Of a stretch of DNA of 64,000 nucleotides, positions 1 through 64,000 are shown one piece after another (position 1 is the stretch's first letter; the number at the start of each line of letters is the position of its first letter). The DNA is taken from NCBI RefSeq assembly GCF_900188485.1, contig NZ_FZPH01000002.1, positions 372,001 through 436,000 of the forward strand, read 5' to 3'. Below the pieces are notes generated by a model. It made no database searches. It was not told the DNA's origin and saw nothing but the letters and a program-made list of their open reading frames with translations. The DNA comes from Asanoa hainanensis. GTDB taxonomy: Bacteria > Actinomycetota > Actinomycetes > Mycobacteriales > Micromonosporaceae. A program made the position numbers and the translations under genes.

Positions 1-1
1 C

Positions 2-682
2 GAGGCGATCACCTCGCTCGCCGCGGTCGTCTTCGTCACCTGGATGATCTTCTGGATGCGCAAGGCCGCCCGGTCGATCGCCGGTGAGCTGCGCACGAAG
101 ATGACCGACGCGCTCGCCGTCGGGTCCATCGCGGTCGCGGTGATGGCGTTCCTCGCCGTCGTGCGCGAGGGGCTGGAGACCGCCCTGATCTTCTACTCCG
201 CGGTGCAGGGCGTGGAGACCGACGGCGGCCCGCTCTACGCGTTGATCGGCGGCGTCGCGACGGCGATCGTCATCGGCATCCTGCTGTACGGCACGGCCGT
301 GCGGATCAACCTCGGCAAGTTCTTCACCTGGACCGGCGCGCTGCTGATCCTGGTGGCCGCCGGCATCCTCAAGTACGCGGTGCACGACTTCCAGGAGTCC
401 GGCGTCCTGCCCGGGCTCAACACGCTGGCGTTCGACATCAGCGGCACCCTCGACCCGGGCTCCTGGTACGGCAGCCTGCTCGCCGGAATGTTCAACATCA
501 CCCCGGCGCCCACCGTGCTGGAGACGATCGCCTGGGTCGCGTACGGCATCCCGGTTCTCGCGATCTTCCTCAAGCCGGCGAAACGCGTAGCCAAGCCGGC
601 CGCCGCGGCAAAGACAAAGACAGACACAGACGCAGAGACAAAGACCGAAACCCCCACCTCGGCGACCACGCCGCAGGCCTGA
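2..682 (+). CDS. efeU: Iron permease EfeU (FTR1 family), 5' end outside window
   Basis: Inner-membrane permease of the EfeUOB iron uptake system. The frame is open from base 2, so the start lies before the window; about 226 C-terminal residues are visible. The second REGLE iron-binding motif of FTR1 proteins is encoded at 164-178 (VVREGLETALIF), inside a membrane segment, and three further hydrophobic segments follow. The C-terminal tail after about base 590 is Lys/Ala/Thr-rich and low in complexity, which is common for this family in actinobacteria. efeO starts 14 bases downstream behind an AGGAG ribosome site, so the genes form an operon. In the family, the permease moves iron delivered by EfeO and EfeB. 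The truncation is only the window edge. Confidence 0.9.
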   Translation, partial: EAITSLAAVVFVTWMIFWMRKAARSIAGELRTKMTDALAVGSIAVAVMAFLAVVREGLETALIFYSAVQGVETDGGPLYALIGGVATAIVIGILLYGTAVRINLGKFFTWTGALLILVAAGILKYAVHDFQESGVLPGLNTLAFDISGTLDPGSWYGSLLAGMFNITPAPTVLETIAWVAYGIPVLAIFLKPAKRVAKPAAAAKTKTDTDAETKTETPTSATTPQA

Positions 683-696
683 TCAGGAGTCCCCGA

Positions 697-1833
697 ATGC
701 GCAGCAGATACCTGGCGACCGTCGCGGTCGCCCTGTTGGCGGGTGGCCTGGCCGCCTGCTCCGGCAGTGACGACAAGGGCGCCGACGCCGCCGCGGACAA
801 GGGTGGCCCGATCGCCGTCAACGCCAGCGACACCGGCTGCGAGGTCGGCGTCACCGACGTCGACGCGGGCACGGTGCAGTTCAAGATCACGAACAAGGGC
901 GCCAAGGTCACCGAGTTCTACGTGTACGCCGCCGGCGACCGGGTGATGGGCGAGGTCGAGAACATCGTGCCGGGCCTGAGCCGGGACCTGCACGTCGAGC
1001 TGCCCGCCGGCACGTACGAGACGGCCTGCAAGCCGGGCATGATCGGCAAGGGCATCCGTGGCCCGCTGAAGGTCAACGGCTCCGCCGCCCCGCTCACCGA
1101 GGACGCCGCCCTCAAGGACGCGACCGACAGCTACTCGCGCTACGTGAAGAGCCAGACCGACGCCCTGCTGACCAAGACCCAGGAGTTCGTCGACGCGGTC
1201 AAGGCCGGTGACGTCGCCAAGGCCAAGACGCTGTTCCCGGTCGCCCGCACCTACTGGGAGCGGATCGAGCCCGTCGCCGAGATCTTCGGTGACCTCGACC
1301 CGAAGATCGACGGCCGGGAAGAGGTCGTCGAGGAGGGCATGAAGTTCACCGGCTTCCACGCGATCGAGCGAGACCTGTGGAAGACCGGCGACATCTCGAA
1401 GTCCGGTCCGATGGCCGACGAGCTGATGGTCAACGTCAAGGAGATCGTCGCCAAGGCCAACGCCGAGAAGCTCTCGCCGCTCCAGCTCGCCAACGGCGCC
1501 AAGGAGCTCCTCGACGAGGTGGCCACGGGCAAGATCACGGGCGAGGAGGACCGCTACTCGCACACCGACCTGTGGGACTTCAACGCCAACGTCGAAGGCT
1601 CGAAGGCGGCCATCTCCGCGCTTCGCCCGGCGCTGGAGCAGCGCAACGCCGACCTGGTCAAGCAGCTCGACACCGAGTTCGCCAACGTCGACAGCGCGCT
1701 GTCGAAGCACCGCAACGGCGATGGCTGGAAGTTCCACAACGAGCTCTCGCAGGACGACCTGAAGGCCCTCTCCGACGCGATCAACGCGTTGGCCGAGCCG
1801 ATCAGCAAGGTCGCCGCGGTGGTGGCGGGTTAA
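697..1833 (+). CDS. efeO: Iron uptake lipoprotein EfeO (cupredoxin + M75 imelysin)
   Basis: Periplasm/envelope-side component of EfeUOB that is thought to bind iron and hand it to EfeU. The product has 378 residues, close to the roughly 375 of E. coli EfeO. The N-terminus is a lipoprotein signal with lipobox LAAC (cysteine near residue 21), so it is probably membrane-anchored. A cupredoxin-like domain covers about residues 40-125 and an M75/imelysin helical domain covers about 130-375. The HxxE metal motif is present as H221-A-I-E224 (FHAIERDLW). It starts with ATG, 7-8 bases behind AGGAG. The stop is only 5 bases before the efeB start, so translation is probably coupled. Confidence 0.93.
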   Translation: MRSRYLATVAVALLAGGLAACSGSDDKGADAAADKGGPIAVNASDTGCEVGVTDVDAGTVQFKITNKGAKVTEFYVYAAGDRVMGEVENIVPGLSRDLHVELPAGTYETACKPGMIGKGIRGPLKVNGSAAPLTEDAALKDATDSYSRYVKSQTDALLTKTQEFVDAVKAGDVAKAKTLFPVARTYWERIEPVAEIFGDLDPKIDGREEVVEEGMKFTGFHAIERDLWKTGDISKSGPMADELMVNVKEIVAKANAEKLSPLQLANGAKELLDEVATGKITGEEDRYSHTDLWDFNANVEGSKAAISALRPALEQRNADLVKQLDTEFANVDSALSKHRNGDGWKFHNELSQDDLKALSDAINALAEPISKVAAVVAG

Positions 1834-1838
1834 GACAG

Positions 1839-3107
1839 ATGGGAATCACGCGTCGTAAGGCGATGACGATCGCGGGTGTCGGCGTGGCCGGCATCGCGGG
1901 TGCTGCCGCCGGCGCGACGGCCGTGCTGGCCGCTGACTCGGAGCCCACGGTTCCGGTGTCGGCGGCCAGTGGTGCCGTCCCGTTCCACGGCGACCACCAG
2001 GCCGGCATCGTCACGCCGGCCCAGGACCGGCTGCACTTCGTCGCCTTCGACGTGGTCACCAAGGACCGTGACCGGCTGGTGTCGATGCTCCAGGACTGGA
2101 CGGCCGCGGCCGCCCGGATGACCCAAGGCCAGGACGCCGGCACGATCGGTGCGGTCAACGGGATACCGGAGGCGCCGCCGGACGACACCGGCGAGGCGCT
2201 CGACCTGCCGCCGGCCGGCCTGACGCTGACCATCGGCTTCGGCCCGACGCTGTTCCGCGACGCGTCCGGCGTGGACCGCTTCGGCATCGCCGCCAAGCGG
2301 CCGGCGGCGCTGGAGGAGCTGCCGAAGTTCCCCGCCGACGCGCTCCAGCCCGAGATCTCCGGCGGCGACCTGTGCGTGCAGGCGTGCGCCAACGACCCGC
2401 AGGTGGCGGTGCACGCGATCCGCAACCTTGCCCGCATCGGCATGGGCGTGGTGAGCGTGCGCTGGTCGCAGCTCGGCTTCGGCCGCACCTCGTCGACCTC
2501 GCGTGACCAGGTCACCCCGCGCAACCTGTTCGGCTTCAAGGACGGCACGGCCAACCTCAAGGCCGAGGACACCGCGCTGCTCGACGAGCACCTGTGGGCC
2601 CGCGCGGCCGACGGAGCGTCCTGGATGGACGGCGGTTCCTACCTCGTGGCCCGGAAGATCCGGATGACCATCGAGACCTGGGACCGCACGTCGCTCGGCG
2701 AGCAGGAGGAGATCGTCGGCCGGGCCAAGGGCAGCGGCGCGCCGCTGGGCCACCAGAACGAGTTCGACGAGCTCGACTTCACCATCAAGGGCCCGGAAGG
2801 CGAGCCGGCGATCGCCGACGTCGCGCACGTGAAGCTGGCCCACCACAGCCAGAACAGCGGCGCCCGGATTCTCCGTCGGGGCTACAACTTCGTCGACGGC
2901 TCCGACGGCCTGGGTCGCCTCAATGCGGGCCTGTTCTTCATCTCGTTCCAGCGGGACGCGCACAAGCAGTTCGTGCCGATCCAGCTCAACCTCGCCCGGC
3001 ACGACGTGATGAACGAGTACATCCGCCATGTGTCGAGCGCCCTGTTCGCCTGCCCGCCCGGGGTGAAAGACGGTGGCGACTACTGGGGCCGCGAGCTCTT
3101 CAGCTAG
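1839..3107 (+). CDS. efeB: Dyp-type heme peroxidase EfeB (Tat-exported)
   Basis: Deferrochelatase/peroxidase of the EfeUOB system. The protein has 422 residues. The ATG at 1839 was chosen because it directly precedes a twin-arginine signal (ITRRKAMTIAGVGVAG); the frame extends upstream but without a signal. The Dyp family GxxDG motif is GFKDGTAN with the catalytic aspartate at residue 235. The downstream segment AHVKLAHHSQNSGARILRRG contains the expected proximal heme histidine. Folded export by Tat fits a heme enzyme acting outside the membrane beside EfeO. It is the last gene of the operon. Its stop overlaps the end of the convergent SpoIIM-like gene by 8 bases. Confidence 0.93.
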   Translation: MGITRRKAMTIAGVGVAGIAGAAAGATAVLAADSEPTVPVSAASGAVPFHGDHQAGIVTPAQDRLHFVAFDVVTKDRDRLVSMLQDWTAAAARMTQGQDAGTIGAVNGIPEAPPDDTGEALDLPPAGLTLTIGFGPTLFRDASGVDRFGIAAKRPAALEELPKFPADALQPEISGGDLCVQACANDPQVAVHAIRNLARIGMGVVSVRWSQLGFGRTSSTSRDQVTPRNLFGFKDGTANLKAEDTALLDEHLWARAADGASWMDGGSYLVARKIRMTIETWDRTSLGEQEEIVGRAKGSGAPLGHQNEFDELDFTIKGPEGEPAIADVAHVKLAHHSQNSGARILRRGYNFVDGSDGLGRLNAGLFFISFQRDAHKQFVPIQLNLARHDVMNEYIRHVSSALFACPPGVKDGGDYWGRELFS

Positions 3108-4197
3108 TCGAACTTGCGACCGCGGACGCCGCAGGGACGGGCCCGCCAGGGACCGGCCCGTACTCTGGCGGGAGCGACGGTCGTGCCGCCGACGGACCCG
3201 AGTCGATTAGCAATTTTGATCTTTCGATGTCTTGTGTCGCGATGCGTTCCGTCTTGGCGGCGTGTGCCGCCGCCGACCCGAAGAGCATCACGTAGCCGAT
3301 GAAGCCCAGCCAGGCGAGCGCGCCGATGACGATTTTCAGCGCCGGCGGCATCGACGACGGCGTGACGAACGCTTCGATCACGCCGGACACCGCGAACAGG
3401 AAGACGAGGCCGACCGCGACCAGCAGGCCCTCGCGGCCGGCGGCGGCCACCGAACGGGTGCGGGTCAGGTGCTTGGGCGGGCGGATCCAGGCGCCGGCGA
3501 TCCGCAGGCCCACGCCGGCCGCCACGTAGACGCCCGTCAGCTCCAGCAGGCCGTGCGGCGTGATCAGGCTGAAGAACTGCTCCGCCTCGCCGTACTGGAC
3601 CATCACGCCGCCGCTGAGCCCGATGTTGAGCGCGTTGTTCCACAACAGCCAGAGGACCGGCAGGATCAGCACGCCCGCGGCCAGGCACTGCACCGAGAGC
3701 CAGGCGTTGTGCGTCCACAGGGAGAACGCGAACGTCTGCGGCGAGTACTCGGAGTAGTACGCCGCGAACTCCGTGTCGGCCAGCCGCCGGGCGGCCTCGT
3801 CACCGATCAGCGCGCTGGCGACCTCGGGATGACCGGCGGTGTAGAAGATCAGGAAGAAGGTCAGCGCGGTGAACAGCGTGGCGACCGCACACCACCACGG
3901 CCAGGCGCGGTACGCGGCGAGCGGGAACCCGACCGTGAAGAACCGGCCGACGTCGGCGAGGCGCGTCCGGCGCCCGGGCGAGATCGCCGCCCGGCCGGCC
4001 AGCACGAGTCGGGACAGGCGGGCGATCAGAGCCGGGTCGGGGGTACGGCTGCGCACGACCGACAAATGCGTCGCCGTGCGCTGGTAGAGCGTCACGAGCT
4101 CGTCGACCTCGACGGCGGACAGCCGGCGTTTCCCGGAGAGATGCTCCAGCCGGTGCCATTGCGCGTCGTGCTCAGCCACGTAGGCGTCGAGATCCAC
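3100..4197 (-). CDS. SpoIIM-like (stage II sporulation M) membrane protein
   Basis: Multi-pass membrane protein of the SpoIIM/DUF95 family, about 365 residues. Four to five hydrophobic segments are visible (for example WWCAVATLFTALTFFLIF and LLVAVGLVFLFAVSGVIEAF). The conserved central stretch ITPHGLLELTGVYVAAGVGL carries the family signature around HG-E. The frame stays open to an ATG at 4233, but the GTG at 4197 gives VDLDAYVAEHDAQWHRLE, which is how actinobacterial members usually begin, so I prefer it. It is divergent from the RDD protein with only about 10 bases between the starts. SpoIIM/RDD/MoxR/DUF58 neighbours recur in actinobacteria; the cellular role is unknown there. Confidence 0.85.
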   Translation of the reverse strand: MDLDAYVAEHDAQWHRLEHLSGKRRLSAVEVDELVTLYQRTATHLSVVRSRTPDPALIARLSRLVLAGRAAISPGRRTRLADVGRFFTVGFPLAAYRAWPWWCAVATLFTALTFFLIFYTAGHPEVASALIGDEAARRLADTEFAAYYSEYSPQTFAFSLWTHNAWLSVQCLAAGVLILPVLWLLWNNALNIGLSGGVMVQYGEAEQFFSLITPHGLLELTGVYVAAGVGLRIAGAWIRPPKHLTRTRSVAAAGREGLLVAVGLVFLFAVSGVIEAFVTPSSMPPALKIVIGALAWLGFIGYVMLFGSAAAHAAKTERIATQDIERSKLLIDSGPSAARPSLPPEYGPVPGGPVPAASAVASSTS

Positions 4198-4206
4198 GCG
4201 CTCATA

Positions 4207-5163
4207 GTGTTCACTGTGCGGGTGACCGCGCAACCTCTCTCGTCCGACCGGGTCGTCACCGGCGAGGCCGTGGAGCTCGAGGTGCGCGCCGCCCGGGCCG
4301 GTTCCCGCGTCACCGCCCTGCTCATCGACCTACTGGTCATCGGTGCCCTGGGCCTGGTGCTGTACCTGGTCGTCTGGATGGTCCTGTCGTCGATTCCGAC
4401 GCAGTTCGACAGCGCCACCATCTCGGGCATCACGGTGGTCGGCACCGTGCTGGTGCTGGTCGGCTACCCCGTCACCTGCGAGACGGTCTTTCGTGGCCGG
4501 ACGGCCGGCAAGGCCGCGCTGGGCCTGCGGGTGGTCCGCGACGACGGCGGTCCGGTGCGGCTCCGGCACGCGCTGACGCGCAGCCTGGTCGGCATCGCCA
4601 CCGAGTGGCCCGGGGTGCTGCTGCCGCCGGTCACCTGGGTCGCGGCGCTGGCGACGATGCTCGGCAACCCGCGCGGCAAACGCCTCGGCGACCTGGTCGC
4701 CGGCACCATGGTGATCCACGAGCGCACGCCGGCGGGCTGGGGCTGGGTGCCCGGCATGCCGCCGCGGCTGGCCGAGTGGGCGCTGACCCTCGACCTCACC
4801 GGTGTCTCCGACGAGCTGGCGTTGGCCGTGCGGCACTTCCTGGCCCGCGGACGCGAGCTGCGCGAGCCCGCCCGCACCGAGCTCGGCCGCACCCTGGCCG
4901 CCGAGATCGCGGCGGTGACCACGCCGCCGCCCCCGCCGGACGTGCCGGGCTGGGCCTACCTGGCCGCCGTGATCGCCGAGCGGCACCGGCGGGCCCGGCT
5001 GCGGCTCGCCCGCGCCCGCGCGGTAAGCGCGGCGATCTGGCCGGACCTGGTGCCCAAAGCAATGACGCCGCCGCCGGTGATGGTTCGGCCCGCCTTGCCG
5101 TACTCCGACGACACGCCCCCACTCGCCTGGCCGGTCACGGCCCACCAGCCGCGACCGTTCTAG
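4207..5163 (+). CDS. RDD family membrane protein
   Basis: RDD-domain integral membrane protein, about 318 residues. The RDD signature is seen as RAARAGSRVTALLIDLLV near the N-terminus, with hydrophobic segments around residues 33-60, 75-100 and 130-160. The conserved GRTAGKAALGLRVV block and the C-terminal GKRLGDLVAGTMVIHER block are also present. The last 130 residues are soluble, Ala/Arg/Pro-rich and not recognisable. In-frame GTG codons at 4207, 4216 and 4222 are all possible starts. Its stop overlaps the stop of the convergent DUF58 gene. RDD proteins have been proposed as transporters in some bacteria, but no function can be assigned here. Confidence 0.85.
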   Translation: MFTVRVTAQPLSSDRVVTGEAVELEVRAARAGSRVTALLIDLLVIGALGLVLYLVVWMVLSSIPTQFDSATISGITVVGTVLVLVGYPVTCETVFRGRTAGKAALGLRVVRDDGGPVRLRHALTRSLVGIATEWPGVLLPPVTWVAALATMLGNPRGKRLGDLVAGTMVIHERTPAGWGWVPGMPPRLAEWALTLDLTGVSDELALAVRHFLARGRELREPARTELGRTLAAEIAAVTTPPPPPDVPGWAYLAAVIAERHRRARLRLARARAVSAAIWPDLVPKAMTPPPVMVRPALPYSDDTPPLAWPVTAHQPRPF

Positions 5164-6464
5164 AGCCGGGCCAGCGCCTTCAAGGTGAGGTAGGCGTCGG
5201 CGACCGCGCCCGCGAACTCCGTCGCCGGGGCGTCGACCACCTCGACACCGCCGCGCCGCAGGGCCGCCGCGACGCGGTCGCGTTCGGACAGTGCCCGGTG
5301 GCCGGCCGCGGCCGCGTAGACGTCGGCGGCGGTCGCCGGCTCGCGGATGGTCAGGTCGCGCAGCACCGGGTCGTGCGTGGCCGCGACGACGACCTTGTGC
5401 CGGGCGACCAGTCTCGGCAGCACCGGCAGCAGGCCCTCGCCCAGCGCGCCCGGCTCCAGCGCGGTGAACAGCACGATCAGCGCGCGCTTGCGTTCCCGCC
5501 GCAGCACCTCGCCGACGACGAGCTCGAAGTCGGTCTCGACCAGCGCCGGTTGCAACGGCGCGAGCGCGTTGACCAGCTTGGCCAGCAGCACCTGGCGACC
5601 GGCGCCGGAGACCGACGCGCGCACCGCGGTGTCGACGGCCAGCAGGTCGACCTGGTCGCCGGCCCGGGCCGCGAGGGTGGCCAGCAGCAGGGCCGCGTCC
5701 ATCGCCGCGTCCAGCCGGGGCTCGTCGCCGATCCGGACGGCCGAGGTGCGGCCGGTGTCGAGCACGCACACCACCCGGCGGTCGCGCTCCGGCCGCCAGG
5801 TGCGGACCATCACGTCGGACCGCCGGGCGCTGGCCCGCCAGTCGATCGACCGGACGTCGTCGCCGATCACGTATTCCCGCAGCGCGTCGAACTCGGTGCC
5901 CTGGCCCCGGCCGCGGGTGACGATGCTGCCGTCGAGCACCCGCAGCCGCGCGGTCTTCTCCGGCAGCAGCACGCGGGACTGGAAGCGCGGCAACACCCGT
6001 ACGCGCCAGGGCGGGGTCGCCGGGTGTTCGGCGCGTTGCCGGAACGCGAGGCCCAGCGGGCCGTGCGAGCGCACCGTGACCCCGAGCGCGGGCCGGTCGC
6101 CGCGGCGGGTCGGGGTCAGCTCGGCGGCCAGCGTCACGCTGGTGTTCGGCGGGACCTCGACGCGTCCGCGCGGCGTCACCGCGCCGGCCGACGGCACCCA
6201 GGCGTCGCGGATGTCGGCGCGCAGCGTACGCGTGCCGCTGTTGCGTACCCGCAGCCGCACGGTGGCGGACTGCCCGAGCCGGACCGCCGAGTCACCCTCG
6301 CGGGCCAGCGACAGGTCCCGCAGCGCCGCCGCGAACGCGAAGTCCACAGCGGACAGTGCCAGGACGGCGCAGCCGGCGATCGCCGCGGCCCACCAGGGCG
6401 CCGACCACAGTGGCATGGTGAGCGCGGCCAGGCCGAGCAGCAGGGCGGTCCGCCAGGTGACCAT
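5160..6464 (-). CDS. DUF58 family protein
   Basis: DUF58 protein, 434 residues. Two hydrophobic segments at the N-terminus (MVTWRTALLLGLAALTMP and WWAAAIAGCAVLALSA) anchor it. The family signature IDWRASARRSDVMVRTW sits near residue 210, and a vWA-like fold follows (VVCVLDTGRTSAVRIG). It starts at ATG 6464, only 2 bases after the MoxR stop, so it is translated with MoxR. MoxR-DUF58 pairs are widespread and are thought to act in chaperone-like or metal-centre assembly roles, but no substrate is visible here. It is the last gene of a five-gene operon. Confidence 0.9.
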   Translation of the reverse strand: MVTWRTALLLGLAALTMPLWSAPWWAAAIAGCAVLALSAVDFAFAAALRDLSLAREGDSAVRLGQSATVRLRVRNSGTRTLRADIRDAWVPSAGAVTPRGRVEVPPNTSVTLAAELTPTRRGDRPALGVTVRSHGPLGLAFRQRAEHPATPPWRVRVLPRFQSRVLLPEKTARLRVLDGSIVTRGRGQGTEFDALREYVIGDDVRSIDWRASARRSDVMVRTWRPERDRRVVCVLDTGRTSAVRIGDEPRLDAAMDAALLLATLAARAGDQVDLLAVDTAVRASVSGAGRQVLLAKLVNALAPLQPALVETDFELVVGEVLRRERKRALIVLFTALEPGALGEGLLPVLPRLVARHKVVVAATHDPVLRDLTIREPATAADVYAAAAGHRALSERDRVAAALRRGGVEVVDAPATEFAGAVADAYLTLKALARL

Positions 6465-6466
6465 GG

Positions 6467-7440
<974 letters not shown>

Positions 7441-7444
<4 letters not shown>

Positions 7445-8808
7445 CGTGGTTCTCCTTGGTCGGGCCCGGCGCTGCCGGGCGGGGTGTCGCGGGACGGCCC
7501 CGCGGGTACGACGCCGCCGACCTCGTCGGCCACGGTGTGCAAACCCCGCGCCAGGTCGAGCAACTCGTGGTCGTGCTCCGGCGCGGGGCCGTAGAGCAGC
7601 CCGTCGACCTGCGCCGGGTCGCGGCCGGTGCGCTGGGCGACGGCGGCGACCACGTCGGCCGGCCCGTGCTCGTCGTCGAGGCCGAGGGCCGGCTCGATCC
7701 GCCTGAGCGCGGCCTGGCGGAGCACCTCGGCGGCCGGGCCGCGGGCCCTGGCCCGCTGGTAGAGCCGGCCGCGGCCGAGCACGGTCTCGCCGGAGCGGAC
7801 CTCGACCGGCAACGGTTCGGTGACCGCGGGACCGAGCCGCCGACCCGCCCAGAGGAGCAGCAGGAGCAGGGCGGCGCCCAGGGTGGCCAGCATCGCCCAG
7901 ACCCACGGTGGGAACGCGTCGGTGATCGAGGCGCTGTCACCGTCGTCGCCGCCGCGTGCCTCGCCGGGCGGACCGTCGCGGCCGCCGGGAGGCTGGGTGT
8001 ATTGCTCCTGCGGATTGGTTGTCGGCCGTTCGTAGGTCTCCGGCTCGGACTCTTCGGGCGTGTAGGTCGGCAGCGGCTGCTCCGGCGGCTGGAACCGCTC
8101 GTGCAGGTCGAGCCAGACGAGCTTGGGCCGGGTCGCCAGCAGGCCGGCGGCGAAGGCGCGGTTGGCGTGCTCGTCGAGGCGTCCGTTCAGGAAGGGGTCG
8201 GCCGCGCCGACCACCACGACCTCCTGCGGATAGCCGAACCGCAGCACGCTCCGGTCGTAGCACGCGTCGTAGCCGCCGGTGAAGGTCTCCTCGACGACGT
8301 ACGACTGCCGCCGGGCGGCCGAGGCGCCGGCCTCCGTGATGCCGGGGATCCCACAGCCGCCCGAGGACACGGGCGCGGTCGCCCAGCGGCGGTCGCCGCG
8401 CAGCAGCGGCACGCCGGCGCCCCGCAGGGCCCGGGCGGGCGGGTCGACGAGCACGATCCGGGTGCTCGCCGGAAGGGACCGCAGCGCACCCACGCTCTGT
8501 GGATCGAGGTATTCGGCGGCCGGCACGAACAGGGTCGCGCCGCCGGAGTCGGTGAGCGCGGTGCGTGGATCGGTGTGCCGCACGACGGTCACGCCCTGGC
8601 CGCGCAGCACGTCGGCCAGCCGGGCCGAGCCGATGGCCGCGTCGCTGACCGGGGAGAGGAAGTCGGCGTCGCCGCTGTCGGGCGTGTCGACGGCATGGGT
8701 GACCAACGTGGCGACGAACAGCACGAGGACCACGCCGAACGGGATGAGGGTGCGCCGCCCGCGCCGCCACCCGCGGCGCAGCGCCGCCCGCCTCCCACCG
8801 GTCGTCAT
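7441..8808 (-). CDS. DUF4350 membrane protein
   Basis: Protein of about 455 residues with one membrane segment near the N-terminus (LIPFGVVLVLFVATLVTHAV). A roughly 220-residue extracytoplasmic domain follows, matching DUF4350 (LLRGDRRWATAPVSSGGC, then DACYDRSVLRFGYPQEVVVV). Next come a low-complexity Pro/Glu linker, a second membrane segment (VWAMLATLGAALLLLLLWAG) and a cytoplasmic tail. ATG 8808 overlaps the preceding stop as ATGA. DUF4350, DUF4129, MoxR and DUF58 repeatedly occur together in actinobacteria, which supports a shared envelope complex. No biochemical role is established to my knowledge. Confidence 0.83.
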
Positions 8809-9401
8809 GACCCACCTCGCCGGCTCGCGGGCACCCGGCCACCGGCCACCGCCCGGTCCACCTCCGACGCGAGCCGCTTCATGGAGGTGTCGTCGTCTTC
8901 CGTGGCCGGCTTCTCGCCGTACCAGATGTCGGAGAAGATCGTGCCGGCCGCGGTGAGCGGCTCGTCGGTGGCCGGCGCGTTCCGGCCGGCGGCGGAGGCG
9001 AGCTCGGTGACCGTCCACCCTGGATGGTGGTCGATCACCCGGCGGTCGACCAGCAGCCGGACCACCGCCCGGAGCCGTTCGCGGACCGCCTCGGCCCACT
9101 GGCCCTGCGCGGCGAACCGGTCGGCTCGGGACAGGAACGTCGCCGCCGGCAGGTCGGGCAGGGCGTCCGGCTCGGCCTCGTCCAGCACCGGGTCGACGTT
9201 TTTCTCGGGCTCGGCGGCGGGCCGGCGTCGGCGGCGGCGGAACCGCAGCCGCAGCCGGGGCACGCGCAGGCGCGACCAGTGGGTCCAGAGCAGGGCGACC
9301 GCCGCCGCGAGGGCCAGCAGGATCAGCAGGATCCAGCCGAGCCCGAGGACGTCGCTGAGCGCGGCCGCCGTCTCGGTCCACCAGCGGGCGAAGCCGGTCA
9401 T
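8805..9401 (-). CDS. DUF4129 membrane protein
   Basis: 198-residue protein with a single N-terminal membrane segment (WILLILLALAAAVALLW). A very basic RLRLRFRRRRRR stretch and a cytoplasmic DUF4129 domain follow (RADRFAAQGQWAEAVRERLR, then HPGWTVTELA). The C-terminus includes the family-typical FSDIWYGEKPATEDD. ATG 9401 forms an ATGA overlap with the upstream membrane-protein gene, and the stop forms another with DUF4350. The strict chain of 4-base overlaps indicates coupled translation and stoichiometric assembly. Confidence 0.85.
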   Translation of the reverse strand: MTGFARWWTETAAALSDVLGLGWILLILLALAAAVALLWTHWSRLRVPRLRLRFRRRRRRPAAEPEKNVDPVLDEAEPDALPDLPAATFLSRADRFAAQGQWAEAVRERLRAVVRLLVDRRVIDHHPGWTVTELASAAGRNAPATDEPLTAAGTIFSDIWYGEKPATEDDDTSMKRLASEVDRAVAGGRVPASRRGGS

Positions 9402-10261
9402 CGGCGCACCGCCAGCGGCGCCTCGGCGGGGCCGTGGCCACGGCTGAGCGCGATGTCGAGCCCCTCGGTGCGGAACCGGGTCTCCAGGTGCAGGGTGGCG
9501 GCCACGCAGGCGAGGGCGGCGTAGGCCAGCGTGTTGACGGCCACCCGCATGGCGGTGAGCAGCACCCCGAGCGCCTCGGGCGACAGGGGCACGAGCCTGG
9601 CGAGGAAGCTGCCGCCGGCCATGCCGACCAGCATCCGGATGAACCACCAGCTGAGGTACGCGAGCAGCAGCACCCACACGCCGCGGGCGCCGGAGCGGCC
9701 GGCCAGCACGATGCCCCGCCCGATCGCCCGGAGCGGGTTGACCCGGTCGGTCACCAGCACCGGCACGGCCAGCATGCAGAACCCGAAGCCGACCGCCCAC
9801 GCCGGCCCGGCGAACGACAGGGTCGCGACGGTCACGCCGGCGAACAGCGCTAGGAAGAGGGTGGCGAACGGGCGCAGGCCGCGCGGGTCGAGCACCGCCC
9901 GGTTGTCCAGCGGTCGGCCCAGCAGCAGGGCGCCGGCCGCGCGGGCCGCCGGTGCGGCGACCAGCGCGATGATCACTGCCTCGCAGCCGGCGCCGACGCA
10001 GAGCGTCGTCCAGAGCGGGCCGAAGTTGCGGTCGACGGACCGGAACGGATCGAGCATGTCGAGGCCGACCCAGGCGCGCAGGGGACCCAGCAGCCACTGC
10101 TCACCCACCGCCAGGACCGCCGCCAGCGGCAGCAGCGCGGCCGCATGCCCGCGCAGCACCAGGAGGGCGGCATCGAGCAGCTCGCCCATCGTGAGCGGGC
10201 GCCGGGGGATGGCGGACGTTTCCAGGGTGGGCTCCGGGAGGCTGCGTGGGATAGCGGTCAT
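9398..10261 (-). CDS. Uncharacterised polytopic membrane protein
   Basis: First gene of the DUF4129/DUF4350/MoxR/DUF58 operon, about 287 residues. Roughly six hydrophobic segments are present, including LLPLAAVLAVGEQWLLG, PFATLFLALFAGVTVATLSF and VLLLAYLSWWFIRMLVGMAG. The opening RRPLTMGELLDAALLVLRGH resembles the N-terminus of membrane proteins of the glycerophosphodiester phosphodiesterase membrane-domain type, but I cannot assign a family with confidence. ATG 10261 is preferred over an upstream ATG at 10276. Its position at the head of the operon suggests that it is the membrane scaffold of the set. It is divergent from mtrA. Confidence 0.75.
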   Translation of the reverse strand: MTAIPRSLPEPTLETSAIPRRPLTMGELLDAALLVLRGHAAALLPLAAVLAVGEQWLLGPLRAWVGLDMLDPFRSVDRNFGPLWTTLCVGAGCEAVIIALVAAPAARAAGALLLGRPLDNRAVLDPRGLRPFATLFLALFAGVTVATLSFAGPAWAVGFGFCMLAVPVLVTDRVNPLRAIGRGIVLAGRSGARGVWVLLLAYLSWWFIRMLVGMAGGSFLARLVPLSPEALGVLLTAMRVAVNTLAYAALACVAATLHLETRFRTEGLDIALSRGHGPAEAPLAVRR

Positions 10262-10431
10262 CGTGGCATGGCGCACATCACGCCCGAGGACCGGAGTGCG
10301 GGATATTGCGTACCCGGTGGCCCGGATCAGCGCTCAACGACCGAATTGTGGGGACAGGTCACCGGGTCAGCGCGGATATTCCCCCGGCCGGCCGGTCACA
10401 CCGCGATGAACGCAGATGGAATATTGGTGCC

Positions 10432-11121
10432 ATGAGAGCCCGGGTTCTGGTGGTGGACGACGATCCCGCGTTGGCGGAGATGCTCGGCATCGTGCTGCGC
10501 AGTGAGGGGTTCCTGCCCTCGTTCGTGGCCGACGGCGAGCGTGCCCTGTCCGCGTTCCGTGACAACCGGCCCGACATCGTGCTGCTCGATCTGATGCTTC
10601 CGGGCATGAGCGGCATCGACGTGGCCCGGTCGATCCGGTCCGAGTCGGGCGTCCCGATCGTCATGCTGACCGCCAAGAGCGACACCGTCGACGTGGTCCT
10701 CGGGCTCGAGTCCGGCGCCGACGACTACGTGGTCAAGCCGTTCAAGCCCAAGGAGCTCGTGGCGCGGATGCGCGCCCGGCTGCGCCGGGGCGAAGACGCG
10801 GCGCCCGAGATGTTGACCATCGGCCCGCCCGGCAACCAGATCACCATCGACGTGCCGGCACACACGGTGACCAGGGACAACGAAGAGGTCAAGCTGACCC
10901 CGCTCGAGTTCGACCTGCTGGTCGCGCTGGCCCGCAAGCCGCGGCAGGTGTTCACCCGCGAGGTGCTGCTGGAGCAGGTCTGGGGCTACCGGCACGCGGC
11001 CGACACCCGCCTGGTCAACGTGCACGTGCAGCGACTACGCGCCAAGATCGAGCCCGACCCCGAGCGGCCGGAGATCATCCTCACCGTCCGTGGTGTCGGC
11101 TACAAGGCTGGCACCGGATAA
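10432..11121 (+). CDS. mtrA: Response regulator MtrA
   Basis: OmpR/PhoB-family response regulator, 229 residues. The acidic pocket is D9-D10-D11, the phospho-acceptor is D53 (VLLLDLMLPG), and the conserved Thr and Lys are T80 and K102 (VVKPFKP). The C-terminal winged helix (LTPLEFDLLVALARKPRQVF to VRGVGYKAGTG) binds DNA. It pairs with MtrB, 13 bases downstream, and with LpqB. In actinobacteria MtrAB controls cell-wall metabolism, cell division and osmotic responses. Gene order matches M. tuberculosis Rv3246c-Rv3244c. The 170 bases upstream, shared with the divergent membrane operon, must hold the promoters; no clear consensus is visible. Confidence 0.96.
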   Translation: MRARVLVVDDDPALAEMLGIVLRSEGFLPSFVADGERALSAFRDNRPDIVLLDLMLPGMSGIDVARSIRSESGVPIVMLTAKSDTVDVVLGLESGADDYVVKPFKPKELVARMRARLRRGEDAAPEMLTIGPPGNQITIDVPAHTVTRDNEEVKLTPLEFDLLVALARKPRQVFTREVLLEQVWGYRHAADTRLVNVHVQRLRAKIEPDPERPEIILTVRGVGYKAGTG

Positions 11122-11134
11122 CGTTGGTTCCGCT

Positions 11135-12829
11135 GTGAGCAGAGCGTCACTCCTCGAGATCTCCCGAACGGCCCGGGCCCGTGCCCGGGCTCTTTGGGGT
11201 CTCGTCGTCCGGCAGGTGACGCTCTTCCTGGTCACGATCGAGCACACCTGGCGCCGCTCGCTCCAGGTCCGGGTGGTCACCCTGACCCTGGTGGTCTCCA
11301 GCCTGCTGGTCGCCGTGTTCGCCTACGTCGTGGCCTACCGCAGCTCGACGATCCTGCTCGACCGGGCCAAGCAGAGCGTCGACGCCCAGCTCGACAGCGG
11401 CCAGGCCTTCGCCAGCGAGCAGCTCATCGTCTTCGGCAAGCCCTTCGAGCCCAACGTGCGGGGCACCCTCCAGGACATCGTGTCGAACCTCGCCGGCGGT
11501 GACTCGCAGGACCCGAGCTCGGGTCTGGTGGTCGTCCGGGCCGACAACGTCAACGAGATCACCGCCGTGCAGTCCCGCCCGGGCGACATCTCCGGCGTGC
11601 TCGGCGGCGACATCACCCGGGTGGTCCGCGACGGTGGCCGGGCGACCGCCATCCGGTCCGGCAACCTCGGCGCCGGGCAGGTGAAATACCTGGTCAAGGG
11701 CACGCCCGTCAGCACCAAGTTCGGGCAGGTCGAGCTCTACTACATCGAGCCGCTCACCACCCAGGACTCGGCGGCGACCCAGATCAACGCGACGGTGCTG
11801 GCCACCGGCGCCACTCTGGTGCTGCTGCTCGGCCTGCTCTCGGCGCTCGTTACGCGGCTGGTCGTCCGGCCCGTCCGGGTGGCCGCCCGCACGGCGCAGC
11901 GGCTCTCCGCCGGCCTGCTCGACCAACGGATGGTCGTCTCCGGCGAAGACGACCTGGCCCTGCTCGCCGCCTCGTTCAACCAGATGGCCGCCAACCTGCA
12001 GCGCCAGATCGTCCGGCTCGAAGACATGTCCCGCCTGCAGCGCCGGTTCACCTCCGACGTCTCGCACGAGCTGCGCACGCCGCTGACCACCGTCCGGATG
12101 GCGGCCGACCTGATCTTCGCCGAGCGCGAGCGGTTCCCGGCCGACGTGTCGCGCACCGCCGAGATCCTGCAGACCGAGCTCGACCGGTTCGAGAGCCTGC
12201 TCACCGACCTGCTGGAGATCAGCCGCTACGACGCCGGCTTCGCCATGCTCGACGCCGAGCCCACCGACCTGGTGCCGCTCGTGCACCGCGGCGTCGAGCC
12301 CCTGCGCGCGCTGGCCGAACGGTGCGGGGTCGAGCTCCGGGTCGAGGTGCCGGCCAGCCCGGTGATCGTCGAGGCCGACCCGCGCCGGGTCGAGCGGATC
12401 CTGCGCAACCTGGTCGGCAACGCGGTCGAGCACGCCGAGGGTCGGCCGGTCGTGGTGCGCCTGGTGTCCGACGGCGTCGCGGCGGCGGTCGCGGTCCGCG
12501 ACCACGGCCTCGGGCTCAAGCCCGGCGAGGAGAAGCTGGTCTTCAACCGGTTCTGGCGGGCCGACCCGTCCCGGGCGCGGCAGACCGGCGGCACGGGCCT
12601 CGGCTTGTCGATCAGCCTCGAAGACGCGCGCCTGCACGGCGGTTGGCTGGAGGCCTGGGGTGCCCCGGGCCAGGGCGCCCAGTTCCGGTTGACCCTCCCG
12701 GTGCGGGCCGGCGACCGGCTCACCGCCTCGCCGGTGCGGCTGGTGCCCGAAGACGCCGACGTGCCCGCGGTGACGCCGCCGCCGCAACCCCGTGCGATCA
12801 CCCAGGCCCCGGCGGAGGTGGCACCGTGA
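11135..12829 (+). CDS. mtrB: Sensor histidine kinase MtrB
   Basis: Membrane histidine kinase, 564 residues, starting at GTG 11135. Membrane segments near residues 40-65 (VVTLTLVVSSLLVAVFAYVV) and 215-240 (VLATGATLVLLLGLLSALVT) flank an extracytoplasmic sensor region. HAMP follows at about 240-290, then the H-box DVSHELRTPLTTVRM with the autophosphorylated H311. N-box, D-box and G-box motifs are seen as RNLVGNAVEHA, VRDHGLGL and TGGTGLGLSI. The C-terminal tail is Pro-rich. It phosphorylates MtrA. Its stop overlaps the lpqB start as GTGA, which couples kinase and lipoprotein production. Confidence 0.96.
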   Translation: MSRASLLEISRTARARARALWGLVVRQVTLFLVTIEHTWRRSLQVRVVTLTLVVSSLLVAVFAYVVAYRSSTILLDRAKQSVDAQLDSGQAFASEQLIVFGKPFEPNVRGTLQDIVSNLAGGDSQDPSSGLVVVRADNVNEITAVQSRPGDISGVLGGDITRVVRDGGRATAIRSGNLGAGQVKYLVKGTPVSTKFGQVELYYIEPLTTQDSAATQINATVLATGATLVLLLGLLSALVTRLVVRPVRVAARTAQRLSAGLLDQRMVVSGEDDLALLAASFNQMAANLQRQIVRLEDMSRLQRRFTSDVSHELRTPLTTVRMAADLIFAERERFPADVSRTAEILQTELDRFESLLTDLLEISRYDAGFAMLDAEPTDLVPLVHRGVEPLRALAERCGVELRVEVPASPVIVEADPRRVERILRNLVGNAVEHAEGRPVVVRLVSDGVAAAVAVRDHGLGLKPGEEKLVFNRFWRADPSRARQTGGTGLGLSISLEDARLHGGWLEAWGAPGQGAQFRLTLPVRAGDRLTASPVRLVPEDADVPAVTPPPQPRAITQAPAEVAP

Positions 12830-14604
12830 GTCGCCGCAGGATCGGCGCGTTGGTCGTCGCGGCCGGCCTCGCCGCCGGGCTGGTGGCCGGCTGCGGGATA
12901 CCCGACCACACCGACGTCCAGGTCGACCAGGCCGGCCCGCGGGCCGGCTCCGACCAGCAGCCCACCATCCCGCAGCCGGCGAAACGGACGGAGGCGAGCA
13001 CCCCCAAGGAGTTCGTCCGCAACTTCCTGGCCGCCGCGGCGGGCGAGTTCGACCCGGGCGGCCCCACCAGCCAGCGCCTCCAGGACTACGTGGCCGGCGA
13101 CGCCACCCGCAACTTCTCGCTCAAGGACGAGGTCACGGTCGTCCGGGTCGGCGAGATCACGGTCGCGGACGACAACGTCCACGTCCACGTCGCCGTCGAC
13201 CAGATCGGCATCCTCAACTCGGCGGGTGTGATCCTCGCGCCGACCTCGACCGCCACCGGGTACGACCTGCAGATCAGGGCCGAGTCCGGCAGCGGCGGTG
13301 GCTGGCGGGTCGTCAAGGCGCCGAGCGAGGTGCTGCTCGACGTCGAGGCGCTCAAGAGCTACTACACCGAGCAGACGGTCTACTTCTGGAACACCGACCG
13401 CACGGCGTTGGTGCCCGACCTGCGCTGGCTGCCCAGCGAGGTGCCGCTGTCCCGGGTGCCGACCGAGCTGCTGGCGATGATCGAGGGCGGTCCGTCGCCC
13501 TGGCTCGCCGGCGTGGCCGTGGGGCTGCCGAAGGACAGCAAGCTGCTGATCAACGCGCCCATCGTCAACGGTCAGCTCACGATGAACTGGTCGCCGACGG
13601 CCGTCAGCAACGACTCCGGCGGCGACTACCTCGCGCGGCAGGTGGCCTGGACGGTGAGCGAGCTCGGCACCCAATCGTTGCAGCTCAAGATCAACGGCCA
13701 GCTCAAGGGGAAGTACGACAGCGTCCGGGAGCTGATCGACCGCACGCCGTACCCGATCGCTCCCGAGGCGCACGCGTACGCCGTGCTCGACCACAAGATC
13801 GGGGCGCTCGGCTTGCCGGCCGGCACGCCGGCACCCGTACCGCTGACCGACGCGGTCAACAAGGACGTGCAATGGGCCGCCTTCAACCGGACCTCCGGCG
13901 GGATGGACGCCGCGGTCGTTACGGTCGGCCCCGAGCTGCGGCTGGGTTCGGGCGTCGGCGGCAGCCCCGTCGAGGCGCTGACCCTCGTGCCCGGAGTCAA
14001 GCCGACGGCCGCGCCCGTGTGGCTGCCACGGTCCCGGACCGGGCTGGTGCCCACCGAGAAGGGGCTTTACCGTTTCGGCCCTGACCACAAGGCGGACCCG
14101 GCCCCCATCAAGGGCCTCAAGGATGTCACCGCGGTGGCGGCCGCACTCGACGGCCAGCGGATCGCGGTCATCGCCAACGGAAAGCTCTACGTCGTGCCGG
14201 TCTCGGTCATGCAGGACGGCGAGCTGGTCTTCGGTGACGCGCGGCTGCTCGACCCGCAGCTCGAATCCGTGACAGCCGTCGCCTGGAGTGGCGAGACCGC
14301 CGTGTCCGTGGGCGGCAAGGACGGCGCCGACCGCATGTCGATCGTCGACGTCAGCGTCGACGGCGCGCGCCGCACCCCGCGGATCTACGACGCGGAGGGT
14401 GCGATCAGCATGATCGCCGCGTACCCGGAGATCCGGGTGCTCGACCGCTCCACCACGATGCTCTACCAGGCCCAGAACCTCGCCTGGCTGGCCGCCGGCT
14501 CGTCGACGCAGATCGAACGTTCGATGGTGGTCGGCGCGCCGGCGAGCCCGTCGCCGGGCCCCGGTGGCGACCCTCAGCCGATCGCACCCTTCTTCGTCTA
14601 CTGA
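12826..14604 (+). CDS. lpqB: Lipoprotein LpqB
   Basis: Lipoprotein of 592 residues; the lipobox is LVAGC with C23. A GerMN-like domain covers about residues 50-320 (for example SYYTEQTVYFWNTDRTALVP), and the C-terminal part is a beta-propeller-like domain. In mycobacteria LpqB interacts with the extracytoplasmic domain of MtrB and modulates MtrA phosphorylation. The GTG start overlaps mtrB by 4 bases, consistent with this partnership. The protein acts at the outer face of the membrane. The short Ser/Pro-rich C-terminus (ASPSPGPGGDPQPIAPFFVY) is typical. Confidence 0.94.
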   Translation: MSRRRIGALVVAAGLAAGLVAGCGIPDHTDVQVDQAGPRAGSDQQPTIPQPAKRTEASTPKEFVRNFLAAAAGEFDPGGPTSQRLQDYVAGDATRNFSLKDEVTVVRVGEITVADDNVHVHVAVDQIGILNSAGVILAPTSTATGYDLQIRAESGSGGGWRVVKAPSEVLLDVEALKSYYTEQTVYFWNTDRTALVPDLRWLPSEVPLSRVPTELLAMIEGGPSPWLAGVAVGLPKDSKLLINAPIVNGQLTMNWSPTAVSNDSGGDYLARQVAWTVSELGTQSLQLKINGQLKGKYDSVRELIDRTPYPIAPEAHAYAVLDHKIGALGLPAGTPAPVPLTDAVNKDVQWAAFNRTSGGMDAAVVTVGPELRLGSGVGGSPVEALTLVPGVKPTAAPVWLPRSRTGLVPTEKGLYRFGPDHKADPAPIKGLKDVTAVAAALDGQRIAVIANGKLYVVPVSVMQDGELVFGDARLLDPQLESVTAVAWSGETAVSVGGKDGADRMSIVDVSVDGARRTPRIYDAEGAISMIAAYPEIRVLDRSTTMLYQAQNLAWLAAGSSTQIERSMVVGAPASPSPGPGGDPQPIAPFFVY

Positions 14605-14605
14605 C

Positions 14606-15304
14606 GTGGTCCTCGCCGCGCTCGCCGACCTGGTGCTGCCGGCCGAGTGCGCGGGCTGCCGCGCCGCGCACGTGCCGCTGCGCCAGGGAACGTGCGCCGA
14701 CTGCGCCGTCGCCCTGGCCGCGCTGCGCCCGCGGGTGGTGCGCCCGGACCCCGCGCCGCCCGGCCTGCCGCCCTGTGTCGCGACCGGGGAGTACGCGGGC
14801 CCACTGCGGGAGACGCTGCTCGCCTACAAGGAGCGCGGCCGGGTGTCGCTGGCGGCCCCGCTGGGTGCGCTGCTCGCCGAGTCCGTCGCCACCGCGGCCG
14901 GTGGCACCCGCCGCCCGGTCCTGCTGGTGCCGGTGCCGTCGACGGCCGCCGCGGTCCGGGAGCGGCACGGCGACCACCTCCGCCGGCTCGCCGACCGCGC
15001 CGCGAAGACGTTGCGCCGGGCCGGTTGGCCGACGATCGTGGCGCGACCGGTGCGCGCGTTGCCGAAACCGGACGCCACCCACCTCGACAGTGCGCAGCGG
15101 GCAATTGCCGCAGCGGCAGCCTTCCGGCTCCGGCCGACCAAGCGCACCCGAACCGCCGCGGCCGGGCGCGTGGTGGTCGTCGTCGACGACATCGTCACGA
15201 CCGGCGCCACGCTCGCCGCGTTGACGACGTTGCTGACCCGGGCCGAGATTCCCGTCGATGCCGCCGCTCTTATCGCAGCGACACGCAAACGTCACCCTCA
15301 GTAG
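14606..15304 (+). CDS. ComF-like phosphoribosyltransferase-fold protein
   Basis: 232-residue ComF/GntX-type protein. The N-terminus has a zinc-binding cysteine cluster (CAGC near residue 15, CADC near 31). The C-terminal half holds the PRPP-binding signature VVVVDDIVTTGATL and a preceding PVPSTAAAVRERHGDH segment. The GTG at 14606 lies 1 base after the lpqB stop. The M. tuberculosis counterpart is Rv3242c in the same gene order. In naturally competent bacteria ComF helps DNA uptake; in actinobacteria its job is not established, and placement in the mtrAB-lpqB operon is conserved without explanation. Confidence 0.88.
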   Translation: MVLAALADLVLPAECAGCRAAHVPLRQGTCADCAVALAALRPRVVRPDPAPPGLPPCVATGEYAGPLRETLLAYKERGRVSLAAPLGALLAESVATAAGGTRRPVLLVPVPSTAAAVRERHGDHLRRLADRAAKTLRRAGWPTIVARPVRALPKPDATHLDSAQRAIAAAAAFRLRPTKRTRTAAAGRVVVVVDDIVTTGATLAALTTLLTRAEIPVDAAALIAATRKRHPQ

Positions 15305-15366
15305 ATCCGTTTTCACCCGATCGCGCCCACTGGGCGAAACTTCTCCGAACCCCCGGGTTGACAGGG

Positions 15367-15396
15367 GGTGACTGGGACGCCGAGCGGCGTTAGCGT
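15367..15396 (+). promoter_or_regulatory. Possible hpf promoter
   Basis: GTGACT (15367-15372) and TAGCGT (15391-15396) are separated by 18 bases and would start a leader of about 150 bases ahead of hpf. A perfect TTGACA also occurs at 15358-15363 but is 27 bases from that -10. Between this site and the GTG at 15556 I see no gene and no clear riboswitch, only an AAAGGAGG-like purine stretch near 15455 that belongs to no start. Confidence 0.35.
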
Positions 15397-15555
15397 GAAG
15401 TTCACCGGGGTAGGACTGTGGTCCAAGCCCCGAGGGGGACCCGCATCCGAAAGGAGGCGCACCGTCGGTCGGTCGACGCCCAGGGTCATGACGCGCGGCG
15501 TTGCCGGCCATTTCATCACCACCGCATCAGCACAGATCGTTGTGGGAGGTAACGC

Positions 15556-16197
15556 GTGGACATCGTCGTCAAGGGCCGAAACGTTGAGGTGCCCGAGCAT
15601 TTCCGGATCCATGTAGCCGACAAGTTGGCGAAGGTCGAACGCTACGACCAGAAGCTGATCCGGGTCGACGTCGAACTATTCCACGAGCGCAATCCGCGCC
15701 AGTCCGACCACTGCCAACGCGTGGAGATCACCTGCGCGTCCCGTGGGCCGGTGGTCCGCGCCGAGGCTTGCGCGTCCGACTTCTACGCCGCCCTCGACCT
15801 GGCCATCACCCGGCTCGACAGCCGGTTGCGCCGGGCCGCCGACCGCCGTCGCGTACACCGCGGTCGCACGCCCGTCTCGGTGGCCGAGCACACGGCTTCG
15901 CTGCCGTCGGCCACGGCACCACTCGTGCCGAACGCCCGGCAGTCGAGCACCGCGGTCCTCGAAGACCCGGCCGACCGCTACTCGGTGCTCACCCAGGGGG
16001 AACAGGACGACCAGCCGTGGCACGTCGCACGGGTGAAGGAGCACCCGGGCGAGCCGATGACCGTCGACGACGCGCTCTTCCAGATGGAGCTCGTCGGGCA
16101 CGACTTCTATCTCTTCAACGACAAGGAAAGCGGCCAGCCGAGCGTCGTGTACCGCCGCAAGGGCTACGACTACGGGATCATCTCGCTACAGGTGTGA
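15556..16197 (+). CDS. hpf: Ribosome hibernation promoting factor (long HPF)
   Basis: Long-form HPF, 213 residues. The N-terminal S30AE domain (residues 1 to about 105) starts DIVVKGRNVEVPEHFRIHV. A variable linker and the C-terminal dimerisation domain follow at about 150-213 (DDALFQMELVGHDFYLF to YRRKGYDYGIISLQV). It binds the 30S subunit and dimerises 70S ribosomes into inactive 100S particles in stationary phase or stress. The GTG start follows GGGAGGT. It equals Rv3241c in the M. tuberculosis order and precedes secA here, although an insertion of about 4.3 kb on the minus strand separates them. The 3' end overlaps the convergent amine-ligase gene by 12 bases. Confidence 0.95.
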   Translation: MDIVVKGRNVEVPEHFRIHVADKLAKVERYDQKLIRVDVELFHERNPRQSDHCQRVEITCASRGPVVRAEACASDFYAALDLAITRLDSRLRRAADRRRVHRGRTPVSVAEHTASLPSATAPLVPNARQSSTAVLEDPADRYSVLTQGEQDDQPWHVARVKEHPGEPMTVDDALFQMELVGHDFYLFNDKESGQPSVVYRRKGYDYGIISLQV

Positions 16198-17598
16198 GCC
16201 GATAGTGTGCGGGACGAAGTGGGCGTCGTTGCGGGTGATCAGCCCGTCGACGCCCACTCCTTCCCGGATGCCCAGGCCCGCCGGCTCGCCGTCGACCATC
16301 CAGACACCGAGCACCGGGTGGCAGTCGCCTTCCGCGCCGGGGAACGACGGCAGCTCGCGCAACTCCTGGTAGACGAAGCCCTCGCGGCCGTACTCACCGG
16401 TGTTGGCGGCCAGCGGCACGTTGTCGCGGACGAGCTCGACGTTGGCACCCTCGCGGGACCAGATCGGCTTCTTCGCGTACGACGTCATCGTCTCTGGCTT
16501 TTCGAAGTAGGCCGGGAGCAGCAGCTCGCCCTCCGGCTTGTCGCCGAACAGCTCCCAGAGCACCGGCAGCAGGCCCTTGTTGGACCACAGCGCGGCGGTC
16601 CACGGCGGCTCGATCCAGACGGTGCCGCGCTTGGTCGGGTCGGCCATGTTGCGGAAGATCGGCCGGCCGCCCTCCTCGTGCCAGAGCCATTCCCACGGGT
16701 AGAGGATGAAGATCACGTCGATCTGCGGGCCGACCTCGAACTGCCCCTGCTGGAACCGGACGCTGCCGTCGACCTGGTCGACGCCGATCTGGCTCATCGC
16801 GATGAGCTCGGTGGGGAAGCCGGCCTGGGTCGCCGTCTCCATCAGGTAGGCCACGTTCATCCGGTCTTCGCCGGAGGTCTCGCTCGTCTCGTACGCGAAG
16901 TAGATTTTGGGCCGCTCGGGCAGCCACGGGCGCGCCGCGCGCAGCTCGGCCATGTTGCGCCGCCACGCCTCGACGAGCCCCTCGTGCACCGCGTTCCACT
17001 GCCGCTCGTGGTGGTGGGTCTGGCCGGTCTGCTCCAGCCACGACCACTGGATCACCGCGCTCTCCAGCAGCGCGGTCGGCGTCTGCGCGTTGAACTCGAG
17101 CAGCTTCGGCGTGCTGCCCTTGCCCGCGTACCACAGGTCGAACCGCCCGTAGACGCTCGGCGAGTAGTCCGGGGTCTCCGGTCGTCGCGCGTGGGAGCCG
17201 AACAGGTCCTTGTCCGCGTGCGTCCAGGCGTCCTTGTCACCGTCGAACCAGGTGCGGATCACCTGCTCGTGCGCGTACTCCGGAACGCCGATCTTCGCTA
17301 GCCGGCAGGTGTCCGGCCAGCACTCCGCGGAGAGGTAGGCCTCGCGGCGCACCGTGCGGTCCCGCCGCGGGCAGCCGGCGACGATGTGGTCACCGGCGGC
17401 GACGCACATCCGGTGCAGGGTGGTGGCCGCCTGTTCCAGCGCCAGGATCTCGTCGAGGTCGAAGTCGTAGAACGGACCCTCGCGCCAGTACGAGAGGACG
17501 CGCCCGTCGGCCAGGGGAGTGGCGTTGTAGGTCAGCCCGAGCGACGCGTTCGTCTGCTCCCAGCCCTGCCGCTGCACACCATGCGCGACCCGTCGCAC
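16186..17598 (-). CDS. ATP-grasp glutathionylspermidine-synthase-family protein (YgiC-like)
   Basis: 470-residue protein of the glutathionylspermidine synthase C-terminal family, the ATP-grasp amine ligase fold of E. coli YgiC/YjfC. Recognisable blocks are YGRFDLWYAGKGSTPKLLEF, EFNAQTPTALLESAVIQWSW and IDVIFILYPWEWLWHEEGG. ATP-grasp lid residues follow (GTVWIEPPWTAALWSNKGLL). The start is GTG 17598, one base after the stop of the small lipoprotein gene, so both are cotranslated. There is no amidase domain, unlike E. coli Gss. Actinobacteria use mycothiol rather than glutathione, so the true substrate is unlikely to be glutathione plus spermidine. An acid plus amine ligation is the safest prediction. 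Confidence 0.85.
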   Translation of the reverse strand: MRRVAHGVQRQGWEQTNASLGLTYNATPLADGRVLSYWREGPFYDFDLDEILALEQAATTLHRMCVAAGDHIVAGCPRRDRTVRREAYLSAECWPDTCRLAKIGVPEYAHEQVIRTWFDGDKDAWTHADKDLFGSHARRPETPDYSPSVYGRFDLWYAGKGSTPKLLEFNAQTPTALLESAVIQWSWLEQTGQTHHHERQWNAVHEGLVEAWRRNMAELRAARPWLPERPKIYFAYETSETSGEDRMNVAYLMETATQAGFPTELIAMSQIGVDQVDGSVRFQQGQFEVGPQIDVIFILYPWEWLWHEEGGRPIFRNMADPTKRGTVWIEPPWTAALWSNKGLLPVLWELFGDKPEGELLLPAYFEKPETMTSYAKKPIWSREGANVELVRDNVPLAANTGEYGREGFVYQELRELPSFPGAEGDCHPVLGVWMVDGEPAGLGIREGVGVDGLITRNDAHFVPHTIGSHL

Positions 17599-17599
17599 C

Positions 17600-17995
17600 T
17601 CAGCCGCCGGACGACTTGCTGCCGCTGCTGTCGCCGCCGCTGCCGACCACGTTGGACTTCACCGTGCCGTTGCTGACCCGGCCGGTCGCCGGCAGGCCCC
17701 ACGCGGTGCGCTGCGTGGTGTCGTTGTAGGCGAACTTCGAGCCGCCGCCGGGCAGCTTCGCGCCGGGCTTGAGACCCTTGGCGTAGCGCGGCGAATGCGC
17801 CCAGAAGAAGAACCCGCCACGGCCGTCGCCGTCGTCGTCACAGTCGTCCTCGTCGACGATCGTGTCGTTCTGGTCGACGCAGTAGAACGTGTGGTCGTCG
17901 TCGGCCGAATCGCAGGCCGCGGTGCCACCGGCGGCGAGGCCGAGGAACGCGGCACCCAGAACGACGCGCGCGGTGTTGCGCCGCCGAACAGTCAT
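17600..17995 (-). CDS. Small Asp-rich lipoprotein, YgiB-like partner of the ATP-grasp ligase
   Basis: 131-residue predicted lipoprotein. The signal VLGAAFLGLAAGGTAAC ends in a cysteine, followed by a strikingly acidic segment (VDEDDCDDDGDGRGG) with two further cysteines and then a Gly/Ser-rich C-terminus. Three successive ATG codons (18001, 17998, 17995) lie behind GGGAG; the last has the best spacing. In E. coli, ygiB (an outer-membrane-related lipoprotein) precedes ygiC in the same way, so the pairing is conserved in context even though sequence similarity is not demonstrable by eye. Extracytoplasmic location and possible cation binding are inferences from the lipobox and the acidic run. 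Confidence 0.65.
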   Translation of the reverse strand: MTVRRRNTARVVLGAAFLGLAAGGTAACDSADDDHTFYCVDQNDTIVDEDDCDDDGDGRGGFFFWAHSPRYAKGLKPGAKLPGGGSKFAYNDTTQRTAWGLPATGRVSNGTVKSNVVGSGGDSSGSKSSGG

Positions 17996-18065
17996 CATCA
18001 TCTCCCAGGTCCCCGCTGCAAGTGGGCTCACACTAATCGACCACCGCAACGACGGCGATGACCGT

Positions 18066-19178
18066 TCAGCTGGTCTCCCGGAGATCACCGGGTAGCAGTG
18101 CCCAGAGGATGTCGTCGATGCGGCCGCCGGCCATGCCCGGCAAGCGGTTGCGCTGGTAGCCCTCGCGCAGGAAGCCGGCCGCCTCCAGGACGCGCTGCGA
18201 GCCGCCGTTGGTCGGGTTGGTGCCGGCGATCATCCGGGCGATCGCGGTGTTGGCGAACGCCCACCGGCACAGCAGCACGCTGGCCCGGCGGGAGAAGCCA
18301 CGGCCGCGGAACTCCGGCAGCACGCAGTAGCCGATCATCGCCTGCCCGGTCACCGGCTCCTGGTAGTACAGGCCGATGTCGCCGGCCGGCGCACCGGTGG
18401 CCGTGTCGACCATCACCAGGTCGACGCGTTCGCCGAGCAGCCAGCGGCTCTCCGCCCGGGCGCAGCGCAGCCGGATCTCCTCGAGGTCCGGCGGCACCGG
18501 CGGGACGTGCGACGCGACGATGTCAGGGACGCTGAACAGCTGGTGGTAGAAGTCCTCGTCGCCAGGCCGCAGCGGCCGCAGGGTCAGGTCGCCGTCGGTG
18601 AGCTTGCCGCCGGGCAGGTCGGGCAGGGCTCGCTCGACGGGTTTGGCGGGGTCGCCGACCAGCCGGGCCAGCACCGTCACGTCACGCCGGGTTCCGTCGG
18701 CGTTGCGGGCCGCGCCCCGGCGGTTGCCCTCGGGGTGGAAGCCGGCCGCCAGCGCGACCCGGAGGCTCTTCGGGTTGGCCAGGTCGACCAGGATCTCGAG
18801 CCGGTCGAAGCCCTCGGCGAAGGCGCGCTCGGCGACCGCGAGGGTCGCGGCCGTGGTGACGCCCTTGCCACGCGCCCACGGCGCCACCCAGTAGCCGATC
18901 TCGCCCTGCGCCCGGTCGCTGTCGACGTGGTGCAGGCCGATCGTGCCGATCAGCCGGTCGGTGGCCGGGTCGGCGATCGCGAAGCTCGCGCCGCCGGCCT
19001 CCCACTGCGACTGGTCGTTGATCCAGGTCAGGGCATGGTCACGGGTGTACGGCCGAGGCAGGGACGGCAGGAAGCGCTGGATCTGCGGGTCGGCGCAGGC
19101 GGCCACGACGTCCTCGGCGTCGTCGACGCGCAGCGGGCGCAGCCGTACCGTCCGGGTCTCGATGGGTTCCGGTTTCAT
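18066..19178 (-). CDS. Double-domain GNAT N-acetyltransferase
   Basis: 370-residue protein with two GNAT domains. The first (about residues 5-165) carries the acetyl-CoA loop WVAPWARGKGVTTAAT. The second (about 190-365) carries CVLPEFRGRGFSRRAS. Both look like RimJ/RimL-type acetyltransferases that modify N-termini or small molecules. The start overlaps the upstream GNAT gene as ATGA, so the two are cotranslated, giving four GNAT domains from one transcript. The substrate cannot be read from sequence. Confidence 0.88.
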   Translation of the reverse strand: MKPEPIETRTVRLRPLRVDDAEDVVAACADPQIQRFLPSLPRPYTRDHALTWINDQSQWEAGGASFAIADPATDRLIGTIGLHHVDSDRAQGEIGYWVAPWARGKGVTTAATLAVAERAFAEGFDRLEILVDLANPKSLRVALAAGFHPEGNRRGAARNADGTRRDVTVLARLVGDPAKPVERALPDLPGGKLTDGDLTLRPLRPGDEDFYHQLFSVPDIVASHVPPVPPDLEEIRLRCARAESRWLLGERVDLVMVDTATGAPAGDIGLYYQEPVTGQAMIGYCVLPEFRGRGFSRRASVLLCRWAFANTAIARMIAGTNPTNGGSQRVLEAAGFLREGYQRNRLPGMAGGRIDDILWALLPGDLRETS

Positions 19179-20335
19179 GCCGGGGTCCTCCCGTTGAACG
19201 GCTCATCGGACGCTAGCAGCGCGGCCGCCCAGGCGTCGATCAGCTCACCACGGTGGTCGAGGTAGCCGCGGTTCGTGCCCTCGAACGTGAAGCCGGCCTT
19301 CTCGGCCACCCGCCGGGACGCCTCGTTGCCGACGTTGGCCCACCAGCCGATCCGGTCGACGCCGAGCGCGGTGAAGCCCCAGGCGCAGACCGCCGACAGC
19401 GCGGCCGGCGCGAAGCCGCGACCGCGCGCGTGTGGCGGCACCACGAAACCGACGTCGGCGAGCGCCGAGCGGGTGGGGTGCAGGCGCAGGTCCATGATTC
19501 CGGCGTACGCGTCGGTCTCCGGGTCTCCGATCGCGAAGACGGCACCGCTGCCGCGCCGCCAGTTGGTCGGGGCGATGTCGCGGACGAAGCTCTCGGCGTG
19601 CTCGCGGCGGTAGGGGTGGGGGACCGTGGTCCACCGGACCGTCTCCGGGTCGCTGGAGCTCTCGGTGATCGCGTCGATGTCGCGTTCCTCGAGGGCGCGC
19701 AGCTTGATCTCGCCGGCGCGGGTGGTGGCGAAGAGGTCGGGCTGCGGCCGGCTGAACGCCTTTGCGCGGCGGACCTCGGCATCGGCGATCTCCGGGTCGG
19801 TCGGGTCGCCCGGCAGCAACGAGCCGACCCAGGCGTCGCGCCGGGTGCTGTCGCGGTCCTCGATGTCGTGCCGGGCGATGCCCTCCATGGTGAAGCCGGA
19901 GCGCAGGGCGACCAGCCGCGACGGGTGGTTGCCGACCTCGGCGCGCCAGACGAGCCGGCGTACGCCCAGCTCCTCGATCGCCCACCGGGCCACCGCGCGG
20001 GTGGCGGCGGTGGCCGACCCCTTTCCGCGGGCCCAGGGCGCGGTCCAGTAGCCGATCTCGGCTTGTTGGCCCGTGATGGAGATCAACCCGGTCGAGCCGA
20101 GCAGGTCTCCGGTCCGCTCGTCGAAGACGCCGAGCGGGGCTCCGGTGCCGTCCCGCCATTTCGTGGGAGAGAGCTGCGCCACGAAGAAGTCGGCGTGCTC
20201 GCGGTGGTAGGGCACCGGAACGGAGGTCCAGCGCTGGATGTCCGGATCTTGGCAGGCCCGCTCCACGGCGGCGGCGTCCTGCGGCTGCCACGCCCGGATG
20301 ACCAGGCCGGCTGTAATGATCTTCGGAGGCTCCAC
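19175..20335 (-). CDS. Double-domain GNAT N-acetyltransferase, paralogue of downstream gene
   Basis: 386-residue RimJ/RimL-like protein with two GNAT domains. Acetyl-CoA loops are WTAPWARGKGSATAAT (first domain) and VVPPHARGRGFAPAAL (second). Overall plan and length match the next gene, so one probably arose by tandem duplication. The start is GTG 20335. It is divergent from secA, and the region between them holds three 9-base CGTTA direct repeats plus an inverted copy that may control this operon. Confidence 0.87.
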   Translation of the reverse strand: MEPPKIITAGLVIRAWQPQDAAAVERACQDPDIQRWTSVPVPYHREHADFFVAQLSPTKWRDGTGAPLGVFDERTGDLLGSTGLISITGQQAEIGYWTAPWARGKGSATAATRAVARWAIEELGVRRLVWRAEVGNHPSRLVALRSGFTMEGIARHDIEDRDSTRRDAWVGSLLPGDPTDPEIADAEVRRAKAFSRPQPDLFATTRAGEIKLRALEERDIDAITESSSDPETVRWTTVPHPYRREHAESFVRDIAPTNWRRGSGAVFAIGDPETDAYAGIMDLRLHPTRSALADVGFVVPPHARGRGFAPAALSAVCAWGFTALGVDRIGWWANVGNEASRRVAEKAGFTFEGTNRGYLDHRGELIDAWAAALLASDEPFNGRTPA

Positions 20336-20366
20336 GCGGTCATCCTGCCGGACGCATCACCCCGGG

Positions 20367-20413
20367 CATAACGGGATTTCGCCTGGCGTTAGCTTCGTTA
20401 TGTCCGTTATAAG
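20367..20413. repeat. CGTTA box cluster: three 9-bp-spaced direct repeats plus an inverted copy
   Basis: CGTTA begins at 20387, 20396 and 20405, exactly 9 bases apart (CGTTAGCTT, CGTTATGTC, CGTTATAAG). The inverted form CATAACGG lies at 20367-20374. The cluster sits between the divergent GNAT operon and secA, upstream of the putative secA promoter. Regularly spaced boxes suggest a regulator-binding array; the regulator is unknown. Confidence 0.5.
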
Positions 20414-20433
20414 CTGCTCGTCGGGAACCGCCC

Positions 20434-20464
20434 CTGACAGTCAGCCCGGAGGAGCGCCTACGAT
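20434..20464 (+). promoter_or_regulatory. Putative secA promoter
   Basis: CTGACA (20434-20439) and TACGAT (20459-20464) are separated by 19 bases, slightly long for a housekeeping sigma factor. A start near 20471 gives a short leader containing the AGGGGAGC ribosome site at 20482-20489. Confidence 0.45.
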
Positions 20465-20497
20465 AGTTCGGCAGACCGTCTAGGGGAGCGTTGATCC

Positions 20498-23401
<2,904 letters not shown>

Positions 23402-23414
23402 CCTGAAGTGCTTC

Positions 23415-23453
23415 GAGAAGCCCGCCCCCCTTGCCGGGGAGGCGGGCTTTCTC
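23415..23453 (+). terminator. Intrinsic terminator after secA
   Basis: AAGCCCGCC (23418-23426) pairs with GGCGGGCTT (23441-23449), and the inner CCCC pairs with GGGG around a 5-base loop. The stem is followed by TTCTC. It starts 17 bases after the secA stop. Confidence 0.85.
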
Positions 23454-23861
23454 GTGCCGTCCCTCCTTTCGTGGCGGTGCCGGTCCCCGCGCCCACCCGC
23501 CGCGGTCCCTGCGGCGTCTGCGTGCCAGCCGCGGCTACGCCCGACACCCGGGTGCGACCGGATGTTTGGCGCGTCGCTGTCGACCTCGCGGCGACCCGCG
23601 CGCTTACGCCCCGCGGGCCCTCGCGGCGCCTTGGCGGGCTGAGACGACCCGGTGCCGCGCGGTCCGCAGGAGGGCGAGCTCCCGCGGATCGTCGTCCTGC
23701 CGCGCGGTCCGCAGGAGGGCGAGCTCCCGCGGATCGTCGTCCTGCCGCGCGGTCCGCGGTAGGCGAGAAGTCGCCCTGTCCGCGTCTACCGCTGCCCTTG
23801 TCCGAGCGGTGGAGCCCGGAGCGCTCACCGGCGTGCCCTGGCCAGGTGGGCGCTCCGGGAG
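23454..23861. other. Gene-free spacer with GC-rich low-complexity sequence
   Basis: About 400 bases between the secA terminator and the end of the convergent Rv3235-like gene. All six frames are open over parts of it because of GC bias, but none shows a start with a ribosome site or any protein motif. The only structure I see is the 45-base tandem repeat described separately. Confidence 0.6.
23655..23766. repeat. 45-bp tandem repeat, about 2.4 copies
   Basis: Two identical 45-base units (23655-23699 and 23700-23744) begin CCGCGCGGTCCGCAGGAGGG. A third partial and diverged unit starts at 23745 and fades after about 22 bases. The copies are directly adjacent, with no spacers. The unit length is a multiple of three, but there is no supported gene here. 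Confidence 0.85.
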
Positions 23862-24671
23862 TCATAGGACCTGGAGCACGGTGCCCAGCCAGCGCTTGCT
23901 GGTGTGTTCCAGGCGGAAGGCCATCGCCCACGTGCGGGCGTCGGTGCCCAACGCGGCGGCGGCTTCGATGATGCCCGGCGCCGGCTCGCTGATTCTCAGG
24001 CGGCGTAGCCGCACCAGATCCGGCTGTTGCTGACGCCGTGGGATGGTCGGAGTGATCGGCATGCGGCCCAGCGCGTCCAGGAGCTGTTCGACCAACGCGT
24101 GGGCGTTCGTCGGTCGCGACAGCGACCGGACGTGCGCCACCGGACGGTAGCCGTTGAGGATCTCCAAACACGCCCGCGCGAAGCGGCCCGCGGCATGACG
24201 CGCTTCGGGCGAGGCCGTGAGGCGTGGTTCTTGGGCCGCTGTGGTCGGTGGATCGACCACCTGCTCGGGCCGACGGGTCAAGGCAGAGAAGTCGAAGGCG
24301 AGCTGCCCGGCCGCCTCCCGGTACCACTCGTCCGCGCCAGGCTCGTCGACATACGGCGGATCGAACGACGGCGCCGGCCGAAGAGTGATGGGTGGGTAAT
24401 AGCCCTTCGTCACAGTGCGCTTGTGCCGCGGAGACCGACGGATCAGCGACGCGCCCGCGTCATGCGCGAAGCGCACCGGCGCCGATGCTGGCTCGGGAGC
24501 CGGGCGGCTTGGCGTGCGTCCGCGTCCGCGGCCGGCGGCAACTCGGTGAGGCGCGGTGGCCCGAGTCGATAGGCCCGAGACGGATGGCGCGTTCGGCCAG
24601 CCGGTGCCGGTCGGTGTCACGAGCGGTGGCTCGCGGGTCGGGTCGGTGGTGGGAACGGTGGCGGTCGACAT
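23862..24671 (-). CDS. Rv3235-like family protein
   Basis: 269-residue protein. The first 90 residues are Pro/Arg/Thr-rich and probably disordered. The conserved part is the C-terminal 120 residues (RHAAGRFARACLEILNGYRP, RSLSRPTNAHALVEQLLDAL, TDARTWAMAFRLEHTSKRWL). This pattern matches the uncharacterised actinobacterial family of M. tuberculosis Rv3235, which also lies near secA1. No enzyme motif is visible. Transcribed toward secA. Confidence 0.7.
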   Translation of the reverse strand: MSTATVPTTDPTREPPLVTPTGTGWPNAPSVSGLSTRATAPHRVAAGRGRGRTPSRPAPEPASAPVRFAHDAGASLIRRSPRHKRTVTKGYYPPITLRPAPSFDPPYVDEPGADEWYREAAGQLAFDFSALTRRPEQVVDPPTTAAQEPRLTASPEARHAAGRFARACLEILNGYRPVAHVRSLSRPTNAHALVEQLLDALGRMPITPTIPRRQQQPDLVRLRRLRISEPAPGIIEAAAALGTDARTWAMAFRLEHTSKRWLGTVLQVL

Positions 24672-24787
24672 GGAGCAGCCTCCCCGGTGGGCTGATCACC
24701 AGACAAAGATCTTGCGTTTGCTTTCGTTTGCCTTCGACCGCATCATCTTCGGGCCAGAGTTCGGCCTTCGTCAATGGCAGGCATGGA

Positions 24788-24822
24788 AAACGGGGTGCCT
24801 GCCGAAAGCAGACACCCCGTTT
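24788..24822 (-). terminator. Intrinsic terminator after the HTH protein gene
   Basis: AACGGGGTGCCTGC (24789-24802) pairs with GCAGACACCCCGTT (24808-24821) with one mismatch and a CGAAA loop. On the minus strand it is followed by a TTTT run. It lies 20 bases past the stop of the minus-strand HTH gene. Confidence 0.82.
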
Positions 24823-24841
24823 GCCGGGAAGTTGTGGGGAG

Positions 24842-25078
24842 CTACTCGGGCTCGTTGTCGACCAGCGGGTTCGTGGCCACCCAGTCCGCGGTCTCCGCGT
24901 ACTTGTCGGAAATGTATTCCTCGAGCTTGGCCCGTTCGACGCGCCACTGGCCGCGGCCGCCGATCTTGATTGCTGGGAGCTCCCCGCTGCGGACCATGTG
25001 GTAGATCTGCGAGTCCGAGGTGGCCAGCTCCTTGGCCACCTCGGACAAACGCAGGAACCTCGGCTCCACCCGGATCAC
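24842..25078 (-). CDS. Excisionase/AlpA-type helix-turn-helix DNA-binding protein
   Basis: 78-residue protein consisting almost entirely of one MerR-like/HTH_17 domain: FLRLSEVAKELATSDSQIYH, then MVRSGELPAIKIGGRGQWRV. The C-terminus is short and acidic. Such proteins recognise DNA through a winged helix; in actinobacteria conserved single-copy members (BldC and relatives) are developmental regulators rather than phage excisionases. Nothing phage-like surrounds it. ATG 25078 gives a full domain. It has its own terminator, so it is a monocistronic unit. Confidence 0.85.
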   Translation of the reverse strand: MIRVEPRFLRLSEVAKELATSDSQIYHMVRSGELPAIKIGGRGQWRVERAKLEEYISDKYAETADWVATNPLVDNEPE

Positions 25079-25131
25079 TCCTCAGCCAGCGCGGTTGCCT
25101 CAGTTTGCCATCGACTGCCTGCGGACAGCAC

Positions 25132-25623
25132 CTATGCCTCGGCCCCGGGGCCAGTCGGTGGCAGCGCCGCGGCGGCGGACACGTCCCGGCCCGGCAGTGG
25201 GCTCGAATAGACCACGCTGGTCGTCACCGCGCCCAGCCCGGCGATTCGGCCCGACACGGACTCGAGATGGCGCATCGAGCGGGCGACCACCTTCAGCACG
25301 AAACAGTCCTCGCCCGTCACGTGGTGCGCCTCGATGATCTCGGGCGTCGTGTCGAGCAGGGCGTAGAACGGCTTGTAATTGCCCGTCGGGTAGCGGAGCC
25401 GGACGAAGGCCATGATCTCCAGGCCGACCACCGCGGGCGGCACCACCGCGCGGTAGCCCGCGACCACCCCGGCCTCCTCCAACCGCCGCACCCGCTCCGC
25501 GACCGCGCTCGGTGACATCGCCACCGCCCGGGCCAACTCCGCGAACGACGACCGCCCTGACGACTGCAGCTCAGCGAGCAATCGCCAGTCGGTCGAGTCA
25601 AGCACCGGGGAATCAACGGACAC
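25132..25623 (-). CDS. Lrp/AsnC-family transcriptional regulator
   Basis: 163-residue regulator. The N-terminal HTH is VLDSTDWRLLAELQSSGRSS followed by ELARAVAMSPSAVAERVRRL; the C-terminal RAM domain is PEIIEAHHVTGEDCFVLKVV. GTG 25623 was chosen as it yields the normal length; GTG 25605 is an alternative. It is divergent from a rhodanese gene with a 94-base shared promoter region, so the rhodanese is its likely target. The ligand is probably an amino acid. Confidence 0.9.
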   Translation of the reverse strand: MSVDSPVLDSTDWRLLAELQSSGRSSFAELARAVAMSPSAVAERVRRLEEAGVVAGYRAVVPPAVVGLEIMAFVRLRYPTGNYKPFYALLDTTPEIIEAHHVTGEDCFVLKVVARSMRHLESVSGRIAGLGAVTTSVVYSSPLPGRDVSAAAALPPTGPGAEA

Positions 25624-25717
25624 GGGAGCAAAATACCGCGTGACCAACGGCCGATCAACAAAAGTGCCGGGGGGAGCCCATTCAACAAAGGCCAAACCAC
25701 GAATAGCGTCAACAGGC

Positions 25718-26137
25718 ATGAACGCACAGGAGTTCTTCGCCGCCAAGCTGGCCTTCCAGACCGACGTCTCCGACGTACACGCCGCTCTGGAAAACCCCGA
25801 TTTCACGCTCGTCGACACCCGCGACCTCGCGGCCTTCCGGCAGGCCCACATCCCCCAGGCGATCCACCTGCCGCGCAGGATGATCCCGATGCGCGCGGCC
25901 AAGCTGCTCGACAAGGCCACCCCGGTCGTCGTCTATTGCTGGGGCCCCGGCTGCGACGGCGCCACCAAGGCGGCACACGAGCTGGCCAGCCGCGGCTACG
26001 ACGTGAAAGAGATGATCGGCGGCATCGAGTACTGGATCCGCGAGGGCTTCCCGGTACGCACGAAGGACGGCCTAGTCACCCGCCAGGCAGACCCGTTGAC
26101 CGCGCCGCTGGCGGCCGTACCCGCCGGCAGTGTATGA
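25718..26137 (+). CDS. Rhodanese-domain sulfurtransferase
   Basis: 139-residue single rhodanese domain. The active-site loop is [12 protein letters not shown] with the catalytic cysteine at residue 74 and a second cysteine at 79. The CH2A-like start [20 protein letters not shown] is present. It transfers sulfane sulfur from thiosulfate or persulfides to a thiophilic acceptor; the partner is unknown. ATG 25718 is the first start after the divergent promoter region. The next gene overlaps its end by 8 bases. Confidence 0.9.
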
Positions 26138-26642
26138 ACGTCCGGTGCCTGACGCTCTGATCCGGGTCTACCTGCCGGCGACGCTGCCGATGCTCGCCGC
26201 CCTCCGCCACGAGGGCCTGACCGTCGCCGCCGCGCACGCGGTGACCGCCGACCTGAGGGAGTGGTACGCGGAGGGCGACGAGGAGGAGCTCGAGTACGTC
26301 GCCTTCACCCGCGCCGCCCAGAGCGCCCTGCGCCTCCTCCGCCAAGATCCGACGGCGCCGCGCCGGCGCGTGGTGGTCTCCGCCGACCTGGGCCGCGCGG
26401 CCGTGCAGCGGGTCGACGGCGAGCTCGGCTCCAGCATGGTCAAGCTGACCGGCCCCGTGCCGCTGCAGGCCGTTGCCGCCGTGCACGTCGACAGCCAGGA
26501 CGCCGAGGAAGACGTCCAGACCGCGGCCGGTCAGGTGGAGGAGGCGCTGGCCGGCGACCCCGACGCGCAGTTCGCCGTCGACAGTGCCGAGGACCACGAG
26601 CTGGAGTGGTACGACGTCTCCGAGCTAGACACGCTTCTTTGA
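26130..26642 (+). CDS. Conserved actinobacterial hypothetical protein (DUF6912-like)
   Basis: 170-residue soluble protein beginning (from GTG 26145) [20 protein letters not shown]. The first 100 residues have the RVYLPAT...L pattern of a small actinobacterial family I would place near DUF6912, from memory only. The last 60 residues are acidic. No catalytic motif is visible. The GTG at 26130 overlaps the rhodanese gene and GTG 26145 is an equally good start. The 3' end overlaps the convergent membrane-protein gene by 18 bases. Confidence 0.65.
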
Positions 26643-27767
26643 CGGCAGCGTGCGACCGAACGCGATCGTGGTGGTCAACGCACCGACGAAGAACACGATC
26701 AGCGTGTACGTGAGTCGGTCCGCGTCGACATGCGCACGGAACGCGCGGTCGAAGTCGCTCAGCGACGCCACGGCGTCGAGCACCTGCGCGCCACCGACCC
26801 GGGTGACCACCTCGGTGACCAGCAGCGCGATGCCCACGCCGGCGCCGGTCACCATGTAGAACGGCCAGCTCAGCGCGCCGCCCTCGGTGGTCTCCCGCTT
26901 GGTGACCCGGCGCAGGTAGACGTAGGGCACCAGCCCCGCGACCAGGCCCGCCACCAGCGCGGCCAGCGTGCTCGACCCGGAGATCGGTCCGGCGCCGAGG
27001 TAGTTGAGCACGAACTGCACCGCGAACACCGCCAGCGAGCCGGACAGCACCGCGGCGATCAGGGAGGTGGGGCGCAGGCCGGCGATCGCGCCGCCGACCA
27101 CCGACGCCGCCGCGACCGTGGCCGCGAGGACCCGGCTGCCCGGGCCGTCGTACCCGATGATCACGCCGAGCGCGCCGAGCAGCCCGACCGCGACGCTGGT
27201 CACCAGGGCGCCGGCCCAGCGGGTCGACGCCGCGGGGGTCCAGCCCGCGCGGGCGATCAGGTTGACCGCGACCAGGGCCGAGGCAGCGCCCGCGACCAGG
27301 CTGGCCGAGACCACCGTGGGCAGCGAGATGGCCGCCGAGGCGATCGCCACCGCGTCGGTCACCGAGGTCGAGATCTCCCGCTGGAGCACCCACAGCGTCG
27401 TGCCGAACCAGGCCAGCGCGAGCAGCGCCAACAGGCCGGCGCCGGGGCCAGGAATCAATCCGGTGGTACGGGTGGTCGGCCGGGTCGAGATCCGTACCGG
27501 CGCGTCATCGACCTCGTCGTCCGATTCGTCTGTCACGTCCGCGTCGGCAACGGCCTCGTCCGCTGCGGTCTCGTCCGCGACAGGCTCTTCGGCGACCGAA
27601 CCCTCGGCGAGGGTCTCCTCCACCGCGACCGGCTCGTCGGCCGTGACCGGAGCAGCCGTGACCGGAGAATCAGCCTCGGGTACGCGCTGCGCGACCACCG
27701 CCGCAGCCGTGTCGCCGGCAGGGGGCGAGTCGGGTTCGGTGCCCACAGCCCCGGTGCGCTCGCTCAT
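26625..27767 (-). CDS. Polytopic membrane protein with acidic N-terminal domain
   Basis: 380-residue protein of unknown function. Residues 1 to about 100 are Ala/Glu/Asp/Val-rich, low-complexity and surely cytoplasmic and disordered. The rest has about nine hydrophobic segments (for example [37 protein letters not shown] and [19 protein letters not shown]). ATG 27767 follows AAGGGGAG. The acidic low-complexity head is probably fast evolving. Confidence 0.75.
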
Positions 27768-28009
27768 CGTCTCCCCTTCGGTCTGCTCGACCCCGGTCCG
27801 CTCGTCGCACCAGGGTACGCGGGCCCCCTGACCGGGCCCGGGCGCGGGCGCACAGCGGTGGCCATGCGGCCGGACGTGCGAATATGGCTTGAGGTCCCAC
27901 CACCGTGGCAGCGGCATCCGCCGGTCGTCGCGGGCGCGCGCCCGGTTGATCGCCCGGCGCCGGCGGGCCGGATGCCGCCAAAGCCGTCAAGACCGGTCAG
28001 GAGCCGTAG
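27768..28009. other. Divergent intergenic region upstream of pruA
   Basis: 242 bases between the membrane protein start and pruA. It must hold both promoters, but I see no convincing -10/-35 pair, only GC-rich sequence and a weak GGAGCC ribosome site before pruA. Confidence 0.4.
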
Positions 28010-29638
28010 ATGGACGCCGTGTTCACCACCCCCGAGCCGCGCAACGAGCCGGTGCGCGACTACGCGCCCGGCAGCGCCGAGCGCGACAGCCTGCAGCGCC
28101 GCCTCGCCGAGCTCGCCGGCGAGCGGCTCGAGCTGACCATGACCATCGACGGCGTGCGGCGCATGGGTGGCGGGGACGCCATCGACGTGGTCCAGCCACA
28201 CCGGCACCGGCATGTGCTGGGAGTCACCCATAACGCTTCCAACGCCGATGCGCAGGCGGCGGTGACGGCCGCGAAGGCGGCGGCACCCATGTGGCGGAGC
28301 CTGTCGTACGAGGACCGGGCCGCCGTCTTCCTCCGTGCGGCCGACCTTTTGGCTGGTCCGTGGCGGGACACCCTCAACGCGGCGACCATGCTCGGCCAGT
28401 CGAAGACCGCCTACCAGGCGGAGATCGACGCGGCCTGTGAGCTGATCGACTTCCTTCGCTTCAACGTCACCTTCGGCCACGACCTGCTGGCCGACCAGCC
28501 GCGCTCGTCCAACGGCGTGTGGAACCGCTTCGACCACCGCCCGCTGGAGGGCTTCGTCTACGCGATCACCCCGTTCAACTTCACCGCGATCGCCGGCAAC
28601 CTGCCCAGCGCCCCGGCCCTGATGGGCAACACGGTGGTCTGGAAGCCGTCGCCGACGCAGCAGTTCGCCGCGCACTTCACGATGCGCCTGTTCGAGGCGG
28701 CCGGCCTGCCGCCCGGCGTGATCAACATGGTGACCGGCGACGGCCTGGCCGTCTCCGAGGTGGCGCTGCGGGACCCCGACCTGGCCGGCATCCACTTCAC
28801 CGGCTCGACCCCGACCTTCCGCCACCTGTGGCACGAGGTCGGCACCAACCTGGACCGCTACCGGGGCTACCCGCGGCTGGTCGGCGAGACCGGCGGCAAG
28901 GACTTCGTGGTCGCGCACACCAGCGCCGACGTGGACGCGATGCACACCGCGCTGATCCGCGGTGCCTTCGAGTTCCAGGGCCAGAAGTGCTCCGCCGCCT
29001 CCCGCGCGTACATCCCGCGCTCGATCTGGGAGGGCGGCCTGCGTGACCGGCTGGCCGCGACGGCCGACAGCCTGACCTACGGCGACGTCGCCGACTTCCA
29101 CAACTTCGGTGGCGCGGTGATCGACGCCCGGGCGTTCGCCAAGCACGCCGGTGCGCTCGACCGGATCAAGAACTCGGCCTCCAGCACCGTGCTCGCCGGT
29201 GGCACCGCCGACGACAGCGAGGGCTGGTTCGTCCGCCCGACCGTGGTCGAGTGCTCGGACCCGACCAACGAGGTGTTCACGACCGAGTACTTCGGCCCGA
29301 TCCTCGGCGTGCACGTCTTCGACGACGCGAAGTTCGACGACGTGGTGCGGCAGGCCGAGGGCATCGCGCCGTACGCCCTGACCGGGTCGATCTTCGCGAA
29401 CGACCGCCGGGTCGTCGACCAGGTCTCCGAGGTCATGCGGTACGCGGCCGGCAACTTCTACATCAACGACAAGCCGACCGGTGCCGTCGTCGGGCAGCAG
29501 CCGTTCGGCGGCGCACGGGCCAGTGGCACCAACGACAAGGCCGGCTCCTGGCACAACCTGATCCGCTGGACCAGCCCGCGGACGATCAAGGAGACCTTCG
29601 TGCCGCCGACGGACCACCGCTACCCGCACATGAGCTAA
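28010..29638 (+). CDS. pruA: L-glutamate gamma-semialdehyde (1-pyrroline-5-carboxylate) dehydrogenase
   Basis: 542-residue aldehyde dehydrogenase that oxidises glutamate-5-semialdehyde to glutamate with NAD, the second step of proline breakdown. The catalytic cysteine is C327 (FQGQKCSAASRAY) and the general base is E293 (LVGETGGKDFVVA). The NAD-binding FNFTAIAGNLPSAPALMGN segment is typical of the PruA subgroup. The monofunctional form is encoded; a proline dehydrogenase is not present in the window. The 3' end overlaps the convergent helicase-associated gene by 4 bases. Confidence 0.95.
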   Translation: MDAVFTTPEPRNEPVRDYAPGSAERDSLQRRLAELAGERLELTMTIDGVRRMGGGDAIDVVQPHRHRHVLGVTHNASNADAQAAVTAAKAAAPMWRSLSYEDRAAVFLRAADLLAGPWRDTLNAATMLGQSKTAYQAEIDAACELIDFLRFNVTFGHDLLADQPRSSNGVWNRFDHRPLEGFVYAITPFNFTAIAGNLPSAPALMGNTVVWKPSPTQQFAAHFTMRLFEAAGLPPGVINMVTGDGLAVSEVALRDPDLAGIHFTGSTPTFRHLWHEVGTNLDRYRGYPRLVGETGGKDFVVAHTSADVDAMHTALIRGAFEFQGQKCSAASRAYIPRSIWEGGLRDRLAATADSLTYGDVADFHNFGGAVIDARAFAKHAGALDRIKNSASSTVLAGGTADDSEGWFVRPTVVECSDPTNEVFTTEYFGPILGVHVFDDAKFDDVVRQAEGIAPYALTGSIFANDRRVVDQVSEVMRYAAGNFYINDKPTGAVVGQQPFGGARASGTNDKAGSWHNLIRWTSPRTIKETFVPPTDHRYPHMS

Positions 29639-32034
29639 GCGGGTCGTACGCCTTCGATGCGGTTCAGGCCGAAGACGCGTTCGTCCTCGCGCAGCCGGCA
29701 CCAGGCGACCATCCGGTTGCCGTCGAGCTCCAGTGGCTCGACGACGCGGCTGGAGAAGTCGCCGCCGGCCGTGCGGTAGTCGATGCTGACCGGCCCGCCG
29801 ACCACGATCGCGTAGACCAGCAGGTCGCGTTGGCGGGCGTCGAGCTGTGGGGTGTGCCGCCGGACCTCGGCGGCCACCACCTCGGCCGGCTCACCGGGGT
29901 CGGGCTCGGGCTCGGGGCTGTCCGGCACCAGCCACAGCAGCGGGCGCTCGGTGGGCGTGGAGGTGCCGCCGGCGGCCACGAGCCGGGGCCGGGCCGGCTC
30001 GCTGACACCCCGGTCGAGCAGGCGCCCGGCCAGCTCGACCAGGTCCACGACCGGCGCCGGCCGGGCCGCGGGGACCTGGCCGGGCCGCCGCCGGGGCGTG
30101 GCGCGGACCCGGGGCGCTCTGCGGACCACGGCCGCACCGGTCGCGTCCTCGCCGGCCGGCGAGTAGCCCGCGGCGCGCAGCGCGTCGAGCGTCTCGTCCG
30201 CCGAGCGCGGGCTGCTCAGGATCGTCGGTGCCAGCGCGGCCAGGCCGAGGGAGCGCAGCGACCGCGCGCCCAACAGCTCCGTGGCCAGCGCCGGGGACTC
30301 GATGCGCAGGACGCAGCCGACCGCCCGGACCCGGACCAGGCCGTGCTGCCGCCCGACGTCCTCGACCAGGTACGCCAGCACCTGCGGCAGCGTGCCGTCG
30401 GCGGCCACGATCCGCAGCGCCGCCAGCAGCGTCTCCGCCGTGAACCCGGCGTCCAGCGCCGCCCGCACCGAGCCGGCCGTGAACCGCCACGTCGAGGCGT
30501 TGCCGTCGGCCGCCGTGCGCTCGGCCGCCGTGTCGAGCAGGGTGGCCAGCGGGGCCGCCGGCAGCCCGGGCACGAGCGCGGTCAGGTCGGCCTCGAAGAT
30601 CGCTTCCGCGACCGCGTCCGGCAGCAGCCCGGCGCCGACCGCGACCAACGTCTCGGGCGCTTCGGCCAGCGCGCGGCCGAACGGGCTGAGCGCTCCGTGC
30701 GCCACCACGCCGAGCAGCCGGGCCTCCCGCAACGTGCCCTCGACCAACAGGTCGGCCGGCGCGGGCAGCACGACCGGAAGCCGCCAGCGCAGCGCGGCGA
30801 CGACCTCGCCGGAGGCCGCCGCTCCCCGGCCCGGCGGTAGCGTGCCTAGCAGCCGCAGCAGGCCGGGCCGGCCGTCCAGCACCGGCGCCCAGGCCAGGTC
30901 GGGCAGCAGGGCAGCCAGTTGCGGCCCGCCACCGGGTCGGCCGTCGGCGGTGGCCACCGTCGGCAGGGTCAGCCAGGTCGTCAGCAGGGTCGCCAGGCGC
31001 TCGGCGGGGCTGGCCGCACGCCACTCGTCGTACGCGGCCGTCGGTGCGACCGTCTCGTCGACCAGGCCGAGCAACCCGGCCGCGTACCCGAGCTCCAGCC
31101 AGAGCCGGACCTCGGTCTCGTCGGAGCCGATCAGCTTGGCCGCGCGGCGCAGCTCGCGTGGGCCGACGCCGCCGGTCCGCAGGACGGCGAGCGGGCTGTG
31201 CCCGGCCAGGTCGAGCAGCGCACCGGCCCGCTGCAGCGCGAGCGTGCCGGCGGCCACCGCCTCCCGCTCGACCGCGGCGGCCGGAGCGAGGTTGACCGCG
31301 AGCGCCGGCAGGCGAGGGTCGAACGGCGCGCGCCAGTCGGTGCCCCGCAGCGCGACGGCGACCTCGCGCGGCATCGTCGCCCGCCGCCAGCCGTCAGGAA
31401 AGACCAGCCCTCGGTCGAGGGCCCAGGCGAGCGCCGGGTCGGGCTGGTCGGCCATCGGGCCGTCGTGCGCCAGCCGGTCGAGCAGCGCGCGGGTGTCCGC
31501 CGGGGCGGCCTCGACGGCCGCGCGCACCCGCTGCCCGTCGGCGAGCACCGCCGCGACCGCGCCGACCAACTGGCGCGGCCGGTCGGGGCGCACGCGCCAG
31601 GTCCCCGCGATGCCGGCCAGCCGGTCCCCGTCGACCGTCTCCAGCAGCGTGCCGGCCGGCGGGCCGAGCCCGAGCGGGAACTCGAAGAACGACCACAGCG
31701 GTGCGGCCATCCGCAGCGCGCCGTCCTCGTCGGGCCACACCAGGGCGAGCTCGGCCAGCCCCGCCAGCGCCTCCGTGAGGTCCGGGCGGCCCAACAGGTC
31801 GGCGAGGCGGTCCGGCTCGACGCTCGGGCCACCCAGCCCGGCCAGCGCCTCGACCACCTGGGCCTGGGGGAGCGGCACTGTGGACAGCGCGGCCGCCGCC
31901 GAGCTCTCCCGTTCCAGGCGTTCGGCGAGCGTGTCGAGATCGGCGGCCGGCAGCGCGTCGGGCCGCCGTTCCAAGATCTTCGCGAGCTCGTCGGGCGAGC
32001 GGAGGGCCAGCCAGCTCAGCAACGCGGACGCCAC
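29635..32034 (-). CDS. Helicase-associated (XPB/Ssl2 N-domain-like) protein with C-terminal WYL-like module
   Basis: 799-residue protein starting at GTG 32034. It is built of helical, Leu/Ala-rich winged-helix-like segments. The stretch LPQVLAYLVEDVGRQHGLVR, then RVRAVGCVLRIESPALATEL, is the signature of the XPB/Ssl2-like helicase-associated family. The C-terminal 60 residues (VSIDYRTAGGDFSSRVVEPL) resemble a WYL ligand-binding module. There is no Walker A or DEAD box, so it is not a helicase itself. In actinobacteria such genes often lie near an XPB helicase; none is visible here. Divergent from kynA. Confidence 0.75.
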   Translation of the reverse strand: MASALLSWLALRSPDELAKILERRPDALPAADLDTLAERLERESSAAAALSTVPLPQAQVVEALAGLGGPSVEPDRLADLLGRPDLTEALAGLAELALVWPDEDGALRMAAPLWSFFEFPLGLGPPAGTLLETVDGDRLAGIAGTWRVRPDRPRQLVGAVAAVLADGQRVRAAVEAAPADTRALLDRLAHDGPMADQPDPALAWALDRGLVFPDGWRRATMPREVAVALRGTDWRAPFDPRLPALAVNLAPAAAVEREAVAAGTLALQRAGALLDLAGHSPLAVLRTGGVGPRELRRAAKLIGSDETEVRLWLELGYAAGLLGLVDETVAPTAAYDEWRAASPAERLATLLTTWLTLPTVATADGRPGGGPQLAALLPDLAWAPVLDGRPGLLRLLGTLPPGRGAAASGEVVAALRWRLPVVLPAPADLLVEGTLREARLLGVVAHGALSPFGRALAEAPETLVAVGAGLLPDAVAEAIFEADLTALVPGLPAAPLATLLDTAAERTAADGNASTWRFTAGSVRAALDAGFTAETLLAALRIVAADGTLPQVLAYLVEDVGRQHGLVRVRAVGCVLRIESPALATELLGARSLRSLGLAALAPTILSSPRSADETLDALRAAGYSPAGEDATGAAVVRRAPRVRATPRRRPGQVPAARPAPVVDLVELAGRLLDRGVSEPARPRLVAAGGTSTPTERPLLWLVPDSPEPEPDPGEPAEVVAAEVRRHTPQLDARQRDLLVYAIVVGGPVSIDYRTAGGDFSSRVVEPLELDGNRMVAWCRLREDERVFGLNRIEGVRPA

Positions 32035-32088
32035 GGCAAGTCAGCCTGCTGCACCCACTCGCGCAGGTCAAACAACCAGGGGTTTAAC

Positions 32089-32898
32089 GTGCGGAGGGTG
32101 ACCGAAGAGATCCTTCATGACGCCCATTTCGGTGAGCAGGGTGGCCGCCTTACCTATGGCGCCTACCTCCGCCTGCCCGATCTGCTCGACCAGCAGGTCC
32201 CGGAGTCGTCGCCGCCCGCCCACGACGAGCTGTTGTTCATCACGATCCACCAGGTGTACGAGCTCTGGTTCAAGCTGCTGCTCTCGGAGCTGACCGACGC
32301 CCGCGACCGGATGCTGGCCGGGGAGAGCTACCTGCCCCGGGTGCGGCTGGAGCGGTGCCTGGTGGTGGAGCGGGTCCTGGTGAACCAGGTCGACGTGATC
32401 GACACGATGACGCCCCAGGACTTCCTCGCCTTCCGCAACAAGCTCTCGCCCGCGTCGGGCTTCCAGTCCGCGCAGTTCCGCGAGATCGAGTTCCTGTCCG
32501 GCGCCAAGGACCCCGGCTACCTCAAGCGGTTCAAGGGGCTGGCCGACGAGGACCGGGCGCGGCTGCAGGCCCGGCTCGACGAGCCGAGCATCTGGGACGG
32601 CTTCCTGGCCGTGCTGGCCAAGGCCGGCTTCGACGTGTCGACCGCCGACGCGCGGTTCACGGCGTACGCCGCGATCGCCAACGACCGGGAGCGCTTCGGG
32701 CAGCTCTGGGACCTGGCCGAGGCCCTGGTCGCGCACGACCAGGCGTTCTCGCTCTGGCGGGCCCGGCACGTCCTGATGGCCGAGCGGCAGATCGGCACCA
32801 AGCCGGGCACAGGCGGCTCGGCCGGCGGCGCGTACCTGCGCTCCCGCATCGAAATGCGTTTCTACCCGGAGCTCTGGGAGCTGCGTTCCCGCCTCTGA
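32089..32898 (+). CDS. kynA: Tryptophan 2,3-dioxygenase
   Basis: Heme enzyme that opens the indole ring of L-tryptophan to N-formylkynurenine; 269 residues, all helical. Family segments present are DELLFITIHQVYELWFKLLL, FLAFRNKLSPASGFQSAQFR and the C-terminal GTGGSAGGAYLRSR. The GTG at 32089 has AGGGG with a 6-base spacer; GTG 32098 is possible but has its purine stretch directly adjacent. No kynureninase or formamidase gene is next to it. Confidence 0.94.
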   Translation: MRRVTEEILHDAHFGEQGGRLTYGAYLRLPDLLDQQVPESSPPAHDELLFITIHQVYELWFKLLLSELTDARDRMLAGESYLPRVRLERCLVVERVLVNQVDVIDTMTPQDFLAFRNKLSPASGFQSAQFREIEFLSGAKDPGYLKRFKGLADEDRARLQARLDEPSIWDGFLAVLAKAGFDVSTADARFTAYAAIANDRERFGQLWDLAEALVAHDQAFSLWRARHVLMAERQIGTKPGTGGSAGGAYLRSRIEMRFYPELWELRSRL

Positions 32899-32979
32899 CC
32901 CCGGGTTCGTGCCATCCCGGATTCGGGCCGGCCGCCGGCGGTTTTCCCGCACCTAACTTGGGGCGCGGGGAGGTCGGAG

Positions 32980-34281
32980 ATGGAGCGGTACGAGCGCGGC
33001 GACGAGCTCGCCCGGGGAGCGGTCGGCACCGTGTGGCGCGCTCTCGACGGGGAGACCGGCGAGCCGGTGGCGATCAAGGTGCTCCGGCCGGAGGCGGCCG
33101 CGGAGCCCGAGCTGGTCGCCGGTTTCGCGGCCGAGGCGAAGATCCTCGCGGGGCTCGACCATCCGGGCGTCGTCGGGCTGCGCGGCACGACCACGCTCGA
33201 CGGTGCCCCGGCGCTCGTGCTCGACCTGGTCGAGGGCGAAGACCTGCGTCGCCGGGTACGGCGGGACGGCCCGGTGCCGCCGGCCGTCGCGGCGCACATC
33301 GCGGCGCAGGTGGCCGACGCGCTGGCGTACCTGCACGGCCGGGGGATCGTGCACGGGGACGTCAAGCCGGCCAACCTGCTCGTGCCCGCCGACGGGGGGC
33401 GGGTCCGCCTGACGGACTTCGGCGTGGCGCGGCGGATGGGGGCGCGCCCGCCGGCGGTCCTCCACGCCACGCCGGAGTACGTCGCGCCCGAGGTGGTCGG
33501 CGGCGCACCGGCCGGGCCGGGAGCCGACGTGTACGCGCTCGGGATCGTCCTCTACGAACTGCTCACCGGTCGCAGCCCCTACCGTGGTGGCCAGCCGACC
33601 CAGGTGATCGCCCGGCACACGACCTGCACTCCCGTACCGCCGCCCGGGCTGCCTGCGGTGGTCTGGCCGGTGATCGAGGACTGCCTGGCCGCCCGGCCGG
33701 ACCAGCGGCCGGCCGCGCGGTTGCTCGCCGCCCGGCTGCGCGGGCTGGAACCGGCCCTCGACGGCGCGCCCACGCTCGCACCCCTGCGCGGAGAACAGGT
33801 CACCTGGTGGCCCCGACCCGGCGGCGCCACGGTGGCCCGCGCGCCGGTGGCCTGGGTGCCGCTGCGGGCGGCGCCGGTCTCGCCCGCGTCCGCGTACGCC
33901 GGCGGTCTGGTTGCCATCCCGCTCGCGGGACTCCCGGAGGCAGGACCGGCCCCTGTGGATCCGGGACAACCGCCCCGTTCGGGTCGACATCGGCGTGTCG
34001 CGTTGTTTGGTGCGGGGGTGGCGGTGGTCACCCTGGTGGTGGTCGCCACGCTGGCGATCCTGAGTGGTGCAAGGGAAGCGGGACCGGGCCTGAGACCTTC
34101 CTGGCAACCCGAGGCGGGCTCGCCACCTGGGGTCGAGCAAACCTCGGTTCCCACCGGTCCCAGCGCTCCCACCAGCACCGCGAGCCCCTCGGCGGTGGTC
34201 GGTGAACTGCTCGTGCCACCCGACCTGGGGCCTGTGCCCGGTATCGGGGATCTCATGCCTTCCATGCCTCCGACGACATGA
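32980..34281 (+). CDS. Membrane Ser/Thr protein kinase (PknB-like, HGD catalytic loop)
   Basis: 433-residue Hanks-type kinase. The glycine-rich loop is RGAVGTVWRAL, the ATP-binding lysine is K33 (VAIKVL), the catalytic loop is H125-G126-D127 (HGDVKPANLL), and the Mg-binding loop is D146-F-G. The APE motif is YVAPEV. A single membrane segment (VALFGAGVAVVTLVVVATLA, around residue 345) separates it from a short Pro/Ser/Thr-rich external tail with no PASTA repeats. Glycine replaces the arginine of HRD, so activation-loop control should differ from RD kinases. It starts with ATG behind GGGGAGG. Confidence 0.92.
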   Translation: MERYERGDELARGAVGTVWRALDGETGEPVAIKVLRPEAAAEPELVAGFAAEAKILAGLDHPGVVGLRGTTTLDGAPALVLDLVEGEDLRRRVRRDGPVPPAVAAHIAAQVADALAYLHGRGIVHGDVKPANLLVPADGGRVRLTDFGVARRMGARPPAVLHATPEYVAPEVVGGAPAGPGADVYALGIVLYELLTGRSPYRGGQPTQVIARHTTCTPVPPPGLPAVVWPVIEDCLAARPDQRPAARLLAARLRGLEPALDGAPTLAPLRGEQVTWWPRPGGATVARAPVAWVPLRAAPVSPASAYAGGLVAIPLAGLPEAGPAPVDPGQPPRSGRHRRVALFGAGVAVVTLVVVATLAILSGAREAGPGLRPSWQPEAGSPPGVEQTSVPTGPSAPTSTASPSAVVGELLVPPDLGPVPGIGDLMPSMPPTT

Positions 34282-34332
34282 TCAAGGCTTTTGCAGCCGA
34301 TACCGCCCGCCTGGCTCCATTGTCCTTAGCAG

Positions 34333-34351
34333 ACTGTCTGTCACAGACAGT
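34333..34351. promoter_or_regulatory. Palindromic operator candidate upstream of the PadR gene
   Basis: ACTGTCTG (34333-34340) and CAGACAGT (34344-34351) form a perfect 8-base inverted repeat with a TCA centre, 75 bases before the padR-like start. A palindrome of this kind next to a PadR gene suggests autoregulation. Confidence 0.6.
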
Positions 34352-34425
34352 GCATTGTGGAGACGCCTAGTTTTTGATCAGTCGAAATCCTGGACGAGGG
34401 GCCGCCTGCGTGCGACCTTTGAGTT

Positions 34426-34941
34426 ATGGCGGATACTGACATCAACCCCACGGCGGCCGCACTGCTCGGTCTGCTCCACGAAGGACCGATGACCGGCGGG
34501 CAGCTGATGGCGTCCGCCGAGCGTCGGCTCGGCCCTTACTGGTCGATGACCCGCAGCCAGGTCTACCGCGAGCTGCCGGCGCTGGCCGAGCAGGGCTACG
34601 TGCGTCTCGGCAAGCCGGGTCCCCGTTCCAGCCAGCCCTACGCGATCACCGCGTCGGGCAAGCGGGCGTTCTCCCGCTGGCTCAGCGAGACGCCCGGCCG
34701 CGACGCCGTGCGCAACCCGACGGCCCTTCGCGTCGCGTTCGGCCAGCAGCACTCCGGCGGCCAGCTCAAGGAGCTCTACGCCAACGCGAACGCGTACCAC
34801 AGCGAGCAGCTGGCCTCGGCCCGCGAACAGGCCCGCGAAGCGAAGAAGGAAGGCGACGCCTACGGCGCCGCAGCCCTCGACTTCGCGATCAACTACCACA
34901 AAGCAGCTCTCAGCTGGCTGAAGGCAGCACCAGCCAAGTAG
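34426..34941 (+). CDS. PadR-family transcriptional regulator
   Basis: 171-residue PadR regulator. The N-terminal winged helix is ALLGLLHEGPMTGGQLMASA, with DNA-contacting YWSMTRSQVYRELPALAEQG. The C-terminal helical dimerisation domain includes LASAREQAREAKKEGDAYGA. There is no clear effector-binding motif. It starts with ATG and lacks a ribosome site. It has its own promoter region with a perfect palindrome and its own terminator, so it is monocistronic; no obvious transporter partner lies beside it. Confidence 0.9.
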   Translation: MADTDINPTAAALLGLLHEGPMTGGQLMASAERRLGPYWSMTRSQVYRELPALAEQGYVRLGKPGPRSSQPYAITASGKRAFSRWLSETPGRDAVRNPTALRVAFGQQHSGGQLKELYANANAYHSEQLASAREQAREAKKEGDAYGAAALDFAINYHKAALSWLKAAPAK

Positions 34942-34952
34942 CACCTGAACCT

Positions 34953-34990
34953 GATCCCTCGCTCGGCGGCGACACCGCTGAGCGAGGGAC
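34953..34990 (+). terminator. Intrinsic terminator after the PadR gene
   Basis: TCCCTCGCTC (34955-34964) pairs with GAGCGAGGGA (34980-34989), with an additional GCGG/CCGC inner stem. It ends 30 bases before prfB and overlaps the prfB upstream region. Confidence 0.78.
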
Positions 34991-35005
34991 CATGTACAAC
35001 AGCGC

Positions 35006-35011
35006 TACTCT
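35006..35011 (+). promoter_or_regulatory. -10-like TACTCT for leaderless prfB
   Basis: TACTCT ends 8 bases before the GTG of prfB, so transcription would begin at or next to the start codon. No good -35 is visible and there is no ribosome site. Confidence 0.4.
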
Positions 35012-35019
35012 TTTATGTT

Positions 35020-36141
35020 GTGACTGCTGCCGACTATTCCGATCAGCTCAAGACTCTCGATGCCACCCTGCGCAACATCGAGGCCGTGCTCGACCTCGAC
35101 AGGCTGCGCCGGGACAAGGCTGACCTGGAGGAGCAGGCGTCGGCACCCGACCTGTGGGACGACCAGGCCAAGGCGCAGGCGGTCACCTCGAAGCTTTCGC
35201 ACGTCAACAGCGAGATCGACCGCCTTGCGGCGTTGCGCGGGCGGCTCGACGACGCCCAGGTGCTCCTGGAGCTGGCCGAGGGCGAGGACGACCCCGGTGC
35301 CCTCGCGGAGGTCGGCTCGGAGCTGACCGCTCTGCACAAGGCCGTCGAGGAGATGGAGGTACGGACCCTGCTCTCCGGCGAGTACGACTCGCGGGAGGCG
35401 CTGGTCGCGATCCGGGCCGGTGCGGGTGGGGTGGACGCCGCCGACTTCGCCGAGATGCTCCTCCGGATGTACCTCCGCTGGGCCGAGCGGCACAACTACC
35501 CGACCGAGGTCTACGACACCTCGTACGCGGAAGAGGCCGGTCTGAAGTCGGCGACCTTCGCGGTGAAGGCGCCCTATGCCTACGGCACGCTCAGCGTCGA
35601 GTCCGGCACCCACCGGCTGGTCCGGATCAGCCCGTTCGACAACCAGGGACGCCGGCAGACCAGCTTCGCCGGCGTCGAGGTGCTGCCGGTGACCGAGACG
35701 ACCGACCACATCGACATCCCCGAGAACGACATGCGGGTCGACGTCTACCGGTCGTCGGGCCCGGGCGGCCAGAGCGTCAACACCACCGACTCCGCGGTCC
35801 GGATCACGCACATCCCGACCGGCATCGTGGTCACCTGCCAGAACGAGAAGTCGCAGCTGCAGAACAAGGCGTCGGCGCTGCGCGTGCTCCAGGCCCGGCT
35901 GCTGGAGCGCCAGCGCCAGGAGGAGCAGGCCAAGCTCGACGGTCTCAAGACCGACGCCGCCGGCTCGTGGGGCGACCAGATGCGCTCCTACGTCCTCCAC
36001 CCGTATCAGATGGTGAAAGACCTTCGAACTGAGGAGGAGACGGGCAACCCGTCTTCGGTCTTCGATGGGGAGATCGACGAGTTCATCGAGGCCGGGATCC
36101 GTTGGCGGAAGCAGCGCGAGTTGGAGTCAGACCCCGCGTAA
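35020..36141 (+). CDS. prfB: Peptide chain release factor 2
   Basis: RF2, 373 residues. It recognises UGA/UAA through the tripeptide S204-P205-F206 and hydrolyses peptidyl-tRNA through G249-G250-Q251 ([15 protein letters not shown]). It starts at GTG 35020. The frame is continuous from the first residue: the UGA-containing programmed +1 frameshift of E. coli prfB is absent. It opens the conserved prfB-ftsE-ftsX-smpB-ssrA region. Confidence 0.97.
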
Positions 36142-36239
36142 CCCGTTATCTACGGTGACTGTGCGTGTGCGCGTCCGTCTAATGTGTGGAATAAATTTCG
36201 GCCTTTCCGGCAATCCGGGCACGATGGATGCCTGGAGGC

Positions 36240-36267
36240 TTGGAGTTTTCGTTACACCGCGTAGACT
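36240..36267 (+). promoter_or_regulatory. ftsE promoter (leaderless)
   Basis: TTGGAG (36240-36245), 16-base spacer, TAGACT (36262-36267). Only 8 bases separate the -10 from the GTG of ftsE, so the mRNA is predicted to be leaderless. Confidence 0.65.
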
Positions 36268-36275
36268 CACGACCC

Positions 36276-36956
36276 GTGATTCAGCTCGAGCACGTGACCA
36301 AGACCTACCCGAAGGCTTCGCGGCCCTCGCTTGACGAGGTCTCCGTCGGGATCGAGAAGGGCGAGTTCGTCTTCTTCATCGGCCCATCGGGTTCCGGCAA
36401 GTCGACGATCATCAAGCTGCTGCTGCACGAGGTCACGCCCAACCGCGGGCGGGTGCACGTCAACGGCCGTGACGTCACGGCGATGCGGTCGTGGAAGATC
36501 CCGGCGTTCCGCCGGCAGATCGGCTGCGTGTTCCAGGACTTCCGGTTGCTGCCCAACCGCACCGCGTACGAGAACGTGGCCTTCGCCCTGGAGGTCATCG
36601 GGAAGACCAAGGCGGTTGCCCGCCGGGTGGTCCCCGAGGTGCTGGAGCTGGTCGGCCTGGGCGGCAAGGAACACCGCTACCCCCACGAGCTGTCCGGTGG
36701 TGAGCAGCAGCGTGTCGCCGTGGCGCGCGCGTTCGTCAACCGGCCGCTGATCCTGCTGGCCGACGAGCCGACGGGAAACCTCGACCCCGACACGTCGATC
36801 GAGATCATGCGGTTGCTCGACCGGATCAACCGCACGGGCACGACGGTCGTGATGGTCACCCACGACTCCAACATCGTCAACCAGATGCGCCGGCGCGTCA
36901 TCGAGATCGAGAGTGGTCGCATCGTGCGCGACCAGGCCCGGGGCGTCTACGGCTGA
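36276..36956 (+). CDS. ftsE: Cell division ATP-binding protein FtsE
   Basis: ABC ATPase of the FtsEX complex, 226 residues. Walker A is GPSGSGKST, the signature is LSGGEQQR, and Walker B is [11 protein letters not shown]; the switch histidine is in MVTHD. It binds FtsX and drives activation of a peptidoglycan hydrolase at the septum. GTG 36276 gives the canonical [12 protein letters not shown] start. ftsX follows 77 bases later, and the M23 peptidase after ftsX is the likely target of the complex. Confidence 0.97.
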
Positions 36957-37033
36957 TGCGCGAAACCCCCGTCGCGCAGGCAGTCACCCGGCAAAGTCGT
37001 TAGTCCAGCGGAGCTCCGGAAGGAATCCCCCCG

Positions 37034-37909
37034 ATGCGGTTGAAGTACGTCATGTCCGAGGTGATGGTCGGACTGTGGCGCAACGTGACGATGACCGTCG
37101 CCATGATCATCACGATGGCAGTTTCGTTGACGATGCTGGGCGCCAGTGGCCTGATCTACGCGCAGGTCAAGGACATGAAGGCGTACTACTACGACAAGAT
37201 CGAAGTCGCCATCTTCCTGAAGCCCGAGATCACGGACGACCAGCGCAGCAGTCTCGAGGGCTCGCTCAAGTCCGACCCCCTGGTTCGTGAGGTCATCTAC
37301 GAGTCCAAGGACGAGGCGTTCAAGAAGTTCCAGACGATGTTCTCCGACGTGCCCGCCGTCGTCGACGCCGTGAAGCCCGGCCAGTTGCCGGAGTCGTTCC
37401 GCGTCGGCCTCAAGAACCCCGAGCAATATCAGCAGGTTCGCGAGGCGTACGTCGGCAAGGACGGTGTCGACCAGATCATCGACCAACGGAACCTGCTGGA
37501 AAAGATCTTCAACATCCTCGGCTCGGTGCAGACCATGGCGCTGGTGGCGGCCAGCGTGATGGCGATCGCGGCCCTGTTGCTGGTCGGCAACACGATCCAG
37601 GTAGCGGCCTACAGCAAACGCCGAGAAGTCGCGGTGATGAAGCTGGTCGGTGCGTCCAACTGGTTCATCCAGGCACCGTTCGTGCTGGAGGCGGTGGTCG
37701 CCGGCATATTGGGTGCGATCATCGGCTTCGGAGCGCTGGCGCTCGGCAAGGTGCTGCTGCTGGACGGGTCGCTGTCCGAGCTCACCGACCTGCTGACGCC
37801 GCTGTCCTGGAGCAAGGTCCTGGTCATGCTGCCGCTGATGGCGCTGGCCGGCACCCTGGTCAGCTCGATCACCGCCTGGGTCACGCTGCGGTTCTACCTG
37901 CGGGTCTAA
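37034..37909 (+). CDS. ftsX: Cell division permease-like protein FtsX
   Basis: 291-residue membrane partner of FtsE. There is one N-terminal membrane segment (VAMIITMAVSLTMLGASGLI), an extracellular domain of about 130 residues (residues 45-170), and three C-terminal segments (LVAASVMAIAALLLVGNTIQ, VLEAVVAGILGAIIGFGALA, LVMLPLMALAGTLVSSITAW). The external domain contacts and activates a peptidoglycan hydrolase in studied bacteria. The ATG lies behind GGAAGGAA. A strong terminator follows. Confidence 0.96.
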   Translation: MRLKYVMSEVMVGLWRNVTMTVAMIITMAVSLTMLGASGLIYAQVKDMKAYYYDKIEVAIFLKPEITDDQRSSLEGSLKSDPLVREVIYESKDEAFKKFQTMFSDVPAVVDAVKPGQLPESFRVGLKNPEQYQQVREAYVGKDGVDQIIDQRNLLEKIFNILGSVQTMALVAASVMAIAALLLVGNTIQVAAYSKRREVAVMKLVGASNWFIQAPFVLEAVVAGILGAIIGFGALALGKVLLLDGSLSELTDLLTPLSWSKVLVMLPLMALAGTLVSSITAWVTLRFYLRV

Positions 37910-37922
37910 GTTAGCTGATCCG

Positions 37923-37958
37923 ACGCCCGTCCCATCGCTGAAGCGGTGGGGCGGGCGT
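37923..37958 (+). terminator. Terminator after ftsX
   Basis: A 16-base stem (37923-37938 with 37943-37958) with two wobble pairs and a TGAA loop starts 14 bases after the ftsX stop. It lacks a T-run, as is common in high-GC genomes. Confidence 0.75.
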
Positions 37959-38012
37959 GGTGTATGTCCCTCATGTTACTTCGTTTCGCCTTTGTGCCCT
38001 CTGTCCCGTAGG

Positions 38013-38018
38013 TAGCGT
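38013..38018 (+). promoter_or_regulatory. -10 element TAGCGT upstream of the M23 peptidase
   Basis: TAGCGT lies 9 bases before GTG 38028 and 30 bases before ATG 38049. A weak -35 (TTTGTG, 37991-37996) is 16 bases upstream. It shows that the peptidase has its own promoter after the ftsX terminator. Confidence 0.45.
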
Positions 38019-38048
38019 CAAGCTCACGTGCGGGTGAAGGGTGCCGAG

Positions 38049-39302
38049 ATGTACTCCTATCGCAGGAGAAGTCCGAAACTAGCGGCGCTGCTGGCCATGA
38101 TCGTGCTGGCCACGATCGCGCCGGCGGGTGCCGCCCGGGGCGACCCGAGAGACGACAAGAAACGGATCGACGCCGAGGTCGCCAAGGCGTCCTCGATCCT
38201 GGAGGGCGCCACCGAGCGTGCTCAGCAGGCGGCCCGCCAGCTCGTCCTGGCCAGCGGCAAGCTCCCGGCCGCGCAGCAGTTGGTGGTCGAGAGCCAGGGT
38301 CAGGTCGTCGCCGCCCGCGTCCAGGTGGAGACGGCGCAGCGCAAGGCGGACGACGCCAACGCGGCCGTGTCCGCCGCGCAGGAGCGGTTCGCGACCGCCG
38401 ACCAGTCACGCCGGGCCGGGCAGGAGCAGATCGGCCAGCTCGCCGCGGCGGCGTACAGGGGTGGCCCGCTCGCCAATCTCAACGTCCTGCTGCGGGCGCA
38501 GAACGCGTCCGACACGCTCTACCGCTTCACCTATGTCGACCGGGTGGTCACCGAGCAGCGGCGCACGATTCGCGGCTACCTCGACGCGCTCGCCGTCGCG
38601 CGCCGCGAGGAGAACGCGGCCACGGTGGCCCGGGCCGTGGCCGACGAGGCGATGCTGCACGCGGACGCGGCCCTCGACGACGCGTCGGTCGCCGAGGACC
38701 AGGCCGAGGACGCTGTACGCGAGGTCGCTCTGCTCGTCAGTCAGAAGGAAGAGGCGCTGGCCATCGCCCAGGAGGAGCGGGCGGCGAGCCTCGCGAAGTA
38801 CAAGGAGGCCAAGGCGGAGGAGGCCCGGATCGCGGCGGCGCTGCGGGCCTGGGAGGCGAAGCAGCGGGCGGCGGCCGAGGCGAGGCTGTCGGCGGGGCGG
38901 TTGTTCCTGCCCGTGCACGGCTACAAGTCGAGCGACTTCGGCAGCCGGTTCGACCCGTACTACCACGTCTGGCAGTTGCACGCCGGTGTCGACCTGGCCG
39001 CCGCAGGCGGCACACCGATCCGCGCGGCGGCGGCCGGCAGAGTGATCATGGCCTTGTGGAACGGCGGCTACGGCAACTACACGTGCATCAGCCACGGCAA
39101 GTACAAGGGCAAGTCGATGTCGACCTGCTACGGGCACCAGTCCAAGATCCTGGTCCACGAGGGACAGCAGGTGAAGCGCGGCGAGCTGATCGGCCGGGTC
39201 GGCACGACCGGCGCGTCGACCGGTGCCCACCTGCACTTCGAGGTCCGGATGAACGGCGACCCGGTGCAGCCGCTGGGCTTCCTGCCACCCTGCCTCTGCT
39301 GA
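38049..39302 (+). CDS. Secreted coiled-coil M23 (LytM) peptidoglycan endopeptidase, EnvC-like
   Basis: 417-residue exported protein. After a signal peptide (LAALLAMIVLATIAPAGAA), residues 35-270 form a long Ala/Glu/Gln/Lys-rich coiled coil. A C-terminal LytM domain follows. Zinc motifs are HAGVDLAAAGG (HxxxD) and GAHLHFEVR (HxH), so the catalytic site is intact, unlike E. coli EnvC. The coiled coil plus LytM layout and the position after ftsEX suggest that FtsEX controls it. ATG 38049 has AAGGG at 7 bases; GTG 38028, 9 bases from a -10 element, is an alternative. Confidence 0.9.
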   Translation: MYSYRRRSPKLAALLAMIVLATIAPAGAARGDPRDDKKRIDAEVAKASSILEGATERAQQAARQLVLASGKLPAAQQLVVESQGQVVAARVQVETAQRKADDANAAVSAAQERFATADQSRRAGQEQIGQLAAAAYRGGPLANLNVLLRAQNASDTLYRFTYVDRVVTEQRRTIRGYLDALAVARREENAATVARAVADEAMLHADAALDDASVAEDQAEDAVREVALLVSQKEEALAIAQEERAASLAKYKEAKAEEARIAAALRAWEAKQRAAAEARLSAGRLFLPVHGYKSSDFGSRFDPYYHVWQLHAGVDLAAAGGTPIRAAAAGRVIMALWNGGYGNYTCISHGKYKGKSMSTCYGHQSKILVHEGQQVKRGELIGRVGTTGASTGAHLHFEVRMNGDPVQPLGFLPPCLC

Positions 39303-39314
39303 CGGCTTTCGCTC

Positions 39315-39341
39315 GGCCCGCGTCCCCGGGACGCGGGCCTT
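39315..39341 (+). terminator. Terminator after the M23 peptidase
   Basis: GGCCCGCGTCC (39315-39325) pairs perfectly with GGACGCGGGCC (39329-39339), with a 3-base loop and two Ts. Confidence 0.8.
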
Positions 39342-39381
39342 GCCGCGTCGGAACCCAGGTGTCGTCGGCGCGGGTGGCGGG

Positions 39382-39387
39382 TAGCAT
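39382..39387 (+). promoter_or_regulatory. -10 element TAGCAT of smpB
   Basis: TAGCAT would start a leader of about 27 bases carrying AAAGAGG just before the smpB GTG. The -35 is poor. Confidence 0.4.
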
Positions 39388-39420
39388 TGCACAGTTGTCC
39401 GAGCGAAAGAGGTCAAGGTC

Positions 39421-39897
39421 GTGCCGCGGGAAAAAGGCCGCAAGGTCGTCACGTCCAACCGCAAGGCCTGGCACGACTACGCCATCCTCGACACCTACGA
39501 GGCGGGGATGGCGCTGACCGGCACCGAGGTCAAGTCGTTGCGTGCCGGCCGGGCGTCACTGGTGGACGCGTTCGCCCAGGAACGGGCCGGCGAGTTCTAC
39601 CTGCACGGGATGCACATCCCGGAATACACCCAGGGCACGTGGACCAACCACGAGCCCCGGCGCACCCGCAAGTTGCTGCTCAACCGGCTGGAGATCGACC
39701 GGTTGCAGGGCAAGCTCAAGGAGAGCGGGCTGACGCTGATTCCGCTGTCGGTTTACTTCAACGACGGCTGGGCCAAGGTCGAGATCGGTCTGGCGCGGGG
39801 CAAGAAGGCCTACGACAAGCGGCAGGACCTCGCCAAGCGCGACGCCGACCGCGAGATCCAGAAGGCCGCCGGCCGCCGCGGCAAGGGCATGGAGTGA
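39421..39897 (+). CDS. smpB: SsrA-binding protein SmpB
   Basis: 158-residue partner of tmRNA in trans-translation. Blocks are [40 protein letters not shown] and a basic C-terminal tail that enters the mRNA channel. Starts at GTG behind AAAGAGG. tmRNA follows 92 bases later, the standard arrangement. Confidence 0.97.
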
Positions 39898-39989
39898 TTC
39901 GTACCCTTCTGGGCGGTTCAGACCTCGGGAAGAAACGACTAGCGCGACACGTTAATCTGTAGTGGTTGCGGCAGTGGGTCGCAGCACGA

Positions 39990-40364
39990 GGGGGTGACTG
40001 GTTTCGACTTCGTCCGTTGCGACAGGGGAAGCGAGCCGAGGAAGCCAACGTCGTCTCGAAAATCGGTCGTTGGAAACTTATAAGCGCCAAGCAGAATCGC
40101 GCTCAGTTCGCCCTCGCCGCCTGACGGCGGGTTAGCGAACTTGTCGGCCTGGGAGTGCCTTCGGCCCAGATTGCCGGCATCAGCTAGAAGGCTGGCCAAT
40201 CGGCCCCGGTCGCGGGGGCCGTGCGGCGAGATCAATCAGCGACTGGGCCCGTCTCACCAACTCGCTCGTGTGATTGGTGGGGCCGAGTAAGGACATAGCG
40301 AGCTGCGCTCGGAGAAGCCCTGACAAGGCGCCGAAGGACCCGGGTTCGATTCCCGGCACCTCCA
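39990..40364 (+). ncRNA. ssrA: tmRNA (ssrA)
   Basis: Transfer-messenger RNA, about 375 bases. The 5' acceptor arm GGGGGTG (39990-39996) pairs with CACCTCC (40357-40363); A40364 is the discriminator and CCA is not encoded. The T-arm is GGGTTCGATTCCC (40342-40354). The tag frame runs 40086-40124 and encodes A-K-Q-N-R-A-Q-F-A-L-A-A followed by TGA; the ALAA end marks proteins for ClpXP-type proteases. A TAATCT at 39953-39958 may be its -10. smpB is directly upstream. Confidence 0.95.
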
Positions 40365-40369
40365 CAAGT

Positions 40370-40412
40370 GGGTGGGCGGGGTCTGTCTGCTTTACAGCGA
40401 CAGACTCCGCCC
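40370..40412 (+). terminator. Hairpin terminator of ssrA within repeat copy 1
   Basis: A 16-base stem with one mismatch and an 11-base loop (TGCTTTACAGC) begins 5 bases after the mature tmRNA end. Confidence 0.6.
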
Positions 40413-40462
40413 ACTTGTCATTCCGATACCGGGGGCCGAGCCCCCGGAGACCCCGCGGTTCG
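40371..40462. repeat. 92-bp direct repeat, copy 1 (hairpin-bearing)
   Basis: Starts GGTGGGC 6 bases after the tmRNA end. It is about 88 percent identical by eye to 41362-41453. The first part forms a hairpin (GTGGGCGGGGTCTGTC with GACAGACTCCGCCCAC, 40370-40412) that may terminate ssrA. The second part contains TCATTCCGATACC and a small GGGGGCCGAGCCCCC hairpin. Confidence 0.85.
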
Positions 40463-40470
40463 GTGGGCGC

Positions 40471-40589
40471 GGTCCGCGGTCCGCGGTCCGTGGTCCGTGG
40501 TCCGTGGTCCGTGGTCCGTGGTCCGTGGTCCGTGGTCCGTGGTCCGTGGTCCGTGGTCCGCGGTTCGCGGTTCGCGGTTCGCGGTCCGT
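40471..40589. repeat. Heptanucleotide tandem array, 17 units
   Basis: Seventeen contiguous 7-base units. In order: GGTCCGC x2, GGTCCGT x10, GGTCCGC x1, GGTTCGC x3 and GGTCCGT x1. There are no spacers. All reading frames run open through it but none has a supported start, so it is non-coding. It lies between the ssrA-proximal 92-bp repeat and the Uma2 gene. Confidence 0.95.
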
Positions 40590-40739
40590 GTGGCGCTGGG
40601 TAGACCCAACGTCTCCGTTGGGTCTTGCTCGCCTGCCGGCATCGGGGTTGTTGGTTGAGGGACCAGTTGTCCGGGATCGCGGGTTCGAGCCCCTGAGAGC
40701 CGGCGTTCCGACGAATACGATCGGCCATCTTTCGTCTCG

Positions 40740-40745
40740 TACGAT
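40740..40745 (+). promoter_or_regulatory. -10 element TACGAT of the Uma2 gene
   Basis: TACGAT ends 6 bases before the ATG, so a leaderless transcript is likely. No ribosome site and no clear -35 are visible. The rest of the 160 bases after the heptamer array holds no gene. Confidence 0.4.
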
Positions 40746-40751
40746 GAACCC

Positions 40752-41303
40752 ATGAGCGCGGAGACCGTTGGCATGCACATGCCCGCCATGGTGACGCTCG
40801 ACGATCTTGCGGCGATGAATGCCTCGGATCCGAACGGCCACCGGTACGAGACGAGCCCCGAGGGAGTGCTGTCCGTCATGCCGCCGGCAGACTCGGAACA
40901 CGCGCAAATCGCCAGCCGGGTCTTCGCCTGGTTGCTCATGGCGGGCTGGCCGGCCGAGCAGATACTCCAGGTCGCCGGCATCCGCGTTCCGGGAGCCGGA
41001 CGAGATGGAGGTCGGATCCCCGACATCAGCGTGTGGAGTAAGGCTCCGCCGCGCGCGGTCTGGCTGTCGGTCGCCGAACTCCTCCTCGTCGTCGAGATCG
41101 TCTCGCCAGGTTCGGAGGCGATGGACGAGGTCACCAAGCGTCGGGAGTACGCCGCAGCAGGCATTCCTCAGTACTGGGTCGTAGACCGTGACGGCGCCCA
41201 AACAGTGACTCTGTACCAACTGTCAGCAGAAGCCACCTACGCCGAACGCGCAAAGATGCCGCTGGCTTGGCTGCTGCAGACCAGCCCCAGCGACCACCTC
41301 TGA
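40752..41303 (+). CDS. Uma2-family PD-(D/E)XK nuclease-like protein
   Basis: 183-residue Uma2/DUF820 protein. The restriction-endonuclease-like core is visible as GRIPDISVW, then LLLVVEIVSPGS and the lysine/tyrosine segment EVTKRREYAAAGIPQYWVVD. Uma2 proteins occur in many copies in cyanobacteria and actinomycetes and are thought to derive from mobile nucleases; their role is unknown. Codon use is less GC-biased than in neighbours. The gene lies between two 92-bp direct repeats just downstream of ssrA, a classic integration site. Confidence 0.88.
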   Translation: MSAETVGMHMPAMVTLDDLAAMNASDPNGHRYETSPEGVLSVMPPADSEHAQIASRVFAWLLMAGWPAEQILQVAGIRVPGAGRDGGRIPDISVWSKAPPRAVWLSVAELLLVVEIVSPGSEAMDEVTKRREYAAAGIPQYWVVDRDGAQTVTLYQLSAEATYAERAKMPLAWLLQTSPSDHL

Positions 41304-41360
41304 GCCATCCGGCCCAGAACCTCACAGGCATCGGCCCGGTGGCTGCCGGTGGCCACTGAT

Positions 41361-41403
41361 TGGTGGGCAGGGTCTGTCTGCTTTGAAGCGACAGACCCCG
41401 CCC
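41361..41403. terminator. Hairpin terminator in repeat copy 2
   Basis: GTGGGCAGGGTCTGTC and GACAGACCCCGCCCAC form a 16-base stem with one mismatch and an 11-base loop. It lies between the convergent Uma2 and LPMO genes and could serve both. Confidence 0.6.
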
Positions 41404-41453
41404 ACTCGTCATTCCGATACCCGGGGCCGAGCCCCAGGACACCCCTGAGGTTC
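41362..41453. repeat. 92-bp direct repeat, copy 2
   Basis: Second copy of the ssrA-flanking repeat, starting GGTGGGC and ending GAGGTTC, 991 bases from copy 1. Differences are single substitutions plus a short insertion near the end. It ends 3 bases before the stop of the convergent LPMO gene. Confidence 0.85.
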
Positions 41454-41456
41454 AGG

Positions 41457-42506
41457 TCACGTCGCTGCGCACGTGACTGTTGGCGTGGCCGCCGCGCCTG
41501 AGCCGAGTAACCCGAAAGTTGTGCTGGCTCCGGCTGCTACGGCGCCGTTGTAGCCGGCGTTTCTTACTGTTGCTGTGCTGCCGCTGGTGGTGGCTGTGCC
41601 GTTCCAGACTTGGGATACCTGCGCGCCGTTGGCGTAGGTCAGGGTGACTGTCCAGCTCGTGATTGCTCTGGAGCCCGCGGTTACTCGGACGTCGGCTTGG
41701 AAGCCGCCTGTCCACGCGCCTACCTGGGTGTAAGCGGCCGTGCAGCTGGCTGAGCCGCTCGGCGGAGTAGTCGTCGGTGGGGTGGTGGTTGGCGGCGTCG
41801 TTGGATTGCTGGTTGGTGGGTTGGTGGGGTTGCTTCCGCCGAAATTGACGTCGCTGCAGAAGTAGTAGGACTGGTCCATGTGGCTTGCCTGCCAGATCGT
41901 GTAGAACATCGCTCGGCCGCTGCGGCCTGGGACCGACACTGGGATGTCGATCTGGACGCCCTGGCTGGCTGGTTGCCACTGGGACGCTGGGGTGTAGCCG
42001 ATCTGGCTTACCAGCGTCAGGTCGCTCCAGCGGAGCGGTTGGGTCGTTGGGTCGTATCCCGACCGAGTCACGTACACGCGGATGTAGTCGGCTCCGTGGC
42101 TGGCTTGGTCCTGCAGCCGCAGCGAGAAGCTGGTGCTTACCGACTTTGCTTGCCAGTTGCCTACTGTGTCCATTGAGTTGTAGCGGCCTCCCTCGGCGTG
42201 GCCTCCGCTGCAGAGTTGGCCGTCCGGGATGTTGGCTTGGTGGTTGCCGGCCAGGTTCTCGCGGTACAGGCCGTTCCAGTTCCACATGGCGTTCGGGTTT
42301 GCCTGCCACGCCTGCCAGCACATGGGGTCCTGGGTGGCCATGGTGGGGTCCTGGAAGCGGGAGCCCCAGCGTTCCCAGCAGCCGTAGTTGCGGGACGCCG
42401 GGTTGATTACGCTGCCGTGGGCTGATGCCGGTGATGTTGGTAGGACGACGATGATGATGGCGGCCAGCGCGATGAGCGGGGCCACCAGCAGTCGGGCGAT
42501 GCGCAT
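41457..42506 (-). CDS. Secreted AA10 lytic polysaccharide monooxygenase with CBM2
   Basis: 349-residue secreted copper enzyme that oxidatively cleaves cellulose or chitin. The signal peptide ends ASA/HGSV, so mature residue 1 is H30; with H137 (ASHGADYIRVYV) it forms the histidine brace. The AA10 domain runs to about residue 225 (FYTIWQASHMDQSYYFCSDV). A Pro/Thr linker and a C-terminal CBM2 cellulose-binding module follow (GAWTGGFQADVRVTAGSRAI). A rare TTA leucine codon is used at 41508-41510 near the 3' end. The domain plan resembles cellulose-active Streptomyces enzymes. Confidence 0.95.
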   Translation of the reverse strand: MRIARLLVAPLIALAAIIIVVLPTSPASAHGSVINPASRNYGCWERWGSRFQDPTMATQDPMCWQAWQANPNAMWNWNGLYRENLAGNHQANIPDGQLCSGGHAEGGRYNSMDTVGNWQAKSVSTSFSLRLQDQASHGADYIRVYVTRSGYDPTTQPLRWSDLTLVSQIGYTPASQWQPASQGVQIDIPVSVPGRSGRAMFYTIWQASHMDQSYYFCSDVNFGGSNPTNPPTSNPTTPPTTTPPTTTPPSGSASCTAAYTQVGAWTGGFQADVRVTAGSRAITSWTVTLTYANGAQVSQVWNGTATTSGSTATVRNAGYNGAVAAGASTTFGLLGSGAAATPTVTCAAT

Positions 42507-42603
42507 GAGAGCTCCACGAGTCGTCGACGGAAGCCGCCCCTCGCTTCCGTTCGCTACGTCGCTCCCGCAGCGCGCTCAGGGTGCCACGATGCATCCATCT
42601 AAG

Positions 42604-43092
42604 TCAATGGAATCCCACCAGGCCCGGTGCGTAGGCCACCGCTACGAAGCGGCCGATGCGGCCGGTCAGGCACAGGGTCGCGAAGACCGGTAGGGACATG
42701 GGGGTTCGGGCTACGTAGACGGTCGCCGCGATCAGGGGTGGGATGCCGGCCGTGGCGCTCGCGAACAGCAGGGCCGCGGAGTATCTCGGTCGGTCGAGCA
42801 GGGTGATCAGCTTGGTCATCCGGTCGCGGAAGGCGGACGGGCGGCTCGGCTTCGCCGGCTTCTCGACGACGCGGCGCAGCAGTTTGCCCTGGAGCAGGCC
42901 GCGGGTGGCCAGGAAGATGACCACCTTGCCGGCGGTCTGGCCGATCGCGGCTACGACGCCGGCCGCGAGCGGCGCGGTCTCGGTGGTTGCCGTGAGGCCG
43001 ATCAGGTAGGCCTCGACCGGGGTGAACGGTTGGAAGGCCGACGCGAACCCGACGGCGGCGACGCCGGCCAGGCTGACGACGTCGGCGCTCAT
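42604..43092 (-). CDS. Small polytopic membrane protein, VTT/SNARE-associated-like
   Basis: 162-residue protein with four or so hydrophobic segments (VSLAGVAAVGFASAFQPFTP, ETAPLAAGVVAAIGQTAGKV, YSAALLFASATAGIPPLIAA). A basic loop (KPAKPSRPSAFRDRMTK) separates two halves. The P-x-E-x-Y-L and G-Q-T-A-G-K pattern recalls small VTT-domain (DedA-like) proteins, but the match is weak. ATG 43092 follows AAAGG. It is divergent from the YibE/F gene. Confidence 0.6.
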   Translation of the reverse strand: MSADVVSLAGVAAVGFASAFQPFTPVEAYLIGLTATTETAPLAAGVVAAIGQTAGKVVIFLATRGLLQGKLLRRVVEKPAKPSRPSAFRDRMTKLITLLDRPRYSAALLFASATAGIPPLIAATVYVARTPMSLPVFATLCLTGRIGRFVAVAYAPGLVGFH

Positions 43093-43183
43093 GCCTTTAT
43101 GGCCACATGCCGGCCCGCCGCGGGTCAACCCGGCGCATGGCATTCGCGACACTCGGATAAACCAGACATATAGCCTCGATGGC

Positions 43184-44350
43184 ATGGCGCACGCGCACGG
43201 ACCGGTTGGCCCGGCGCCTCGGCGTACCCGGCGGATCATGGCGGCGATCCTGGTGCCGCTCGCGCTGCTCACCGCGATCGGGCTCGCGGTGCTCTGGCCG
43301 TACACCGGGCCGCAGACCATCGCCACCGACCAGCCGCCGCGGCTCGACGCGACCGTCATCGCCGTGCGGCCGCAGCCGTGCCAGCAGCGGGCGTCGCGGC
43401 AGTGCGGCACCGTGACGGTGCGGCTGACCAGCGGGCCGCAGTCCGGCCAGACGGTGACCGCGACGATCCCCGAAGGACCGGGCTCCCCGGAGGTGTCCGT
43501 CGGCGACAAGATCATCGTGGGGGAGAACGTCGCACCCGGCGGACCGCCGCAGTACGCCGTGCTCGATCACCAGCGTGGCGTACCCCTGGCGGTGTTGATC
43601 GGGCTCTTCGCGCTCGTGGTCGTCGCCTTCGGACGCTGGCAGGGGCTGGCCGCCCTGATCGGGCTCGGCGTCAGCTTCGCGATCCTGCTGACCTTCATCC
43701 TGCCGGCGATCGCGGTCGGGAAGCCGCCGCTGCTGATCGCCATCGTCGGCGCCGCGGCGATCATGTTCATCGTCCTGTACCTGACGCACGGCTTCAGCGT
43801 GCAGACCTCGGTGGCCGTGCTCGGCACGCTCGTCAGCCTGACGCTGACCGGCGGGCTGGCGTTCGCGGCCACCGAAGCGCTGCACCTGACCGGCTTCGGC
43901 AGCGAGGACACCGGCCTGCTCGCCGTCTTCCTCGGCGAGATCGACCCGCGCGGCCTGCTGCTGGCCGGCATCGTGATCGGCACCCTCGGCGTGCTCGACG
44001 ACGTCACGGTCACCCAGGCCGCGACGGTCGGCGAGCTCGCCGCCGCGAACCGCACCCTCGGCGCCCGCGCCCTCTACCGCTCCGCCACCCGCATCGGCCG
44101 GGCCCACATCGCCTCGACGGTCAACACCATCGTCTTGGCGTACGCCGGCGCGTCACTGCCGTTGCTCCTCCTGGTCATCATCGGCGGGCAGCCGGCTTCC
44201 ACCGTGCTCACCAGCGAGTTCATCGTGGACGAGATCGTCCGCAGCGTCGTCGGCACGATCGGCCTGATCGCCGCGGTCCCGGTGACCACGGGCCTGGCCG
44301 CCCTGGTCACCGCCCCGCACCACCCCGCCGAACCCGCGGAACTGCGCTAG
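43184..44350 (+). CDS. YibE/F-family membrane protein
   Basis: 388-residue YibE/F family protein. One N-terminal segment (IMAAILVPLALLTAIGLAVL) is followed by an external beta-rich domain (TVTVRLTSGPQSGQTVTATI) and then seven or eight membrane helices. The family signature FGSEDTGLLAVFLGEIDPRG, then GIVIGTLGVLDDVTVTQA, is clear. Function is unknown; a transport role is assumed. The ATG at 43184 gives a compact N-terminus. Confidence 0.9.
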   Translation: MAHAHGPVGPAPRRTRRIMAAILVPLALLTAIGLAVLWPYTGPQTIATDQPPRLDATVIAVRPQPCQQRASRQCGTVTVRLTSGPQSGQTVTATIPEGPGSPEVSVGDKIIVGENVAPGGPPQYAVLDHQRGVPLAVLIGLFALVVVAFGRWQGLAALIGLGVSFAILLTFILPAIAVGKPPLLIAIVGAAAIMFIVLYLTHGFSVQTSVAVLGTLVSLTLTGGLAFAATEALHLTGFGSEDTGLLAVFLGEIDPRGLLLAGIVIGTLGVLDDVTVTQAATVGELAAANRTLGARALYRSATRIGRAHIASTVNTIVLAYAGASLPLLLLVIIGGQPASTVLTSEFIVDEIVRSVVGTIGLIAAVPVTTGLAALVTAPHHPAEPAELR

Positions 44351-44404
44351 CCTTCGGGCATCGACGACGAGCTGATCGGTTGGCTCCTCGACGGTGATCC
44401 GGCG

Positions 44405-45214
44405 GTGCGCTGGCGTGTCCTGCGCGACCTGGCCGGCGCCACCGAGGCGGAGGTGGCCCGGGAACGTGACCGGGTCGCCGTCGACGGCTGGGGTGCGCGC
44501 CTGCTGGCCGAGCAGTCCGCCGACGGCAACTGGGGCGGCGGGGTCTATACGCCGAAGTGGACCTCCACGACGTACACGCTGCTGCATCTGCTCTGGCTCG
44601 GCCTGCCCGCCGGCCACCCCGCCGCGCTGCGTGGGTGCGCGCGGCTGTGGGAGTGGCAGGCTCGCAAGCGCGTCACGGAGATCTGCATCGTGGCGATGTT
44701 CGTGCGGGTCTCGCAGGCGTTCGGCCATCAAACGGACGAAGTGGCGGAGGCAGTCGACTTCCTGCTCGACCAGCAGCAGGACGACGGCGGCTGGAACTGC
44801 TCGGCCCGCGGCGACCGCGCCAAGCACAGCTCCTTCCACACCACGATCATGGCCTTGGAGGCGCTCGACGCACCCGCGGCCCAGCGCGGGCGGGATTTTT
44901 TCCTCGACCACCGTCTCTACCGGTCGCATCGCACGGGAGCGGTCGCGATCAAGGCCAGCACCAGGTTTCCCGCGTTCCCGGAGTGGCACTTCGACGTGCT
45001 GCGCGGCCTCGAGCACTTCGCCGGCACCAGCGCGCCGGGCGACGAGCGCCTCGCGGACGCGATCGACGTCGTCCGGTCCGCCAGGCGCCGCGACGGTCGC
45101 TGGCCGCGCCACCAGCCGTACCCGGGACCGCAATGGTTCACCCTCGAGCCTCCCGGCCCCAGCCGCTGGACCACCATGCGCGCGCTCCGCGTGCTGAACT
45201 GGTGGGACTCCTGA
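44405..45214 (+). CDS. Squalene-cyclase/prenyltransferase alpha-toroid-like protein
   Basis: 269 residues from GTG 44405. It has QW-like repeats of the terpenoid alpha/alpha-toroid fold (LLAEQSADGNWGGGVY, FLLDQQQDDGGWNCSARGD, SARRRDGRWPRHQPYPG). The cyclase DxDD motif is absent, so enzymatic cyclisation is unlikely. The frame remains open upstream to 44351 and encodes IDDELIGWLLDGDPAV, which looks like genuine protein, yet no ATG, GTG or TTG lies there; only ATC 44360 or CTG 44372. The true start may be non-standard. It directly follows the YibE/F stop. Confidence 0.75.
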   Translation: MRWRVLRDLAGATEAEVARERDRVAVDGWGARLLAEQSADGNWGGGVYTPKWTSTTYTLLHLLWLGLPAGHPAALRGCARLWEWQARKRVTEICIVAMFVRVSQAFGHQTDEVAEAVDFLLDQQQDDGGWNCSARGDRAKHSSFHTTIMALEALDAPAAQRGRDFFLDHRLYRSHRTGAVAIKASTRFPAFPEWHFDVLRGLEHFAGTSAPGDERLADAIDVVRSARRRDGRWPRHQPYPGPQWFTLEPPGPSRWTTMRALRVLNWWDS

Positions 45215-45229
45215 TTGGAACGCGGCTGA

Positions 45230-45235
45230 TAGAGT
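45230..45235 (+). promoter_or_regulatory. -10-like TAGAGT of the toxin operon
   Basis: TAGAGT ends 7 bases before ATG 45243, which would make a leaderless message. There is no ribosome site and no clear -35. It marks the likely transcription start of the five-gene WXG100/EndoU operon. Confidence 0.35.
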
Positions 45236-45242
45236 TCGGCCG

Positions 45243-46046
45243 ATGTCGACGGAGGCGCCGGAAGACTTCGCTGCTCGGCTGCGGGCCGCGCGCGCCCGGA
45301 GCGCGTCCCCAGCGACGAGCGAAGGGCACGGCACCGCCTTCGCCGGCCAGGTGCGGGTGTTCGCGACCGCCGGCCGGCTCCACCAGATCGAGCTCGAGCC
45401 CGCGCTCCTGCGCCTGACCCCCGACGAGCTCGGCGCGTACGTCATCGAGGCGACCAACGCCGCTCTCGCCCAGGACACCGGCGAGACCTCGGCGGTCGAC
45501 GCGGCCGTGCTCGACGACGCGTTGCGCGACGCCATGGAGTCCGGGTCGGCGATGATGCGCACCATCTCCGAGTCGCTCGGCGACGTGATGTTCCGGCTGC
45601 GCGAGCGCACCGGGATGAGCGGCGACCCGGGCACCCAGGGGCTGTCGTCCGTGCTCGACGAGGCCGGCGACCTGCTGCGCAAAGCGGCGGCAACGAGCAA
45701 CGACGGGCCGGCCGAGCAGACCGGCGAGGGTGCCGACGGCGCGGTGTTCGCGACCGTCCGGGCCGGGCCGCGCGTGGTCGAGATCGGCATCGTCGGTCGC
45801 GCGCTGCGGCTCGGCGCCTACGCGCTCGCCGAGGAGATCGTGACGGCCGTCAACGACGGCCTCGACAAGCTCGGCGATCAGGCGGAGACCGCAGACGCGG
45901 CGAACCCGGTGTCACCCGAGCGGATCCGCGACGTCCAGGACGCGAGCCTCGCGCACATGCAGGCCTACACCGGTGCGTTGCGCGCGCTGCTCGGCAGCGT
46001 CGGCGGGCCCGCACCGACCACCCGGGAACGGAGCGACGATGGCTGA
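45243..46046 (+). CDS. Tandem YbaB/EbfC-like protein
   Basis: 267-residue protein with two YbaB/EbfC-type domains. The first is at about residues 30-80 (FAGQVRVFATAGRLHQIELE). The second is at about 160-205 (ATVRAGPRVVEIGIVGRALR). A helical linker joins them and the tail is acidic. YbaB proteins are small dimeric nucleoid-associated proteins; a fused pair would mimic the dimer. In actinobacteria YbaB-like genes sit beside WXG100 and type VII secretion effectors. The next gene starts inside its last 8 bases. Confidence 0.7.
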   Translation: MSTEAPEDFAARLRAARARSASPATSEGHGTAFAGQVRVFATAGRLHQIELEPALLRLTPDELGAYVIEATNAALAQDTGETSAVDAAVLDDALRDAMESGSAMMRTISESLGDVMFRLRERTGMSGDPGTQGLSSVLDEAGDLLRKAAATSNDGPAEQTGEGADGAVFATVRAGPRVVEIGIVGRALRLGAYALAEEIVTAVNDGLDKLGDQAETADAANPVSPERIRDVQDASLAHMQAYTGALRALLGSVGGPAPTTRERSDDG

Positions 46047-46362
46047 CCTGGGCATCGATGCGGCGGCGCTGCGCTACTCGGGCGGCGGCGTGCAAGCCTC
46101 GGCCGACGGGATCTCGCAGCGGCTGTCGGCGTTCCAGGCCGAGCTGGCCTCGTTCGGGCAACCCTGGGGCAACGACGACCTCGGCTCGCTGATCGGCATG
46201 GCGTACGAGACGGTGCTGGAGGTGGCGATGGACTGCATCACCGAGAACCTCGGCGGCCTGGCCGAGGACGGCGCCGGGCTGGTCGGCATGGCCGACTCCT
46301 ACGACGCCGTCGAGCAGGAGAACGTGGCCGGCAGCCAGTATTTCGACGGCCGGCTCGGCTGA
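46039..46362 (+). CDS. WXG100-family (ESX/type VII secretion) protein
   Basis: 107-residue helical protein of the ESX/WXG100 type. The turn motif appears as FGQPWGNDDLGSLIG between two predicted helices, with W-G in place of strict W-x-G. These proteins pair as helical hairpins and are exported by type VII secretion. The ATG overlaps the preceding gene and the stop forms TGATG with the next ATG. No EccC/EccB-type secretion genes are in the window. Confidence 0.8.
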   Translation: MADLGIDAAALRYSGGGVQASADGISQRLSAFQAELASFGQPWGNDDLGSLIGMAYETVLEVAMDCITENLGGLAEDGAGLVGMADSYDAVEQENVAGSQYFDGRLG

Positions 46363-46856
46363 TGGGGCTCCAACTTCCCGGCGAGCTCACCGGGCTGCTC
46401 GCGATGCTCGGCTACACCTGGCCCGAGGCCGACGAGCAGAAGCTCTTCGAGATGGCGCAGAGCTGGGTGACGTTCGGCGGCGGGCTTCCGGCCGATCTTC
46501 AGGCCGCACACGCGTACGCCCAGCAGGTCTGGACCAACAACGAAGGCCAGGCGGTGCGGGCGTTCCAGGCGGCCTGGTCCGACCCGGAGTCGTTCAGCGC
46601 GAACCTCGACGACGCGGGCGTGGCCTCGACGATCGTCGGCGCGGCGCTGATGGCCTGCGCCGGCATCGTGCTCGCCCTGAAAATCAACGTCATCGTCCAG
46701 CTCGTCATGCTGGCGATCCAGATCGCACAAGCGATCGCCACGGCTGCGGTCACGTTCGGCGCGTCTCTGCTGGAGATACCCATCTTCAAGGAGATCACCG
46801 GCCTGATCATCGACCAGATCATCGACCTCGCGCTTCAGGCGGTCCTCAATGGATAG
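46362..46856 (+). CDS. CpnT-like WXG N-terminal domain protein without toxin domain
   Basis: 164 residues that match the N-terminal part of large WXG100-like toxins of the CpnT type (LPGELTGLLAMLGYTWPEAD, AQQVWTNNEGQAVRAFQAAW). Two strongly hydrophobic segments follow (IVGAALMACAGIVLALKINV, LVMLAIQIAQAIATAAVTFG). In relatives this domain continues into a C-terminal toxin; here it stops and an EndoU-type domain starts 8 bases later in another frame. That makes either a two-part effector or a frameshift (see findings). Confidence 0.78.
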   Translation: MGLQLPGELTGLLAMLGYTWPEADEQKLFEMAQSWVTFGGGLPADLQAAHAYAQQVWTNNEGQAVRAFQAAWSDPESFSANLDDAGVASTIVGAALMACAGIVLALKINVIVQLVMLAIQIAQAIATAAVTFGASLLEIPIFKEITGLIIDQIIDLALQAVLNG

Positions 46857-46864
46857 TCGCGACC

Positions 46865-47356
46865 ATGGCCAGGACTAGGGCCGGGGGAAGCGGCGGGAAC
46901 GCGGGCCTGTTCGAGCCGGCGCTCAAGTGGATGCGCAAGAAGGTGCAGTCCAGTCGGCGGCACCACCACGTCTTCCACGGCGAGGTGCGGGGCTCCCCAC
47001 CGCGGGGACCGGTCGGCAGTGGCTGGCACCACCGGTTCATGGGCCAGGACCCGCCGGACCGCCGGGTCGTCCGGGTCACCCGGCGCAGCGTCGACGGCAC
47101 CTACGCGGCCGACGTCGAGATGCGCGGCGGGCCGACCGGCGCGTGGTACCCCAAGCCCGCCGGCAGCTCGTTCTTCCCGGACAATTGGACCCCGCAGCGG
47201 GTCGACCGCGCGATCAACGACGCCTTCGACAGCGGCAGTACGATCCCCGGCACCGGCGGTCGACGCTGGCGCGGCCAGGCCGACGGCCTGCTCATCGAGG
47301 GTTCGTACCACCGCAACGGAAGGACATGGAACTCAGGATGGCCGATCGTGTCATGA
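46865..47356 (+). CDS. EndoU-type nuclease toxin domain protein
   Basis: 163-residue basic protein consisting of a short Gly-rich lead and one bacterial EndoU-like RNase domain. Recognised features are HHHVFHGEV with H38, GWHHR with H55/H56, VRRSVDGTYAADVEM-like strands (VTRRSVDGTYAADVEM), and the family-typical SSFFPDNWTPQRVDRAINDA. EndoU toxins of contact-dependent and type VII systems cleave tRNA or rRNA. There is no signal of its own. The stop overlaps the next ATG as ATGA, the usual toxin-immunity layout. Confidence 0.82.
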   Translation: MARTRAGGSGGNAGLFEPALKWMRKKVQSSRRHHHVFHGEVRGSPPRGPVGSGWHHRFMGQDPPDRRVVRVTRRSVDGTYAADVEMRGGPTGAWYPKPAGSSFFPDNWTPQRVDRAINDAFDSGSTIPGTGGRRWRGQADGLLIEGSYHRNGRTWNSGWPIVS

Positions 47357-47754
47357 GCGGGGTCACCTTCTACCGCGACGAGTACGGCGGACCCGCCGCG
47401 CGCCCCCGCGACGACTCGTGGAGCGCGATCGGCTCGCTGATGACCAGCGACGTGCAGAACGTGGCGACCTGGGCCCTGCGGCTGCTGGCCTGGATCGACG
47501 ACGTCGCGGCCGGTCGCAGCGCCGGCGAGAGCTGGCAGGGCAACTCGTGGCAGGTCGAGATCGACAGGGCCGGCGTGCACCTCCAGGACCTCCACTCCGA
47601 CGACTGGACCGGCACGCACACGCTGGCCGAGGCCCGCGCCGTGCTGCTCGAATACCTGCGCTTCCTGCTGCCCGGCCCCGACGAGCGCCGGAGCGAGCTC
47701 GCCACCTGGGAGCGCGACGAAGGCCGCGACCACCCCAGCCGGGCGGAGATCTAA
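47353..47754 (+). CDS. Probable immunity protein to the EndoU toxin
   Basis: 133 residues from ATG 47353 (ATGA overlap with the toxin stop); in-frame ATGs at 47338 and 47326, the latter 2 bases behind GGAAGG, would add a few residues. It is soluble, acidic and Trp-rich (DDSWSAIGSLMTSDVQNVAT, ESWQGNSWQVEIDRAGVHLQ). No database family is recognised by me. Size, acidity and position directly after a basic nuclease are what immunity proteins show, so the role is inferred from context. Confidence 0.65.
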   Translation: MSGVTFYRDEYGGPAARPRDDSWSAIGSLMTSDVQNVATWALRLLAWIDDVAAGRSAGESWQGNSWQVEIDRAGVHLQDLHSDDWTGTHTLAEARAVLLEYLRFLLPGPDERRSELATWERDEGRDHPSRAEI

Positions 47755-47802
47755 CGGGGTACGGGCGGCGCGGCATCCCGGCCCACGCCGCCCGTACCTC
47801 GG

Positions 47803-49389
47803 CTAACCTGCCGCGCAGGTCAGTCCTGAGCCAGGGCCGTTGCCGGTGCCCTGGAAGCCGAACTCGGTCGACTGTCCAGCCGCGACGGACCCGTTGTAGG
47901 CGACGTTGGTGAAGGTCGTGCCGCTGCGGTTCGCGTTCCAGACGTTGGTGACCGCCGCACCGGCCGGCAGCGGCACCGTGACCGTCCAGCCGCTGACCGG
48001 TTGCCCGCCCGCCGTGACCCGGATCGTGGCGACGAACCCACCCGTCCACTGGTTGACCGACGCGGACGCGGTGCAGCCCCCGCCGGCGGGCGGCGGCGTG
48101 GTGGGCGGCGGCGTCGTGGGGGGCTGGGAGGTTGGCGGCGGTGTGGTCGGGCCGTCCGTCAGGGTCGGCGTCTGCCAGTCCCGCCACTCCGCGAGGTTGC
48201 CCGCCTTCCGGCTCGAGATCCGGAACGTACCAGCGGCGTTTCCGGTCTTCAGCAGGAACTTCTGGATGTGTTGTTGCAGCGGCGTCCGCCATTCGGAGCG
48301 GGAGGCGCAGTGCGTGCCGTCCGAGACGTCGGACCAGTACGTGATGTTCTCGCCCGCGCCGAGCGCCTTGTAGACCTCGGCCCCCGCGAGCGCCGCCACG
48401 CTGCCGGAGCGGGCCGCCAGCCAGTCGATATGCGGGTTCTCCATGACGAACAGGCCGCGCGGCGCGACCATCGCCACCACCTCGTGCGTGTCGATCGGCA
48501 GCGAGCTCGGGTTGCCGGTGTACGCGCTGAACGCGTCGCCGAGCCAGGGCTGCTCCCCGTACGCGCTGCTGAGCGGCTGCGCACCGGACTCACCGGGAAT
48601 ACCGCGCAGGATCGGCACACCCGCACTGCCCGACTCGATCGGCATCGTGAGCGCGATCCGCTGGTCGAACGCGCCGACCGCGAACGCGCCCTTCCCGTAC
48701 CGCGAGCATCCGGTGACGCCCATCGCGTCCGCCCGCAGGATGCTGCCGCCGGACTGCTCGACCACGTCGATGATCCGGCTGGCTCCCCACGCCCAGGCGG
48801 CGAGCAGGCCCGTGCTGCTGGTCGCGCCGTAGATGCTGTAGAACGCGCCCTGCTTGTTGGTCCGCGGAGTGCCTTCCCGACCCACGGCGAGCGGGTCGTA
48901 CGAGATGACCGCCGCACCCGTCGCCCGGATGGTGGCCGTGTCGGCACCGAACCCACCGAGCACGATCACGGCCGGGAACGGCCCGGTGCCGCTGGGCAGT
49001 TGCACGCTGGCCGAGAAGCTCGCACTGCGGCCGTTGTGCGCGACGTTGACGGTGATGCCGCTGCTGGAGACCGTGCCGGTGACGCTGGCCGGCTTGCCTG
49101 GCTTGTCGCCGTACACGTGCCGCTCGGCAAGCTCTTTGATCTCGGCGCGGCGGCAGCGCCAGTCGGACTTCGACGTGATCCGGGTGCCGGCGACCTTCCG
49201 GAACGGATCCGGAAGCCGGGAGCTGGCGATGGGCGATCCTGAGCCGGGCACGGGGCAGTCGGTGCCGTCGTCCTCGACGGCGGCCGCGGCGGCGAGGCTG
49301 GTCGTGCGCGCCACCGCGACGCCGGCGACCGCCAGCACCACGGCCAGGAACGCGACGACGACCGCGCGCAGGTGAGAGCGGGTGAGCAC
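47803..49389 (-). CDS. Secreted CE15 glucuronoyl methylesterase with CBM2
   Basis: 528-residue secreted esterase of the 4-O-methyl-glucuronoyl methylesterase family, which cuts lignin-glucuronoxylan ester links. After a signal peptide (VVVAFLAVVLAVAGVAV), the catalytic domain spans about residues 45-395. The nucleophile serine is in GVTGCSRYGKGAF, a conserved PIESG follows, and the catalytic His is in DGTHCASRSEW. A Pro/Thr linker and a C-terminal CBM2 (VNQWTGGFVATIRVTAGGQP) complete it. The gene is monocistronic, downstream of the LysR gene on the same strand. Confidence 0.92.
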   Translation of the reverse strand: MLTRSHLRAVVVAFLAVVLAVAGVAVARTTSLAAAAAVEDDGTDCPVPGSGSPIASSRLPDPFRKVAGTRITSKSDWRCRRAEIKELAERHVYGDKPGKPASVTGTVSSSGITVNVAHNGRSASFSASVQLPSGTGPFPAVIVLGGFGADTATIRATGAAVISYDPLAVGREGTPRTNKQGAFYSIYGATSSTGLLAAWAWGASRIIDVVEQSGGSILRADAMGVTGCSRYGKGAFAVGAFDQRIALTMPIESGSAGVPILRGIPGESGAQPLSSAYGEQPWLGDAFSAYTGNPSSLPIDTHEVVAMVAPRGLFVMENPHIDWLAARSGSVAALAGAEVYKALGAGENITYWSDVSDGTHCASRSEWRTPLQQHIQKFLLKTGNAAGTFRISSRKAGNLAEWRDWQTPTLTDGPTTPPPTSQPPTTPPPTTPPPAGGGCTASASVNQWTGGFVATIRVTAGGQPVSGWTVTVPLPAGAAVTNVWNANRSGTTFTNVAYNGSVAAGQSTEFGFQGTGNGPGSGLTCAAG

Positions 49390-49466
49390 GAGGCTCTCCT
49401 TCCGGGTGAATCGACGAACACGGATGCCCGGACAGGCTCAACACTCGGTCGGCGCGGTGGTGAACG

Positions 49467-50390
49467 TCAATATGTTCCGGAAAGTTTCGGAAGCCACACC
49501 GGGTAATCGGGAGTGCTCGCGCGCAGCGCCCGGCGGAGGGTGCGCAGGGCCGGCTGCGGGTTGTCGGCGCGCCAGATCAGCGACATCGGGTAGACCGGTG
49601 CCGGGTCGCGCACCGGAATGCGCCGCAGGTCCCAGCTGTCCGGCCACAGATAGCGCGAGTGCTCGCCGACCAACGTCGACAGCGAGGCGGAGCCGGCGAT
49701 CTCGGCCAGCAGGGCCTCGTTGCCGAAGACCGGCCCGGCCAGGTCGATGGTGAGCCCGAAAGCGGCGGCGAGCTCGAGGTAGTAGTCAGCCCACTCGCTG
49801 CCGGGCGCCATGCCGGGCATCCAGATCCGGTGCTCGGCAAGCTGGGCGGGCGTGACCACGTCAGCGGAGGCCAGTGGGTGGCGCGGCCCGACCAGCAGCT
49901 CGTGCGGCTCGTCGAGCACCCGGGCGGCCCTGATCGCGTCCGGCAGGCGCCGCACGGCGACCGCGTGGAACGTGGCGTCGACCGCGCCGGCCTCCACGGC
50001 GGCGATCGCGCCGACGGCGTCGACGTCGAGGGTCACCACGTCGAGCGAGATGTCGGGATGCGCGCGATGGAAGTCCTGCAACAGCACGGCCGGCCCGATC
50101 CGGCGACTGTGCACGTCGACCCGCAGCGCCCGCCGGCCGGGCCGCACGGACGCGTCGGCCCGGTCCGCGACCCGGAGCAGCTCGCGAGCGTGCGGCAGGA
50201 AGGCCTGACCGTCGACGGTGAGCTGGACCCCGCGCGCCGAGCGGGCGAACAGCCGCACGGAAAGGTCGTGCTCCAGCGCGGCGACCCGCTTGGAGACTGC
50301 CTGCTGGGTGATCGCCAGCGCGCCGGCGGCCTCCTGGAACTGGCCGGCATCGGCGGCGGCGACAAAGGTCCGCACGGCATCGAGGTCCAC
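49467..50390 (-). CDS. LysR-family transcriptional regulator
   Basis: 307-residue LysR regulator. HTH: AVRTFVAAADAGQFQEAAGA, then LAITQQAVSKRVAALEHDLS. The effector-binding domain covers residues 90-300 (VDVHSRRIGPAVLLQDFHRA). It is divergent from an MFS gene, with about 50-90 bases between, the usual layout for a regulator of an adjacent transporter. It starts at GTG/ATG 50390 (LDAVRTF). Confidence 0.92.
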   Translation of the reverse strand: MDLDAVRTFVAAADAGQFQEAAGALAITQQAVSKRVAALEHDLSVRLFARSARGVQLTVDGQAFLPHARELLRVADRADASVRPGRRALRVDVHSRRIGPAVLLQDFHRAHPDISLDVVTLDVDAVGAIAAVEAGAVDATFHAVAVRRLPDAIRAARVLDEPHELLVGPRHPLASADVVTPAQLAEHRIWMPGMAPGSEWADYYLELAAAFGLTIDLAGPVFGNEALLAEIAGSASLSTLVGEHSRYLWPDSWDLRRIPVRDPAPVYPMSLIWRADNPQPALRTLRRALRASTPDYPVWLPKLSGTY

Positions 50391-50482
50391 GCCGCGACAC
50401 TAGAGGCACAACCAACGGTTGTGGCTCGCCGTGGGCGGCGTTGTTTGATGCGCGCCACTCGGCCTTGCTTGGATCCGACGCC

Positions 50483-51706
50483 ATGGCGAGACGATCTCTG
50501 GGCCGGCGGTTCCGGTTGCTGTGGGCGGCGTACGCGGTCAGTGCCTATGGCTCCGCTCTGGGCTTCGGCGCCTTTCCGCTGATCGCCCTCGTGGTGCTGG
50601 ACGCCGGTCCGGCCCAGGTGTCGGCGCTGGCCGCGGTCGGCCCGGCGGTGGGCGCGCTGATCGCGGTGCCGCTCGGGCCATGGGTGGAGTTCCGCCGCAA
50701 GCGGCCCGTCATGATCGCGATGGACCTGACCCGCTTCGCGGCGATGATGACGATCCCGGTGGCGTACGCGCTGGGCTTTTTGACGTTCGCCCAGTTGCTC
50801 GGCGTCTCGGTCGTGGTCGCTGCGGCCAAGATCGCCTTCGGCGCGGCGAGCGGCGCCTACCTCAAGGCCCTTGTACCACCCGCCGACCTGCTGGTGGCGA
50901 ACGCGCGGTTCGAGTCGACGACGTGGAGCGCGATCGCGGTCGGACCGCCGCTGGGCGGGGCGGCGATCGGCCTGTTCGGGCCGGTCACCACCGTGGTCGC
51001 CGACGGGCTCAGCTACCTGCTCTCCGCGCTGGGGATCGCGGCGTTGCGTGGCGGCGGCGAGGAACGGACCACGCGGCGCCGGGCGCGGGCGGGAGAGCTG
51101 CTCGACGGGTGGCGACACATCCTGCGCCACCCCGGGCTGCGGGCGCTCTATCTCAACCAGTTGCTCGTCGCCGGCCTGATCATGGCCACCGAGCCGCTGC
51201 TCGCGGTCCTGCTGCTCCAGGACCTGGGCTTCGCACCGTGGCAGTACGGCCTCGCCTTCGCGGTGCCGTGCCTCGGCGGGCTCGTCGGCTCCCGCCTGGC
51301 CCGGCGGGTCGTCGCGCGCCACGGCCAACACCGGATCCTGCGTACGGTCGGCACGCTGCGCGCGATCTGGCTGATCGGGCTCGCGTTCGTCCAGCCCGGG
51401 TTGATCGGTCTGCTGACCGTGATCGCCGTGGAGATCGCGATCATCATCAGCATGAGCCTGTTCAACCCGGTGCTCGCGACTTACCGGCTGGAGCACACCC
51501 CGGACGACCGCGTCGCGCGTACGCTCTCCGCCTGGTCGGTCGGCAGCGGCCTGGCCATCGCGGCCCTGAGCGCACTGGGCGGCGTCCTCGCCGCCGCCAC
51601 CAGCCCCCGCACGGCCATCGCGGTGGCGGGCGTGGTGATCCTCGCGAGCCCGCTGCTCCTGCCCCGCCGCACCCGCGAGCCGGAACGACAGCTCGAGCCC
51701 GTCTGA
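50483..51706 (+). CDS. MFS drug-efflux-like transporter
   Basis: 407-residue major facilitator with 10-12 hydrophobic segments. The first is LLWAAYAVSAYGSALGFGAF. The cytoplasmic motif-A-like FRRKRPVMIAMDLTRF follows segment two, and a central loop (EERTTRRRARAGELLDGWRH) is basic. It resembles the enterobactin/tetracycline-like MFS exporters of actinobacteria. ATG 50483 is preferred, though TTG 50441 in frame is possible. Probably controlled by the divergent LysR protein. Confidence 0.88.
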   Translation: MARRSLGRRFRLLWAAYAVSAYGSALGFGAFPLIALVVLDAGPAQVSALAAVGPAVGALIAVPLGPWVEFRRKRPVMIAMDLTRFAAMMTIPVAYALGFLTFAQLLGVSVVVAAAKIAFGAASGAYLKALVPPADLLVANARFESTTWSAIAVGPPLGGAAIGLFGPVTTVVADGLSYLLSALGIAALRGGGEERTTRRRARAGELLDGWRHILRHPGLRALYLNQLLVAGLIMATEPLLAVLLLQDLGFAPWQYGLAFAVPCLGGLVGSRLARRVVARHGQHRILRTVGTLRAIWLIGLAFVQPGLIGLLTVIAVEIAIIISMSLFNPVLATYRLEHTPDDRVARTLSAWSVGSGLAIAALSALGGVLAAATSPRTAIAVAGVVILASPLLLPRRTREPERQLEPV

Positions 51707-51810
51707 GGGTTGTCCCTCGTCGCGTCCCTCGACCGGGCCCCCGTGGCAACCGTCGCGGCCACTCAGCGAGTTTCCAGGAAAGCACCGACCCCAACTTTCG
51801 GAGGTCGTCC

Positions 51811-53319
51811 ATGCACAGGAAGCAGATCAGGGCCGTCGCCGTCGTGGCCGCCGGCCTGCTCGTCGCGGCGTTGGCCGCACCGTCACCCGCGTCGGCCGGG
51901 CCCAGGTTCCGGCCCGGGGCGCCCGGCGTCGGTGACGCCTACTACCCGACGTACGGCAACGGCGGATACGACGTCGCGCACTACGACCTCGACGTCCGCT
52001 ACGACCCGGCGAGCGACCAGCTCACCGGCCGGGCGACGATCCGGGCCCGGGCCACGCAGAACCTGTCCTCGTTCAACCTCGACCTGGTCGGTCTCACCGT
52101 CGAGTCGGTGAAGGTCGACGGCCGCGGCGCCACCTTCACGCGGGCCGGTCAGGAGCTCACGATCCGGCCCCGCAGCGGCATCCGCGACGGCCGGGTCTTC
52201 ACCACCGAGGTGCGCTACCACGGCGTACCGGAGACGTTCACGCTGCCCGGCACGCCGTTCGAGGCCGGGTTCATGCACACCGACGACGGTGCCGTGATCG
52301 CCGGTCAGCCGGAGGTCGCCGCGGCCTGGTTCCCGGTCAACGACCATCCGCGCGACCGGGCCACCTACTCGTTCGCGATCACCGTGCCCGCGGGCCTCGA
52401 GGTGATCTGCAACGGGTTGCCGCGCGGCAACACCACCCGCGGCGGCTGGACCACGTCGCGGTGGGTGACGAAGACCCCGATGATCAGCTATCTGGTGACG
52501 GCCACGATCGGTGAGTTCGACGTGGACACGACCTGGCACGACGGCAAGCCGACGATCATCGCGATCGACTCGGACCTGCCGCCGGGCTTCGCCGACGACG
52601 CCGTGGGTCGCACCGACGAGATCACGGACTTCCTGGAGACGCGGTTCGGGCCGTACCCGTTCGAGTCCAACGGAGCGATCGTCGACGACCACCCGCCGCT
52701 CGCGTTCGCACTGGAGAACCAGACCCGCTCGATCTACGCGGCGGGCTGGTTCGCGCCGGGCGTCGACCCGTCCGAGACCGCGGTCGTCGCGCACGAGCTG
52801 GCCCACCAGTGGTTCGGCGACCTGGTGGCCGTCGACCGGTGGCAGGACATCTGGCTCAACGAGGGCTTCGCGACGTACGCCGAGTGGCTCTGGCTCGAAA
52901 AGCTCGGCACGGCGACGCCGCAGGAGATCTTCGACGACTTCTACGCGGCACCGCTGACGGCGCCCTACTGGGACCCGCCGCCCGGCGACCCCGGCACCGA
53001 CCAGCTGTTCGACGACTCGGTCTACACGCGCGGCGGCATGACCGTCCACGCGTTGCGGGTCACCGTGGGCGAGAAGGCCTTCTGGCGGATCGTCCGGGCG
53101 TGGCTGGACAAGAACCGGTTCGCGACCGGCAGCACGGCGGAGTTCATCGCGCTGTCGGAGCGGATCTCCGGGAAGCAGCTCGACGGGCTGTTCGACGCGT
53201 GGCTGAACCAGCCGGGCAAGCCTCCGCACCCGGGTGGCGCGGCGACGCTGAAGACCAGCGTCGGCGCTAACGCTTACGTCGACCGGGTCCGCGCCGGTCG
53301 GCACCTCCACGGAAGCTGA
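51811..53319 (+). CDS. Secreted M1-family metallopeptidase
   Basis: 502-residue exported zinc aminopeptidase-like enzyme. The signal peptide ends PSPASA/GPRF. The zinc motif HELAHQW gives H328, E329 and H332, with the third ligand E351 in LNEGF. The exopeptidase motif GAMEN appears as FALEN at about residue 300. The N-terminal beta domain and catalytic domain are present; the large C-terminal helical domain of typical M1 enzymes is missing, as in smaller secreted actinobacterial members. ATG follows GGAGG. A perfect terminator follows. Confidence 0.93.
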   Translation: MHRKQIRAVAVVAAGLLVAALAAPSPASAGPRFRPGAPGVGDAYYPTYGNGGYDVAHYDLDVRYDPASDQLTGRATIRARATQNLSSFNLDLVGLTVESVKVDGRGATFTRAGQELTIRPRSGIRDGRVFTTEVRYHGVPETFTLPGTPFEAGFMHTDDGAVIAGQPEVAAAWFPVNDHPRDRATYSFAITVPAGLEVICNGLPRGNTTRGGWTTSRWVTKTPMISYLVTATIGEFDVDTTWHDGKPTIIAIDSDLPPGFADDAVGRTDEITDFLETRFGPYPFESNGAIVDDHPPLAFALENQTRSIYAAGWFAPGVDPSETAVVAHELAHQWFGDLVAVDRWQDIWLNEGFATYAEWLWLEKLGTATPQEIFDDFYAAPLTAPYWDPPPGDPGTDQLFDDSVYTRGGMTVHALRVTVGEKAFWRIVRAWLDKNRFATGSTAEFIALSERISGKQLDGLFDAWLNQPGKPPHPGGAATLKTSVGANAYVDRVRAGRHLHGS

Positions 53320-53321
53320 TC

Positions 53322-53357
53322 GTCAGGGCGTCCCCGGGCAGCCGGGGACGCCCTGAC
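53322..53357. terminator. Perfect bidirectional terminator
   Basis: GTCAGGGCGTCCCCGG (53322-53337) and its exact complement (53342-53357) form a 16-base stem with a 4-base loop, between the convergent M1 peptidase and beta-propeller genes. It begins 2 bases after one stop and ends 3 before the other. Confidence 0.9.
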
Positions 53358-53360
53358 CCG

Positions 53361-54389
53361 TCAGGTGGCGGCGAGACCGGCGGCTGTCGCCGGAAGCTGG
53401 CCCCACGACCCGATCGCCGACAGGGCCCCGCCGGCGCCCACCGACCAGCCGAAGACCTGGCGGGAGTCGGCGTCCAGCGCGTAGAGGAACCGGCCGTCGG
53501 AGGTGAGGTCTTCGTCGCGGAGCCCGGTGTGGCCTTCGATGCCCACACCGGCGGCGGGGTCGTCGAGGGTGAGGCTGCCGTCGTCGCCGATGGCGTACCG
53601 CGAGATGCCGCTGTCGGCGAAGTTGGTCGTGTAGAGGTAGCGGTTGTCGTCGGACACCACCGCCCAGCAGATCTCGCTGCGCCCGTTGCCGATCGACGCC
53701 GACACCGGTGTCACGTCGCCGCCCTCGGTGGCGTACGACGAGGTCGCCGCCTTGCCCTTGGCGGCGCCGAACGCCTCGACGACCAGCAGCGTGCCGTCGT
53801 CGGTGAACGCGAAGCCGTACGGGGTCTGCCCGGACGACGACCGCTTCAGCGGCTCGCCGAGCAGGCCGTCGGAGCCCACCGGGTAGCTGACGATCGCGTT
53901 CGCCGACCGCTCGGTGACCACCAGCGCCGAGCCGTCCGGGCTGAAGCCGACCTGGGCCGGGTCGGAGCCCGCCGCCAGCGCCCGCGTCGACCCGGAGATC
54001 GGCTCGAGGCCGCCGGCGGTCAACCGCATCCCGCACACCGACGGATCGCCGGTGTTGAGCACGTAGACCAGCCCGTCGTGCTCGGTGGCGCTCTTCGGCG
54101 CGGAACCGCACGAGGTCGTACCCATCGCCCGGGGCGCGGCACCGTCGACCGCGACGAGCGAGACGTCGTCGCTGCCCGCGTTGGTGACGAGCAGCGCCCG
54201 CCCGTCGCCGGTCAACGTCGTGCAACCCTGTGACGCGAGGTGCGGGACGCCGTCGCCGCCGCCACCGACGGCGATCGGGCCGGGATCGGACAACGCGCCG
54301 TTCGGGCTGGTCCGGAAGACGACCACTTGGTTGCCGTCACGCTCGTTGCTCTGGACGTAGACAGCCGTAGGCGCCCTATCTGTGCGCAT
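53361..54389 (-). CDS. Beta-propeller protein (lactonase-like)
   Basis: 342-residue protein with repeated beta-propeller units, each with a SPDGSALVVTE-like core (GDGRALLVTNAGSDDV, SPDGSALVVTERSANA, SDDNRYLYTTNFADSG, SDGRFLYALDADSRQV). The overall pattern matches the 3-carboxymuconate cyclase/6-phosphogluconolactonase propeller family. There is no signal peptide. The lactonase catalytic residues cannot be confirmed by eye, so the enzymatic role is uncertain. Confidence 0.8.
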   Translation of the reverse strand: MRTDRAPTAVYVQSNERDGNQVVVFRTSPNGALSDPGPIAVGGGGDGVPHLASQGCTTLTGDGRALLVTNAGSDDVSLVAVDGAAPRAMGTTSCGSAPKSATEHDGLVYVLNTGDPSVCGMRLTAGGLEPISGSTRALAAGSDPAQVGFSPDGSALVVTERSANAIVSYPVGSDGLLGEPLKRSSSGQTPYGFAFTDDGTLLVVEAFGAAKGKAATSSYATEGGDVTPVSASIGNGRSEICWAVVSDDNRYLYTTNFADSGISRYAIGDDGSLTLDDPAAGVGIEGHTGLRDEDLTSDGRFLYALDADSRQVFGWSVGAGGALSAIGSWGQLPATAAGLAAT

Positions 54390-54453
54390 GTCCGATCTCC
54401 CCCGACAATCGCCTAAAGGATCGGCATACCCGCCCGCCGGCGGCTCAACCCGG

Positions 54454-55473
54454 TCAGTACGTGATGACGCCGCGGAAGCGGAGCTGTCCGTGCAGGAGGC
54501 GGTTGTACGCCTCGTCGACCTTCTCCTTCGGGAACACGTCGATCATGGGCTTGACGTCGCCGCGGGCCACGATGTTGAGCGCCTCGGCCAGGTACTCCGG
54601 CGAGTTGTGGGCCGAGCCGATCACCTGGAAGCTGTGGCTGGTCATGGCCAGCGCCGGCAGCGGGAACGTGTCGTTCGCCGAGATGCCCATGAGCACGAGC
54701 TTTCCCCACGGCCGGATGCCCTTGAGGGCGTCGACCGCCGTCTCGTGGTGCGGCGACGTGTGCAGCATGACGTCGGCGCCGCCGGCCGCCTTCAGCTCGT
54801 CCCCATTGGACACCACCTGGTCGGCGCCGAGCTCCCGTGCCAGGTCGTGCTTGTCGGGCGAGTGGGTGACGGCGGTGACGTGGTATCCCGCCGCCTTGGC
54901 GAACTGGACGCCCAGGTGTCCGACGCCGCCGATGCCCAGGATCGCGACGCGGGCATCCGGCTTCGGAGCGGCCCGGCGCAGCGCCGCCCACACCGTGTAG
55001 CCGGCGCACACCGTGGGCGCCGCGTACTCGTACGGGATGCCGTCCGGCAGCAGGATCGTGCCCTCCTCGTCGGCCGCGACGTACTCCGCCTGGCCCCCGT
55101 CGACGTTGACGCCGGTGAGGATCGGGTTCGCACAGTTGTTGGCGGTGACGAAGCTGTACGGGTGCCGCTCGCGGCAGAACTCGCACCGCCCGCACGGCTT
55201 CTGCGTGATCGGGAGGCCGACCCGGTCGCCGACCTTGCGCGCGGTCACGCCGTCGCCGACCGCCACCACCTCGCCGACGCCCTCGTGGCCCAGCACCATC
55301 GGGAACGGGCGGTAGGACAGGACTCCCTGTGCCATCAAGGCGTCCGTGTAACACAGCCCGCAGGCGTGGATCCGGACCAGGACCTGGTGCGGCCCGGGCG
55401 AGGGCAGCGGTACGTCGCGTAGCTCCCATGGCGCGTTCACGGCCGGCACGACCGCGGCCTTCATCTCTTGCAT
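54454..55473 (-). CDS. Zinc-dependent alcohol dehydrogenase
   Basis: 339-residue medium-chain dehydrogenase, AdhP type. Catalytic zinc ligands are in HACGLCYTD and GHEGVGEV; the structural zinc loop is CGRCEFC followed by more cysteines. The NAD(P)-binding glycines are GIGGVGHLGVQ. It oxidises primary alcohols or reduces aldehydes. ATG 55473 follows GGAGGAG at 7 bases. It is divergent from the XRE regulator. Confidence 0.92.
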   Translation of the reverse strand: MQEMKAAVVPAVNAPWELRDVPLPSPGPHQVLVRIHACGLCYTDALMAQGVLSYRPFPMVLGHEGVGEVVAVGDGVTARKVGDRVGLPITQKPCGRCEFCRERHPYSFVTANNCANPILTGVNVDGGQAEYVAADEEGTILLPDGIPYEYAAPTVCAGYTVWAALRRAAPKPDARVAILGIGGVGHLGVQFAKAAGYHVTAVTHSPDKHDLARELGADQVVSNGDELKAAGGADVMLHTSPHHETAVDALKGIRPWGKLVLMGISANDTFPLPALAMTSHSFQVIGSAHNSPEYLAEALNIVARGDVKPMIDVFPKEKVDEAYNRLLHGQLRFRGVITY

Positions 55474-55590
55474 GACCGAACTCCTCCCGTGCGGTGATCT
55501 CTTCACGCAACCACGCAAACCGGGCAGGCGGCAGGGTCGCCTCAACCATCGGTCCAGCAGACCCACCCGGCATCGACGTATAATGACGAA

Positions 55591-56400
55591 ATGCCCGGTA
55601 ATGAGGCTTTGCGGGAGTTTCTGCGGGCGCGGCGGGCACGGTTGACGCCGGCACAGGTCGGCATTCCGGATGGCACCGGGCCGCGGCGCGTCGAAGGGCT
55701 GCGCCGCGAAGAGGTCGCCCAGATCGTGGCCGTCAGCGTCGACTACTACACGCGGTTCGAGCAGGGCCGCGTAGCGCCGTCCAACGACATCCTGCTGCGC
55801 GTCGGGCAGGCACTGCGGTTGAGCGAGGACGAGCACGCGCACCTGGTGACGCTCGTGCACGGGCAGATCATCAGCGACGAGGGCCGCTACGAGCTGCGGC
55901 GGGAGCTGCGGTGGGTGCTCGACGCGATGCGGACTCCAGCGTTCGTCCTGGGCCGCTGCCTGGCCATCCTGGGCACGAACGAGGCCGCCCGCCGGCTCCT
56001 GGTGGACTTCGACGCGCGCCCGCCGCACGAGCGCAACCACGCCCGGTGGGTGTTCCTCGACCCGCTGGCCCGCGAACGCTACGCGGACTGGGACGTGGTC
56101 GCGCGCGACAACGTGGCGTCCCTGCGCCGCCAGGCCGGCCGCTTCCCCGACGACCGGCGACTGGGCGCGTTGGTCGAGGAGCTCACGGCCGCGTCACCGG
56201 AGTTCGCCCGCTGGTGGTCGCAGCACGACGTGGTGCAACACAAGCGCGGCCACAAGCGCTACTGCCATCCGGTCGTCGGTGACCTGACGGTCGCCTACGA
56301 GGCGTTCCCCGTCTCGGGCACCGACGACCAGACGTTGTACGTCTACAGCACAGAGCCAGGATCCGCCTCGGAGGCGGCCCTGGAACGGCTACTGCGCTAG
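55591..56400 (+). CDS. XRE-family regulator with MmyB-like C-terminal domain
   Basis: 269-residue DNA-binding protein. N-terminal [23 protein letters not shown], then [20 protein letters not shown]. The C-terminal MmyB-like ligand domain spans residues 105-265 ([20 protein letters not shown]). It probably represses the divergent alcohol dehydrogenase, as in many actinomycetes; this is inferred from position only. Its end overlaps the convergent GH1 gene by 12 bases. Confidence 0.9.
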
Positions 56401-57789
56401 GCGGCCGCTGGCGGCGAGCGCCTGGTACCAGTGGGCGCTCTGCTTCCACGTGCGCACCTGGGTGTCGTAGTCCACCCGGATGATGCCGAACCGGCGGTCG
56501 TACCCGTAGCCCCACTCGAAGTTGTCGAGCAGCGACCACAGGAAGTAGCCGCGGACGTCGGCACCCTGCTCCCTGGCCGAACCCACCGCCGCGATGTGCC
56601 GGCGCAGGTAGTCGATCCGCCGGTCGTCCTGGATCGTCCCGTCGGGCGACACGACGTCGTCGAAGGCGGCGCCGTTCTCGGTGATCATCAGCGGCTGGTT
56701 CGGGTAGCGGTCGCGCAGGCTCAGCAGCAGCTCGGTGAACGCCTCCGGGTCGATGTTCCAACCCATCGCCGTGTACGGGCCCGGCTGCGGCAGGAACTCG
56801 ACGTTGTCCGCGGCGACCCACGGCGAGGCCGTCGACGCGCCGTGGCCGTCGGCGGACGACCGCTCCGAGACACCGTCCCAGGCGCGGACCAGCGTGCTGG
56901 AGTAGTAGTTGACGCCCAGCACGTCCAGCGGCACCGCGATCTGCTTCTCGTCGCCGTCGTGGACGAACGACCAGTCGGTGACCGAAGCGGTGTCGGCCAG
57001 CAGGTCGGCCGGGTACGCGCCGTCCAGCATCGGGCCGAGGAACGCCCGGTTGGCCAGCGCGTCGATCCGCCGCACCGCGTCGTGGTCCGCGGCCGAGTCC
57101 GTCGCCGGGCGGATCACGTGCAGGTTCAGCGTCACCGACAGGTCGGCCGACGGCGCGAGCTCCCGGACCACCCGGCCGGCCAGGCCGTGCGCCAGGTTCA
57201 GGTGGTGGACGGCAGCCAGGGCGGCGGCGGGAGAAGTGCGGCCGGGCGCGTGTACGCCGGACGCGTAACCCAGGTACGCCGAGCACCACGGCTCGTTGAA
57301 CGTCGTCCACGTGTGCACGCGGTCGCCGAGCGCCCCGACGATGCCGGCGGCGTAGTCGCGGAAGCGCAGCGCGGTCTCCCGCGACGCCCAGCCGTCGGCG
57401 TCCTCGAGCTCCTGCGGCAGGTCCCAGTGGTACATCGTCGCGACCGGACGAACGCCGCGCTCCAGCAGCCCGTCGACCAGCCGCGAGTAGAAGTCGATCC
57501 CGGCCTGGTTGAACGCGCCGGAGCCGCCCGGCTGCACCCGCGGCCAGGAGATCGAGAACCGGTACGCGCCGAGGCCGAGGTCCTTGATGTGCCCGAGGTC
57601 CTCCGGCCACCGGTGGTAGTGGTCCGCTGCCACGTCACCCGTGTCGCCGTTGAGCGTGCGCCCCGGCGTGTGGCTGTAGGTGTCCCAGATCGACGGGCCG
57701 CGGCCGTCCTCGGTCGCACCACCCTCGATCTGGTACGCGGCCGTAGCCGAGCCCCACACGAAATCCTTCGGAAAGACGTACTCCGTCAC
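56389..57789 (-). CDS. GH1 beta-glucosidase
   Basis: 466-residue family 1 glycosidase. Acid/base E166 is in TFNEP, and nucleophile E371 is in ITENG. The N-terminus [15 protein letters not shown] is canonical. There is no signal peptide, so it acts in the cytoplasm on imported oligosaccharides. GTG 57789 overlaps the GH31 stop as GTGA. It is the last gene of the sugar operon. Confidence 0.95.
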
Positions 57790-60002
57790 AGCCCCACCTC
57801 GTAACCCGACGACGATCCCGCGACCAGTTCCGCGGCAACCTCACCATTGTCGTATCGCACCTCGAACTCGGCACCGCCACCGTCGCCCGGCGAGGGCACC
57901 CGCACCCGGGTCCGCTGTCCTTCGGCCGGTGCGAACGCGCGCAGGCGTACGCCGTCGGCCCATTCGTAGTCCGGTTTGTCGTCGCGGGAGCCGAACGGGA
58001 TCACGGCGCCCGGCCGGGCCAGCACCGGCACGCTGTCGAACTCGTGCTTCTCCGTCACCCACGCGGGACCGGTGAGCTGGGCCCCGGTCACCAGGTGGGT
58101 CCACGTGCCGGCCGGCACGTAGAACGTGACCTCGCCGTCGGCGCTCATCACGGGCGCGACCAGCACGTCCGGGCCGAGCATGTACTGCCGGTCCAGGTAC
58201 GCCGCGGTCGGGTCGTCCGGGAACTCCAGCACCATCGGGCGCATCATCGGCAGGCCCTCGCGGTGCGCCTCGTCGGCGACCGCGGCCAGGTACGGCATCA
58301 GCGACAGCTTGAGCTTGGTGAAGTGCCGGAGCACGTCGACCGCCTCGCCGTCGAACGCCCACGGGACCCGGTACGAGCCGGAGCCGTGCAACCGGGAGTG
58401 CGACGAGAGCAGGCCGAAGGCGACCCAGCGCTTGAACACCGCCGGGTCCGGCGTGCCCTCGAAGCCGCCGATGTCGTGGCTCCAGTAGCCGAAGCCGGAG
58501 GCGGCCAGCGACAGCCCGCCGCGCAGCGACTCGGCCATCGCGGCGAACGTCGACTCGCAGTCGCCGCCCCAGTGCACCGGGAACTGCTGCCCGCCGGCGG
58601 TGGCGGACCGGGCGAAGACGACCGCCTCTCCGACGCCCCGCTCCCGTTCCAGCAATCCGAAGACCGCCTTGTTGTACGCCTGCGCGTAGTAGTTGTGCAT
58701 CCGCTGCGGGTCCGAGCCGTCGTGCCAGACGACGTCGGTCGGGATGCGCTCGCCGAAGTCCGTCTTGAACGAGTCGACGCCCATGTCGAGCAGCACCTTG
58801 AGCTTGCTCTGGAACCAGGCGACCGCGTCCGGGTTGGTGAAGTCGACCAGCGCCATGCCGGCCTGCCACTTGTCCCACTGCCAGACCGAGCCGTCCGCCC
58901 GCTTGACGAGGTAGCCAAGAGCGCGGCCCTCCTCGAACAGGTACGAGCGTTGCGCGATGTACGGGTTGATCCAGACGCACACCTTGAGGCCGCGCTCGTG
59001 CAGCCGGCGCAACATGCCCTCGGGATCGGGGAACGTCGCCGGGTCCCACACGAAGTCGACCCAGTGGAACTGCCGCATCCAGAAGCAGTCGAAGTGGAAC
59101 ACCGACAGCGGCAGGTCGCGCTCGGCCATCCCGTCGATGAACTCGGTGACGGTCTTCTCGTCGTAGTTCGTGGTGAACGAGGTCGAGAGCCAGAGCCCGT
59201 AGGACCACGCGGGTACCCGCGCCGGGCGGCCGGTCAGCGCGGTGTAGCGACGCAGCACGTCCTTCGGGGTCGGCCCGTCGATCAGGTAGTAGGTCAGGGT
59301 CTGGCCCTCGACGCTGAACTGGGCCTCCGACACGACCTCCGAGCCGAGCTCGAACGAGACGTGCTCGGGGTGGTCGACGAAGACGCCGTAGCCGCGGTTG
59401 CTGAGATAGAACGGGACGTTCTTGTACGCCTGCTCGCTCGCGGTGCCGCCGTCGGCGTTCCAGATGTCGACGGTCTGGCCGTTCTTGACGAACGCGCCGA
59501 ACCGCTCACCGAGCCCGTAGAGCGACTCGCCGACACCGATCGCCAGCCGGTCGTGCACGTACGCCGTGCCCTCGGCGTCGGTGACCAAGCCGACGCTGCG
59601 CCCGGTCGACGAGGTGAGCACCCGGTCGCCGTGCAGGAAGTCGACCCGCCATCCGTCGACGAGCGCGACGCGGGCGGTCAGCTCGCCGGCGGTGATCGTG
59701 GCGGACAGCCCCGAGACGTCCACCGTCACCGGGTGGTCCTCGCCGCTGGCCACCTCGAACACCGGAGTGCGCGGCACCCCGCCGAGGTGGTGGGCGATGG
59801 TGACACCGATGACGCCGTCGGCGGGGGAGAAGAACCGGGCGGTGACGACCGGGCGGTTGAGGGTGTCGCCGCGCGTGACCACGCGGCCGGTGGGTGCGTA
59901 CGCGGTGAACCCGCGCTCTTCGAGCTCGACCGACTCGACCACGCCGGGGCGCAGAACGCTGACCCCCGGTCGCAGTTGCCAGTACCCGTCGGTGAACTTC
60001 AC
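57786..60002 (-). CDS. GH31 alpha-xylosidase (YicI-like)
   Basis: 738-residue family 31 glycosidase with the YicI length and plan. The nucleophile is D415 ([11 protein letters not shown]) and the acid/base is D481 (HWGGDCEST). The [18 protein letters not shown] and [11 protein letters not shown] blocks are typical of alpha-xylosidases. It removes alpha-1,6-xylose from xyloglucan oligosaccharides or isoprimeverose. Cytoplasmic. The start overlaps the upstream permease stop. Together with GH1 it forms a xyloglucan-oligosaccharide degrading pair. Confidence 0.92.
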
Positions 60003-60883
60003 TTCTCGGCTCCTGCCGTGATGCCGCGCGAAAGCGTGCGCTGGAAGATGATGAAGAAGAGGACAGCCGGAATGAGGCTGATCAGCGCGCCCGCGTTCGT
60101 GGTCGGTGCGTCCATCAGCCGGTCACCCTGCAACGAGGCCAGCGCGACCGGGATGGTCTGTGTGCTGTTGTCGATGAGCATGACCAGGGGGATCAGGAAC
60201 TCGTTCCAGGTCCAGATGAAGAAGAAGATGAGCAGCACCGCGAGGGTGGGCCGCAGGTTGGGGAACACCACCCGCCACAGCACCGTCCACTTGCCCGCAC
60301 CGTCCAGCGACGCCGCCTCCAGCACCGACTTGGGGAAGGTGCTGAGCACGGAGGCCAGCAGGTAGGTGCCGAACGCGCTCTGGATGACCGTGAAGATGAT
60401 GATCACCGAGAGCTGGGTGTTGTAGAGGCCGACCTGCTTCGCCGCGTAGTACAGCGGGTAGATCAGCGCTTCCTGCGGCAGCATGTTGGCCAGCAGGAAC
60501 AGGCCGACGATCCAGAGCCGGCCCTTGACCCGACCGATGCCCAGGGCGTACGCGTTGAGCAGCGAGACGACCACGCCGAGCACCGCGACGGAGCCGGCGA
60601 TGAGCAGCGAGTTCCAGAGCTTCAGCGGGAAGTTGACCTGGTGCCAGTAGTTGCTCAGGCCCTTGGTGTAGAACTCCGACGGCCAGCTCAGCGGGCCGCC
60701 CGTGGAGTAGTCACCGGGTGACTTGAACGCGTTGAGCAGCATGAACACGAAGGGCACCAGCATCGCGAGGGCGGCGATGGTGACCAGGGCCAGGATGATC
60801 CAGCGGCTGACGCCGCGGCGGTGCCGGTCGCTGGACTTCCGCGGGCTCTTGGGCCGGCCGGCCGTGATGGTTGTGACGGCCAT
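59999..60883 (-). CDS. Carbohydrate ABC transporter permease (MalG-like)
   Basis: 294-residue permease with six membrane segments ([20 protein letters not shown] first). The cytoplasmic EAA loop is [20 protein letters not shown]. It pairs with the adjacent MalF-like permease. There is no ATPase gene in the cluster, so it probably relies on a shared MsiK-type ATPase elsewhere. 4-base overlap with GH31. Confidence 0.94.
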
Positions 60884-60884
60884 G

Positions 60885-61850
60885 TCAGACCTCCCGGTCC
60901 TGGCGCTCGTTGCGGTACTGCAGGTAGATGAACACCGCGGCCACGATGATGATGATCAGCGTCAGCACGGTGGAGATCGCCGAGCCGTAGCCGACCTGGA
61001 GCTTCTTGAAGAACGTGTAGTACGCGAAGTACGACGGCACGTTGGTCGCGTTCTCCGGGCCGCCGCGGGTCAGCGCGAACACCGGGCCGAACACCTTCAG
61101 CGCGGCGATCGTGCAGGTCAGCGCGACCACGAAGGTCTCGGGCCGGATCTGCGGCAGGGTGATCGCCTTGAACCGGTGCCACCAGTTGGCCCCGTCGACC
61201 TCGGCGGCCTCGTGGAGCTCCGGGTCGATCCGCTGCAGCGCCGCCATGAAGACGACCACCGGGTAGCCGATCTGCACCCAGATCATCACGCCCATGACGC
61301 TGGGCAGCGCCGTGTTCGGGTCACCCAGCCAGTCGTGCCGCAGGGCACCGAGACCGATCACGTCGAGCAGCCCGTTGAACGCGCCGTCGGGCCGCAGGAT
61401 CCAGCCCCAGACGATGCCGGCCACCACGACCGGGAGCACCTGCGGCAGGTAGAACGCGGCGCGCAGGGCCGAGGCGGTGCGGGGTTTGAACTTGCGCCCG
61501 ATCACGTCGAAGAGCACGGACGCGAGGACCAGACCGGCCAGCGTCGGTACGACCACCATCGCGATGATCATGGCGACGGTGTTCTTGAACGACTGCCAGA
61601 ACACCTCGTCCTGGAAGAGTCGCGTGTAGTTGTCGAAGCCGATGAACGTCGGGTCGCCGATGCCGGACCACTTGGTCAGCGACAGGTAGACCGTGGCGAT
61701 CAGCGGCCCGCCGATGACGACCAGGAACAGCAGCGCGCCGGGCAGCAGGTAGAGCCAGTAACCGGCGCCGCCGCGCTTGCGCTTGGGCGGCTTCGGTGCG
61801 GCGGGGGTGGCCGGCCGCTGCTGGGCGGCCGAGGTCTCGGTGAGTGCCAT
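60885..61850 (-). CDS. Carbohydrate ABC transporter permease (MalF-like)
   Basis: 321-residue permease. A basic Pro-rich start (PKPPKRKRGG) is followed by six hydrophobic segments. The EAA loop is HEAAEVDGANWWHRFKAITL. ATG 61850 follows AGGAT. It lies 60 bases downstream of the binding-protein gene and directly before the MalG-like permease. Confidence 0.94.
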   Translation of the reverse strand: MALTETSAAQQRPATPAAPKPPKRKRGGAGYWLYLLPGALLFLVVIGGPLIATVYLSLTKWSGIGDPTFIGFDNYTRLFQDEVFWQSFKNTVAMIIAMVVVPTLAGLVLASVLFDVIGRKFKPRTASALRAAFYLPQVLPVVVAGIVWGWILRPDGAFNGLLDVIGLGALRHDWLGDPNTALPSVMGVMIWVQIGYPVVVFMAALQRIDPELHEAAEVDGANWWHRFKAITLPQIRPETFVVALTCTIAALKVFGPVFALTRGGPENATNVPSYFAYYTFFKKLQVGYGSAISTVLTLIIIIVAAVFIYLQYRNERQDREV

Positions 61851-61910
61851 GGGAGATCCTTCCCGGCGGGACGGGCGCACCGGCCGTGGCCGGCGCGCCC
61901 GTAAGCCGAC

Positions 61911-63221
61911 TTACTTACCGGTGATCTCCTTGACGCCGTCGTCGTACGGCTTGGCGATCGCGTCGAGCACCTGGTCGGGGGTCTTGGACCCGTTGATCAG
62001 GCTCTGGAAGCCCGAGACCAGGACGTCGTAGTAGCCGGGAACCGGCCAGTCCGGGTAGAAGGCCAGACCGTCCTGCGAGCTGACGGTGTTGAAGTTCTCG
62101 ATCAGCTTCTTGTTCTTCGGGTCGGTGATCTGCGAGGCGTCGGCCTTCACCGGGACACCACCGTTGTTGCCGATCAGCGCCTGGATCTCCGGACGCATGG
62201 TGATGTCGATGAAGTCGTACGCGAGGCTCTTGGCCTTGCTGCTGGTCGGAACGACCCAGAGGTTGCCGGACGAGCCGGCGCTGAACTTGTTGCCGGGGAA
62301 CAGGAACGAGTCCCAGTTCGCCTTCATCTCGTCCTTGAAGCGGCCGTACCACCAGCTACCCGAGACGATCATCGGCGCCTTGCCGGAGATGAACGCGGTG
62401 CCCATGTCCTCGGCCTTGAGGCTCGCCGACTCCTTGGAGACGTAGCCCTTGGCCACGTAGTCCGCGAAGGTCTCCGCGCCGTACTTCAGCGGGTCGGCCT
62501 TGAAGTCGACCGGGTTCTTGTAGAGCTGGTAGTTGTCGACGAACGAGCGGTCGGCCTTGCTCAGCGCGAGCTGGTAGAACAGCTGCCCGGCCGGGTACTC
62601 CGCACCGGCCTCGGCCAGCGGGGTGATGCCCTTGGCGACGAACTTGTCCATCGCCTGGGTGAACTCGTCGTACGTGGTGGGTACGGCGATGCCGTTCTTG
62701 TCGAACAGGTCCTTGTTGTAATAGACCATGACGTACTCGCCGTAGTTCGGCACGCCGTACCAGTTGCCTTCGCCCATCACGCCCTTGTCGCTGTAACGGG
62801 CGGTGGTCTGCAGGCTGGGGCTCAGTTCCTTGTCCCAGCCACGCTTGGTGGCCTCTTCGGTCAGGTCGGTCAGCAGGCCCTGGGAGGACAGCAGGCCCGC
62901 CGTGGCGTTGCCCTTGTTGTACTCCATGATGTCCGGACCTTCGTCCGAGTTGATGATCATGCCGGCGTTCTGCTGGATCTGCTCGAACGCCTTGCGCTCG
63001 AACGTCACCTGCACGCCGGGGTGCTCGGTCTTGAAGATCTCGATCGCCTTGTCCCACGCGATGCCCATCGCGCTGTTCTCGCTCTCGTAGTGCCAGAGCT
63101 TGAGAACCTTGGCGTCACTGCCTTCCGCGGCACCGCCGTCGTCGCTGCCGCACGCGGCCAGCGTCGTGCCGGCTATCGCGGCCAACGCGACCGCGACGCC
63201 CAGCTTGCGGAATCGCCCCAT
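61911..63221 (-). CDS. Extracellular sugar-binding lipoprotein of the ABC importer
   Basis: 436-residue family 1 solute-binding protein. Lipobox LAAC after a typical signal (VAVALAAIAGTTLAACGSDD). Domain signatures are GIAWDKAIEIFKTEHPGVQV and TYDEFTQAMDKFVAKGITPL. It captures oligosaccharides outside the membrane. ATG follows AGGAGG. The 80-base gap to lacI contains a GC-rich hairpin (GCCCGCCG 63261-63268 with CGGCGGGC 63285-63292) that may limit read-through. Confidence 0.94.
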   Translation of the reverse strand: MGRFRKLGVAVALAAIAGTTLAACGSDDGGAAEGSDAKVLKLWHYESENSAMGIAWDKAIEIFKTEHPGVQVTFERKAFEQIQQNAGMIINSDEGPDIMEYNKGNATAGLLSSQGLLTDLTEEATKRGWDKELSPSLQTTARYSDKGVMGEGNWYGVPNYGEYVMVYYNKDLFDKNGIAVPTTYDEFTQAMDKFVAKGITPLAEAGAEYPAGQLFYQLALSKADRSFVDNYQLYKNPVDFKADPLKYGAETFADYVAKGYVSKESASLKAEDMGTAFISGKAPMIVSGSWWYGRFKDEMKANWDSFLFPGNKFSAGSSGNLWVVPTSSKAKSLAYDFIDITMRPEIQALIGNNGGVPVKADASQITDPKNKKLIENFNTVSSQDGLAFYPDWPVPGYYDVLVSGFQSLINGSKTPDQVLDAIAKPYDDGVKEITGK

Positions 63222-63301
63222 TGCTATCCTCCTGTTGAGTATCGAGCCCGGTACTTACTGGCCCGCCGTTGCGTGGCAGCGCGGCGGCGGGCCGTCGCTT
63301 G

Positions 63302-64000
63302 TCAACCGCCCGGCAGCCCCGTGCCGGTCAGTTCGTTCTTCGGCCGTGCGACCGGGCACGTCGAGCCCCGGACCTCCAATGCGCACGGCAACAGTTGTTG
63401 GTGCTGGGCGCCCGTGCCGTCGAGCTGGCGCAGCAACGCCTCGACCGCGAGCCGGCCCAACGCCGCGCCCGGCGAGGTCATCGCGGTCAGGGCGGGATGG
63501 GCGAGCTCGGCCACCGCCGGCGACGTCACCATCGAGACCACCGAGACGTCGTGCGGCACCCGGCGGCCCCGCACGGAGAGCTCCGCGAGGATGCCGAAGA
63601 TGGCGTTCTCGTTCATGGCCAGAACGGCGGTGAGGTCGGGGGCTTTGCCGAGCGCCTCGGCGAGTGCGGCCCGCCCGCCGGCTGCGCTGTCGTCGGCCGG
63701 GATCATCACGGGCTCCAGGCCGTAGCCGGCCATCGCGGCGACGAACGAGTCCCGGGTGCGCAGCGCCGGGCCGTAGCCGGCCGCGATGGTGGCGGCCGAG
63801 TGGTTCACGTAGACGATCTTCTGGTGGCCGAGGCCGACCAGGTGGTCGACGGCTTCGCGGACCGTCTGGTCGAAGTCGATGTCGACGTACGACATGTCGG
63901 TGGTGTCGCTGGTCCGGCCGATCAGCACCAGCGGCACGCCGAGTTCCTGGAGCGCGGTGACCCGCCCGTCGTCGACCTGCACCTCCATCAGCGCGACGCC
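63302..64000 (-). CDS. LacI-family regulator, 5' end outside window
   Basis: Visible 232 residues are the effector-binding domain of a LacI/PurR-type regulator (SYVDIDFDQTVREAVDHLVG, GYGPALRTRDSFVAAMAGYG, PDLTAVLAMNENAIFGILAE). The HTH lies beyond base 64000. It lies upstream of and in the same direction as the sugar operon and probably represses it. No operator palindrome could be found in the 80 bases after it. Confidence 0.9.
   Translation of the reverse strand, partial: GVALMEVQVDDGRVTALQELGVPLVLIGRTSDTTDMSYVDIDFDQTVREAVDHLVGLGHQKIVYVNHSAATIAAGYGPALRTRDSFVAAMAGYGLEPVMIPADDSAAGGRAALAEALGKAPDLTAVLAMNENAIFGILAELSVRGRRVPHDVSVVSMVTSPAVAELAHPALTAMTSPGAALGRLAVEALLRQLDGTGAQHQQLLPCALEVRGSTCPVARPKNELTGTGLPGG

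What the first reader, a model, noticed from the sequence alone, without database searches (positions are those of the whole stretch)
45243..47754. Compact split type VII effector cassette: tandem YbaB + WXG100 + CpnT-like WXG domain + separate EndoU nuclease + immunity
Five genes are joined by overlaps or gaps of at most 8 bases: 8-bp overlap, TGATG, 8-bp gap, ATGA. Proteins with a CpnT-like WXG domain normally carry the toxin in the same chain. Here the WXG-domain protein ends after its hydrophobic segments and the EndoU domain is its own gene. If real, the toxin would have to be recruited by a non-covalent partner for type VII export, a two-part design that I do not know to be described. 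No secretion machinery genes are nearby.
Basis: partly seen in the sequence, partly recalled or inferred. Interest (0 to 1): 0.75.

Follow-up and report, generated by a model that had tools for sequence, protein, structure and literature searches.

The report
Two-part toxin cassettes with exchangeable warheads
In soil actinobacteria, genes that elsewhere make one long secreted toxin are cleanly cut in two, a carrier protein and a separate toxin, and this arrangement recurs with many unrelated toxins, which suggests a plug-in weapon whose parts meet only after they are made.

Summary
The window cassette (45243-47754) encodes YbaB, an ESX-like partner, a 164-aa WXG100_2/PPE-like adaptor that stops at its domain end, a separate EndoU RNase and a candidate immunity protein. 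It is no frameshift: the same genome holds two more split cassettes, one with EndoU and one with another candidate toxin, and Asanoa ishikariensis has the split orthologue. Of the 80 best named related loci, 78 have a stand-alone adaptor of 163-165 aa. The next gene, often overlapping by 8 bp, is in many loci a recognisable polymorphic toxin (EndoU, HNH-type, deaminases, RHS). Related adaptors outside the split clade that I examined are fused; one fused tail matches stand-alone RHS partners at 38-43% identity. Toxins with unrelated bodies share basic N-terminal leaders whose similarity tracks, weakly but significantly, the adaptor. The partner carries a YxxxD/E-type motif; an ESX core set lies elsewhere in the genome. 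Best reading: a split type VII polymorphic toxin system in which the leader recruits the toxin to the adaptor pair. Binding and export are inferred. Described T7SS toxins that I found in print keep their helical targeting domain in the same chain, so this looks like a new variant of a known kind.

The parts
45243..46046 (+). YbaB/EbfC-family gene, 267 aa with two YbaB stretches; candidate chaperone of the cassette
   Evidence: PF02575 E 1.1e-9, 2 stretches; 41 of 49 scanned -2 proteins match PF02575 at E<=0.01; dN/dS 0.36
46039..46362 (+). ESX substrate-like partner (WXG100/PE/EspC-like), 107 aa
   Evidence: window protein alone below threshold; of 52 scanned family members WXG100 matches 25, PE 21, EspC 13 at E<=0.01, with overlap between models
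46300..46314 (+). YxxxE motif (Y-D-A-V-E) near the C-terminus of the partner, candidate export arm
   Evidence: YxxxD/E in 34 of 56 non-redundant -1 proteins against a shuffled mean of 5.6 (maximum 12 in 200 shuffles)
46362..46856 (+). stand-alone 164-aa WXG100_2/PPE-like adaptor, ends at the domain end
   Evidence: PF25547 E 9.5e-13; 163-165 aa before a stop in 78 of 80 named relatives; all-helical model, mean pLDDT 80, closest to Esx and PPE proteins
46614..46751 (+). hydrophobic segment of the adaptor (about aa 85-130)
   Evidence: mean hydropathy up to 2.27 over 19 aa; conserved in A1 and A8
46849..46856 (+). ATGGATAG at the adaptor stop; in many relatives the equivalent 8-bp overlap holds the toxin start codon, here the toxin starts 8 bp downstream instead
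46865..47356 (+). stand-alone EndoU-family RNase toxin candidate, 163 aa
   Evidence: PF14436 E 6.4e-17 over aa 31-161; H35, H55, K97 invariant in 14 aligned sequences; dN/dS 0.26
46865..46966 (+). basic N-terminal leader of the toxin (about the first 34 aa), candidate docking element
47353..47754 (+). cognate immunity protein candidate, 133 aa, of a family found downstream of EndoU
   Evidence: aligns with 16 other EndoU-linked downstream proteins, 23-88% identity; no Pfam family; dN/dS 0.36

Best explanation
The cassette encodes a two-gene polymorphic toxin of the type VII (ESX) pathway. The WXG100/PE-like partner and the PPE-like 164-aa adaptor form a helical targeting pair, kept soluble by the YbaB protein. 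The separately made toxin (here an EndoU RNase) is held neutral by the last gene product and docks through its basic N-terminal leader onto the acidic adaptor pair. The composite (export arm YDAVE on the partner) is recognised by an ESX machine encoded elsewhere, and the toxin is exported against competing bacteria. Because the boundary between delivery part and warhead is a gene boundary, new toxins are acquired by swapping the toxin-immunity part. SHOWN by sequence: split genes, conservation, adaptor family, cargo diversity, cargo changes on the adaptor tree, fused homologues, shared leaders. INFERRED: complex formation, leader docking, chaperone role, ESX export, target and RNase activity.
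For: Three split cassettes in this genome with two kinds of cargo. Of 31 EndoU loci, 27 have an intact stand-alone adaptor directly upstream on the same strand and none is fused. Adaptor of 163-165 aa in 78 of 80 named loci (the best 80 of 147 found, so close relatives); next gene overlaps by 8 bp in 49 of 78 loci with a called next gene. Cargoes at E<=0.01: of 40 scanned, EndoU 15, GH-E 2, YwqJ deaminase 2, and one each of Ntox30, NS_2 nuclease, DddA-like, Ntox15; of 70 named (partly the same loci), EndoU 25, RHS 5, XOO_2897 deaminase 4, NS_2 2, YwqJ 2. Downstream proteins include SUKH, Imm1, YezG-like and SUFU immunity families. Fused homologues: the L165 tail is 38-43% identical to stand-alone RHS partners; L172 and L171 tails match stand-alone toxins. 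All 49 split adaptors of the tree fall in one clade (100/99) that also holds 3 fused rows. EndoU/other label: 8 changes, at least 5 forced. Leaders: mean net charge +8.7 in the first 50 aa against -3.8 for downstream proteins; similarity tracks adaptor identity among 2988 pairs with unrelated bodies, rho 0.122, 0 of 1000 permutations as high, C-terminal control rho -0.003. Export motif above chance. EccB, EccD, EccE, a three-domain FtsK/SpoIIIE ATPase (EccC by inference), two subtilases and a WXG100 protein in one region.
Confidence: 0.68

Rival explanations
1. Binary (AB-like) toxin: the partner-adaptor pair, with its hydrophobic segment, makes a pore or translocator (as EsxE-EsxF does for CpnT), and the separate toxin passes through it, so the split reflects two functions rather than a two-piece targeting signal.
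Against: The same fold match is expected for any WXG100 hairpin; in fused homologues the adaptor domain is in the same chain as the toxin, which fits targeting equally; no pore data here.
Confidence: 0.18
2. The toxin-immunity pair is an orphan reservoir or an intracellular toxin-antitoxin unit that merely sits next to a targeting trio and is not carried by it.
For: Stand-alone toxin cassettes are known as sources of new C-termini in polymorphic toxin loci (PMC3482391, abstract and passages); trio-less pairs L193 and L195 exist.
Against: In the named loci the adaptor ends at its domain end, at 163-165 aa in 78 of 80, so the adaptor directly before the pair is not itself a full-length fused toxin; start and stop codons overlap by 8 bp in 49 of 78; leaders track adaptors; fused homologues exist.
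Confidence: 0.1
3. Recoding (frameshift or read-through) joins adaptor and toxin into one chain, so the split is only apparent.
For: The junction is conserved and often overlapping; in the L001 paralogue the toxin follows in frame after one stop.
Against: All three relative frames occur: by gap modulo 3 (1/0/2), 29/9/5 of 43 and 56/14/8 of 78, and the gap differs among Asanoa orthologues (window +8, A. ishikariensis -4, A. siamensis -8); an overlapping start and stop is ordinary translational coupling.
Confidence: 0.04

Closest known systems
CpnT/EsxE/EsxF/IFT operon (M. tuberculosis)
   Same: small Esx partners, N-terminal domain with C-terminal toxin, immunity gene last, overlapping toxin-immunity genes (PMC7810871, passages); that the N-terminal domain is WXG-like is recalled
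   Different: CpnT carries domain and toxin in one chain and has two Esx partners; here domain and toxin are separate genes, with one Esx-like partner and a YbaB gene
LXG toxins with Lap1/Lap2 targeting factors (T7SSb)
   Same: pre-secretion complex of helical partners, one with an FxxxD export motif like the YxxxD/E arm; toxin and immunity genes together (PMC9600955, passages)
   Different: the LXG domain is part of the toxin chain; no YbaB seen in the passages; Bacillota
PE/PPE-EspG and EspA-EspC-EspD / EspE-EspF-EspH of mycobacterial ESX systems
   Same: PE/EspC-like small partner, PPE-like partner and dedicated chaperone; YbaB-like EspH and EspL are proposed chaperones (PMC6107294, PMC6319747, passages)
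   Different: no separate toxin cargo with immunity gene that I know of (recalled)
Listeria Rhs toxin LrhA with LxpABC
   Same: Rhs toxin beside small WXG100-type partners, proposed T7SSb substrate (PMC10327511, passages)
   Different: LrhA keeps its own helical N-terminal region; here the Rhs protein is preceded by a separate adaptor gene and has a basic N-terminus
TslA lipase toxin with reversed domains
   Same: departure from the usual N-terminal targeting domain (PMC10730906, abstract and passages)
   Different: both domains still in one chain

Membership tests
Polymorphic toxin system | variable toxin domains behind a conserved trafficking part | tested here: met
   at least seven Pfam toxin families behind one adaptor clade; 22 body families among 84 loci
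Polymorphic toxin system | immunity gene directly downstream | tested here: met
   SUKH, Imm1, YezG-like and SUFU families among 39 downstream proteins, many others without a match; an EndoU-linked family
Polymorphic toxin system | trafficking domain and toxin in one polypeptide | tested here: not met
   43 of 56 adaptor hits end at a stop, 13 are fused; 78 of 80 named loci are split
Type VII (ESX) substrate | WXG100/PE/PPE-type helical hairpin | tested here: met
   PF25547; partner family matches WXG100, PE and EspC; fold matches to Esx and PPE proteins, of moderate strength
Type VII (ESX) substrate | YxxxD/E export motif in one partner | tested here: met
   window YDAVE; 34 of 56 strict, 52 of 56 with Y/F/H/W; shuffled means 5.6 and 14.2; 2 and 18 of 79 downstream proteins
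Type VII (ESX) substrate | export dependent on EccC | not testable with these tools
   needs a secretion assay; an ESX core set is in the genome
CpnT-like toxin | single chain of WXG-type domain and C-terminal toxin | tested here: not met
   separate genes at 46362-46856 and 46865-47356
EndoU nuclease (PF14436) | profile match with conserved catalytic-type residues | tested here: met
   E 6.4e-17; H35, H55, K97 invariant in 14 sequences; that EndoU uses two His and a Lys is recalled
EndoU nuclease (PF14436) | RNase activity | not testable with these tools
   needs an assay
YbaB/EbfC | profile match | tested here: met
   PF02575 E 1.1e-9; 41 of 49 hand-picked relatives

The most novel reading that the evidence does not exclude
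A class of ESX toxins not described in the papers I could search, in which an exchangeable basic leader lets one conserved adaptor pair load unrelated, separately folded warheads, from 150-aa nucleases and deaminases to 1,200-aa RHS proteins. It may also work in trans: genome G049 (Glycomyces) has trios without a recognised toxin and a trio-less EndoU pair.
Probability: 0.5. Interest if true: 0.85.

Novelty: new variant of a known kind. Interest (0 to 1): 0.72.

Why it matters
A 2023 paper states in its abstract that all T7SS substrates described to date share a helical domain at the N-terminus, TslA being the first with the reverse order (PMC10730906). A natural split shows where delivery ends and warhead begins, gives a small candidate docking element, and makes the question of how a cargo joins the targeting complex directly testable. 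EccB was found in all 42 genomes in which I looked, all but one of them in the window's family; the ESX systems of these actinomycetes would gain an antibacterial role with a catalogue of candidate toxins and immunities.

Tried and rejected
Frameshift or sequencing error at 46850-46865: rejected (three split cassettes in the genome; A. ishikariensis L198 and A. siamensis L199 are split too). A chain fusing this adaptor to EndoU: sought in the 31 EndoU loci fetched (102 of 300 genomes had a match; only the best were fetched), in 16 further loci (L193-L195 repeat L016, L026, L028) and among 296 genomes of the class (13 with a match; 11 of its loci read); none seen. Of the 31: 27 intact split, L016 and L028 without adaptor, L029 with an adaptor on the other strand, L027 degenerate. 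Of the 16: 8 intact split, L183, L193 and L195 without adaptor, and L184-L188 without a hit to my EndoU profile (partial PF14436 matches, some in long frames whose N-termini I did not analyse). EndoU genes of class family f19 sit in another, repeat-containing chain with no adaptor hit nearby.

ESX presence as an association test: uninformative, the control genomes all have EccB. PDB sequence search with the adaptor, EndoU and immunity profiles gave nothing useful. The first leader-adaptor test failed because bodies were over-linked into 4 groups; redone with stricter linkage, 22 families. The first swap count (10) had one EndoU toxin (L204) mislabelled; redone. My gene calls were poor in GC-rich DNA, so loci were dropped: L142, L154 and the first unit of L137 from the toxin set; L164 from A3; L152 and L164 from A4; ten named loci (L200, L211, L237, L239, L249, L252, L255, L256, L266, L276) from A7. 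L211 was misread as a 1-aa adaptor by my script and has 164 aa on re-reading; L252 runs off its contig; L259 is degenerate (175 aa). The 110 products include three with a wrong or truncated start (L038, L125, L259). The Pfam scans of -1 and -2 genes used the window plus 51 and 48 of 80 named loci, picked by hand as plausible, so those fractions lean upward; the 56 proteins include neighbours of fused adaptors. The immunity structure (ticket pe3e5bd94b839) was not finished at the end (last). No multimer prediction was at hand. NCBIfam gave nothing for the toxins.
Full report
OBSERVATION. Pfam places the first as YbaB (two stretches), the third as WXG100_2 (PF25547) and the fourth as EndoU (PF14436); the second is below threshold for WXG100 on its own and the fifth has no family. 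The window is C28:372001-436000 of an 8.64-Mb genome in 44 contigs. Its genus is Asanoa: genomes that the tool labels 'same genus' have contigs of the same lengths as A. ishikariensis (3,023,953) and A. siamensis (9,526).

NOT A FRAMESHIFT. The same genome has a second EndoU cassette with the same order and the same split (L001: YbaB 143 aa, partner 106, adaptor 164, EndoU 171, immunity candidate 146). A third has a 164-aa adaptor followed, with 8-bp overlap, by a different 207-aa candidate toxin and a 181-aa downstream protein (L034/L036); its YbaB gene is called on the opposite strand. A fourth WXG100_2 gene lies in a 1151-aa open frame. Among 31 EndoU loci (L001-L031), 27 have an intact stand-alone adaptor upstream on the same strand, L016 and L028 have none, L029 has one on the other strand, L027 is degenerate, and none is fused. 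Of 16 further loci, 8 are intact split and none shows this adaptor fused to EndoU. Against A. ishikariensis, dN/dS is 0.36, 0.44, 0.07, 0.26 and 0.36 for the five genes in order.

A FAMILY. Eighteen adaptors align without a gap over 164 columns. A profile finds matches at E below 1e-10, fused ones included, in 29 of 61 genomes of the family and 27 of 296 of the class. Outside the family I read ten hits: two in G538 are split, eight in G582, G549, G356 and G489 are fused. In a phylum sample of 396 genomes, 3 match at 1e-20: the window genome (three split) and two others whose hits lie in open frames of 400-1874 aa. A scan of named genomes found 147 relatives and kept the best 80 (Asanoa, Micromonospora, Actinoplanes and allies, Dactylosporangium, Glycomyces, Actinomadura, Thermomonospora, Actinoallomurus and others); this favours close relatives. 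In 78 of the 80 the adaptor ends at a stop after 163-165 codons; L252 runs off its contig and L259 is degenerate. Of 56 profile hits in larger fetched regions, 43 end at a stop and 13 are fused.

WHAT FOLLOWS THE ADAPTOR. The next gene starts with an 8-bp overlap in 22 of 43 and in 49 of 78 loci with a called next gene; a frequent junction reads ATGGCTAG, or GTGGCTAG, where TAG ends the adaptor and the first codon starts the toxin. All three frames occur, which argues against recoding. Products at E<=0.01: of 40 scanned, EndoU 15, GH-E 2, YwqJ-deaminase 2, and one each of Ntox30, Endonuclea_NS_2, DddA-like, Ntox15 and a weak MDH match; of 70 named ones, EndoU 25, RHS repeat/DUF6531 5, XOO_2897 deaminase 4, Endonuclea_NS_2 2, YwqJ 2, NERD 1, DUF4595 1, plus overlapping RHS-type models. 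The two sets share loci and are not added; the rest have no match and are toxins by position only. The genes after these include SUKH-4, SUKH-3, SMI1_KNR4, Imm1, YezG-like, SUFU and ankyrin proteins (39 scanned). On a tree of 85 adaptors the EndoU label needs 8 changes, at least 5 forced by well-supported branches: the cargo has changed repeatedly at the gene boundary.

UPSTREAM PARTNERS. Of 52 scanned -1 proteins (window plus 51 picked from 80), WXG100 matches 25, PE 21 and EspC 13 at E<=0.01 (models overlap). Near the C-terminus, 34 of 56 non-redundant -1 proteins carry YxxxD/E against a shuffled mean of 5.6 (maximum 12 in 200 shuffles), and 52 of 56 carry it with Y, F, H or W against 14.2; downstream proteins, 2 and 18 of 79; the window has YDAVE. 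A W.G motif itself is seen in only 6 of the 56, and WG in 33. Lap1 of LXG toxins has an FxxxD motif needed for export (PMC9600955, passages), but the YxxxE of EsxF was dispensable for toxin secretion (PMC7810871, passages). Of 49 scanned -2 proteins (window plus 48 picked from 80), 41 are YbaB; YbaB-like EspH and EspL are proposed ESX-1 chaperones (PMC6107294, PMC6319747, passages).

FUSED HOMOLOGUES. In a tree of 49 split and 13 fused adaptors all split ones lie in one clade (100/99) with three fused rows inside (L158, L161, L162); the nearest outside row, L165, and the other nine are fused. The root is a midpoint. The tail of fused L165 matches stand-alone RHS partners of split adaptors (L232, L272, L269, L164 at 38.7-42.8% identity over 1049-1136 columns; also L221, L214); the tails of L172 and L171 match another stand-alone toxin family (best E 8e-14 and 5e-6); the other ten fused tails gave no match at 0.01. 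The same modules thus occur as one chain and as two neighbouring genes, the classic sign that they work together. The simplest history is one gene fission, then spread, with a few re-fusions.

LEADER. Stand-alone toxins begin with a basic stretch: mean net charge in the first 50 aa +8.7 (76 non-redundant of 108) against -3.8 for downstream (79), -4.3 for -1 (69) and -2.1 for -2 proteins (98); 65 of 76 are at +5 or more. The first 88 residues of the window adaptor are at -9. A profile of EndoU leaders scores above 5 bits in 9 of 54 other leaders (one, L204, is in fact EndoU), 0 of 54 interior stretches, 0 of 270 shuffles, 0 of 79 downstream proteins and 2 of 167 upstream proteins. Among 2988 pairs of loci with unrelated bodies, leader similarity correlates with adaptor identity (rho 0.122; 0 of 1000 permutations as high; C-terminal control -0.003), with 215 strongly similar leader pairs against 18 in the control. 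So part of the leader signal goes with the carrier rather than the warhead. Linkage could explain this if swaps break just after the leader. In fused L161 the stretch after the domain is also basic (+11 in 30 aa), in fused L158 only +2, and neither matches the EndoU leader profile. A hydrophobic stretch (mean hydropathy over 15 aa above 1.6) is found in the N-terminus of 8 of 110 products, all Actinomadura.

SECRETION. No ESX genes were seen near the cassette; neighbours are a YibE/F protein, a protein with a weak squalene-hopene cyclase match, a glucuronyl esterase with CBM2 and a LysR regulator. Contig C20 encodes EccB, EccD, EccE, an FtsK/SpoIIIE ATPase with three domains (EccC by inference), two subtilases and a WXG100 protein; a second EccB is on C15. 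EccB is in all 21 tested genomes with adaptor-clade loci and all 20 without, so this shows only that the route is available.

MECHANISM AND NOVELTY. The best-supported model is a split type VII polymorphic toxin whose leader docks the toxin to a PE/PPE-like pair. Literature: PMC10730906 (abstract, passages) says all T7SS substrates described share an N-terminal helical domain; the held part of PMC3482391 (passages) has no mention of YbaB; PMC11217815 (passages) has neither the word YbaB nor the word split; LrhA in PMC10327511 (passages) keeps a helical N-terminus. Eight searches listed no description of a split design; I saw titles and abstract beginnings of at most 20 papers each, and subscription papers and bioRxiv preprints are largely not held. 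It is a new variant of a known kind: it meets the toxin and immunity features of polymorphic toxins and the helical-pair features of ESX substrates, and fails the single-chain feature.

Noticed in passing
L142, L137 (first unit), L193 (genome G049; genus Glycomyces by contig-length match of congener G131 to Glycomyces artemisiae): Trios without a recognised toxin and a trio-less EndoU-immunity pair in one genome, which would fit loading in trans.
   Followed up: partly
L203, L208, L209, L210, L212, L213, L225, L242 (Actinomadura): Products after the adaptor in eight Actinomadura cassettes have a membrane-like hydrophobic N-terminus.
   Followed up: partly
L164, L214, L221, L232, L269, L272: Proteins of one RHS-type body family (736-1246 aa as read, some ending at the edge of the fetched locus) as the separate partner of the split adaptor.
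   Followed up: partly
L282-L288, L294-L296 (class family f19): EndoU domain in another architecture with ERKAALLD-type repeats; no hit to this adaptor within the fetched locus.
   Followed up: partly
window 41457-42506 (-) and 47803-49389 (-): Two cellulose-binding enzymes (LPMO_10-CBM2 and glucuronyl esterase-CBM2) lie on either side of the cassette.
   Followed up: partly
L027 / L259 (Paractinoplanes toevensis): Degenerate cassettes in which the adaptor frame runs on out of frame into the toxin region.
   Followed up: no
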